Shown piece by piece: positions 1 to 38,252 of a stretch of DNA of 38,252 bases; position 1 is the first letter of the stretch, and the number at the start of each line of letters is the position of its first letter. The translations under genes were made by a program, and so were the position numbers. The notes beneath the pieces were generated by a model, which made no database searches, was not told the DNA's origin, and was given only the letters and a program-made list of their open reading frames with translations. The DNA comes from a virus, in the IMG/VR virus record IMGVR_UViG_3300033146_001478, positions 1 to 38,252 of that record; one strand, given 5' to 3'.

Positions 1-58
1 CCGAGAACCCAGAGCAGGTAGGCAGTATTATATCCTTTTTAGGTGGTGATAGATACGA
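1..58. repeat. Terminal direct repeat, left copy
   Basis: These 58 bases are identical to the last 58 bases of the window. The reading frame of the large terminase passes through the repeat intact when the two ends are joined, so the repeat most likely marks closure of a circular assembly of a circularly permuted or terminally redundant genome. A real short terminal repeat cannot be excluded from sequence alone. Confidence 0.95.
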
Positions 59-1046
59 TAAGAGGGTGGGAGCTGGACTAAAAGGGTGTGTTATATCCGA
101 GTACGCGCTACAAAAGCCAAATCTATATGATATAGCTATTGAACCAATGCTAAAAGAAACTGGCGGCTGGGTGCTATTTAACTCAACACCTAGGGGCAAC
201 AACCACGCTAAGACAATGTATGAGTTCTTAAAGAGTAAAGATAACTATGTAGCGAGCCTATTAACTATAGAGGACACAAAGGTAGTCGACCCTATAGACC
301 TTGAAGAAGAACGAGAGAGAGGCAAGCCGGAGGAAATCATACAGCAAGAATACTATTGTAGCTTTGCAGGTGCTATCCACGGCTCATATCTCGGTGATAT
401 ACTAAGTCAACACGTTGATAAGGTTCAAGACCTACCTTATGACAGCAGATATCCAGTACATACGCTCTGGGATTTAGGGGTATCGGACAGTATGGCTATT
501 TGGTTTATACAGATGATAGAGACCCGTATTCACGTTATAGACCATTACGAAAACAGTAACTACGCATTAGTGCATTATGTTGAATATCTCAAAAACAAGA
601 AGTATACATACATTCAACACAACCTACCGCACGACGGCAACCAAAGACAGATGACCAGTACAGAAAAGGCTCTAAGCATTAAGAACCAGTTATTAAGGCT
701 AGGGCTTGATAATATAGTAGTCTATCCGCCACGACGTGATATATATGCAACGATACAGAGCGTGAGAGCGATTCTGCCGTTATGTTTGTTTGATAAAGAG
801 AGAACAAGGCTAGGATATGAAAGTTTAAAGCAATATAGACGTGATTGGGACGAGAACAGGCAAGTTTTTAAAGACACTCCGAGGCATGATTGGGCAAGTC
901 ATAGCTTTGACGCTTTCAGTATCTTACCCACTCTTAAAGAGAAACAAGCCAATAGTAGACTACACGGTGCTAAGGCGTGGGACGGTAGTTTTGAGAATAG
1001 AAGCGAGCGTAAAAGGAAAATGCGAGTTATAAGGACTTTTCACTAA
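1..1046 (+). CDS. terL: Terminase large subunit, C-terminal part (continues from 37867-38252)
   Basis: This is the 3' part of a 457-residue packaging motor protein whose first 128 codons lie at the right end of the window; codons here are in frame from base 3. The ATPase centre is completed here: a Walker B-like ISEYA stretch has its catalytic Glu at about residue 143 of the joined protein. A coupling-type motif (NSTPRGNNH) follows. The C-terminal RNase H-like nuclease shows WDLGVSDSMAIW (Asp about 267), a second acidic site in HVIDHYEN (Asp about 290) and a distal HSFDAF (Asp about 413). The protein cuts concatemeric DNA and pumps it into the prohead through the portal. It ends with a TAATG overlap onto the next gene. 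The apparent start at 66 is only an internal GTG. Confidence 0.93.
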   Translation, partial: ENPEQVGSIISFLGGDRYDKRVGAGLKGCVISEYALQKPNLYDIAIEPMLKETGGWVLFNSTPRGNNHAKTMYEFLKSKDNYVASLLTIEDTKVVDPIDLEEERERGKPEEIIQQEYYCSFAGAIHGSYLGDILSQHVDKVQDLPYDSRYPVHTLWDLGVSDSMAIWFIQMIETRIHVIDHYENSNYALVHYVEYLKNKKYTYIQHNLPHDGNQRQMTSTEKALSIKNQLLRLGLDNIVVYPPRRDIYATIQSVRAILPLCLFDKERTRLGYESLKQYRRDWDENRQVFKDTPRHDWASHSFDAFSILPTLKEKQANSRLHGAKAWDGSFENRSERKRKMRVIRTFH

Positions 1047-1459
1047 TGCTAGTTAGACCACTAAAAGAGAACTTGGCAACTGTAGGGTATTGGCTAGATA
1101 TAGCGGTTAAAGATTTAAACCTTGATATAGATATCATTACAGACTATATATATAACCTACTAGACTATAGCTACTATATAGAATTAGATGAGGTTATGGG
1201 GATAGCGATATGGCATATAAAGAATAATATCCACGGTGAGAAGACGGCTTATAACTCTGTTATATACCTTGATAAAAACTATAGAACGATAGATAGCTTT
1301 AGGCTGTTAATTAATAGTATGGAGCAAGCCGTTAAGTATCAGGATTGTAAATACCTTGTTATGGGGGCAAACTCGGGGTATAATGATAAAAAAGTAATCA
1401 ATATGTTAAAGCGGTTTGGATATGAAACTGTTAATGTAAAGAAGAAAATAGGGGTGTAG
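1046..1459 (+). CDS. GNAT-like acetyltransferase-fold protein
   Basis: This 137-residue protein is translationally coupled to the terminase by a 1-base overlap. Its middle holds an alternating hydrophobic strand pattern (MGIAIWHIKN, then a VIYLDKNYR strand followed by a helix), and its end reads FGYETVNVKKK. That is the usual layout of a small GNAT fold, where a strand, an acyl-CoA binding turn and a helix are followed by the 'GF/GY' strand. The classical Q/RxxGxG/A loop is not obvious. Proteins of this kind often sit between terminase and portal in T7-like phages, where their role is unknown. The fold assignment is inferred from pattern only. Confidence 0.5.
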   Translation: MLVRPLKENLATVGYWLDIAVKDLNLDIDIITDYIYNLLDYSYYIELDEVMGIAIWHIKNNIHGEKTAYNSVIYLDKNYRTIDSFRLLINSMEQAVKYQDCKYLVMGANSGYNDKKVINMLKRFGYETVNVKKKIGV

Positions 1460-1460
1460 T

Positions 1461-1790
1461 ATGGGTACAGAGTGGTGGGACGGCATAACAGCAGATTCGG
1501 CAGATAAGGCAAGCAACCAAGGCTTTGAGCTTACTTCCGGTGTATTAAATTCAAGTCCTGAATCACAAGGTGTTAAAAGTAAACGGAATACTACAAATAA
1601 AAGTACCGATGTATATATAGACCTTGCCACCTTGCAGGGTAAAAAGGGCGGTATCTCTACTTTAAAGAAACGTAAAGCAGAAATTGACCTACAAAGAAAA
1701 CAAACAGGAACAAATAAAACAGGATTATCCAACCTTAACCCAACAGGCTCGACAGGCTCAACTACATTAACAGGGGTGGTTTTAGGATGA
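1461..1790 (+). CDS. Unknown small virion/assembly protein upstream of portal
   Basis: This 109-residue protein starts after a good SD (AGGGGTG) and overlaps the portal start by ATGA. It is polar and low in complexity, with a basic Lys/Arg centre (GKKGGISTLKKRK) and a Gly/Thr/Ser-rich tail. T7 has a small basic, Gly-rich tail-assembly protein (gp7.3) just before its portal, so an analogous role is possible from position and composition. There is no motif to confirm it. Confidence 0.75.
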   Translation: MGTEWWDGITADSADKASNQGFELTSGVLNSSPESQGVKSKRNTTNKSTDVYIDLATLQGKKGGISTLKKRKAEIDLQRKQTGTNKTGLSNLNPTGSTGSTTLTGVVLG

Positions 1791-3367
1791 CATATACAAT
1801 ACCAGAAGTAATCAAAAAATATAACGTTGCAAGTGCAGTTAAGCAGACTTGGGATGATAAATATAAAGAAGTTTTTAAATATACAATGCCTCAAAGGGAC
1901 GGCTACGACGGCAACGACGATAAAGAGGCTGACGAACGGAGAGATACTTTATATACCTCGGTAGGTGAAAATAGTGCAGATGAATTTGTAAATACAATGC
2001 AGTTAGAATTGTGCCCCCCACAAGCTAACTGGATTGACCTTGAAGCAGGTAAAGCAATACCAGAGGAGGAGCGAGAGGAGAAGAATATAGAGCTTGAAAA
2101 GATAGCCGAGATGGCTAACGAATTCAAGAACAACTCTAATTTTGATATCGCTTTTAGCGAGTTTTGTTATGACCTCGTAGCTGGTACGGCTTGCCTGCTT
2201 GTTACTGCCGGAAGTATTAAACAGCCGTTAAGGTTTAAAGCAGTTCCTTTAAAAGATTTTTGTATTGAAGAAGGTGCAAACAGTGAAGTTTCATCTGTCT
2301 TTAGGAGCTTTTCAATTAGGCGTGAACTTGTTAAATACCAATGGCGTGAATTAAATGACAGTGATTTGTATTCAGGTGATAGCGATAAGAAGAATGTTAA
2401 TATCTTAGAGTGTACCTATAAGGACTATGCAACAGACAAGTTTGTTTATTTAGTAATTGATAAGGATGCAGAAAAGCAACTTGTTAAAAGAGTACACGAG
2501 AGCAACCCGTTTGTAGTTCTACGGTGGAACAAAACAGCAGGGGAAGCGTACGGTCGTGGAACTGGCATGAAGGCATTACCAGATTTAAAGACCTTGAACC
2601 TAGTTAAAGAATATGCACTAAGGGCATTAGCTTTTAATATCCCTACATTCTTGGCACAGCAAGATGCAAGTATAGACTATGAAGAATTTCTACTAGAGGC
2701 AGGGGCAATTAATGTAGTACCAAGTACAGCCACTAACAACCCTAGTATAATCCCTTTAACTGTAGCTACTAACCCAAATATAGAACAATTTCATATAGAC
2801 GATTTAACAATGGCAATTAAACAATCTATGTATGCTAATACCTTACCAACTGAAAACACAGGGAAAATGACAGCTTATGAAGTAGCTACCCGTGAAGGTA
2901 CACTTAATAAAAACCTAACTAGTGTATACGGTAGGCTTGTAGGTGAATTTCTCATCCCTCTACATCATAGGATATTTGAAATATTAGAGAGCTTTGGGAT
3001 AGTGAACGAGGTTTTAAACCTAACTGAAAGGCTGGACGGTTATTTTTATAAAGTAAAGGTTAATAGCAATCTTAGTAATAAACTGGTTGCAAGTGAAGTA
3101 AGAGCAATGCTTTCAGGAATTGAACTTACAACCGCATTAGACCAGACAGGACAGCTAACGCACCAGACAATAAAGACATCTGCCCTAGCACCTTACCTGT
3201 TAGCTTCAATGGGTATGCCTAGCAAGTTTATAAACACTAAAAAAGAGATACAGCAAATAGCACAACAGCAAGCAGAGGCACAAAGGCAACAGCAAGTACA
3301 GGCGATGCAGGATGAAGTATTAACTAATACCGCAATGGAAGAAGGTAAGGTCAATGCAAATAAATAA
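1787..3367 (+). CDS. Portal (head-to-tail connector), T7 gp8 type
   Basis: At 526 residues it matches T7 gp8 (536) in size. The N-terminus has the family pattern of a helix with conserved Trp (VKQTWDDKYKEVFKYTMP), a DTLYTSVGENSADEFVN segment and a CPPQANWIDLE segment, as in podovirus head-tail connector proteins. A central GRGTGMKALPDLKTLN stretch is also typical. The C-terminus is Gln-rich (about residues 487-505), common in the portal barrel/crown of this group. Twelve copies would form the vertex through which DNA enters and leaves. It is ATGA-coupled to the gene before and overlaps the next by 14 bases. Confidence 0.93.
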   Translation: MTYTIPEVIKKYNVASAVKQTWDDKYKEVFKYTMPQRDGYDGNDDKEADERRDTLYTSVGENSADEFVNTMQLELCPPQANWIDLEAGKAIPEEEREEKNIELEKIAEMANEFKNNSNFDIAFSEFCYDLVAGTACLLVTAGSIKQPLRFKAVPLKDFCIEEGANSEVSSVFRSFSIRRELVKYQWRELNDSDLYSGDSDKKNVNILECTYKDYATDKFVYLVIDKDAEKQLVKRVHESNPFVVLRWNKTAGEAYGRGTGMKALPDLKTLNLVKEYALRALAFNIPTFLAQQDASIDYEEFLLEAGAINVVPSTATNNPSIIPLTVATNPNIEQFHIDDLTMAIKQSMYANTLPTENTGKMTAYEVATREGTLNKNLTSVYGRLVGEFLIPLHHRIFEILESFGIVNEVLNLTERLDGYFYKVKVNSNLSNKLVASEVRAMLSGIELTTALDQTGQLTHQTIKTSALAPYLLASMGMPSKFINTKKEIQQIAQQQAEAQRQQQVQAMQDEVLTNTAMEEGKVNANK

Positions 3368-3608
3368 TCTGACAGCCAATGTAAGTAAAACAACTAAGGA
3401 GGATATGCTTAAAGACTTCTTAAAAGTATTTGATACCCCAGCAGGAAGAAGGGTGCTAGAACACCTAGAGACCAGAGCAAAGAACGGGTTTCCTGATATA
3501 GCAAACACCAACAACACCTACTATATGGCAGGTCATTTAGGTAATATTGAATATTGTAAAAATGTAGTTAAAATGGCAAACCAAAAAGTAAACAAAGAAA
3601 GAGGGTGA
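3354..3608 (+). CDS. Bbp19-like small protein
   Basis: This 84-residue protein has a pattern I associate with the Bbp19 family: an F-x-T-x-AGRRVLEHLE block (about residues 23-40), then TYYMAGHLGNIEYCKNVV near the end. Such proteins lie between portal and scaffold genes in many podoviruses and siphoviruses; their function is unknown, probably head assembly. The start is inside the portal gene with an SD-like GAAGGTAAGG just upstream. Confidence 0.7.
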   Translation: MQINNLTANVSKTTKEDMLKDFLKVFDTPAGRRVLEHLETRAKNGFPDIANTNNTYYMAGHLGNIEYCKNVVKMANQKVNKERG

Positions 3609-3613
3609 AAATA

Positions 3614-3790
3614 ATGATGAATTTAAGCCAAGCAGTAAACAGGGTTCAAAGAAGTAATCTTACTAAAGAGTTACACAACCCAATTATACAAGGGTTGCAC
3701 TTACTTTATGAAAAGCAAGCCCACGCTGTAGCACAAGCTAAAGCTAAGCCAGCAGTTAAAAAAGCAGTTAAAAAGACAGTAAAAAAATAA
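3614..3790 (+). CDS. Small basic-tailed protein of the head operon
   Basis: This 58-residue protein is mostly helical and ends in an Ala/Lys repeat (KPAVKKAVKKTVKK) like that of nucleic acid-binding or histone-like tails. The ATG at 3614 is preferred over the GTG at 3605 because GAGGGTG lies 7 bases before it. It sits between the Bbp19-like and scaffold genes. Function is unknown; binding to DNA or to acidic scaffold is only a guess from its charge. Confidence 0.65.
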   Translation: MMNLSQAVNRVQRSNLTKELHNPIIQGLHLLYEKQAHAVAQAKAKPAVKKAVKKTVKK

Positions 3791-3809
3791 ACAATAGGAG
3801 TTAACCCCA

Positions 3810-4787
3810 ATGGTATACGATGATAAAGGTGCTAATCCTGAGGATAGCAACAATAACAGTGATGAGAGTTCGGGAGTAGATAACACAGATACGCCACAAA
3901 GAGCTGATGCTCCAGCAAAGGAAATAGAGAAGACTGATGCTGACCAAGAGCCAACCCTTACAGGCAAAGGAGACAGCGAGGATACTGATAAGAAAGAAAT
4001 AAAACCTAGTGTTAGTGCGATAGATGGGTTAGACCCTAGAATTTTTTCAGAAGACGGTAACTTTGATAAAGGCAAAGCGTCAGAGGTTTTTAGAGAATAT
4101 GCAGATGAAAAGGCTAAGTACGAGAAACAAGTAAAAGATTTCCGTCGCATTATCGGGCAAGGTAAAGCACCTGAAAATGCAAGTGATTATTTAAAGGGCT
4201 ATGAACCTGATGAGAAAGTCGCTAGGTACTATGACTTAGAAAACAAAGAAAACGATAATATAAAACGGTTTTTAATAGACGCTACAAACACATTTAAAGA
4301 TATCGGGTTAAAGAAAGACCAAGGTGCAAAAGTCCTTGATATAATTAATAACGCCATGGTCGATAGTGGAGTGTTTGACGCACGAAGTGATAAAGAGATT
4401 AAAGAAAGTAAAGAGCTTTGGATAGGCGAACAGAAGAAGACTCTTAACGAAACTTACGGTGAGGGTAACGCAGAAACGGTTATCGCAACTGCTGTTAAGT
4501 TTGTAGAGAATGTACCAACACTTAACGAAGATGAAAAGATTCTCGCTATAGACCTAATGAATACAAAGGGCGCAGGGTTTATAAACTTGTTCTATAAAAT
4601 GAATAAGAATTTTGGCGAGGGCGATATCCCTGTTGAGATTAGTACTATGGACGGAGTTCCAAGCGATGCAGAGCTATGGGATGAATATAATAATAAAGAT
4701 ACAACCGATAGGCGTAGAGATGAGATAATTAGGTTAAGAGCTAAGGCTAATAGAAAAGGCTCGCTTTATATTAACGCCAAAAAGTAA
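3810..4787 (+). CDS. Capsid assembly scaffolding protein
   Basis: This 325-residue, very acidic protein has a disordered Asp/Asn/Ser/Glu-rich N-terminus (about 1-75), then charged helices (KASEVFREYADEKAKYEKQVKDFRR), and lies directly before the major capsid gene. This composition, length and position fit the T7 gp9-type scaffold that guides procapsid assembly and then leaves. An AGGAG site precedes the ATG by 9 bases. Confidence 0.85.
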   Translation: MVYDDKGANPEDSNNNSDESSGVDNTDTPQRADAPAKEIEKTDADQEPTLTGKGDSEDTDKKEIKPSVSAIDGLDPRIFSEDGNFDKGKASEVFREYADEKAKYEKQVKDFRRIIGQGKAPENASDYLKGYEPDEKVARYYDLENKENDNIKRFLIDATNTFKDIGLKKDQGAKVLDIINNAMVDSGVFDARSDKEIKESKELWIGEQKKTLNETYGEGNAETVIATAVKFVENVPTLNEDEKILAIDLMNTKGAGFINLFYKMNKNFGEGDIPVEISTMDGVPSDAELWDEYNNKDTTDRRRDEIIRLRAKANRKGSLYINAKK

Positions 4788-4805
4788 GTTAAGCATTTAT
4801 TGACA

Positions 4806-4818
4806 TATATGGTATAAT
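4806..4818 (+). promoter_or_regulatory. Extended -10 promoter before the capsid gene
   Basis: A TGGTATAAT motif (perfect -10 at 4813-4818 with the TG extension) lies in the 145-base gap before the capsid gene. No good -35 is seen at the correct distance; the TTGACA at 4797-4802 is too close. The same 13-mer TATATGGTATAAT occurs in the rightward promoter at 36915-36927, which supports a functional element boosting capsid expression. Confidence 0.65.
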
Positions 4819-4836
4819 GTTTACAGATAGATAAAA

Positions 4837-4886
4837 CCCAATATCTTAGGCTTAACGGTTTACCGTCCCTATATAAAGATATGGCA
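4837..4886 (+). promoter_or_regulatory. Imperfect stem-loop in capsid leader
   Basis: Downstream of the extended -10, an ATATCTT segment is complementary to a later AAGATAT, and between them ACGGT/ACCGT form a small inner hairpin. This would fold the capsid mRNA leader ahead of the strong AGGAGG site. It may stabilise the transcript; that role is an inference. Confidence 0.35.
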
Positions 4887-4938
4887 TATTTTAGAATATC
4901 TAAAGTGTATCATAAAAAATATATAGGAGGTAATGATT

Positions 4939-5790
4939 ATGAGTCGTGAAGTATCAGAAGTATTTATAACAGGATTTGACGCAGAAGTGCATAGAGCTTA
5001 TCAGGCTTTAGGTGGATTGCGTGATTCAGTTAGAGTTAAAACAGGGGTTGTAGGTTCATCTTACAGATTCCCAAAATCAGGGAAAGGTGTTGCTACTCAA
5101 CATAATGGCGGTAACGATGTTACAGCCATGAATTTAGACTTTACTAAAGTAGAGGCTATAATGGAAGATTGGGAAGCATTTGACTATGTTGATATCTATG
5201 ATATCGAAAAGATAAATTTCGACGAGAAGAAAGAGATTGCCTATAACACTGCAAACGCTATTAAGCGTAGAGAAGACCAGTTAATTATAGACGCTCTTTA
5301 CACTTCTTATTCAGTAGGCGACACCACTACTTATGTGGGTGATGGTTCTGCTGTATTTAGTTTAGACCTTGTAAGAAGTGCTTCAAGTAGAATGAATGAC
5401 AAAAACGTCCCAAGTGAAAATAGAAGTATTATCTATTCCGCAAACCAACAGCAAGCGTTCTTAGGTGAAACAGAAACATCAAGCTCTGACTATAATACTG
5501 TAAAGGCATTAGTAGCAGGCGAGATTAAGACATTCTATGGATTTGATTTCACAGTTATTGGTTCAAGAGAAGAAGGTGGATTGCCAGTACCAGATACCGG
5601 AGAGATAATGGCTTTTGCATACCATAAACAGGCTATTGGTCTTGCTATCGGTATGGATAAAAGAGCTTCCGTTGACTGGATTGCTGAGAAACGCAGTTGG
5701 TTAGTCGGTTGTGATTACTCCGCTGGGTCAGTTTTAATTGACGGCGAAGGAGTTCAGGGTATCCGTACATTAGCGGCAGCATCAGCTTAA
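4939..5790 (+). CDS. Major capsid protein
   Basis: This 283-residue protein follows the scaffold gene and has its own promoter and the best SD in the head region (AGGAGG). The ATG at 4939 is preferred over the one at 4933 because the spacing to the SD is then 8 rather than 2. The N-terminal part (EVHRAYQALGGLRDSVR, then a Gly-rich loop and a DWEAFDYVDIYD segment) and the IAYNTANAIKRREDQLIIDAL helix resemble the N-arm, E-loop and spine helix of HK97-fold capsid proteins of T7-like podoviruses. It is shorter than T7 gp10A (345). Confidence 0.88.
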   Translation: MSREVSEVFITGFDAEVHRAYQALGGLRDSVRVKTGVVGSSYRFPKSGKGVATQHNGGNDVTAMNLDFTKVEAIMEDWEAFDYVDIYDIEKINFDEKKEIAYNTANAIKRREDQLIIDALYTSYSVGDTTTYVGDGSAVFSLDLVRSASSRMNDKNVPSENRSIIYSANQQQAFLGETETSSSDYNTVKALVAGEIKTFYGFDFTVIGSREEGGLPVPDTGEIMAFAYHKQAIGLAIGMDKRASVDWIAEKRSWLVGCDYSAGSVLIDGEGVQGIRTLAAASA

Positions 5791-5809
5791 TAGAAAGGAG
5801 TAATAAATT

Positions 5810-6052
5810 ATGGCTTACGATATAGAAAATTTAGTTTCTTTAGGTGGTAACGGTAAACGAGGAGTTATTCCTAATGTTTATATGTACTACAATTCAGCAA
5901 ATGATACTGTAACTACAGCAGACTATTTTAATAACATAGCTCTTGCAGTAGGCGACCAGATAATGGTTGTTAATGCAGCTTATACCGCTCAAGTGTGGTA
6001 TAGGGTTAGTGCAGTTTCAGCAGGGAAAGCTACCGTAACAGCTTTGGCATAA
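5810..6052 (+). CDS. Head decoration-like small beta protein
   Basis: This 80-residue protein lies right after the capsid gene with an SD of AGAAAGGAG. It is beta-rich and reads as a single small domain: NVYMYYNSANDTVTTADYFNN, then a GDQIMVV strand and a final YRVSAVSAGKATVTAL strand. Similar small proteins next to capsid genes are head fibres or decoration proteins. The role is inferred from position. Confidence 0.7.
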   Translation: MAYDIENLVSLGGNGKRGVIPNVYMYYNSANDTVTTADYFNNIALAVGDQIMVVNAAYTAQVWYRVSAVSAGKATVTALA

Positions 6053-6066
6053 TAAATTGGGGTTAA

Positions 6067-6088
6067 GGTAGGGGCGAAAGCCCTTGCC
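6067..6088 (+). terminator. GAAA-tetraloop hairpin after capsid genes
   Basis: A 9-bp stem (two G-T wobbles) closed by a GAAA tetraloop lies between the head genes and the tail tubular A gene. No T-run follows, so it is a weak terminator or an mRNA-stabilising or processing hairpin. T7 places its terminator T-phi at the corresponding position after gene 10. Confidence 0.5.
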
Positions 6089-6108
6089 TCCTTTAAAAAG
6101 GGGATATA

Positions 6109-6696
6109 ATGGCTACAACAAATGAGATAAAGAACCTAGCATTATTTGAACTGGGTTTTATTAACGAAGTAGACTTTAATGTAGCCACAAACAAAACAGT
6201 TATCCTAGTTAATAGGGTTTATGATTTAGCTAGAGAAACATCTTTACAGCGTTATTCATGGGGATTTGCACGCAAAGTGTTAAGTTCTTCTTCACCAACG
6301 ACACTAACAGACGAGAAATATAGGTATAGGCATGACTTGCCTACTGATTTTCTCGGATATAGACACTCGTTTGTAAACAAGGGGTTAACATCTGCAATAA
6401 AAGATTATGAAGTAAAGGCATCTGATACGGATGCAGGAATATATGTTAATAGTGAAAGTATATGGTTGGAATATACCTATGATATAGACGATGAAAATCT
6501 CCCACAATATTATGTAAATTACTTTAAATACAGATTAGCACTTGATATGTGTTTTAATTTAACAGGCGACCCTAATTTAGAGAGTAAGTTAACAACGTTA
6601 GAAGCAACTCAATACATAAAAGCAAAGAATATAGAGGCTAAACAAAAAAGGACAAAGCGGATAGTTAGTTCTCCTTTTGTAGATATAAGGCATTAA
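6109..6696 (+). CDS. Tail tubular protein A (T7 gp11 type)
   Basis: The 195-residue length equals T7 gp11 (196). The N-terminus (NEIKNLALFELGF, then VNRVYDLARETSLQRYSWGFARK) is the typical start of the family: a conserved 'A...LG' helix followed by the W-x-FA segment. A YRHDLPTDFLGYR motif follows. The protein would form the ring between portal and nozzle. It ends right against the start of the tubular B gene. Confidence 0.92.
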   Translation: MATTNEIKNLALFELGFINEVDFNVATNKTVILVNRVYDLARETSLQRYSWGFARKVLSSSSPTTLTDEKYRYRHDLPTDFLGYRHSFVNKGLTSAIKDYEVKASDTDAGIYVNSESIWLEYTYDIDDENLPQYYVNYFKYRLALDMCFNLTGDPNLESKLTTLEATQYIKAKNIEAKQKRTKRIVSSPFVDIRH

Positions 6697-9600
6697 ATGA
6701 ATACTTTACAGAAAAAGGTAAAGTTCAGCAAAGGTGAGGTTGATGAAAGACTATTAGAACGTCAGGATATCAACATATTAGACTCCTCAGCAAGTTATAT
6801 CAAGAATTTAGTATCAACGCCTTACGGTGGTGTTAAGATACGTGCAGGGCAAGAGAATATAGATACCTTGGTAAATGGCTTTGATTACGCTTCTGTTGAT
6901 GCGACAACCGCAGAAGATAAGACGAGACCTACTTATCATTATATAGGTGATGGTAGACCAACTGTAACCACAACAGAAACAGAAACGATTACAGACGCAA
7001 CATCTTCGTGTTTTATAAACGATGGAGCGTATCTTGTTGTAGCTATAAATAAGACTATCAGAGTTTACACCACATCTACGGCATACAGTATAAATTCAAT
7101 GACACAATTTGACTCAGATATAGACCTTAGTTCTTCAATAGATGATATAAGCGAGATTAGGATTTTTGAAAATATCATTACAGCCAAGCAACACGGACTG
7201 TTTGCATTAGATGGCGAAAAGATAGTTAAGTACAATCTTAATATGCATTTTGATTATAACGATAATCCTGCTTATTTAGAGATTACAGAGATTGAAAGTT
7301 ATGATATAGACGGAGTAAGTGCAACAAACACAGCGTATACCTTTAATATAATTGATAGCGGAAGTATTCTTGTTGTTATGATGTACGACACAGCGGTAGG
7401 CGACCTTAAACCTATTATATATAAAGTACCTTTAGGAACTGCGTATTCTGTTACAACTGTCAAGGGATTTGTATTTCAAAGCAATGATTATAGACCTGTT
7501 TTTGGGGGTGGATTAAGTCTATGTTTTAATTCCGATGGCTCTTACTTATTTTTACTACCATCAGCCACATATAAACTTAACACTAGTTATGGACTGATGC
7601 ATTTGGCGGTTGAAGCATCACCAGCAAGCGATACGATACCAAGTGGTTCAAGGTGGATAAAAAGCGATGATGCACTTATTCTTGGGACACAAAGTGGGAC
7701 ATTAACATTAGCGACTATTGTGTATCACGATAACAGTATAGCAAACGCTTTTACCCAAGACACAGCTAAGTATATTTCTACAAACAATATACAAGATACT
7801 GTAGAAACATTAAAACCAAAACTAGGTGCTGGGTCTGTAGATTTAGGTGGTTTTTTATTTACTGTTACTGGTTACTCTGAAAACCATTCATCGATAGATA
7901 TTAAAGGTATTAGAATAAATTCTACAACAGCACAAACTATGGATATTTTAGTTACAAACTTTACTGACCCTCTTGCCACAATCACAATAACCAATGAGGC
8001 ACAAGATATATCTATACCTTTTTATACAACAAGTAGCACTTATATCCAGTTGAATTTTCTATACCCTGATTATAAAACTGAAACAATGCCCTATCCTTTA
8101 GAATTTACTTTTATAGGGGAGCGTAAGGTTGCATCTGAAAATACGGTTTGGACTAAATTAATTCCTTTTGTTTTTAACGCTGACCAGAAATATTTAATAC
8201 TACTTACAGACGGCAGGGGCGATGTTTATAAAGACGATGTTTTAATATCATCTTTTATAAACGAGGATTTAGATGAGAACTATTTAGAGGAACTTATTTA
8301 TACCCAAAAAGAGGATACAATAATACTTACACACCCTGATATGTACCCTAAAATGATACAGCGATTAACGGATACTTATTTTAATTGTGTAGATGTTCCT
8401 TTAGAAAACATTCCGTATCATACCTTTAGCGGTGAGCAGATAGTAGTACATACAGAGGATTTAACTGTAAGCGATGTATCTGGGAACATAAAGGTAACAG
8501 CCTCGGCAAGTGCTTTTACTTCTGCTGATGTAGGGCAATATATAGATAGTGGACTTAGGGGTGGTGGTCGTGTAAAGATAACTTCCTATGTTTCTGCAAC
8601 AGAGGTTAGAGGATATACAGTTATTCCTTTTTACTCTACAGCGACAATTACAGGTGAGTGGGATTTGGTTGGTGGGTACGAACCTGTATGGAGTAGTACA
8701 AGAGGATATCCTATATCGTGTACATTCTACCAACAGAGGTTATGGTTTGGCGGTTCAAAGGGAAAGCCTAACGGAGTATGGGCAAGCCGTGTTGGTCAGT
8801 ACTCTAGTTTTGAAAATGCAAACAACTACAGCAACGATGCGATTGATATAACCTTAGATAGCGGACAAGCAGAGCAAATAACTAATATCTACCCCAACCG
8901 TGGTGTACAAATATTTACACGTTCTGGCGAGTGGGTATTACCAGATAACACATTAACGCCAGATAATATCACGGCAGTTAAAACTACTTACAACGGTAGT
9001 TACCCTAAAGTTGAAGCGGTTGCTATTAAAGGTGTTACGATGTTTATTGAACGTAACGGTAAAAACCTTTTAGGATTTGTTTACAACGATAAGCAGGCGA
9101 GTTATATAACATCTTCAATATCTCTGCTTGCGAGTTTAATTAATAACCCTGTAAATATGACATTAGATAACAACTCTACAAGGAATGAGGCAGACTACCT
9201 ATATATAGTGAATAATGACGGTACTGCGGTTGTAGCTTGTTTACTACTAGATGAACAGATTTCATCTTTTGTAAGACACGAAACATTGAACGGAGAGATA
9301 AAAGATATGGTTGCTCTGGGGGAAGATATCTATATGTTGGTTAAAAGAGATTACGCAACAACATTAGAAAAGTTAGATGAGTTACTGCTTAGTGATAATA
9401 CCGTAACAAGAACTCCTGCTTCTGATGTTGTTTCTGAACTAGATAGTTTTAATGGATTAGAGGTTATTGTTTATGATGATAGTGAGAGTTATGGGAAGTA
9501 TACGGTTGCAGGTGGCGAGATAACTTTAACATCAACACCAGTAGGAGATGTGTATGTTGGGATTCCTATTGAGTATCAACTAATAAGCACAAAGATAGCT

Positions 9601-9831
9601 GTAAATGGAAGGACAGATGATATAGAAAAACGGATTAGTAAAGCTACAATGGTTACAAAAGACACTACAACCATTAACTTTAATGGTATAATAGAAACAT
9701 CAACAGATGATAGGTACGACTTGTATGGGGTATCAGACCCCGATAGAGACGCTAGATATACAATTACAGGCGAGTCTACTAGGTTTGAGATGTTAAGTCT
9801 GGTTTTAAATATAATTTATGGGGTTAAATAA
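6697..9831 (+). CDS. Tail tubular protein B / nozzle (T7 gp12 type), enlarged
   Basis: The N-terminus (KFSKGEVDERLLERQDINILDSS, then an NLVSTPYGGVKIRAGQE segment) and the RLWFGGSKGKPNGVWASR and IFTRSGEWVL motifs are hallmarks of the gp12 nozzle protein. At 1044 residues it is about 250 longer than T7 gp12 (794). The extra length lies mainly in a beta-rich stretch between about residues 120 and 520, suggesting inserted surface domains on the nozzle. The ATG directly follows the stop of the previous gene, and the end is TAATG-coupled to the next. Confidence 0.92.
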   Translation: MNTLQKKVKFSKGEVDERLLERQDINILDSSASYIKNLVSTPYGGVKIRAGQENIDTLVNGFDYASVDATTAEDKTRPTYHYIGDGRPTVTTTETETITDATSSCFINDGAYLVVAINKTIRVYTTSTAYSINSMTQFDSDIDLSSSIDDISEIRIFENIITAKQHGLFALDGEKIVKYNLNMHFDYNDNPAYLEITEIESYDIDGVSATNTAYTFNIIDSGSILVVMMYDTAVGDLKPIIYKVPLGTAYSVTTVKGFVFQSNDYRPVFGGGLSLCFNSDGSYLFLLPSATYKLNTSYGLMHLAVEASPASDTIPSGSRWIKSDDALILGTQSGTLTLATIVYHDNSIANAFTQDTAKYISTNNIQDTVETLKPKLGAGSVDLGGFLFTVTGYSENHSSIDIKGIRINSTTAQTMDILVTNFTDPLATITITNEAQDISIPFYTTSSTYIQLNFLYPDYKTETMPYPLEFTFIGERKVASENTVWTKLIPFVFNADQKYLILLTDGRGDVYKDDVLISSFINEDLDENYLEELIYTQKEDTIILTHPDMYPKMIQRLTDTYFNCVDVPLENIPYHTFSGEQIVVHTEDLTVSDVSGNIKVTASASAFTSADVGQYIDSGLRGGGRVKITSYVSATEVRGYTVIPFYSTATITGEWDLVGGYEPVWSSTRGYPISCTFYQQRLWFGGSKGKPNGVWASRVGQYSSFENANNYSNDAIDITLDSGQAEQITNIYPNRGVQIFTRSGEWVLPDNTLTPDNITAVKTTYNGSYPKVEAVAIKGVTMFIERNGKNLLGFVYNDKQASYITSSISLLASLINNPVNMTLDNNSTRNEADYLYIVNNDGTAVVACLLLDEQISSFVRHETLNGEIKDMVALGEDIYMLVKRDYATTLEKLDELLLSDNTVTRTPASDVVSELDSFNGLEVIVYDDSESYGKYTVAGGEITLTSTPVGDVYVGIPIEYQLISTKIAVNGRTDDIEKRISKATMVTKDTTTINFNGIIETSTDDRYDLYGVSDPDRDARYTITGESTRFEMLSLVLNIIYGVK

Positions 9832-10322
9832 TGGAATATAATATATTTGATACAGATTACACACAACAACAGCAACAGAAATTGATTGATGATAGAAATC
9901 TTTTCAATGTAAAATCAAAGATAGAATATGGAGCAAGTGCTTTAGCAACCCTATTCCAACCTGATATAAATTATGACAAATTAGTAGGTAACGCTAAACA
10001 GGCAGAACAACAGGCTGATAATATTGAAGCACAGGCAATGGAGCAAGCTGACTTAATGAGGCAACAATTAAATGAATATCTTGGAGATGCTGTATATACT
10101 TCTGCTCGTAGAGGCGTAAAGGTTAATGAGGGTAGTGCTAAAGACCACGTTGAATTAAGTTCTAAGGCTATGGGAGAAGATGAAAGTACTATGTTTAAAA
10201 ACGCTGATAAAAAGGCAGAGGAGTATAGAACTATGGCAGATGAATACAGAAAGAGTGCAAAGGCACAACAAGAATCGACTATGATTAAGAACGCAATTAC
10301 AGTAGGGATGATGTTTCTATAA
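9831..10322 (+). CDS. Internal virion protein, T7 gp14-like
   Basis: This 163-residue protein follows the nozzle gene with a TAATG overlap, exactly where T7 gp14 (196 residues) lies. It is helical, Ala/Gln/Glu-rich (about residues 55-80), with a central TSARRGVKVNEGSAKDHVEL block resembling the conserved Arg/Gly/Ser motif of gp14-like proteins, and a hydrophobic C-terminus. It would be ejected first and form an outer-membrane pore for DNA entry. The assignment rests on order, size and composition. Confidence 0.8.
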   Translation: MEYNIFDTDYTQQQQQKLIDDRNLFNVKSKIEYGASALATLFQPDINYDKLVGNAKQAEQQADNIEAQAMEQADLMRQQLNEYLGDAVYTSARRGVKVNEGSAKDHVELSSKAMGEDESTMFKNADKKAEEYRTMADEYRKSAKAQQESTMIKNAITVGMMFL

Positions 10323-11845
10323 TGGCAAATTTAAAAAGAAGAATACAAACACAAAACATAGTTCATCAAAGCGTAGATGTATCTGACCAGATACGAGCTA
10401 ACACACTGCAAAGTGTAGCTGGTATGGCAAACAAGATGGGTGCTCAAGATGAGGCTAAGGTTGCTCAGATAACCAGAACTTATAGGGTAAGAAATAACCA
10501 GCTTGGGCAGAACGTGGTTAAGCAGGCTTATGAAGCTAATCCTACTGACCCGACAGCTTTTGCTAAGACAGCTAAACAAGGTCTTGATGCAATTTATAAA
10601 GGGCTTGATAGCGATGAGGATAAAATATCTTTTATGGCAGATATGCAGGTTTATACATCTCCTTATAGTTCTAGGGTAAATGTTAACTATGATAATAAAA
10701 TGGAACTTATAGCTAACACAGCTAGGCGTGATGGAACTAATTTAGCAGTAAGTAATTTTGGGGAGAACGCCTCAATGCTGTATACAAAAACAAAAGGGTA
10801 TACTGATTTACTCATTCCTCTTAAACAGGCTTACGACCACGCAGAAGATAGAGATGAGAGCGGTAATTATATCTTATCTGTAGGAGAGAGAGCCAGAGCA
10901 AGAGACGCTTGGGAGAATAAAGGGTTTTATGGGATTATTGGTTGGGCTGGCGAAATGCAACAGCGTAAAAACTATAATGAATTAACAAAGACAAGAAATT
11001 ATGCGTTAAAGAATAAAAACAAGTTTATGAAAGAAAATGAACTTTCAGAAGAAACTTATACAAAAACATTAAAAGCACTAGACCATTATATCAAAGGAGG
11101 TAACGGTAGTGGTGGGAATAGTCCAGCCTCATCTGCCAAGTTGATAACGCTTAAAGCAATGATTAAGGATATGGATATCTCAAATGGAACGATTAAGAAT
11201 GAGCAGTATAGAAATCTAACAGATATAAACGAGGTTAAGGCTGGTTTAACCTCTGCCTATGAGAGTGGAGATATTAAATATGCTGACTATATTTCTAATA
11301 TGGTTACTTGTAAAGAAGCAAGCGTTAAACTATTGCGAGACAGGGCAGAGGTTAAAGAAAAAGCTGGTACAGTTGGAGTTTGGGGGCATATAGGCAATTT
11401 TGTTACTTTTGGTTTAGCAGGGATTAAGGACGACCCAAAATCACTAGAGCAAACAGCTTTAGAGGGAACGAGAGCAATGCTAAATCCTTTATATGAATTG
11501 GATAAAGATAATGCCATTTATTTAGAGGACGATATCTTAGAGGGAATATATAGGGGTTTTGATGAAGCTGGACTAGACCCTAAAAATACAGATTCAGCCT
11601 ATGTAGTAGAGAACCTAGAAAAAATAAACAGCATTAGAAATAATGTAGTAAGGCAGATATATCCTAATGCAAGGAAATATACAGACGAGGCTTTAAATGA
11701 GCCGGATATGTTACAGACTATAATCTCTGCTGGTCATAGGGACTTTACAATGGATGTTGCTCAAACGCAGATGGATAAAATATTAAACCCTCAAACAGAT
11801 TTATTTCCTGCTGATGGGAAAGACCCACTTGGGTTTAATCTATAA
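10322..11845 (+). CDS. Internal virion protein, T7 gp15-like
   Basis: This 507-residue protein is TAATG-coupled on both sides between the gp14-like and gp16-like genes. It is almost wholly helical and polar, without catalytic motifs; one Gly/Ser-rich linker (GGNGSGGNSPASS, about residues 260-272) separates two halves. It is shorter than T7 gp15 (747). It would form part of the inner core and the periplasmic tunnel. The function is inferred from synteny. Confidence 0.8.
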   Translation: MANLKRRIQTQNIVHQSVDVSDQIRANTLQSVAGMANKMGAQDEAKVAQITRTYRVRNNQLGQNVVKQAYEANPTDPTAFAKTAKQGLDAIYKGLDSDEDKISFMADMQVYTSPYSSRVNVNYDNKMELIANTARRDGTNLAVSNFGENASMLYTKTKGYTDLLIPLKQAYDHAEDRDESGNYILSVGERARARDAWENKGFYGIIGWAGEMQQRKNYNELTKTRNYALKNKNKFMKENELSEETYTKTLKALDHYIKGGNGSGGNSPASSAKLITLKAMIKDMDISNGTIKNEQYRNLTDINEVKAGLTSAYESGDIKYADYISNMVTCKEASVKLLRDRAEVKEKAGTVGVWGHIGNFVTFGLAGIKDDPKSLEQTALEGTRAMLNPLYELDKDNAIYLEDDILEGIYRGFDEAGLDPKNTDSAYVVENLEKINSIRNNVVRQIYPNARKYTDEALNEPDMLQTIISAGHRDFTMDVAQTQMDKILNPQTDLFPADGKDPLGFNL

Positions 11846-14800
11846 TGACCAATAAGCTAGACTTATTAAGAGAACAATCTCCGCAATATGAAAAAATACC
11901 TACAGAACAGCTCCTAGAGGGGCTACATAAAAACTATTATTCTGATATGGACTACGATGATTTTAAAGACAAGGCACTAAAACGCTTTGATAGAGGCGTA
12001 ATCAAAACAAATCTTGTAGGTGTTGCAGAAAGCGTTGAAAGTGCGATACCTAATATGGAGATGTCCTTTGCAAAACTAGGGCAAGTACGAAGACAGCTTG
12101 CAGGTAGTGATATTGTACAAAGTGATTTAGGTAAATTTCTTGGTAGGATTTCTCCAGTGTTTAATGCCTTTAGGAAAACAAAAATAATTGATGATATTTT
12201 AGAGAAAAAGGGGATAGATATATACGGTAAGGCTGAGAAAATGTCAGATGACTATAAATATAAATTCAAACTAACAGACAGAGAACGCCAGACGGTTTCT
12301 GGGAAGATAGGAACTACTTTTGGTAGTGCTTATAAGTTTGTTGCCTATGCACCTTTTGGGTTAACGGCAATGGGATTAGATGTATTTGGTGGTGTCTATA
12401 AAGATATAGACAGTACAAATCCTGAGTGGAGTGAGAATAAGAAACTGGCATACTCTTTTGCTCACGCATTGCCAGAAACTCTTTTAGAGAAGTGGGGGAC
12501 AGCACAGCTTCTAGACCCTTTTATAAACGGGATAGCAAAAACAACACTTAAAACAACCTTAACAAAAAGCACTTTATTTTTAGGGGTTAAGCAAGGGTTA
12601 AAGAACTTTGTAAAAGAGGGCGGTCAGGAAGCGTCGCAAGAGCTTGCTAGTAATATTATAGACAAGCTATATCAAAAAGATGTTAAACTCTTTGACAATA
12701 TGACTGAGTCATTCTTTCTTGGTGGGCTTGTTGGTCATGCTTTTGGTATGTCCGCTGGGATGATAAACGCCCATACATCTAAAAAGATGTTTAGAGAGTC
12801 TTTAGCAATAAGCAACTTCTCCCCAACAGAAACAAAAACACTTGAGACAGCTATATCAAAGGTTGTTACGAATGAAGTAATGGCTAATCAAGATGGCGTA
12901 GTAGAAGCGTTAGAGATGGTTGCTAACTCTGATGTATTAAATGAACTGCCAGATGCAACAGTAGAGCTTGCCGAGAAACTAAAAGAATATGGTATGCCAG
13001 AGGAAGATATAGTTAATATGGCTAATAGCCTAAGTGTTGAAGACCAATCAATGTTAAACGACCAATTTAAAGTAGCAGAAACAGAAGACGACGTTAAGGT
13101 GTATGAACAGGCTAAACAATATTTTACAGAAACAATTAAAGAGGCAGGATATACAGAAAAAGAAGCTAATAGGTTTTCAGAACTATATAACTCTTTTGTA
13201 GCTACCTCGGCAAAGATGTTAGGTAAAACTCGTAGGGAAGTATTTAAGGATGTTATGCCTGATATACAAAGAAGCGATGTTTCACATGAAACAAGTTCTA
13301 CAGAGAAAGGCTCTTATAATGCAATTAAAAGAGTTATGACGCTAATGCCGACAGCAGATACATCTACTTTCCTACACGAAACAGGGCACGTTTTCTTTGA
13401 TTTCTACCTAAAGAATATGCCTAGTATGGCTAATGATGTTATTAAATGGGCTGGTGTAGGCAACAAAAGTTGGGATAAGTTAAATGTTAAAGAGAAAACA
13501 AGAGTGCAAGAGGCTTTTGCTAGAGGGTTCGAGGTATATCTTGCAGAGGGAAAAGCACCAACCAAATCTTTGGCTACATCTTTTAATGAATTTAAAGAGT
13601 GGTTGTTGGGAACTTATGGTGATATAAGCAAGATAATGAAACAGGGTGGATTTGATTTTGAAATATCAGATGACATAAGGAAACTCTACGACAGTATGCT
13701 TAATGAAACTGGAGAGATAATAATAGATAAAACTATAAAACCTACTATTGGACAAGAAACGCTGTACCAAAAAGAGCAGGCAGAGTTGCAGAGAATGAGA
13801 AAACAATACAAGGTAATTAAAAAGGCAAGCAAGAAGAAGAACAGTAAAATAGATGCGTCAGAGGTAGAGGCTTTAAAATCAATGATTGACGCTATTAATA
13901 CAGTTGATAACGTGAAATCTCCTAGGTGGGCTAAAGAGCGTGCAGAGGAAGATTGGCAAGAGAGTGTCTCCGCACAAGTGTATGAAAATAAAATTAAAAT
14001 AACGCCAGAGTTTAAGAAAATGGCAAAGAGGTATGGAGTACCAGCAGGGTTTATGACAAACGAGGAGTTTGCTTCATCTGCTGACCAAGTTGCGGATGAG
14101 TTAGGTTTAGAGACAGAGGAGATGTTAGAGACACTTGCGGATGAAAAATCTAAGAAAGATTATATCAAGAAAAGGATAGACGTATATAAAGAGGAGTTAG
14201 CATCTGTTATTGATATAGATGAAACACAGGCATTGATTAAACAATTAAAAAAAGATGTTGAGGCTGAAAGTGTTACAGGACTACAAAGGGAGGTTATCAA
14301 ACGCATCCGTGATATGAAACTAGACCCTGTTTATAAGATAAAGTTTTTAGGTCAGATACAGAAAGCAAAAACCATCACATCACAGCAAGCAGTGTTAAAT
14401 AACATGGAAATAAAAGAGATGGATTATTACAATACCCAAATTCTTAAAGTTGCTAATTCAAAGATAGCGAAACTTGTTAAGAAAATGAAACCAAAGATAG
14501 ACACCAAGAAAGGTAAAACTAAGTTTACTTATAGCGATACAGAGGTATTTAAAGAAATATATAGGATAAACAAGCTAACCAAAGCAGAGGCACGGAGAGA
14601 GCAAGATAATATCTTAGAGGCTTTTGATGACAGTGAAATACCAGACAGAACAGAGAAGTTGCTTAGGATGTTTACAGAGTATAAGGCAAGGGGTATAAAG
14701 GACGGGTTTCCAGTATTATCTTTTGGTCTTTATGACGAGCTGACCAATGCTTACAAACAAGCTAAAGAGGCTAAGGACAATGAAGACTTTAATAAAAGAA

Positions 14801-16755
14801 TGAATAAGAGTAAGAGGGTTAATGATTTTCTCTCTGGGATGGATAATGTTAAATTCCAAGGGACTAAAGAGGATTTAAAAGGCAAGAGCCTACAAGTGTA
14901 TTTATCTAACTTTGGTAATATCGGGACAATGATAAATGCTATTGCTGGTAAAGAACAAGAAGAAGCATTAAATTCAGAGATTGCAGAGAGTAATAGGAAT
15001 ACAGCAATTCATCAAAGTGTTAATAAAACAATTAAAGATATCTTAACTGTATTTGGCAAAAAGCACCCTTTAGACTTTCTAAAGATATTGGATAGTTTTC
15101 AGGAGCGAGGGGAATTTAAACTTGTTGAGCGAGAGGCTCGATACGAGGACAGAAAACCACTTGTAAGGACTTTTGATTTTTTAGGGATACTTGATATATA
15201 TAACGCTATTAAGAATGATAAAACTCGCAATGACTACTTTATGGCTTACGGTAAGGATAATGTACTGGCGTTAGTTAATAAACTAACATCACAAGAAAGA
15301 GATATGGCAGATATAATGATGAGGGACGCAATAGACCATTATGATATGTTAAATAAGAAGCATATCGAAACTTATGGGATAGCGTTACCACAAAGAGATG
15401 AGTACTGGATGAGGACGTCGATGAAACCAAAAGACAGTTTGGTTGATAATCAAATGGTTGCAGATAATAAAGCTAGTTTCTTTAAGAGTAGTGCCAAAGG
15501 GATAACAACTCCTATGCCTATGAACGCTTGGGTTAAATATCAAGAGTTTATGGCAGGGGCAAAGCACGTTGAATATTTACAGGATAAATGGATAGCATTA
15601 AGAACTATCACAGACAGCGATACAATTAAGCAAGAGATAGCTGATAGATATGGAAAGCAGATGATGCCTGCAATGAGACAGGCGGTAGATAGAATAAGCT
15701 TGCACGGAGTAATGAGAACTGCCTCTTGGTTTAATAAAATGGTGGGTAAAACATTAAGCAACTGGACAAGGGCAAAGATAGCCGTTAACCCATCGGTATA
15801 TTTAAAACAAACAATCAGTATGAATAACTATGCAACATCTATTCCTGCAGGCGAGTGGGCTAAGTATTTTGCCGAGGGAGTGGCACACCATAAAGAAACA
15901 CTAGATTTTATGTTTAAAAACTCCCCTTATCTTACAGAGCGGTTTCATAGGGGGTATGATAAAGATATCAAACAAGCTCAAATAGAGATGAAGAAGTTAG
16001 CTACCTCAAAGCAAATAAACGACGTCATGACGGGTCTTGCTAAGATTGGAGATATTCAGGCTATCGTATACGGTGGTTATCCTGTAATCAAATATTATGA
16101 AAGTCAGGGGCTATCTATAGAAGAAGCAGAGACAAAGTTTAGGCAAGCTACGATAAAGGGTCAACAATCAGGATTAGAGTCTTCGCTATCTAACGCACAG
16201 GCAGACCCTAATAATAGGTTATGGTTTACCTTTAAGAATACCCCCACTCAATATCTAAGACAAAATGTAAACGCTATTATCTCGTATCAAAACGGAGATA
16301 TAAGCGGTAAAGAGGCTTCAAAGATACTTGCGGTATATGGGGTTATCCAACCATCGTTATATGTTATGGCGGAGGAACTAATCAGGCATGGATTATATGG
16401 TAAAAAAGATGACGATGACGATGATAATATACTAGAGAGAATGTTAAAGTTTATTATCTTTTCTCCTGCAAACGCAATCCCTATCGCTGGAGATATTCTA
16501 AAAACCATAGGCGACATATCTTATGCTAAGGCAAGTGGCAAAAAGATTAAATATGTAGATATATCAATACCTACTATAAATGACACGGTAAGCTCTTTAA
16601 AGGCTTTAAACAGTTCTATGCAAGCAGGGTTAGATGATTTCACTCTAAAGGATTTTATAGACATAACAGCCCCAGTTATAGAGCTTACAAAAGGTGTTCC
16701 TGTAAAAACGGCAGAGCGTATTGTAGTGAATAATATAAATAGATTTAAAGATTAA
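11845..16755 (+). CDS. Large internal/ejection protein (gp16 position) with metallopeptidase motif
   Basis: This 1636-residue giant is in the T7 gp16 position (1318 residues) and TAATG-coupled to the gp15-like gene. I see no lytic transglycosylase signature. Instead a zinc peptidase site is visible: TFLHETGHVFF gives HExxH (His511, Glu512, His515), and EAFARGFEVYLAEG offers Glu556 as a likely third ligand. This layout occurs in large polyvalent phage proteins. The N-terminal third has hydrophobic stretches (about 150-190 and 285-310) that could insert in the inner membrane. The middle is highly charged helix. A run of six Asp lies at about 1522-1527 before another hydrophobic stretch (about 1535-1555). 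The C-terminal part (VNPSVYLKQ, NRLWFTFKNTPTQYLRQ) resembles C-terminal domains of polyvalent proteins. It would enter the host with the DNA. Confidence 0.85.
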   Translation: MTNKLDLLREQSPQYEKIPTEQLLEGLHKNYYSDMDYDDFKDKALKRFDRGVIKTNLVGVAESVESAIPNMEMSFAKLGQVRRQLAGSDIVQSDLGKFLGRISPVFNAFRKTKIIDDILEKKGIDIYGKAEKMSDDYKYKFKLTDRERQTVSGKIGTTFGSAYKFVAYAPFGLTAMGLDVFGGVYKDIDSTNPEWSENKKLAYSFAHALPETLLEKWGTAQLLDPFINGIAKTTLKTTLTKSTLFLGVKQGLKNFVKEGGQEASQELASNIIDKLYQKDVKLFDNMTESFFLGGLVGHAFGMSAGMINAHTSKKMFRESLAISNFSPTETKTLETAISKVVTNEVMANQDGVVEALEMVANSDVLNELPDATVELAEKLKEYGMPEEDIVNMANSLSVEDQSMLNDQFKVAETEDDVKVYEQAKQYFTETIKEAGYTEKEANRFSELYNSFVATSAKMLGKTRREVFKDVMPDIQRSDVSHETSSTEKGSYNAIKRVMTLMPTADTSTFLHETGHVFFDFYLKNMPSMANDVIKWAGVGNKSWDKLNVKEKTRVQEAFARGFEVYLAEGKAPTKSLATSFNEFKEWLLGTYGDISKIMKQGGFDFEISDDIRKLYDSMLNETGEIIIDKTIKPTIGQETLYQKEQAELQRMRKQYKVIKKASKKKNSKIDASEVEALKSMIDAINTVDNVKSPRWAKERAEEDWQESVSAQVYENKIKITPEFKKMAKRYGVPAGFMTNEEFASSADQVADELGLETEEMLETLADEKSKKDYIKKRIDVYKEELASVIDIDETQALIKQLKKDVEAESVTGLQREVIKRIRDMKLDPVYKIKFLGQIQKAKTITSQQAVLNNMEIKEMDYYNTQILKVANSKIAKLVKKMKPKIDTKKGKTKFTYSDTEVFKEIYRINKLTKAEARREQDNILEAFDDSEIPDRTEKLLRMFTEYKARGIKDGFPVLSFGLYDELTNAYKQAKEAKDNEDFNKRMNKSKRVNDFLSGMDNVKFQGTKEDLKGKSLQVYLSNFGNIGTMINAIAGKEQEEALNSEIAESNRNTAIHQSVNKTIKDILTVFGKKHPLDFLKILDSFQERGEFKLVEREARYEDRKPLVRTFDFLGILDIYNAIKNDKTRNDYFMAYGKDNVLALVNKLTSQERDMADIMMRDAIDHYDMLNKKHIETYGIALPQRDEYWMRTSMKPKDSLVDNQMVADNKASFFKSSAKGITTPMPMNAWVKYQEFMAGAKHVEYLQDKWIALRTITDSDTIKQEIADRYGKQMMPAMRQAVDRISLHGVMRTASWFNKMVGKTLSNWTRAKIAVNPSVYLKQTISMNNYATSIPAGEWAKYFAEGVAHHKETLDFMFKNSPYLTERFHRGYDKDIKQAQIEMKKLATSKQINDVMTGLAKIGDIQAIVYGGYPVIKYYESQGLSIEEAETKFRQATIKGQQSGLESSLSNAQADPNNRLWFTFKNTPTQYLRQNVNAIISYQNGDISGKEASKILAVYGVIQPSLYVMAEELIRHGLYGKKDDDDDDNILERMLKFIIFSPANAIPIAGDILKTIGDISYAKASGKKIKYVDISIPTINDTVSSLKALNSSMQAGLDDFTLKDFIDITAPVIELTKGVPVKTAERIVVNNINRFKD

Positions 16756-16756
16756 G

Positions 16757-16767
16757 TGTGTTATAAT
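16757..16767 (+). promoter_or_regulatory. Extended -10 promoter before tail fibre cassette
   Basis: TGTTATAAT (TATAAT at 16762-16767 with a TG one base upstream) lies between the ejection-protein gene and the first fibre gene, with no clear -35. Together with the GGGGAG ribosome site before 16788 it suggests a separate transcription start for the adhesin cassette. Confidence 0.5.
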
Positions 16768-16787
16768 CAGTAAAAGGGGAGTTTTTA

Positions 16788-17579
16788 ATGTTTGTTGCAG
16801 AGCGTTTTGGAACATTAGGAGGACAAGCAAAGGGTGGAGTATCCTTCCAGCTGTTTTCATACCTAACCACAGATGACAGCAAAGATGATATTCTTGTTGA
16901 CGGGTATTTTGACGATACACGCCAAACATTAAGGGTAAATGATGTTATACAAGTGCTTGATAAAACAGAAGAAGAAGTTAAGCAATATTTTATAAGGATA
17001 TCGTTAAAACCTTTAGAGGGTGGAGTTAAGTCTGAGGAAATAATGGGTGATAGTCCTATTGCAGAAGTTCCTACACCAGTTGCAGAAACACCGACAGGAG
17101 TTATTGACGGGGCTAATACAGAGTTTACATTAAGTGAAACACCTTCTGGGACGGCAGGGGTTCTAGTTTTATTAGATGGGATAATGCAATACAATGGAGT
17201 AGATTATTCCGTAACGGGAGATACGATAACCTTTACTACAGCTCCAGCTACAGGAAGTAGTATATTTTCTTATTATAATATAACAAGTGCTGATGGTACA
17301 TTAGGGGATAAAGAAGCAAGGATTAATCTCAATTTAGCTTATAATATAGCAAAAGAATCAGCTTATAAAGAGTTTACCTTTGCATCTGGAAAGCTAACAG
17401 GGATTGATATATGGGAAACATCATCAAAGACAACTAAGCTATTCACTAAGACATTATCCTTTACAGGCGATGTGCTTAACACTGTAACTACAGTAGATGA
17501 ATTAAATAGCAAAACATTAACAAAGACTTTTACTTATAATGGCTCTGATATAGATACGATAAGTGAAGTAATAACATAA
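16788..17579 (+). CDS. Tail fibre / adaptor protein
   Basis: This 263-residue beta-rich protein opens the tail-fibre cassette. Its N-terminal domain (about 1-85, FVAERFGTLGGQAKGGVSFQLFSYLTTDD onwards) may attach to the tail. The middle (about 105-165) is a phage-fibre module with the pattern F-x-L-x-x-x-P, VLLDGIMQYNGVDYSV, ITFTTAPATGSSI. The C-terminal part carries strands of the type KTLSFTGDVLNTVT and KTFTYNGSDIDTIS, common at fibre and baseplate ends. It probably joins the variable fibres to the nozzle. The attachment role is inferred from its first place after the ejection proteins, where T7 has gp17. Confidence 0.7.
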   Translation: MFVAERFGTLGGQAKGGVSFQLFSYLTTDDSKDDILVDGYFDDTRQTLRVNDVIQVLDKTEEEVKQYFIRISLKPLEGGVKSEEIMGDSPIAEVPTPVAETPTGVIDGANTEFTLSETPSGTAGVLVLLDGIMQYNGVDYSVTGDTITFTTAPATGSSIFSYYNITSADGTLGDKEARINLNLAYNIAKESAYKEFTFASGKLTGIDIWETSSKTTKLFTKTLSFTGDVLNTVTTVDELNSKTLTKTFTYNGSDIDTISEVIT

Positions 17580-17597
17580 AAAGAGAGGGGTAAGAAA

Positions 17598-19304
17598 ATG
17601 ACGATTGTAGCAGCGGATTGGAGCGTAACACACGCAACAGGTAATATAAGATATGAGGGGGACGCACACGGGGGGACAAGCCCTAGTTATGCAACTGTAT
17701 TAGAGTTTCATAGATGGTTGCAAGATTTAGCAGATGACCCTGTTTATTCAGGCGATGATGAGATTGATATAACCTCTGAACTACCATCAGATAAGAAGTT
17801 TGATACGATTATTCAGCTTTTAGGAGATTACAATATTGACGATGATTCATCACAACACTTATACGGTGGTTCTATTATCCAAGATGATGGCGATACCATA
17901 TATGACGGTATTATTAACTATGGCAACGCATCGGTACAGATACAGCTTATCCAAGATGGCGCAGTTCTATCTGATGATTGGTGGAATCAAGGGGGGACAG
18001 GATTAAATGCAGATGCTTCTTTAGGAGCTTCACACCAGTTTATGATTAAAGTTAGAACAGGTGGAGCTGATATAGACGGTAGACGATTAATTGGTACAGC
18101 TAGAAGATTCGGATATACATTTTCAGAGTTTAAGATTGGAGCGGGTACGGGTCGTGGAGTAAACACTTTAGCTATCTCGGATTCAATTGACTTAAACAAC
18201 ACTACAGCCGAGGGAACAGTTTCAGGCTGGACGGGTATTGTTAATAATTCAGAGGGTTATATTGGGATAGATGTTAATAACGATGGTTCAGATGAATATT
18301 ACTATTCAGAATGGGACAAAGACTCTTATTCGATTAACCAATTCTATGAACGTATTAAGTGGCTTATCAGAGATGGCTCAAGCTCAAATATCTATGGTCT
18401 TAACGGCGAGTTGTTTAGAGGTATAACTCACGAGGTAGAAATATCAAGTCCATCAGGTACATTTGTAGAGCCAGAGAGTTTGTCTTGGGGTTCAGGAGCT
18501 ACAGCAGGCACAGGACAACTATTAGCTATAGATTCTACAACAGCAGGTACTAAACTTTGGATGCAGATACTAACAGGTGTCGCACCAAACGCTAATACTA
18601 TAACTGGTAACGGTGGAGCAACAGCTACAGCAGGAACGGTTACAGAACGACCTATCTCAACGCCTATGTGTGGTAACTCTACAGGGTCAGCTATTGTTGG
18701 TTCTTATGGATTTGGCATAGAGAAAGCTGATTTAACAGCAAGCGATAAGGTTATTGACTTAGATAACAACACAATCAATCCGCCAAACTTAGCTACCTAT
18801 ACGGTAAGTGGTTTAATAAGTGGCGAAGATAGAGTTTTAGTTGCTCCGTGGGACGGTTCAAGTACAGATGCCGAGGGTAACCCTGCTATTGAAAAAGACC
18901 AGTTGAGCTTAGACACTACCTTAAGTGGTGGTTCTGTAACTTCGGTTGTAGTAACAACAGCTATACCGAGTGATACTCCAGAAACAGGGATTATTAGGGT
19001 AGTAACAGACGCAGGAATTGATAAGCTATTAGAATATACATCGTGGACAGGTTCAACATTCACAGTTACTAGCTCAAGCTTTAGTAGTGATAACGCTACA
19101 GCAGGAAACAATGTATATATATCTTATATAGACGAGCTAGCTTCTGGTTCAACAGCTTCTTTCCAGAGTATTTATAGTTCTGATAGAGATTTAGTAGTTA
19201 TTGTTAGAGATGGTGGCGGTACACCAATCAAGCAGTTTATTACATCAGGTGTATTGTCTTCATCAGGCGGTAGTGTATCAATTATTAGGACAAGTGATGC
19301 TTAG
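17598..19304 (+). CDS. Tail structural / fibre protein, beta-rich
   Basis: This 568-residue protein has a strong SD (GAGAGGGG). It is dominated by Ser/Thr/Gly/Asp-rich beta strands and starts MTIVAADWSVTH, a style of opening seen in large phage tail proteins. There are no membrane segments, signal or catalytic motifs. It sits in the fibre cassette and is likely a structural part of a fibre or spike; no enzymatic role is claimed. Confidence 0.75.
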   Translation: MTIVAADWSVTHATGNIRYEGDAHGGTSPSYATVLEFHRWLQDLADDPVYSGDDEIDITSELPSDKKFDTIIQLLGDYNIDDDSSQHLYGGSIIQDDGDTIYDGIINYGNASVQIQLIQDGAVLSDDWWNQGGTGLNADASLGASHQFMIKVRTGGADIDGRRLIGTARRFGYTFSEFKIGAGTGRGVNTLAISDSIDLNNTTAEGTVSGWTGIVNNSEGYIGIDVNNDGSDEYYYSEWDKDSYSINQFYERIKWLIRDGSSSNIYGLNGELFRGITHEVEISSPSGTFVEPESLSWGSGATAGTGQLLAIDSTTAGTKLWMQILTGVAPNANTITGNGGATATAGTVTERPISTPMCGNSTGSAIVGSYGFGIEKADLTASDKVIDLDNNTINPPNLATYTVSGLISGEDRVLVAPWDGSSTDAEGNPAIEKDQLSLDTTLSGGSVTSVVVTTAIPSDTPETGIIRVVTDAGIDKLLEYTSWTGSTFTVTSSSFSSDNATAGNNVYISYIDELASGSTASFQSIYSSDRDLVVIVRDGGGTPIKQFITSGVLSSSGGSVSIIRTSDA

Positions 19305-19478
19305 ATGATAGTTAATAACCACTACAACGAAGAGGTAGAAATAGATACCATAAAGAGGGTTAAAACTCTTGACGGCTATAATATCAAAGTACATACCTCG
19401 ACAGGTGCTTCCGAGTATTGGGATTATAACGATTTTATGGAATATAACTCTGATTGGGAGTGGAATGATGGCGAATAA
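19305..19478 (+). CDS. Small acidic protein between fibre genes
   Basis: This 57-residue ORF starts at the ATG right after the stop of the previous gene and overlaps the next by 11 bases. It is rich in Tyr, Trp, Asp and Glu (YWDYNDFMEYNSDWEWNDGE at the end). Tight packing in the operon and the SD for the next gene inside it support expression. The function is unknown; a fibre chaperone or connector is possible. Confidence 0.6.
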   Translation: MIVNNHYNEEVEIDTIKRVKTLDGYNIKVHTSTGASEYWDYNDFMEYNSDWEWNDGE

Positions 19479-22188
19479 AACTATAACATCTGATACAGAT
19501 ATGGAGAGCTTAATTGCTACAGGTCTTAACTCTGGTGAAAATATAACAATCAATTCAGGTGCGGTATTAACCTGTACAGAAACGCCTAGCGTTTTAATTG
19601 GTGCGGTAACAATCAATCAAGGTGAGCTACTTATCGATGGTACAAATATATCTTCTGATAATGTTATTAATTTCGTTGGTGAGGGTGGTTTAATTGATGG
19701 CTCTAATGACCAAGCAATAACGGTAAATGGTCAGGGGAAGCTAACTATTACAGGTGATTGGTTTAACATTGGTATGACAGACGGAACAAATAGCCAAGTA
19801 ATAGATTTATCAACTGCAACAGGGTCTGCGTATTGGAAAAAAGATGGTGCTGATTTTTGTGTCGATGTTATCCCAATGATACAAATTGAAACAGGTCGTA
19901 GAATTGATTATGACAACGCTACAGGGACAACTCCAAGCGTAGGGGACTGGATTTATTTAACATCAGATAGAACGGTAATGGGCAAAGTGAAGTCAGTTGG
20001 CACAGGTTATTTAGTAGTATGGTTACTAACAGGTTCGCTATCAGATAATGACGCTATCCAATGCAGGAAAGTTGTTGATAATAAAGGGGCAGACCTACAA
20101 GTATCTTGGACTGCAAATGTAAATAATGCTAGTGGTGATATCAAAGAGTCTGGTGTTTATACAGAGTTTGGTAATGCTAGAAGTAACGGCAATAATTATA
20201 TAACAGGGTTTGGTAACGGTTATGGCGGATTGGTATTTCATCACGCTTTTCAATCAACAGATTTAACACTTGGTGGGAGTACTGGTGGATTTAAAGCTCC
20301 ATCGGGTTGCAACATAAGAATACCAAACGTGATAGTAAATACTTCAAGTTTGGTAGATGAGGGTTCAGGTACTCCTTACGCAAATGGGGAAGCTTTTGGA
20401 TGTGCGACTAATATAAATGAATCAGAATGGTATCAGATAGAATGTAGTGCTGGTGGTGAAATTGATATGTCTATTTGTAACTGGGGAAATGCTTATAGTC
20501 AAGATGCTCAAGCAAGTAAATACGATGTTGAGTATAGTGGCTTTGTTATGAATACAGGTAGTAATATTGCAGGAAGTAAAACACATTTTACACACGTAGT
20601 AACTTGTCAATCAACAGAACTGAACGCAACTCCAGGAGTTCAACCCCTCGGAGGTATTCAGGATTGTGTTAATGGAGTAGAGGTTAGTTTTTGTATGTTA
20701 GTTGCTCCAAGATGTGCAAGAACTCCTATCGGGGGTTATACGAGCATTGGTATAGATATTGATAATTGTATTTATACTGGAGCAGGACAGGGAGCAAATC
20801 AATCAACTAACAGCAACAATGGTTATCAGTTTACAACTATTGACGGTGGAAGTATGACTAATTGTATGTACTTTGGAAATGACAATGCCGAACAAGATTA
20901 TGCGTTATCCATAGCAACAAGTCCGAACATTACAATAGAGAATATACAAATTAGCACGACACAAGATTATTCAGAACAAACACAAGAAAAGGATTGTATT
21001 AGAATAAACAACTCGTCGGATTTGGTCTTAAAGGGTGTTGAATTTATTGGCGAAGGAACACCGGGGAATAACGTAATTACGGTTATAGACCAATCAGGGT
21101 TAAAAATCAGAGCGATTGGTATGATAGACGACAAAGTTGATTTGGGTGTTGATGGTGAATTAGCAGTCAGTTTATCAGGATTAGGTGATAGAATTGATAT
21201 AGCAAGATGTTGGTTCGATAAAAGCTCCACAGTAACAGAAGAATTTATAACTGTTCTAACAACGTATAAAAGTGTATTAGTACAGAATTGTAGCAACAAA
21301 TATTTAGCAGAAGTCCAGCCATCAGGTGGTGCGAACACAAGATTTAAGGGATTACACGGTGGAGCAGGTAAACCGGGAGGTAGTACGGGCTGGGAAGATG
21401 CTTATGTTGGTTCTTACGGAAATCAATTCCACGATGGTTTCCAAAGTGATACCGAGGGGACGATAGCTTGTTTAATGATAACACCGTCAGCAATTGCAGA
21501 CCAAACAACTATAGTTGCAGGTAATCCGTTGTTCTTTAAAGACGGTGATTTAAATATGGCTAATGGTGATATAATCGAGTTCACACAAGACTACTTTGCT
21601 TTGGGACATACTGGGTTTTCAGGGAAATATTCTGCTACAACTGGAACAAGTGGTTGGTTTGCTAATGAGTGGAGTAATGTAACATTAGAATTTCAGTATG
21701 ATGTTGGAAGTGGTTGGAATGGCACTTGGCTAAACACAAGAACTCCTGCTAATTTAACAGGGATAATAATAAATCCTAGTGTTGGCGTTAAACTTAAACA
21801 TAGATTTACTGCAACAGGTAATCAGAATGATATGAGTATGTTGCTTATCGACACTACTACCACTCTTACCGCACAAAAAGATAACTTCTACCCTATTGAC
21901 CAAGACACAATAACAGTACAGGTTAAATGTACTACAGCAGACGGAACGCCTATCTCTGGAGCTCGGGTGTATCTAACCAAAGATGTAGGGGGAGATGTTA
22001 TATTAAACGGCACAACTAACGCAAGCGGGATTATTGAAGATACAGAATATATTTATACAGCAGATGAAGCGGTTTCTGGTTGGGGTAGGAAAAGTACATC
22101 AGCCCCATTTTATAAACAAGGCAACGTATCGGGAACTATAGTTAGTACAGGGCTACTAATGACAGCGGTTATGGTTTCAGATGCCTAG
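19468..22188 (+). CDS. Tail spike-like protein, predicted beta-helix with C-terminal Ig/CarboxypepD-reg-like domain
   Basis: The ATG at 19468 is chosen because GGGAG lies 7 bases before it; the protein is then 907 residues. The N-terminal region (NSGENITINSGAVLTCTE, GAVTINQGELLIDGTNIS) and the central part show short repeated strands typical of a right-handed beta-helix. The last 100 residues contain an Ig-like carboxypeptidase-regulatory pattern (VQVKCTTADGTPISGARVYL, then LNGTTNASGI). It may bind or degrade surface polysaccharide, but no catalytic pair can be assigned by eye. Confidence 0.72.
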   Translation: MANKTITSDTDMESLIATGLNSGENITINSGAVLTCTETPSVLIGAVTINQGELLIDGTNISSDNVINFVGEGGLIDGSNDQAITVNGQGKLTITGDWFNIGMTDGTNSQVIDLSTATGSAYWKKDGADFCVDVIPMIQIETGRRIDYDNATGTTPSVGDWIYLTSDRTVMGKVKSVGTGYLVVWLLTGSLSDNDAIQCRKVVDNKGADLQVSWTANVNNASGDIKESGVYTEFGNARSNGNNYITGFGNGYGGLVFHHAFQSTDLTLGGSTGGFKAPSGCNIRIPNVIVNTSSLVDEGSGTPYANGEAFGCATNINESEWYQIECSAGGEIDMSICNWGNAYSQDAQASKYDVEYSGFVMNTGSNIAGSKTHFTHVVTCQSTELNATPGVQPLGGIQDCVNGVEVSFCMLVAPRCARTPIGGYTSIGIDIDNCIYTGAGQGANQSTNSNNGYQFTTIDGGSMTNCMYFGNDNAEQDYALSIATSPNITIENIQISTTQDYSEQTQEKDCIRINNSSDLVLKGVEFIGEGTPGNNVITVIDQSGLKIRAIGMIDDKVDLGVDGELAVSLSGLGDRIDIARCWFDKSSTVTEEFITVLTTYKSVLVQNCSNKYLAEVQPSGGANTRFKGLHGGAGKPGGSTGWEDAYVGSYGNQFHDGFQSDTEGTIACLMITPSAIADQTTIVAGNPLFFKDGDLNMANGDIIEFTQDYFALGHTGFSGKYSATTGTSGWFANEWSNVTLEFQYDVGSGWNGTWLNTRTPANLTGIIINPSVGVKLKHRFTATGNQNDMSMLLIDTTTTLTAQKDNFYPIDQDTITVQVKCTTADGTPISGARVYLTKDVGGDVILNGTTNASGIIEDTEYIYTADEAVSGWGRKSTSAPFYKQGNVSGTIVSTGLLMTAVMVSDA

Positions 22189-22345
22189 TGTTAATGAGAG
22201 AAACATATTAGCGATTAAACAACACAGCGAGGAAACTAGAAAGATGGTAAGAGTAGTTGAAGAAAAGAATAAACAGATAGATAATTTAAGTAATAAGATT
22301 GAGGCATTAAGCAAACAGGTAGAAACATTGTTTAGGAGATTATAA
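22181..22345 (+). CDS. Small coiled-coil protein
   Basis: This 54-residue ORF overlaps the end of the spike gene by 8 bases. After a short head, the heptad-like sequence (RKMVRVVEEKNKQIDNLSNKIEALSKQVETL) predicts one coiled coil ending in FRRL. The AGGAG at its end serves as the SD for the next gene. It is probably a small trimerising or structural accessory of the fibre complex. Confidence 0.65.
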   Translation: MPSVNERNILAIKQHSEETRKMVRVVEEKNKQIDNLSNKIEALSKQVETLFRRL

Positions 22346-22346
22346 A

Positions 22347-22808
22347 TTGGTTATATCAATAGATTGGGCGACTAAAGTTATATATGTACCAAAATCATAC
22401 TTAACGTTTGTATCTGGTACTTTGTATGAGCTTGATACTAACCAGTTCAGGCTTGATATGAGAGATTTAGAGGACGATGTTGAGGGGATGGCAAACCTAA
22501 GAACACATAAACATAATACTGCTGTAACCGTTGCAGGGACTACCTTTGCAAGAACCATTGAAATAATAAACGGCTATTCGATAACCTTTGAAGATGGCGC
22601 TTATTCTGTTAGGCTAGTGGGTAGCAATAATAACTTTTTTGATATAGATAATGGGATATTAAATTACAATGGGGTACAGGTAATTCCTACAAACTCGGCA
22701 GGGCTAATTGTAACAAGTGGCAGTGGTTCTGGTGGGTTAACTACAGAAGAACACGACCAGTTAATGGATACGGTAGCAACCAAGCCAGACGTATACGGAT
22801 TATATTAG
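22347..22808 (+). CDS. Tail structural protein, TTG start
   Basis: This 153-residue protein starts at TTG with AGGAG 8 bases upstream and no better start. It begins VISIDWATKVIYVPKSYL, followed by FRLDMRDLEDDVEGMANLRTH, a signature I recognise from many phage tail structural proteins of unknown exact role. A beta-rich centre and a Gly/Ser linker (VTSGSGSGGLTTEEHDQL) precede the C-terminus. It likely forms part of the distal fibre or adhesin complex. Confidence 0.75.
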   Translation: MVISIDWATKVIYVPKSYLTFVSGTLYELDTNQFRLDMRDLEDDVEGMANLRTHKHNTAVTVAGTTFARTIEIINGYSITFEDGAYSVRLVGSNNNFFDIDNGILNYNGVQVIPTNSAGLIVTSGSGSGGLTTEEHDQLMDTVATKPDVYGLY

Positions 22809-22816
22809 GAGATAAC

Positions 22817-23164
22817 ATGAGCCAACGTAAAGTAAGAGAACCAGATTTAGAACAAGACTTTTCAGATAGTCTTGCGCGGGTAGATAATGTTTTGGAATTA
22901 GATAATACATCAGCGTTCACTCCTGATGCAGATTATGAGCCAGCAACAAAGAAATACGTTGATGATAATCTATTTACTTCTCCGCTAACAACTAAGGGAG
23001 ATGTGTTTACATACGATACTGACGACGCTAGATTAGCAGTTGGAGCTAACAACCAAGTATTGACAGCAGACAGTTCAGAAGCAACAGGGCTAAAATGGGC
23101 AGACCCATCAGGTGGTGGCGGAGATACAGGTTATCAAGATATAATGATGTTAATGGGAGGATGA
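22817..23164 (+). CDS. Short tail fibre protein
   Basis: This 115-residue protein carries the fibre motif SPLTTKGDVFTYDTDDARLA followed by VGANNQVLTADSSEATGLKW (about residues 55-95), widely repeated in phage tail fibres. An N-terminal ATKKYVDDNL is another common fibre element. A Gly-rich stretch and a hydrophobic tail (DIMMLMGG) end it. It probably trimerises as a short rod segment. Confidence 0.75.
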   Translation: MSQRKVREPDLEQDFSDSLARVDNVLELDNTSAFTPDADYEPATKKYVDDNLFTSPLTTKGDVFTYDTDDARLAVGANNQVLTADSSEATGLKWADPSGGGGDTGYQDIMMLMGG

Positions 23165-23165
23165 A

Positions 23166-23498
23166 ATGGCAAACGTATATAAAAGATTAGGGGCAACAAC
23201 AGTTACAGCAGATACAGATACAGCTTTGTATACTGTACCAGCTTCAACTTCGGCAGTTGTTTCAAGCCTAGTGGTTTGTAACAGAGGAGCAAGTTCAGCA
23301 ACATTCAGAGTGGCTCATGTAGATGGTGCTATCGGTGTAATAGCTAATGAAGATTATATTTTTTATGATGTATCAATACCAGCTAATGACACATTTGTAG
23401 CTACTATAGGGGCTACGATGGCTACAACACAAACGCTGTTAGTCAGAAGTGATAGTGCAGATGTGAATTTTATAGCTTGGGGAAGTGAAGTTTCATGA
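23166..23498 (+). CDS. Small beta-sandwich tail protein
   Basis: This 110-residue protein (SD GGGAGG) is made of short strands: TDTALYTVPASTSAVVSSLVVCN, then ATFRVAHVDG, and a final NFIAWGSEVS. This pattern occurs in small phage tail proteins next to fibres. It is ATGA-coupled to the next gene, suggesting stoichiometric production with the lectin-like adhesin. Confidence 0.72.
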   Translation: MANVYKRLGATTVTADTDTALYTVPASTSAVVSSLVVCNRGASSATFRVAHVDGAIGVIANEDYIFYDVSIPANDTFVATIGATMATTQTLLVRSDSADVNFIAWGSEVS

Positions 23499-24718
23499 GT
23501 ATGGATTTTGCAAGACAAGAAGGGATAACGGTTTTCTCTTTTGAGAATATGTGCAAGATGTATTCAGGTATTGTAACTGTTACAGCAGGTGGTGGCGATG
23601 TAACTATTGACCTACCCTTTGATTGGACAGGTGGTCATGTAACAACGGTTACTGAGTATAATTCTACATTGTGGGCAGCAGGGCAAAGATTTTCTTCCTA
23701 TGATGCAGTAACAAACGCAACATATACAGGGGCACAGAGTATTTATACATATAATGGGGATGCAGTTGGTGTTGTTTCAAAGACTGCAAATTCTGAGGGG
23801 GTGGTAAAATCAGCAACAACCACATCATTTACTATTAATGACAATGGTACTACTTGCTATGTTAAATACTTTGTATATGCACCATACAGCAAGACAATAA
23901 CAGCAGGCAACAGAGATATAGTATCAACATCAGGAACGGTAGCACCAACAAGTACACCTGATTATGTAGGACAACAATATGTAAATACAACAGATGGCTC
24001 AATATATGTAGCAGTAGGTACTAATGGAAGTTATAATTGGGGGTTGGTAGGTAAAGGAGCGACAACAGTTTTTGATGTAGATACAGTCAGCAATATGTTT
24101 GCTTGGTGGGATGCTAGTGAAAATATAACTTATGATAGTGGAAATATAGTTACAACTTGGGTCGATAAGGTGAATGGCTGGAGTTTAACTAAAGAAGGCT
24201 CTCCTGAGTATGTAAGTTCATGGAAGAACAGTAAACCTGCCGTCTATTTTGACGGTGTCGATGATGACCTATACTTAGACCATACAGAAACAGGCACTTC
24301 TTGGACAGTATTTCTGGTCGCTTCCGTTGATGACACCTACACAGATATCAAGGTGCTTTCTTATAATGCTTCGCAAACCGAGATAGGGGTGAGTCGGAAT
24401 CCATCTCAGTTTTTCATGGGAGAGTCAACAAATACTCCGCTAGGAACATATACTGTGGGCAACCCATACCTGCTTACTGAAAGGGCAACAGGTTCAGCTG
24501 GTACACTTTATGGCTCAGTTAATGGTGGGGCTGACGTGAGTATACAAACATCATATACAGAAGCAGTAGATGCTACAATCCTGGGTGGCTACTGGGGAAC
24601 ACACGCACATAACATAAAATGCCATATAGCAGAACATATAATCTACAATGCATCATTATCAGCAGAAAACATAGCAATAGTAAAAGCATATCTAAACAAC
24701 AAATACGCTATCTATTAA
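23495..24718 (+). CDS. Receptor-binding adhesin 1 with LamG/concanavalin-like domain
   Basis: This 407-residue protein has a unique N-terminal part (about 1-135), a short fibre-type element (PTSTPDYVGQQYVNTTDGSIY, about 150-185) and a C-terminal lectin/glucanase-like sandwich (about 195-407) beginning VSNMFAWWDASENITYDSG. The sandwich ends AEHIIYNASLSAENIAIVKAYL, the typical last strand and helix of this LamG-like fold. The domain is duplicated in the next gene. It likely binds a cell-surface glycan. Confidence 0.75.
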   Translation: MSMDFARQEGITVFSFENMCKMYSGIVTVTAGGGDVTIDLPFDWTGGHVTTVTEYNSTLWAAGQRFSSYDAVTNATYTGAQSIYTYNGDAVGVVSKTANSEGVVKSATTTSFTINDNGTTCYVKYFVYAPYSKTITAGNRDIVSTSGTVAPTSTPDYVGQQYVNTTDGSIYVAVGTNGSYNWGLVGKGATTVFDVDTVSNMFAWWDASENITYDSGNIVTTWVDKVNGWSLTKEGSPEYVSSWKNSKPAVYFDGVDDDLYLDHTETGTSWTVFLVASVDDTYTDIKVLSYNASQTEIGVSRNPSQFFMGESTNTPLGTYTVGNPYLLTERATGSAGTLYGSVNGGADVSIQTSYTEAVDATILGGYWGTHAHNIKCHIAEHIIYNASLSAENIAIVKAYLNNKYAIY

Positions 24719-24729
24719 GGAGTAATTAA

Positions 24730-25548
24730 ATGGCAATGGGATTTACAAACGATTTTAAAAACATAGCCAGAAGTGGCTCTGGTATACCAACAATGACACC
24801 AACCTATATTGGTCAGGTGTATGTTGATAACGATACTTTAAACATATACACAGCAACAGCAACTAACGGAGCATATAACTGGGCTTTTACAGGTAAAGGT
24901 GCAAGCTCCTCTTTTGATGTAGACACAGTTAGTAACATGTTTGCTTGGTGGGATGCTAGTGAAAATATAACTTATGATAGTGGGAATATAGTCACAACTT
25001 GGGTTGACAAGGTGAACGGGTGGGGGCTAACTGTCCATAATTCCCCTGAGTACGTTGCAGCGTGGGAGAATGGCAAGCCAGCAGTTAAAATCATTCCAGA
25101 CAATAACTTTTATTTAGACCATGCCGATACGGGAACAGCAAACACTTCTTTTAGTGTTATCTCCATTGATGACACTTACACTGGGGATAAATGCGTGGTA
25201 TATGGGGCTGCTTATGTCAAAGTGGGGGTTGATGGAAATCCCTCTCAATTCTATATTGACCACCCCTCATATACAAAACTCGGAACATACACAACTGGAA
25301 GTATCTATCTGATAGTCAATCAGAACACTGGAAGCGACAGGTACGCACAGTTAAATGATGATGCAAAAGTTTTTATAGCCGCTGGCTCAGAAGCAGTAGA
25401 TGCTACAAAGATTGGTGGGACTTGGGGAACAGGTGCTTATGATGTTAAATGTCATATAGCAGAACATATAATTTACAATGCAAGCTTATCAGATGAAAAC
25501 ATAGCAATAGTTAAAGCATATTTAAACAACAAATATGCAATATATTAA
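24730..25548 (+). CDS. Receptor-binding adhesin 2, tandem paralogue of adhesin 1
   Basis: This 272-residue protein lacks the long N-terminal domain of its neighbour and begins with the short linker element (PTYIGQVYVDNDTLNIYT). It then carries the same LamG-like domain. The first about 40 and last about 30 residues of the domain are nearly identical to adhesin 1, even at DNA level, while the centre differs much more. This is a tandem duplication with divergence of the probable binding face. Confidence 0.75.
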   Translation: MAMGFTNDFKNIARSGSGIPTMTPTYIGQVYVDNDTLNIYTATATNGAYNWAFTGKGASSSFDVDTVSNMFAWWDASENITYDSGNIVTTWVDKVNGWGLTVHNSPEYVAAWENGKPAVKIIPDNNFYLDHADTGTANTSFSVISIDDTYTGDKCVVYGAAYVKVGVDGNPSQFYIDHPSYTKLGTYTTGSIYLIVNQNTGSDRYAQLNDDAKVFIAAGSEAVDATKIGGTWGTGAYDVKCHIAEHIIYNASLSDENIAIVKAYLNNKYAIY

Positions 25549-25565
25549 CAAGGGGGAAAGTAGAA

Positions 25566-25823
25566 GTGGTAACAAATGCAACGTGTGAAAATAGGGTAAA
25601 CAAAATACATGATGAGATAAATTTATTAAGAGAAACAACTAACGCTAACGCCATTATATTAGCAAGGGTAGATAAATCATTAAACGGTAACGGTAAGAAA
25701 GGATTAATAGAACAATACTCTGAGAACAAGTGGAAAACGTGGATAGCTATTATTATCATTGGTTCAGGTGGGGCTGGTTCAGGGGTAGCGTTCTTTAGAT
25801 TACTGAAAGGATTGATATTATGA
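25566..25823 (+). CDS. Small membrane protein, XhlA-like lysis accessory
   Basis: This 85-residue GTG-start gene (SD AAGGGGG) has an amphipathic coiled N-terminal part (NRVNKIHDEINLLRETTN), a conserved-looking ARVDKSLNGNGKKGLIEQY segment and one C-terminal membrane span (WIAIIIIGSGGAGSGVAFF). This layout matches small XhlA/haemolysin-like proteins found before holins. It is ATGA-coupled to the next membrane protein, supporting a lysis role. Confidence 0.7.
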   Translation: MVTNATCENRVNKIHDEINLLRETTNANAIILARVDKSLNGNGKKGLIEQYSENKWKTWIAIIIIGSGGAGSGVAFFRLLKGLIL

Positions 25824-25990
25824 AATTCTGGGGGAATATACTAGACCCGACAAAGAACAGAAAGGTTAAAGGATTGGTTTTAGCTACAACGCTTTTAGTG
25901 TTACAATACATAGACCAGAACGCATGGGTTATGGCATTTATGATATTTGTAGGTGGTAACGCTTACGACAAGTATCTTGCTAAGAAATAG
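25820..25990 (+). CDS. Putative holin
   Basis: This 56-residue protein overlaps the previous gene by ATGA. It has two short hydrophobic segments (GLVLATTLLVLQYI and AWVMAFMIFVGGNAY), a basic N-terminal part (PTKNRKVK) and a Lys-rich tail, as in class II holins, though very short. Position directly before a candidate endolysin supports the call. It would form the pore that times lysis. Confidence 0.6.
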   Translation: MKFWGNILDPTKNRKVKGLVLATTLLVLQYIDQNAWVMAFMIFVGGNAYDKYLAKK

Positions 25991-25999
25991 GAGAACACT

Positions 26000-26545
26000 A
26001 TGCTTCGTATTGAATATGTTATCTCTCATATTTATTCAGCACACCAGCTAAAGAGTGAGGCTTACGCACAGATGGCTTTAGATATGATGAAGTATGATTA
26101 CCCTAAAACAACAATCAAAAGACTACAGACCTTAAAAGCAGACTTATCACAAGGAATATGTTACCTAAACGGAGATAACGGAGAGGAATATTATGAGTAC
26201 CCTTGTTATTCAGGTGGATGGGGAAAAGGGCATTTACAAACAGGTGAATATGACTTATTTGCTATGAGTACTCCACGCCAGATAAAAGAACTCAAGAACC
26301 CTAAGCCTTATACTAAAAATAATTTTGGTTGGTTTGGGGCGTTAGAACCTAAGTTTAAAACAGAGAGGTCAGCTTTAGGCGTACATCCTGATGGTAATAT
26401 AGAGTTTTCTTCTGGGTGTATGGTTATGCCTTTTAAAAGTATTGATGAAAATATAAGGTTCTATAATGTTATAAGAGACTCTTTGGCACACATGAAGTCA
26501 ATCCCTTTAACCGTAAGGGTTATATATAATGACAGGCAGTCGTGA
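26000..26545 (+). CDS. Candidate endolysin, YkuD/L,D-transpeptidase-like
   Basis: This 181-residue protein directly follows the holin-like gene. Near the C-terminus, SALGVHPDGNIEFSSGCMVM contains His129 and Cys140 in an H-(x)8-S-S-G-C arrangement similar to the H...S/T-x-G-C active site of YkuD-type enzymes. The preceding NNFGWFGALEP segment also fits. No lysozyme E-D-T triad or amidase zinc site is seen. Its likely task is cleavage or modification of peptidoglycan stem-peptide links. The call is moderate because the motif is short. Confidence 0.5.
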   Translation: MLRIEYVISHIYSAHQLKSEAYAQMALDMMKYDYPKTTIKRLQTLKADLSQGICYLNGDNGEEYYEYPCYSGGWGKGHLQTGEYDLFAMSTPRQIKELKNPKPYTKNNFGWFGALEPKFKTERSALGVHPDGNIEFSSGCMVMPFKSIDENIRFYNVIRDSLAHMKSIPLTVRVIYNDRQS

Positions 26546-26718
26546 AAACGACAGTTGTGTTTTGCCAGTTTTGCGGTTGGGCTAGAGTGTATAACGAAAC
26601 ACCTACAATAGCAGATATATTAGAAGTAATGAATAAGAAATGCCCTGATTGTGGTAATTTCTTGTTTGTTAAAGGACAATTAAAACCAGAGGAAGTGTTA
26701 AATGAGGAAAGTACTTAA
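26542..26718 (+). CDS. Small zinc-ribbon protein
   Basis: This 58-residue ORF starts at a GTG overlapping the stop of the endolysin candidate. Two knuckles, CQFCG (about residues 8-12) and CPDCG (about 36-40), form a standard four-Cys zinc ribbon. It overlaps the next gene by 17 bases. Function is unknown; a regulatory or structural role is possible. The start lacks a strong SD and may depend on coupling. Confidence 0.55.
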   Translation: MKTTVVFCQFCGWARVYNETPTIADILEVMNKKCPDCGNFLFVKGQLKPEEVLNEEST

Positions 26719-26887
26719 CGAGATATTTGCTATTATAATAATGGTACTCGGTGTTGTAGCCCTTGCTATTACTGGCAGAAAGGAGAATGTAAGTGATATA
26801 CTCAAAAAAGCAAGTAAAGATATTAGCGGTATGTCTCCTATTGATAAAGCTAAGCTTGGGAACAAGCTATTTAAGCGAGGCAAATAA
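26702..26887 (+). CDS. Small N-anchored membrane protein (possible inner spanin)
   Basis: This 61-residue protein has an N-terminal membrane span (IFAIIIMVLGVVALAI, about residues 8-23) and a basic, helical cytoplasmic or periplasmic tail. SD AGAGGAAG is 6 bases upstream. Another ORF begins inside it in the +1 frame. The nested arrangement after an endolysin recalls Rz/Rz1 spanins, but the tail is short for an inner spanin. Confidence 0.6.
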   Translation: MRKVLNEIFAIIIMVLGVVALAITGRKENVSDILKKASKDISGMSPIDKAKLGNKLFKRGK

Positions 26888-27095
26888 ACAAGCAGGGTTA
26901 AATGGTTGGGATAATCCTATTATAGAATATGTTTCTCCAAACTTTGTATTAAATGACGATGCGTATAACTACTTTTTGTTATACGGAAAAACGCTAGATA
27001 ATATCAAGATACAAAGAGAACCTTTTATGAAGTGGTATAACATAGTTATATATAGTTTTATCGCAGGTTATTTCACTAATACTTTGGTTAAATAA
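26793..27095 (+). CDS. Nested membrane protein at end of lysis region
   Basis: This 100-residue protein starts at GTG with AAAGGAG 7 bases upstream, inside the previous gene in another frame (95-base overlap). It has an N-terminal hydrophobic segment (VKILAVCLLLIKLSLG) and a second near the end (WYNIVIYSFIAGYF). A lipobox is not convincing (LAVC with Val at -1). It could be a spanin-like or lysis-timing partner. Its stop abuts the stop of the convergent leftward gene. Confidence 0.55.
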   Translation: MIYSKKQVKILAVCLLLIKLSLGTSYLSEANKQAGLNGWDNPIIEYVSPNFVLNDDAYNYFLLYGKTLDNIKIQREPFMKWYNIVIYSFIAGYFTNTLVK

Positions 27096-27479
27096 TTAAA
27101 TAGTGTTATTTAGGATAGCCTCTAATTGCTCTATATACTTACTGGCTTGCTCTTTGCTCAACTCTTTAATGCTTATATCACCTTTACCTAATAATTTTAT
27201 TTTTAATCTAGTAACAGTCTCAGCTCTATCTATACCGTGCTTTTTGGATATATCAGAGTAAGTGGCTTGTATCTTTTCCACCTGCTTGTCTGTAATCATA
27301 AGTATGTCTTTTTTGTATCCCTCTACATCAACTGACATATCTAATACTAATGACTTATCTAAGAAGTTAACTATGTTTTTAAGTACAGCCGTGCTATCTG
27401 TTTGAGGTATGTCATATTCTAGGCGTAATGCCCCGCTTGCTAAACTTTTAAACCTGATTAACTCTGCATTAAACTTCAT
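27096..27479 (-). CDS. Unknown early protein with TDKQ/SIKEL C-terminal domain
   Basis: This 127-residue protein is the last gene of the leftward operon. ATG 27479 is preferred over TTG 27485 because AAGGAG lies 7 bases before it. The N-terminal half is beta-like (FKSLASGALRLEYDIP). The C-terminal half, ITDKQVEKIQATYSDISKKHGI then DISIKELSKEQASKYIEQLE, resembles a small helical domain often fused to phage recombination and SSB-type proteins. A role beside ERF/SSB is possible; this is inference. Confidence 0.7.
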   Translation of the reverse strand: MKFNAELIRFKSLASGALRLEYDIPQTDSTAVLKNIVNFLDKSLVLDMSVDVEGYKKDILMITDKQVEKIQATYSDISKKHGIDRAETVTRLKIKLLGKGDISIKELSKEQASKYIEQLEAILNNTI

Positions 27480-27627
27480 TTTCAATCTCCTTAATATTAC
27501 TAAAGCATATCCCTGGCTGTAGTATCTCTCTTACTTTTTGTGTTGCATCTGATATAGACCTAGCATTTAGATAAATAGTGTATGTTGATTCATAATGCTT
27601 TGCTGTCCCCACTATTTTATATCTCAT
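27469..27627 (-). CDS. Small unknown protein
   Basis: This 52-residue ORF fills the gap between two leftward genes and overlaps both by about 11 bases. Its sequence (MRYKIVGTAKHYESTYTIYLNAR, then DATQKVREILQPG) reads as two strands and a helix. The SD is weak (GGAACAAG), and the SD of the downstream gene lies in its last codons. Tight fit in the operon supports it. Function unknown. Confidence 0.6.
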   Translation of the reverse strand: MRYKIVGTAKHYESTYTIYLNARSISDATQKVREILQPGICFSNIKEIENEV

Positions 27628-27868
27628 TTACTTGTTCCTTGTTTGCTACTATTATTTTTAGGCATCTACCTATTTTATCCACATTGCCATCTTCTGCAAA
27701 TATTTCTTCAGCTGTTTCTCTCTCTTTCTCTAACAAGAGCTTCTGAATGTATTTAGCAAAGGTGTTGTATAATCCGTGTTTCTCACAATTATAACAATCT
27801 CCACAATCCTCACCGTTATAATCACAACACATATCAAGCATCTCTTTAGCTAACTGTTCATTATTCAT
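27617..27868 (-). CDS. Cys-rich small protein
   Basis: This 83-residue protein has six Cys in the N-terminal 30 residues (MCCDYNGEDCGDCYNCEKHG), suggesting one zinc-binding knot, followed by a helical LLLEKERETAEEIF segment. The start is preceded by GGGAGTAAGTAA. Function unknown; protein or nucleic-acid contact by a zinc knuckle is possible. Confidence 0.7.
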   Translation of the reverse strand: MNNEQLAKEMLDMCCDYNGEDCGDCYNCEKHGLYNTFAKYIQKLLLEKERETAEEIFAEDGNVDKIGRCLKIIVANKEQVNEI

Positions 27869-28426
27869 TTACTTACTCCCAATAGTTTTTAATAAATCTT
27901 CCCTTACTTTAGAAATCATTAGATTTGATATTTCCTTAAATTCTGAAAGATTATTAAGTGCGTTATCTATCATATCTTTATTTAAATATGTTGTGTTCTC
28001 TTCCCTGTTTGCTCTTTCAGAAAGAAACTTTAAACTTTCATCTACACTTACACTTGATATATCAAGTGCTAAATTTTCACCAAAAACCTTATACATATTA
28101 TTAAGTTTACTAAACTTTGTTGCCGCCCTAAAACATTCATTAAGGACTTGATATAATATGTCATTCCTTAAATCTTCTGCTGTAACTTCTTTCCATTCAC
28201 CTCTGTAAAATGGTTTTTTATTCTTTCCAATAAATCCTAACTGTGGTTCATTATATTTTACTCCGTCAGCTCCACGATACATTTCTATTTCTCTATATAT
28301 AAAAATGCTCTCTGTGTATTTGCTTAATATTTCAATAATATTCCCACTTCCTTGAAATGGGTTAATATATACCCCGCTATCAAGTTTATGCTTAATTAAA
28401 AAAATTCCTTTTTCAATTTTAATCAT
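27869..28426 (-). CDS. Unknown early protein, 185 residues
   Basis: The start is ATGA-coupled to the pentapeptide gene with AAGGAGGTAAG as SD. The N-terminal half is mixed (a [17 protein letters not shown] segment), and the C-terminal half is helical with many Asn/Ser/Glu. No motif is recognised and there is no membrane span. Function unknown. Confidence 0.72.
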
Positions 28427-28971
28427 TTACTTACCTCCTTGTATGCTTTTTTTAATTTCTTTAGATACTTAATAAATTCTATATACTCTATATGGTGTAT
28501 GTTGTCTTTGTCAGGATAATCTTTTAACACATTATCCTTAAACTCTTTTAAATTTCCTGTAAAACAACCGCACCAAATCTTATCCTCACTAAACGAGTAT
28601 GTTGTCATTCTTTTTGAGCTACCTATTCTTGAAATAGAAATATAGTTATTGTCTAAATCAGCAGAGCGTAAATCAGCATAGCGTAGATTAGCAGAGCGTA
28701 AGTCAGCATAGCGTAAATCAGCATAGCGTAAATCAGCAGAGTCTAAGTTAGCAGAGCGTAAGTCAGCAAAACGTAAGTCAGCAGAGCGTAAGCCAGCATA
28801 GCGTAGATTAGCAGAGCGTAAGTCAGCATAGCGTAGATTAGCAGAGCGTAAGTCAGCAAAACGTAAGTCAGCATAGCTTAAGTCAGCTCTTTCCCCTTTG
28901 TCTTTATCTAGCAACCACTCACTATGTTTTGATATGATATCTTTTAACTCTTCTTTACTTATATCTCTCAT
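28423..28971 (-). CDS. Pentapeptide-repeat protein
   Basis: This 182-residue protein has an N-terminal helix ([18 protein letters not shown]), then 16 uninterrupted A-(D/N/G)-L-x-x pentapeptides (residues 29-108). These predict a right-handed quadrilateral beta-helix of four coils. A 74-residue C-terminal domain follows with [14 protein letters not shown] and [14 protein letters not shown], which I recognise as the usual tail of phage and bacterial proteins of this group. Some pentapeptide proteins mimic DNA and inhibit gyrase (Qnr, MfpA), but those have longer helices. A gyrase or protein-binding role is only a possibility. Confidence 0.9.
28648..28887 (-). repeat. 15-bp coding repeat array, 16 units
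   Basis: The pentapeptide part of the gene is a near-perfect tandem array of 15-base units; reading the plus strand, units such as AGCAGAGCGTAAGTC recur. The low divergence at third codon positions suggests recent unit expansion, so copy number may vary between relatives. Confidence 0.9.
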
Positions 28972-29274
28972 TTACTTACCTCCAGCCTTTATAAAGTTCT
29001 CAATAATAGGTTTTATGTTTTCTGCTCGTATCTCCATCTGTTCATAACTTGTCCACACAGCAACATCTTCTATTGCCTCGGCAAGTTCTGCATAGCTCGT
29101 CGGTGTTCTTATTAGAAAAGCGTCTATTCTCTCCTCTATACGTTGCTTAACTCTCGTTAGGTCTGAAAATACCCCCGTTGAAATTGAATCTAATGCACTA
29201 GCCGAGAATAAGCCATCTGGATATACTTCATATTCTATCTCTATACCTTTGTATTTTTCTGTTTTAAGTTTCAT
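28972..29274 (-). CDS. Unknown small protein
   Basis: This 100-residue protein has an N-terminal beta part (KYKGIEIEYEVYPDGLFSASAL) then helices (LTRVKQRIEERIDAFL). The last codons (Gly-Gly-Lys-stop) are at the same time the SD of the pentapeptide gene. Its own start uses the same GGAGGTAAG element. Function unknown. Confidence 0.7.
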   Translation of the reverse strand: MKLKTEKYKGIEIEYEVYPDGLFSASALDSISTGVFSDLTRVKQRIEERIDAFLIRTPTSYAELAEAIEDVAVWTSYEQMEIRAENIKPIIENFIKAGGK

Positions 29275-29276
29275 AA

Positions 29277-29528
29277 TTACTTACCTCCAATTTGATTATA
29301 ATCCCAAACCATTTTTAAATACTTATCACGTTCAATATCACTAACATAAATACCGTTTTGTACCTGTTGTAATGTTGTCATTTGCGATACATAAACCGCA
29401 TTCAACCTATTTGCCTCTCGTAACTTAGTAACCAATTTGTTATTATCTCTATCTAATAACCTAATCTGTATTAGTAATATAATAATAATCCCTGTTGTTA
29501 CTATAGCTATTCCCCTTTTAATTCCCAT
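29277..29528 (-). CDS. Small membrane-anchored protein
   Basis: This 83-residue protein has one N-terminal membrane span (GIAIVTTGIIIILLIQIRLL, about residues 5-24) and a polar helical remainder. It begins directly after the SSB stop and also ends in Gly-Gly-Lys-stop with the next gene's SD. A superinfection or host-membrane role is possible; function unknown. Confidence 0.7.
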   Translation of the reverse strand: MGIKRGIAIVTTGIIIILLIQIRLLDRDNNKLVTKLREANRLNAVYVSQMTTLQQVQNGIYVSDIERDKYLKMVWDYNQIGGK

Positions 29529-29888
29529 CTAAAAAGGAACACCATCAACTTCCTCTGTTGTAGTGGCAGAGGAAACCGTGCTTGTATATGCCTCTTTTTC
29601 GAACTCTACCCGATTAACCATACACTCATTAGTATAAACTGTTTGCCCTGTTTTGTTTTCATACTTGCCAGTAGTCCAGCTACCCTCAAGATATACCTTA
29701 CGCCCTTTAATCCCTCGTTCAGCAAGCATCTTAGCCGATACCCCAAACGCTACACAGTTTATAAAGTTAGCGTCTTTATCTTTTCCTGCATATACAGCAA
29801 TAGAAAATTTACACATCTCTTTGCCGTTTGTTGTCATTTTTAAGTCTATATCTTTAATTAAGTTACCTGATATTATTACATTGTTCAT
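29529..29888 (-). CDS. ssb: Single-stranded DNA-binding protein
   Basis: This 119-residue protein has the SSB OB fold: NNVIISGNLIKDIDLK at the N-terminus, FSIAVYAG strands, an NFINCVAFG core strand and RGIKGRKVYLEGSW, then a disordered Ser/Thr tail ending in acidic EEVDGVPF. That tail corresponds to the DDDIPF-type tip that binds partner proteins. It coats single strands in replication and ERF-mediated annealing. ATGA overlap with the gene upstream. Confidence 0.95.
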   Translation of the reverse strand: MNNVIISGNLIKDIDLKMTTNGKEMCKFSIAVYAGKDKDANFINCVAFGVSAKMLAERGIKGRKVYLEGSWTTGKYENKTGQTVYTNECMVNRVEFEKEAYTSTVSSATTTEEVDGVPF

Positions 29889-30043
29889 TTTAATTCCTCC
29901 TGTTTTTCTAAGTACTCAGGGTATGTCATTTCTCCCCTTGATACTGTTTGGTTCATTAAATATTCAACCTTATGGTTTAAGTCATTTACTTGGTCTAACA
30001 ATATCTTAACAGCACCTACAACTATGTCGTTTAAATCGTCCAT
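29885..30043 (-). CDS. Small coiled-coil protein before SSB
   Basis: The ATG at 30043 is chosen because a perfect AAGGAGG lies 9 bases before it; an upstream GTG has no SD. The 52 residues contain one amphipathic helix (AVKILLDQVNDLNHKVEYLM), then a polar end. It overlaps the SSB start by ATGA. Function unknown. Confidence 0.65.
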   Translation of the reverse strand: MDDLNDIVVGAVKILLDQVNDLNHKVEYLMNQTVSRGEMTYPEYLEKQEELK

Positions 30044-30044
30044 G

Positions 30045-30164
30045 TTATCTAACCTCCTTAAAATTGTATCGCACAAACCTATTACCTGTAGTCTTAATAA
30101 ACAGATATGCTAATAAACTTGCACTAGCACCACCGATAATTAAGTAAAGATATTTATATTTCAT
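30045..30164 (-). CDS. Tiny membrane protein
   Basis: This 39-residue ORF overlaps the stop of the gene upstream by ATGA and carries a single hydrophobic span (YLYLIIGGASASLLAYLFI) plus a basic tail. The SD of the next gene lies in its last codons. It is a plausible small phage membrane protein of unknown role. Confidence 0.6.
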   Translation of the reverse strand: MKYKYLYLIIGGASASLLAYLFIKTTGNRFVRYNFKEVR

Positions 30165-30379
30165 TTCTTTACTCCTGTGTATCTGTAGTCTCCAACAAGG
30201 TTTATATTTTTGTATTTATTTTTAACTACTGTTCCAGTTATTTCCCAACCGTCTTTCTTTAAATCAAAAATGATAGCTGATAATCTTGTTATGTAATTGT
30301 TTAAAGCTTTGTTTCTGGTTACTGAACCGTATCTTTCAATCTGATTAATTGTCCATAATTTTTGTGTTTGTTTATTCAT
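30161..30379 (-). CDS. Small HTH-like protein
   Basis: The ATG at 30379 is chosen: it overlaps the stop upstream (ATGA) and has AAGGAG before it. The 72 residues (KLWTINQIERYGSVTRNKALNNYITRLSAIIFDLKKDGWEI) have the pattern of the winged-helix proteins that phages carry near replication genes, with conserved ITRLSAIIxDLKxxGW. This suggests a DNA-binding helix-turn-helix protein; target unknown. Confidence 0.7.
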   Translation of the reverse strand: MNKQTQKLWTINQIERYGSVTRNKALNNYITRLSAIIFDLKKDGWEITGTVVKNKYKNINLVGDYRYTGVKK

Positions 30380-30657
30380 TTGTTTTCTCCTTTCCATGAA
30401 ATATTTAGATATCCGTCCATAACTAAGTCATAGATATCATCTAAGTTAGTTTCAACAAAGTCGGGAACGTCTATAGCACAAGTAGCCTCAAGACAACCGT
30501 ATATATCTGCATTGAATTTATCTAGTAATCGGGCAACCTGAATAACATCGTCGTTATCAAGTAACTGCTCGTAGAACCTTTCTGGGTATAGTCGACAGTA
30601 TTCAACTATCTCCTCTGCTAATTTATCTGCGTTTTCTTGTCCGTGAACGTCAATCAT
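30376..30657 (-). CDS. Unknown early protein
   Basis: This 93-residue acidic protein starts at ATG 30657 behind AAAAGGAGTGG; an upstream GTG lies inside the SD and is rejected. It is helical and Asp/Glu-rich (DVPDFVETNLDDIYDLVMDGYL), without motif. The acidity could suit nucleic-acid mimicry, which is speculation. Confidence 0.7.
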   Translation of the reverse strand: MIDVHGQENADKLAEEIVEYCRLYPERFYEQLLDNDDVIQVARLLDKFNADIYGCLEATCAIDVPDFVETNLDDIYDLVMDGYLNISWKGENK

Positions 30658-30687
30658 AGAAACCACTCCTTTTAATTTGATAGTTCT

Positions 30688-30715
30688 ATTGTATCAGAAA
30701 TACCATATAAGTCAA
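30688..30715 (-). promoter_or_regulatory. Leftward sigma70 promoter inside/after NinG gene
   Basis: On the minus strand TTGACT (30715-30710) and TACAAT (30693-30688) are 16 bases apart, just upstream of the 30657 gene. It would give extra transcription of the SSB and downstream genes. Confidence 0.65.
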
Positions 30716-31296
30716 ATTTTATACTTGTGTGCAATCAGCTCTAAGTCCTGCCTGCTATAGCCTCCACGCTTACCAAAGTCGTGTAATCTCTCTACTACAT
30801 TTGCTCCATAAGTGTTAATCATATACTCGGTATATTTATCCTCAACATCTTTATCTTCCATACTCATATTACACTTAGCACATTGAGCGTTAACGTTTCT
30901 TTCATCATAGGCGATACCCTTGTAAACTGACTTAGGGTAGTAATGACCGCCTTGAATTACTGCTCCGATTTTAGCGTATGGGTATTGGTGGATATGGTCT
31001 GACAGTTTACCCTCGTTTTCTGGTAGCATTAAGCTTGATTGTTTCCCTACTGCTCCACAACAACAACAGATATAATCATCTCTAACCCTTATCCATTTAC
31101 TAAAGATAGTCCAAGCTCTTTTATTTAAATCTGACCTGCTACCTCTACCGTCAAGTAATTTACTAACCTTTTTAGCTTTCTTTTCTGCTAATTTTTTCCT
31201 GTAATCATCTTCTGCTATCAATCCCTCTATTTTCAATCCAAGATATTTAACTTCACATAACCTGTAAATATTTCCACCTAAATCTATTAGTTTCAT
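30712..31296 (-). CDS. NinG/Rap-like recombination protein
   Basis: This 194-residue protein shows the lambda NinG (Rap) layout: a basic N-terminal helix region, KRAWTIFSKWIRVRDDYICCCCG with a Cys cluster at about 77-80, GGHYYPKS (about 116-123), and NVNAQCAKCNM (about 134-144). Together they form a zinc-bound HNH-like site. Rap is a structure-specific endonuclease for recombination intermediates. It fits the neighbouring ERF and SSB genes as part of a recombination module that processes branched DNA before packaging. Confidence 0.88.
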   Translation of the reverse strand: MKLIDLGGNIYRLCEVKYLGLKIEGLIAEDDYRKKLAEKKAKKVSKLLDGRGSRSDLNKRAWTIFSKWIRVRDDYICCCCGAVGKQSSLMLPENEGKLSDHIHQYPYAKIGAVIQGGHYYPKSVYKGIAYDERNVNAQCAKCNMSMEDKDVEDKYTEYMINTYGANVVERLHDFGKRGGYSRQDLELIAHKYKI

Positions 31297-31299
31297 TAG

Positions 31300-31614
31300 T
31301 TAACTCCCTTGTTTTTTGTGAGCCTTGTTAAATATTTTCCCGTGGCAAGCCTGTATTGCTTTTTGTTTCTTTGCTTCTTTTCGTAACTCTAATGCTGATA
31401 GCTTTCCGTAAATAGTCGATAAGGATATAACCATATTACTTACATCTGCCATTTCATCAACTATTGCAAGCATCTGAATTTCTGATATCTCGCTTATCTC
31501 TAAGTACCTAACTTTTTTTAGTTCAACTATTAGCTCGTTAAGTTCCTCGATAGCCTTTTCTACTCGCTCTGGGTGTCCGTATTTTAAGTAGAGGTCAATC
31601 CAAATACTGCTCAT
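31300..31614 (-). CDS. MazG-like nucleotide pyrophosphohydrolase
   Basis: This 104-residue protein has the all-alpha NTP pyrophosphatase signature EExxE (about residues 23-27, in AIEELNELIVEL) followed about 27 residues later by ExxD (Glu54, Asp57 in VDEMADVSNMV), which bind Mg2+ for nucleotide hydrolysis. Phage MazG-type enzymes clean up or reshape nucleotide pools, including alarmones or non-canonical nucleotides. ATGA overlap with ERF. Confidence 0.8.
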   Translation of the reverse strand: MSSIWIDLYLKYGHPERVEKAIEELNELIVELKKVRYLEISEISEIQMLAIVDEMADVSNMVISLSTIYGKLSALELRKEAKKQKAIQACHGKIFNKAHKKQGS

Positions 31615-32189
31615 CGTTTATCCTCTTTTTCTCTTAGCTTAGTAACAGCCTCTCGTAGCTTGCCGTCGTTCTCTAGGATATCTCCCATATTTTTAACACC
31701 AAAATAGTCAAGGAAACCCTGATAGTCGTAATCTTTTTTAGTTATTAATTTATTAAATTCTGCAATTAGTTTATTATCCTCTGCTTCTGATGTCTTTGAT
31801 TTTTTTACCTCAACCTGTTTAGGTTTTCTGGTGTCGTCGTCTTTAGTATCGTCGATTGCAAACAGTCCGTTAAGTGCGTATTTGCGAGCGTAACTACTAC
31901 TCGAGCCTGTTATTTGAGCGTCATTCATTCCTTTTTGAGCTAATGCCTCTCTAGCGTAAGCTGTTACGGAGACACTTTCATTTTCTTTGCTTATTGTTGC
32001 GGTAGCCTTTATGTAATATCGCTCACCTATCTGTTCCATAGTATCAGATAGTGTTATATAACACTCGCCCAACAATGGCTTAACGCTTTCAAGGATATCT
32101 TCACAGCTACGGTATTTATACTTACCAAAGCTATTGTATTGTCCTTTGTTGGCTTTTAACTCTTTTTGGATTCTAACTAAATCTTTCAT
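31611..32189 (-). CDS. erf: ERF-family single-strand annealing recombinase
   Basis: This 192-residue protein has the ERF hallmark: YNSFGKYKYRSCEDILE (about 18-34), VSVTAYAREALAQKGMND and AQITGSSSSYARKYALNGLF with following DDTKDDD (about 91-119). ERF anneals complementary strands and circularises or recombines phage DNA, as in P22. The C-terminal Lys/Glu region is a linker and partner-binding part. ATG 32189 has SD AAAGGAAG; an upstream GTG (32198) lies within the SD and is rejected. Its leader carries a strong hairpin. Confidence 0.93.
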   Translation of the reverse strand: MKDLVRIQKELKANKGQYNSFGKYKYRSCEDILESVKPLLGECYITLSDTMEQIGERYYIKATATISKENESVSVTAYAREALAQKGMNDAQITGSSSSYARKYALNGLFAIDDTKDDDTRKPKQVEVKKSKTSEAEDNKLIAEFNKLITKKDYDYQGFLDYFGVKNMGDILENDGKLREAVTKLREKEDKR

Positions 32190-32291
32190 TGTTACCACTT
32201 CCTTTTAGGTGTTGGTAGGCAGGAATGGAGTGGTTAGCTGATTACCTACCTACCAACATATTATTTTAATTCTCTGGGTGTTCTAACCACA
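32190..32291 (-). promoter_or_regulatory. Structured leader of the ERF mRNA
   Basis: On the minus-strand transcript a 14-bp stem (arms 32258-32245 and 32223-32210, one G-U) closes a 21-base loop. The loop contains CUAACCACUCC. This is complementary to GUGGUUAG at the transcript's 5' end (32290-32283) and, with one bulge, to the SD GGAAGUGGU (from about 32203). Two mutually exclusive pairings are thus possible. It could switch ERF translation; this is inferred from complementarity only. Confidence 0.5.
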
Positions 32292-32297
32292 ACAACC

Positions 32298-32325
32298 ATT
32301 GTATCTTATTTACTGTTTTTGTCAA
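32298..32325 (-). promoter_or_regulatory. Leftward sigma70 promoter for ERF operon
   Basis: Minus-strand TTGACA (32325-32320), a 16-base spacer and TACAAT (32303-32298) form a near-consensus promoter inside the end of the upstream gene, giving a transcript start at about 32291. Confidence 0.75.
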
Positions 32326-32507
32326 ATTATAGCACCTTTGCCAGTTAGTTCTTTAGTTAACCTTGCTATCTCTCTGCTTATCTCTCTCCCTTTAGCGATG
32401 CCATTCTTAATTTGGGCTGGCGTTCCTTGCTCTCCGTTATCACACCAATTCTCAAACCTATCCCATTGTTTTTTATATTTAAGTAATTCGTTGTATTTAT
32501 CTCTCAC
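32322..32507 (-). CDS. Unknown small helical protein
   Basis: This 61-residue GTG-start gene has SD GAGAGG. It is helical and charged (RDKYNELLKYKKQWDRFENW, then EISREIARLTKELTGKG). It overlaps the stop of the upstream gene by 11 bases. Function unknown. Confidence 0.6.
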   Translation of the reverse strand: MRDKYNELLKYKKQWDRFENWCDNGEQGTPAQIKNGIAKGREISREIARLTKELTGKGAII

Positions 32508-32799
32508 ATTCTAAAATCCTCTCTGCCTCGGCTATTATAAATAAGTCTAACTCAATAAGAGCAGATATCCCTGATAGTCTACTGTGTATCAATTTCCACT
32601 CTTTACGCAGATTGATTTTGATTAACTCGTCTGATGTTTCTTTTGCTCTAATCTCAATCTTTTCTAGTTCAACCTGTAACGGCTTAACCTGTCTTTTATC
32701 AAACCGTAAGTTTCTTTGATACCTTTTTAAATCTTTTTCCCATAGTCTAAATATTAAAATGGCAACCCCTCCTTTTCTCTCAATTCTTGACCATACCAA
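32497..32799 (-). CDS. Unknown charged helical protein after helicase
   Basis: The open frame runs to a TTG at 32799 that lacks any SD. The only strong SD (AAGGAGG) lies 7 bases before an ATT at 32760, and no ATG exists in frame, so the start is uncertain: either coupled TTG or rare ATT (87 residues). The protein is a long charged helix (LKRYQRNLRFDKRQVKPLQVELEKIEIRAKETSDELIKINL region). A helicase partner is possible by position. Confidence 0.6.
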   Translation of the reverse strand: MVWSRIERKGGVAILIFRLWEKDLKRYQRNLRFDKRQVKPLQVELEKIEIRAKETSDELIKINLRKEWKLIHSRLSGISALIELDLFIIAEAERILECER

Positions 32800-33698
32800 C
32801 TCGGAGTATCGCAGTCATCTACAATATCTATATCAATCCCACCTAATTTTGAACGCATTAGCGTGTAATTTGCCCTGTATTCGTTTTTTCGAGCGTCAAA
32901 GAGTAATCCACCTATATATTTTGTAGCACCCCCTATACGGGCTTTAGGCACTTGAAAAAATGTTGAGTGGATATTGTTTTTGTAATCGCTGTTGTCATAA
33001 TCTGGTGATATCAAGATAATTGTCTTTACTTGTTTAGGTTTATTACTACTGCCCATTAAATCGTCAATGCTTGGTATTTTAGATTTACTAAAGGTTGACT
33101 TCTTCCGTAGGTGAGACACTGCCACTATAGGTACTTCATAATCCTGATTAAATTGCCTTAGCGTTTTCATAATCTGTGTTACTTGTTCATTTTCGTTTAA
33201 CCCGTCAATCAAGTCAAAATAATCTATATGGTCAAGAACAATTAGGTCGCACTGGTTTTTGTTGTTATATTTCTCTAATACATTTTGCAATGTATGTAAA
33301 TTAAACTCTTTTCCTCGGTAGTGTATCTCGATATTATCAATCCTAGCTAGTTCTTCTCTGGCTACTTTCTCATATCTGCTGACATCTATCAGACCATACA
33401 TATAATTTCTATAGCTCATATCTATTTTATTGATTGGCTTGTCTGCATAATACTGTCTTGCAATACTGCGATATATAAACCTTTCCTCTGGCTCGTTTTC
33501 ATCTGCCTCTAATGCAAATAAGTGAATTACCTTATCAGGATTATCTATTGCATTTTTAAAAGCTAGTGCATAAGCATACTCTGACTTACCTAATCCAGTT
33601 GTCGCACCTAACAGCACAAAGTCGCTATTAGATATCCCTATCAAGAAATCATCAAGAAAAGGATTATAATACTTAAATATTGGTTTCTCGTGTTTCAT
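32754..33698 (-). CDS. DnaB-like replicative helicase, RecA-type core only
   Basis: The ATG at 33698 follows GGGGGTGG, giving 314 residues. Walker A is GATTGLGKS (31-39), Walker B is LIVLDHIDYFD (Asp156), and an AVSHLRKK segment with later QVPKARIGGATK corresponds to motifs H3/H4 of DnaB-type hexameric helicases. The N-terminal collar domain of full DnaB is missing, so it is a core-only form. It would unwind the origin loaded by the initiator encoded just upstream. Confidence 0.88.
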   Translation of the reverse strand: MKHEKPIFKYYNPFLDDFLIGISNSDFVLLGATTGLGKSEYAYALAFKNAIDNPDKVIHLFALEADENEPEERFIYRSIARQYYADKPINKIDMSYRNYMYGLIDVSRYEKVAREELARIDNIEIHYRGKEFNLHTLQNVLEKYNNKNQCDLIVLDHIDYFDLIDGLNENEQVTQIMKTLRQFNQDYEVPIVAVSHLRKKSTFSKSKIPSIDDLMGSSNKPKQVKTIILISPDYDNSDYKNNIHSTFFQVPKARIGGATKYIGGLLFDARKNEYRANYTLMRSKLGGIDIDIVDDCDTPSWYGQELREKEGLPF

Positions 33699-33699
33699 T

Positions 33700-34338
33700 C
33701 TACCACCCCCCGTAATTTTTCTTTTCTTTTTGCACATTGTTTTGATAGTTATCCTCTAATATTTTGATATAGTTTGTATCATTCTCAATAAGCCAATCAA
33801 AGGTAACTTTCCACTTTGTAACTTTACCTAATAGAAAATCACTTTCAGCTATTTTATCTAAACATAACTCAAAGTTAGTAGGGAAGTCGCTATCTCCTGA
33901 AATCCTAGTCGCAATCTTTGCTTTTCTGGTTTTACTAAGAGTCTTTATTTTAGATTGAGGTATTTTATTATTCCATTTTGTCATGTATGAGTATGTATTA
34001 TCTATTATCTTTTCTCTATTATCTATTATCGGCTTTTTTGGGTTATCTTGGGTTACCAAAAAACCCACTGGGTTATCTGGGTTATCTTGGGTTACAGGTC
34101 TACCCCCTTTTAAGCCGTTTTTTGCATTTCTCTTACATATGTTTTGATATTTCTCATTGGCTGTATCAAATTGTCGTTTCATAAAGCTAAAAACTAGGTC
34201 TGTTGCTAAAGACAAGTCTTTTGTTTCTCCTAATATATTGTAATCAAATATTGCGTCTAGTAGTTCAGCTTTTTGCTCTATGTTTAGTTTTTTGATAGTG
34301 TCGTAACTATCTTTATACAGGATAAAACCTTTTTTCAT
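33700..34338 (-). CDS. Replication initiator (DUF6291-type N-terminus)
   Basis: This 212-residue protein starts FILYKDSYDTIKKLNIEQKAELLDAIFDYN, a winged-helix-like opening I associate with DUF6291 phage replication proteins. A CKRNAKNGLKGGRP segment then leads into a Pro/Asn/Asp linker (about residues 80-105). The C-terminal part (YMTKWNNKIPQSKIKTLSKTRKAKIATRI, then WKVTFDWLIEND) resembles phage primosomal and helicase-loader regions. The linker is encoded by iteron-like repeats, as in phage initiators with an internal origin. It likely melts the origin and recruits the adjacent helicase. Confidence 0.75.
   Translation of the reverse strand: MKKGFILYKDSYDTIKKLNIEQKAELLDAIFDYNILGETKDLSLATDLVFSFMKRQFDTANEKYQNICKRNAKNGLKGGRPVTQDNPDNPVGFLVTQDNPKKPIIDNREKIIDNTYSYMTKWNNKIPQSKIKTLSKTRKAKIATRISGDSDFPTNFELCLDKIAESDFLLGKVTKWKVTFDWLIENDTNYIKILEDNYQNNVQKEKKNYGGW
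33990..34096. other. Candidate replication origin: iterons plus AT-rich repeats
   Basis: Five copies of TGGGTTA(T/C)(C/A) begin at 34039, 34049, 34069, 34078 and 34088, so spacings are 10, 20, 9 and 10 bases, close to whole helical turns. Next to them (about 33990-34032) lies AT-rich DNA with repeated CTATTATC units, a likely unwinding element. Lambda-like and many Gram-positive phages also place iterons inside the initiator gene. The function is inferred. Confidence 0.65.
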
Positions 34339-34455
34339 AATTTCCGCCTTTTCTGGCGAGGTACTAACAGGCTTGAATGAATTGCAATACAGACAAAGAT
34401 TGCCCGCTTTCCCTCGTGGTTTATATTATATTTATTTGAGTTTCCTGTATTGCAT
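34339..34455 (-). promoter_or_regulatory. Structured leader of the initiator mRNA
   Basis: The stretch between promoter and initiator has no ORF. The predicted transcript begins with UGCAAUACAG (34454-34445), perfectly complementary to CUGUAUUGCA at 34392-34383, closing a 52-base loop. Just before the start codon a small hairpin (CGCC/GGCG, 34358-34345) covers the SD-like GGCGG. This would be a folded, probably regulatory leader. Confidence 0.5.
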
Positions 34456-34461
34456 AATTAC

Positions 34462-34489
34462 AGTATATAATATTTGTGAAATAAGTCAA
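34462..34489 (-). promoter_or_regulatory. Leftward sigma70 promoter for replication genes
   Basis: Minus-strand TTGACT (34489-34484), a 16-base spacer and TATACT (34467-34462) precede the initiator and helicase genes. Confidence 0.75.
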
Positions 34490-34513
34490 TAATTTTGCTT
34501 GTACCGAGTAGAG

Positions 34514-34559
34514 CAGTTTAAAATCATACTCAGGATTGAGGGTTTTATCTTATAAACTG
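34514..34559. repeat. Nested inverted repeat upstream of replication promoter
   Basis: CAGTTTA (34514-34520) and TAAACTG (34553-34559) flank an inner CTCA-GGAT-TGAG palindrome (34530-34541). It lies about 25 bases upstream of the -35 and overlaps the end of a small gene. It could be an operator or a terminator stem, though no T-run follows. Confidence 0.45.
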
Positions 34560-34658
34560 TATGCTTAATGTTTTTATTTGCTTGTCGCTTAATTGTGGAT
34601 AAATAGCCTTATATTGCTTATACACTTTAGCTATTATTTTTCTTGCTTGTTTATTCAT
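34545..34658 (-). CDS. Tiny basic protein
   Basis: This 37-residue ORF has an excellent SD (AAGGAGTGG). The sequence (NKQARKIIAKVYKQYKAIYP then SDKQIKTLSIQFIR) is basic and helical. Strong SD and context support it. Function unknown. Confidence 0.6.
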   Translation of the reverse strand: MNKQARKIIAKVYKQYKAIYPQLSDKQIKTLSIQFIR

Positions 34659-34679
34659 TTTTACCACTCCTTTTTAATT

Positions 34680-34802
34680 TTAATTATTGCTTATCGTAAC
34701 CAATTTAACCATATCAATACACATAGTGTGTACAGGATACATATATACTGATATATTTGTATTTTTCTTTGCTTGTTCTGTTAGTTTTTCTGCTAAAGAC
34801 AT
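34680..34802 (-). CDS. Tiny early protein
   Basis: This 40-residue ORF overlaps the end of the upstream gene and has SD GGAGGTG 6 bases before the ATG. Sequence MSLAEKLTEQAKKNTNISVY starts with a helix and ends in short strands. Function unknown. Confidence 0.6.
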   Translation of the reverse strand: MSLAEKLTEQAKKNTNISVYMYPVHTMCIDMVKLVTISNN

Positions 34803-34978
34803 TCTTTCACCTCCTCCGGCTGTTGTATTTTGCTTGTAACCTCCCACGCTAATATGGAAAATCCAAACAATTCTATACTATAAGTCTTGCGTTCGTATTT
34901 TTGCCTGTACTCTGTATAGGCGGATAAATTGCTTATACACAATAGAGCAATAATTAAGTATATCTTAACACTTCTCAT
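34793..34978 (-). CDS. Small secreted or membrane-anchored protein
   Basis: The N-terminus (MRSVKIYLIIALLCISNLSAYTEY) looks like a signal peptide or anchor, with possible cleavage after LSA. The remaining about 40 residues are polar. ATGA overlap with the HTH gene upstream; SD AGGTGGTG. A periplasmic early protein (for example superinfection exclusion) is possible. Confidence 0.6.
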   Translation of the reverse strand: MRSVKIYLIIALLCISNLSAYTEYRQKYERKTYSIELFGFSILAWEVTSKIQQPEEVKECL

Positions 34979-35157
34979 ATTTCACCACCTATTTCAGCTT
35001 TACAATGTATAACAAAGTTATACTTTTTAATTAAGTAGTTAATCCTGCTGGATGATACTCCCTTTTTTCTTGCTAGTTCGTGTTGATTACAATTAACATT
35101 ATTAAATTCTATCAATAACTCCTCGGCTCTGGCTCTTAGTTCTTTTTTAGTTAGCAT
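34975..35157 (-). CDS. Small helix-turn-helix protein
   Basis: This 60-residue protein has one HTH: NQHELARKKGVSSSRINYLIKKYNF (about residues 24-48) with the 'A..KGVSSSRI' turn. It lies among early genes and may regulate the leftward or rightward promoters. No repressor-type second domain is present. Confidence 0.7.
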   Translation of the reverse strand: MLTKKELRARAEELLIEFNNVNCNQHELARKKGVSSSRINYLIKKYNFVIHCKAEIGGEI

Positions 35158-35190
35158 TTTTATTACTCCTTTCTTTTAATTCTTTTTCTG

Positions 35191-35244
35191 TCATTGGTTC
35201 ATTTCCCCGTTGTCGTGCTGTATCTTTGCTCTATACTTTTTCAT
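35191..35244 (-). CDS. Very short ORF, possible decayed relative of 35955-36071
   Basis: A good SD (AGAAGGTGG) precedes an ATG that yields only 17 residues. The DNA just beyond (from about 35195 down to 35165) matches the coding DNA of the 38-residue gene at 35955-36071, but in a shifted frame. It may be a duplicate truncated by a frameshift, or a true leader peptide. Confidence 0.3.
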   Translation of the reverse strand: MKKYRAKIQHDNGEMNQ

Positions 35245-35268
35245 TTTGTCACCACCTTCTATTTGTTT

Positions 35269-35913
35269 TTATCTAGCTAACAAAGGTACATGATATTTTA
35301 TCATTGTCTTTGTTTTTTCTTGTTTTTTTAGTCTGTTTTGTTCTATTTTATTATCAATAAATCCCTGAGCTTCAATAAGTAAATCACTGTTTTTATTGTT
35401 GTAACCATAAAAACCCCCTAAAATATCTATACTTTCCCCATTTTTGGTTATCTCATAACCGTAAACATTACCATTACAATAATCATTAAAAATAGATATT
35501 TCATTTATTAATCTATTTTCTATATGGTTTAATAACTTTTTACTAATTCTTTGAGTGCTGTATTCTTTTCTAACTTCTTTTTTAATCTCATAAATATAGC
35601 CTACTTGTCCACTATCCCAACCATGGCTACAGCCAATAGATAGAGCTATTCCACTATGAATACATACTGATACGGGTAGATATATAACATCATCTAATTT
35701 TAAACATTTATCAGATAGATATAGTCTAAAATCGTCCAGATAATTCCCTGTATCCCCTGCATATGGATTTTTTACATCATATACTTTGTAATCTTTACAA
35801 GTTCCAACAATTTCGCTTGATTGCCCCCAAGCCCTTGGAGACTCGAAATATTCATCTTGATATATATTAATTTCATAACCTTTATAGTTTATTGTTTCAA
35901 ATATGTTACTCAT
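35269..35913 (-). CDS. Early phage protein of the 'ESPR...WDSGQVG' family
   Basis: ATG 35913 sits behind TAGGAGTGG; 214 residues. The conserved signature is visible: YQDEYFESPRAW (about 20-30), DVIYLPVSVCIHSGIALS, GWDSGQVGYIYE and a later NGNVYGYEI. I recognise this pattern from many phage genomes, where its function is unknown. It is among the first genes after the strong leftward promoter, so host takeover or anti-defence is conceivable but not shown. Confidence 0.75.
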   Translation of the reverse strand: MSNIFETINYKGYEINIYQDEYFESPRAWGQSSEIVGTCKDYKVYDVKNPYAGDTGNYLDDFRLYLSDKCLKLDDVIYLPVSVCIHSGIALSIGCSHGWDSGQVGYIYEIKKEVRKEYSTQRISKKLLNHIENRLINEISIFNDYCNGNVYGYEITKNGESIDILGGFYGYNNKNSDLLIEAQGFIDNKIEQNRLKKQEKTKTMIKYHVPLLAR

Positions 35914-35954
35914 TTTTACCACTCCTATTTATTTATTTTTACTGCATATCTGGC

Positions 35955-36071
35955 TTATTGTTTAATTATTACCCCCTTCACTTCCTTTAATTTTTCTTTT
36001 AATTCTTTTGCTGTCATTGGTTCATTATCTCCAAATTCGTTAAACTCCCAATTTGTTATATTGTTATCCAT
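35955..36071 (-). CDS. Small early protein
   Basis: This 38-residue ORF has SD AGAGGTGG. It reads as an acidic N-terminus (NWEFNEFGDNEPMT) then a basic helix (AKELKEKLKEVKG). Two hairpins lie just upstream. Function unknown; related DNA occurs at about 35165-35195. Confidence 0.6.
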   Translation of the reverse strand: MDNNITNWEFNEFGDNEPMTAKELKEKLKEVKGVIIKQ

Positions 36072-36100
36072 TTTATTTCACCACCTCTCATTATTAATTT

Positions 36101-36134
36101 GTTAAAGTGTTTTAACCTGCCCCCTGAAGGGGCA
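36101..36134 (-). terminator. Two hairpins between early genes
   Basis: TGCCCC/GGGGCA with a 5-base loop (36118-36134) and GTTAAA/TTTAAC with a 4-base loop (36101-36116) lie back-to-back between the 36147-36521 gene and the next. Lacking a T-run, they may be an attenuator or mRNA-processing site that lowers downstream expression. Confidence 0.45.
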
Positions 36135-36146
36135 ACCTGAAATACT

Positions 36147-36521
36147 CTAATACTCTTTAGCTATTTTTCTGTACTTTGGGCTATTGTTTTTTATCTGTAG
36201 TAGCTGTAAAGCCATAAACGACCAATAGTTATCTAAAATCCGGTCTTCTTGTTTTTTTGTAGCATTTTCTGGCAACCCGCCCCACTCTTTGGCAAGTTCC
36301 AAAATCCTATAATTCGCAAAATCAAAACCAAAGGGTAAGCCCATTAGGTAATCCGCTAACCTTGCCTGATTGTTTGGTATCCTTTGCAGGTTATAAGGAT
36401 AGTTTGCCACTCTATTAAACTCAATGAAAACATAATCAATCTTATCCTTTGGAGTTTCTAATTCCGTGTCAGGGTCTTCGATACAGTCCATAATATAGCT
36501 ATATACTTTTGAATAATTCAT
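36147..36521 (-). CDS. Early phage protein, conserved 'RLADYLMGLP' family
   Basis: This 124-residue protein starts at ATG 36521 behind TAGGAGTGG. The pattern YPYNLQRIPNNQARLADYLMGLP, FDFANYRILELAKEWG and KQEDRILDNYWSFMALQLLQI matches a small protein I have seen in phages of Gram-negative bacteria; no function is known to me. It is the second gene from the strong early promoter. Confidence 0.75.
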   Translation of the reverse strand: MNYSKVYSYIMDCIEDPDTELETPKDKIDYVFIEFNRVANYPYNLQRIPNNQARLADYLMGLPFGFDFANYRILELAKEWGGLPENATKKQEDRILDNYWSFMALQLLQIKNNSPKYRKIAKEY

Positions 36522-36540
36522 TTTTACCACTCCTATTTAT

Positions 36541-36690
36541 TTATTTTTTGTAAATTTCGTAAAAATTAGCAACATAACTGTTATTACCTTTGTCTTCTTC
36601 TTCATAATCTATAATAGTTTGTTCTGCTTCTTCTAGTGTCTCGCATTCTTCTATTATGTTCCCTGCTTCCCTATCTCTTATTATATACAT
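36541..36690 (-). CDS. First early leftward gene, small acidic protein
   Basis: This 49-residue protein has SD AAGGAGTGG and is the promoter-proximal gene of the leftward operon. MYIIRDREAGNIIEECETLE and EQTIIDYEEEDKGN predict a small beta-alpha fold with strong negative charge. Expected to be made in the first minutes of infection. Function unknown. Confidence 0.65.
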   Translation of the reverse strand: MYIIRDREAGNIIEECETLEEAEQTIIDYEEEDKGNNSYVANFYEIYKK

Positions 36691-36755
36691 ATTAACCACT
36701 CCTTATATTTTATTTTTTGTCTGTCTTTATTAACTCCTTTCACTAGATTAAATAT

Positions 36756-36784
36756 ACTATACACCTTTATATTACTATTGTCAA
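36756..36784 (-). promoter_or_regulatory. Strong leftward early promoter
   Basis: Minus-strand TTGACA (36784-36779), exactly 17 bases of spacer, and TATAGT (36761-36756) give a near-perfect sigma70 promoter in a very AT-rich gap. It should drive the early operon from 36690 leftward. Confidence 0.85.
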
Positions 36785-36899
36785 CCCCCTAAGTTATATA
36801 TAGTATACCCTATTAATATATATATATACCTATAATATATTAATGTTTTCTGTTGTGTTGATTGGCTGTAACTTCAAGCTATGCAAGGGTTTAGGCTAC
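36785..36899. other. AT-rich intergenic region between divergent promoters
   Basis: No gene is seen. It contains runs of TA repeats (about 36793-36840, e.g. TATATATATA) and then a more mixed stretch. Flexible DNA between divergent promoters could hold operators; no clear repressor palindrome is identified. Confidence 0.5.
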
Positions 36900-36927
36900 T
36901 TGCAATCTATTCTTTATATGGTATAAT
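36900..36927 (+). promoter_or_regulatory. Rightward promoter for packaging/late genes
   Basis: TTGCAA (36900-36905), 16 bases, then TATAAT (36922-36927) with an extended TG (36919-36920). It shares the 13-mer TATATGGTATAAT with the capsid promoter at 4806-4818. Confidence 0.8.
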
Positions 36928-36958
36928 ATAGCGAGTGGTTAGGGAAAGTAGTTTTTGT

Positions 36959-37300
36959 ATGACAATCCCAACGGCAGTAAATTTAAAAGTATTCGTGGTA
37001 GATGTAGCAACCAAAAAGATAATTAAGGCGGTAGTAGTAGGGGATTTTATATCCAGTGAGTCTGGCTACAGATTGTTACAATTAGTTACAGATGACGGAA
37101 GGCTTAAATCTATAGAGGTAAAACATTGTTATACTTCTAAGATAGAGGCTAGAAACTCTCTCAAGCGATTAAAGCCACTACTTGAAAAGATAAACTCAAT
37201 AGCTAAAGCTAGTAAAGAATCTATGGACTCTTTGAGATTAGATATAATAGGTAATCCAGAGTTTTACAAACTTTCTCAACTAATTAAAAAAGCAAAGTAA
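36959..37300 (+). CDS. Unknown protein upstream of small terminase
   Basis: ATG 36959 (113 residues) is preferred to GTG 36935, which would sit almost on the transcript start. It has a beta-rich N-terminal half (LKVFVVDVATKKIIKAVVVG, then a YRLLQLVTDDG strand) and a Lys-rich helical end. It abuts the small terminase gene. Function unknown, possibly regulatory. Confidence 0.7.
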   Translation: MTIPTAVNLKVFVVDVATKKIIKAVVVGDFISSESGYRLLQLVTDDGRLKSIEVKHCYTSKIEARNSLKRLKPLLEKINSIAKASKESMDSLRLDIIGNPEFYKLSQLIKKAK

Positions 37301-37855
37301 ATGGGTAAGCCATTAGTTGTTACTGATGATTTACTTAAGAGTATAGAATCATTAGCTTACGCAGGACTTAACCAAGAAGAAATTGCTCAAAGTTTAAACA
37401 GGTGTAAAGAAACTCTTTTCCTTAATAATGCAGACAAAGGGTTATTATCAGCTTATAATGAAGGGAAAAAAGCTAATAAACTTAAATTACTTAATGATAT
37501 AGAACAATTAGGCGATGAATCTCAATCAGATGAGGTTAAATTCAAGTCTAAGAAGTACTTGCTAGCAGTTAAACATAAGCTATCAGAAACTATTAAAGCA
37601 GAAATAACAGGTAAAGACGGTCAATCGCTGTATCCTTCTACTATTACTATACAGGGAGTATCTAATACAGAACCTGTAGAGCCTGAAAAACTAGGGACAG
37701 ACGGTAAACCTTTAGTATTAGAAGCATTTAAAGGCAATTTATCACCTGATGTTATAGATACAGAGCCTGAAACAGGTAAAACGCATTCTTACGATAGCTA
37801 CGGCGAGCCTCAAGGCATTCTTAGCATTTCAGGGGTAACAAAGACAGACGATTAA
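37301..37855 (+). CDS. terS: Terminase small subunit
   Basis: This 184-residue protein sits just before the large subunit. The N-terminus (LLKSIESLAYAGLNQEEIAQSL) is a helix-turn-helix for binding the packaging site, followed by AYNEGKKANKLKLLNDIEQLG and KSKKYLLAVKHKLSE helices for oligomerisation, then a polar tail with KAEITGKDGQSLYP, typical for phage small terminases. It selects phage DNA and hands it to TerL. Confidence 0.82.
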   Translation: MGKPLVVTDDLLKSIESLAYAGLNQEEIAQSLNRCKETLFLNNADKGLLSAYNEGKKANKLKLLNDIEQLGDESQSDEVKFKSKKYLLAVKHKLSETIKAEITGKDGQSLYPSTITIQGVSNTEPVEPEKLGTDGKPLVLEAFKGNLSPDVIDTEPETGKTHSYDSYGEPQGILSISGVTKTDD

Positions 37856-37866
37856 AAGGGGCTTAA

Positions 37867-38252
37867 ATGCATTCTAAAGACCTTGAATTACCGATATTAC
37901 AACTAAGGGATTATCAGGCGGAAATCTGGGACGATTGGTTTAAGTATAAACGGCGTAAAGGGATATTTATTTGGCATCGCAGAGCAGGTAAAGATATCTT
38001 TTGTCTTAATATAATGATAGCCGAGGCGATAATAACCAAAGGTAACTACTGGTTCATACTACCAGAAACACAACAAGTAAGAAATGCTATTTGGGAGGGT
38101 ATATCTAAGGACGGGGTGCGCTACCTTGATTACTTCCCCGAGCCTCTCATATATAAAGTAGATAACCAACAAATGAAAGTATACCTAAGAGACCCCGAGA
38201 ACCCAGAGCAGGTAGGCAGTATTATATCCTTTTTAGGTGGTGATAGATACGA
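37867..38252 (+). CDS. terL: Terminase large subunit, N-terminal part (continues at 1-1046)
   Basis: This is the start of the packaging ATPase-nuclease. ATG 37867 follows AAAAGGGGC. It opens with a LRDYQAEIWDDWFK helix (Q-motif-like) and a Walker A of the form WHRRAGKD (36-43). The open frame runs off the window end after 128 codons and two bases. The next base at window position 59 completes the codon, and the frame continues to 1046, for 457 residues in total. Confidence 0.93.
   Translation, partial: MHSKDLELPILQLRDYQAEIWDDWFKYKRRKGIFIWHRRAGKDIFCLNIMIAEAIITKGNYWFILPETQQVRNAIWEGISKDGVRYLDYFPEPLIYKVDNQQMKVYLRDPENPEQVGSIISFLGGDRY
38195..38252. repeat. Terminal direct repeat, right copy
   Basis: Identical to window bases 1-58; marks the circular join within the large terminase gene. 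Confidence 0.95.

Follow-up and report, generated by a model that had tools for sequence, protein, structure and literature searches.

A stretch in a phage genome (IMG/VR virus record IMGVR_UViG_3300033146_001478) is very likely a replication origin located inside the linker of the phage's own initiator gene, as in lambda gene O and SPP1 gene 38; binding of the protein and replication from this site are inferred from the sequence. The complete record, 38,252 bases, was analysed and is called the window. That the stretch is a replication start is very probable because an array of short DNA words has been conserved at the DNA level across many unrelated phages, in some of them without being part of a gene. 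The array, its grid, its AT-rich flank, the selection at the DNA level, the domain layout of the host protein and the synteny are evident from the sequence, and the positions of the corresponding features are given in Table 1.

Table 1. Features of the candidate origin and of its host and neighbouring genes in the window
Feature	Position	Strand	Remarks
Initiator gene, 212 aa	33700..34338	-	DUF6291 N-domain, iteron/AT-rich linker and C-terminal domain of replication-initiation type
DUF6291 N-terminal domain, residues 1-81	34096..34338	-	Predicted to consist of helices only, the last one (44-76) long
28-residue module ending NGLKGGRP	34096..34179	-	Common to DUF1376 proteins (hhalign); by inference, proposed to read the iteron word
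C-terminal domain, about residues 114-212	33700..33999	-	PHROG 345 'replication initiation O-like', residues 114-201; proposed helicase/loader contact
DnaB_C-type replicative helicase gene	32754..33737	-	Downstream, overlaps the end of the initiator gene; Pfam DnaB_C 1.2e-20; PHROG DnaB-like 1.4e-25
Iteron TGGGTTATC	34039..34047	+	TGGGTTAYM match
Iteron TGGGTTACC	34049..34057	+	TGGGTTAYM match
Inverted iteron	34062..34067	-	AACCCA on the + strand; starts 7 bases before the 34069 copy
Iteron TGGGTTATC	34069..34077	+	TGGGTTAYM match
Iteron TGGGTTATC	34078..34086	+	TGGGTTAYM match
Iteron TGGGTTACA	34088..34096	+	TGGGTTAYM match
AT-rich 7-bp tandem repeat	33992..34030	.	Proposed DNA unwinding element; TRF period 7, 5.6 copies

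A first-pass annotation had proposed a candidate replication origin here, with five TGGGTTAYM repeats spaced by nearly 10 bases, AT-rich repeats beside them and odd QDNP/DNP repeats in the encoded peptide, all in the linker of an initiator. These claims held. TGGGTTA is present five times on the + strand (34039-34096), each copy extending to TGGGTTAYM, with successive spacings of 10, 20, 9 and 10; a sixth, inverted copy had been overlooked. All six words lie on a grid of about 10 bp. The six TGGGTT/AACCCA words in 100 bp are the sole such cluster in the window, and the largest cluster obtained in 300 dinucleotide shuffles contained 3. The CTATTATC repeats resolve with TRF to a 7-bp tandem (TATTATC twice, TTTTCTC, TATTATC twice). 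A period of 7 bp does not fit a whole number of codons, and it stands above the synonymous null (P=0.0006). The 40-mer at 33990 belongs to the least stable 0.18% of the 40-mers of the genome. An AT-rich, easily melted tract is present beside the array in the window as well as in the averaged profile of the relatives, and the iterons lie inside the initiator gene as required of an intragenic origin, which is a known kind of origin. The linker peptide, VTQDNPDNPVGFLVTQDNP, is as described, and in it a single DNA word is translated in two different frames, giving VTQ in one and DNP in the other. The GC skew of the window tracks gene direction and is uninformative on the position of an origin.

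The 212-aa protein matches Pfam PF19808 (DUF6291) over residues 4-81 (1.1e-25, 90 bits), a score above the gathering cut-off of 27.2 that makes it a member of the family. PHROG gives two matches, at 1.8e-15 to a DnaD-like helicase loader and at 6.4e-8 to O-like replication initiation; the stronger match takes in the linker too, and the similarity of the C-domain to initiator families is moderate only (1e-8 to 1e-15). In the AlphaFold2 model, the mean pLDDT of the N-domain is above 90 in the ten-residue blocks 11 to 70, and the last helix of this domain is predicted to enter the NGxKGGRP motif, followed by a disordered linker. The model of the whole protein is of moderate confidence (mean pLDDT 73, pTM 0.40), and a PDB fold search with it gave no convincing or usable match. 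The identification of the protein as an initiator is supported by the PHROG matches, by a relative with a lambda-O C-domain (see below) and by the adjoining helicase gene. The host gene of the array is of the replication initiator type and next to a helicase gene, as expected for an origin of this kind, but on homology only. In Vibrio, Shewanella and Aeromonas phages, the gene that follows the initiator is likewise a helicase gene or is positioned like one.

The first-pass annotation had also suggested that DNA rather than protein function shaped the stretch, a claim that would fail if relatives kept the peptide and lost the DNA repeats. When codons were drawn 20,000 times for the unchanged peptide according to the codon usage of the phage itself, the linker contained a mean of 0.40 TAACCCA and a maximum of 4, compared to 5 observed. 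Relatives were collected from viral contigs with an alignment restricted to the N-domain and ending at GGRP, adopted after single-protein searches yielded few relatives; the linkers of the 80 DUF6291 loci found were therefore not selected on. A phylum-wide search of bacterial genomes for DUF6291 gave 2/299, so that the set is viral. The loci of the N-domain scan, the named phages and the window provided 55 non-redundant linkers, in which AACCCA/TGGGTT is the top-ranked 6-mer (264 copies compared to 53.4 in synonymous shuffles, maximum 67) and AACCCA is found in 55/55. No enrichment was seen in the N-domains used as a control (2 observed, 3.3 expected). The words fall in frames 0, 1 and 2 in 110, 87 and 64 cases, and 36 are inverted. 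Between the window and its nearest relative (L096), codons for the same residue are identical in 22/22 cases in the linker compared to 27/53 in the N-domain. The array is thus conserved as DNA and not as peptide, and the outcome is the opposite of the one that would have refuted the claim: the DNA word is kept.

The arrangement of the words follows the DNA helix and not the codons. All 199 successive AACCCA spacings are within 1 bp of 10n (9, 10, 19, 20, 21, 29, 30 and so on), whereas codon multiples account for 60 of the 199 (30%), about chance level. The inverted TGGGTT begins 7 bases after an AACCCA in 34/36 cases, 145/145 words lie on one grid centred on the inverted copy, and the layout of the window (-26, -16, -7, +13, +23) is the commonest among relatives. 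The 10-bp grid is beyond the reach of synonymous shuffling, since it is carried by the peptide (the shuffles retain it, with a null of 93%), and the count of codon multiples was used instead. As the peptide encodes the grid, the argument for DNA leans on the missing codon phase and on arrays that are non-coding.

To find arrays independently of any protein, viral DNA was scanned for the geometry AACCCA-N(3-4)-AACCCA-N-TGGGTT, with the same pattern reversed as a control; at least 120 stretches were obtained compared to 2 for the reversed pattern. This stricter scan replaced a first pattern scan that was dropped as near chance by rough estimate. In 73 of the 80 loci examined, an N-domain of DUF6291 or DUF1376 type was present 5' of the array, at a distance of no more than 160 nt; since many were near-identical copies of one DUF1376-type gene, these 73 loci represent 40 non-redundant cases. 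In other loci the array is separated from the coding sequence. Two such cases are L046/L039, a single record that has the array at each end, and L048: a DUF6291-type gene without words in its own linker follows the array at about 350-420 bp. The L046 array has stops in all frames of the initiator direction, and the L048 array is non-coding and in the opposite orientation to the initiator gene. L093/L095 (one instance) has an initiator frame that ends just before the array, and L369 resembles this case, although its N-domain frame was not closely examined. The separated non-coding arrays of L046/L039, L048 and L093/L095 show the same grid and inverted copy. These natural separations distinguish a motif kept for the protein from an array kept for the DNA, and the frames, the orientations, the 10-bp grid and the non-coding arrays together support the claim that DNA shaped the stretch.

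Two other non-coding loci were observed. One (L332:1687-1823) contains eleven AACCCA words, mostly at exact 10-bp steps and in two blocks, and no N-domain of DUF6291 or DUF1376 type was found nearby. The other (L056:6778-7000) contains two six-word arrays on the same grid in one intergenic region, and no DUF6291 gene was seen nearby.

Proteins of the DUF1376 type (PF07120, YdaU) resemble the window protein in the last 28 residues of the N-domain and, when they carry NG..GGRP, in an AACCCA linker. The DUF1376 label was taken from the annotations given to phage hits and to E. coli YdaU, not from a run of the Pfam model on those loci. When the N-domains of the two types were compared with hhalign, only the last 28 residues, ending in NGxKGGRP, aligned (probability 96%, E 3.6e-9). 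DUF1376-type genes with GGRP contain 83 AACCCA compared to 24.8 expected, in 29/30 genes; those without GGRP have other repeats in the linker. The spacings in DUF1376-type genes suggest a pitch of about 11 bp. Across 102 non-redundant genes, two or more AACCCA were found in 81/83 with NG..GG[R/A]P compared to 0/19 of the others (Fisher p 1e-18, relatedness ignored), and where a different motif follows the N-domain of a relative, the repeats are different too. In the absence of binding data, this covariation of motif class and word provides indirect support for binding of the repeats by the initiator. The E. coli Rac YdaU had been expected to carry the same AACCCA word; this expectation failed, as GTTCAA repeats are found instead. 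They occupy the same place after the N-domain in the ydaU linker of E. coli K-12 (L089:5460-5600), a candidate part of oriJ, the active origin of the Rac prophage (PMC3945230). The iterons of many DUF1376-type linkers (L178-L257), belonging to several motif classes, are followed by repeats of another family, ATAACCAATAACCA, which could possibly serve as a melting or second binding element.

The organisation is close to that of the lambda origin, which gene O carries in its middle part. There are 4 iterons in lambda and 6 in Stx phages (PMC7466680), and, as in the window, iterons and an AT-rich tract lie mid-gene between the DNA-binding N-part and the C-part of the initiator (PMC7466680). The two systems differ in that the window N-domain is unrelated to that of lambda O and in that the window words are of 6-9 bp on a 10-bp grid with one inverted copy. 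The iterons of lambda are longer. In Vibrio phage 199E37-1, a DUF6291 N-domain and the array are followed by a C-domain 49% identical to lambda O over 94 aa; the alignment is confined to the C-domain, with no match between the N-part and lambda O, and no lambda P similarity was found in the gene after this initiator. We therefore consider the window protein as lambda-O-like in its working and not as a member of the lambda O family, since its N-domain is DUF6291 and the relative aligns in the C-domain only. In SPP1, oriL is located in gene 38 (PMC6316719), which encodes the replisome organizer gp38; SPP1 has a separate loader, gp39, and a second origin, oriR, whereas in the window a DnaB_C helicase gene is directly downstream and there is a single array of the TGGGTT/AACCCA word. 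The lambda-O C-domain is matched equally well by three PLSDB plasmid records of 48,499-48,502 bp (NZ_CP082339, NZ_CP104294 and NZ_CP068597, assigned to Salmonella, Stenotrophomonas and Paenibacillus), and the Salmonella record shows the order cro-cII-O-P-ren; all three have the length of lambda and are likely lambda control DNA.

Among alternative explanations, the one that deserves most attention is an operator, in which the protein would bind the array to control transcription of its own operon without any origin function. A conserved binding array indicates binding and not replication, many initiators also autoregulate, and the arrays of L046 and L048 are found upstream of the gene. However, in nearly all relatives it lies mid-gene, 240-300 nt into the coding sequence, and it is joined to a destabilised AT-rich tract; in a G+C-richer 17.3-kb circular record from Spirosoma (Bacteroidota) that has the same array, this flank is kept at 72% A+T in a gene of 47% A+T. 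The C-domains, moreover, are of the helicase-loader or initiator type. We consider an operator unlikely, although it is not excluded. Selection of the peptide repeats (TQDNP/DNP, D/S/N-rich) as a flexible linker, with DNA repeats resulting from slippage or codon bias, would fit the likeness of linker peptides in the family (TQNNPNNPVGY...KKADND) and the D/S dipeptide runs that hint at slippage. It is already contradicted and very improbable: the synonymous nulls are rejected, the word occurs in three frames and inverted, the spacings track 10 bp and not codons, and the array is retained despite stop codons in the initiator direction.

Conservation of the linker DNA as a recombination boundary for swapping N- and C-domain modules could account for the linker DNA that the window and L096 have in common next to C-domains without evident similarity, and for the wide variation of C-domains among relatives. 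Homologous exchange, however, needs no words on a helical grid, no inverted copy at a fixed offset and no class-specific words, which leaves this explanation with very little likelihood; module swapping at the linker may possibly be a by-product of the position of the origin. An mRNA element, either a structure or a regulator site formed by the repeats, is equally hard to sustain: one stem between inverted copies is possible, but the fold energy is ordinary (z -0.62) with no RNA structure signal, and the array of L048 is non-coding and flipped relative to the initiator gene.

Under the preferred reading, that of an origin, the DUF6291 domain would bind the TGGGTT/AACCCA words through its C-terminal helix and the NGxKGGRP motif. 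Copies spaced by about 10 bp on one helix face, with one inverted at a fixed offset, would allow several initiators to assemble side by side; this assembly would melt the adjoining AT-rich 7-mer tract, and the C-domain would recruit the helicase encoded by the next gene. Binding, assembly, melting and helicase loading are all inferred. Enrichment and grid indicate a conserved array of the protein-binding type and not origin activity as such, and there are no binding, footprint or replication data; with these reservations, the candidate origin of the first-pass annotation is supported by several sequence-based arguments that are independent of one another.

In the literature searched, from which most subscription journals are absent, we found no description of this initiator family, of the grid rule or of the motif-word link, no mention of DUF6291 and no report linking DUF1376 with a replication origin. 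The results suggest a likely function, that of an origin-binding initiator, for DUF6291 and part of DUF1376, both without a functional name. A sequence rule that combines a 10-bp grid, an inverted copy at +7 and an AT-rich flank locates candidate origins in many uncultured phages, and the tie between a short protein motif and a DNA word allows the specificity of initiators for origins to be tested directly, also in the Rac prophage of E. coli K-12.

A bolder reading, which we regard as no more likely to be right than wrong, is a two-part recognition code in which the iteron word would be read by a portable 28-residue helix-plus-motif, carried by two or more N-domain families, and the pitch would be set by the N-domain type, initiator and origin moving as one cassette. 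The code would assign NG..GG[R/A]P to AACCCA, AG..GGKQ and AG..GGRP to AGCAAA, INIAKRW to ATACCA and AGxASxxxR to GTTCAA, with the E. coli Rac YdaU included in the last class. The pitch would be about 10 bp for DUF6291 and about 11 bp for DUF1376, and the cassette would travel between phages of different bacterial phyla. The words of the minor classes are leads only, since they were picked once the data had been seen, with between one and four genes behind each.

Elsewhere in the window, a gene for a pentapeptide-repeat protein (28423-28971, - strand; Pfam 1.8e-27) contains 15-bp tandem DNA repeats at 28654-28887.
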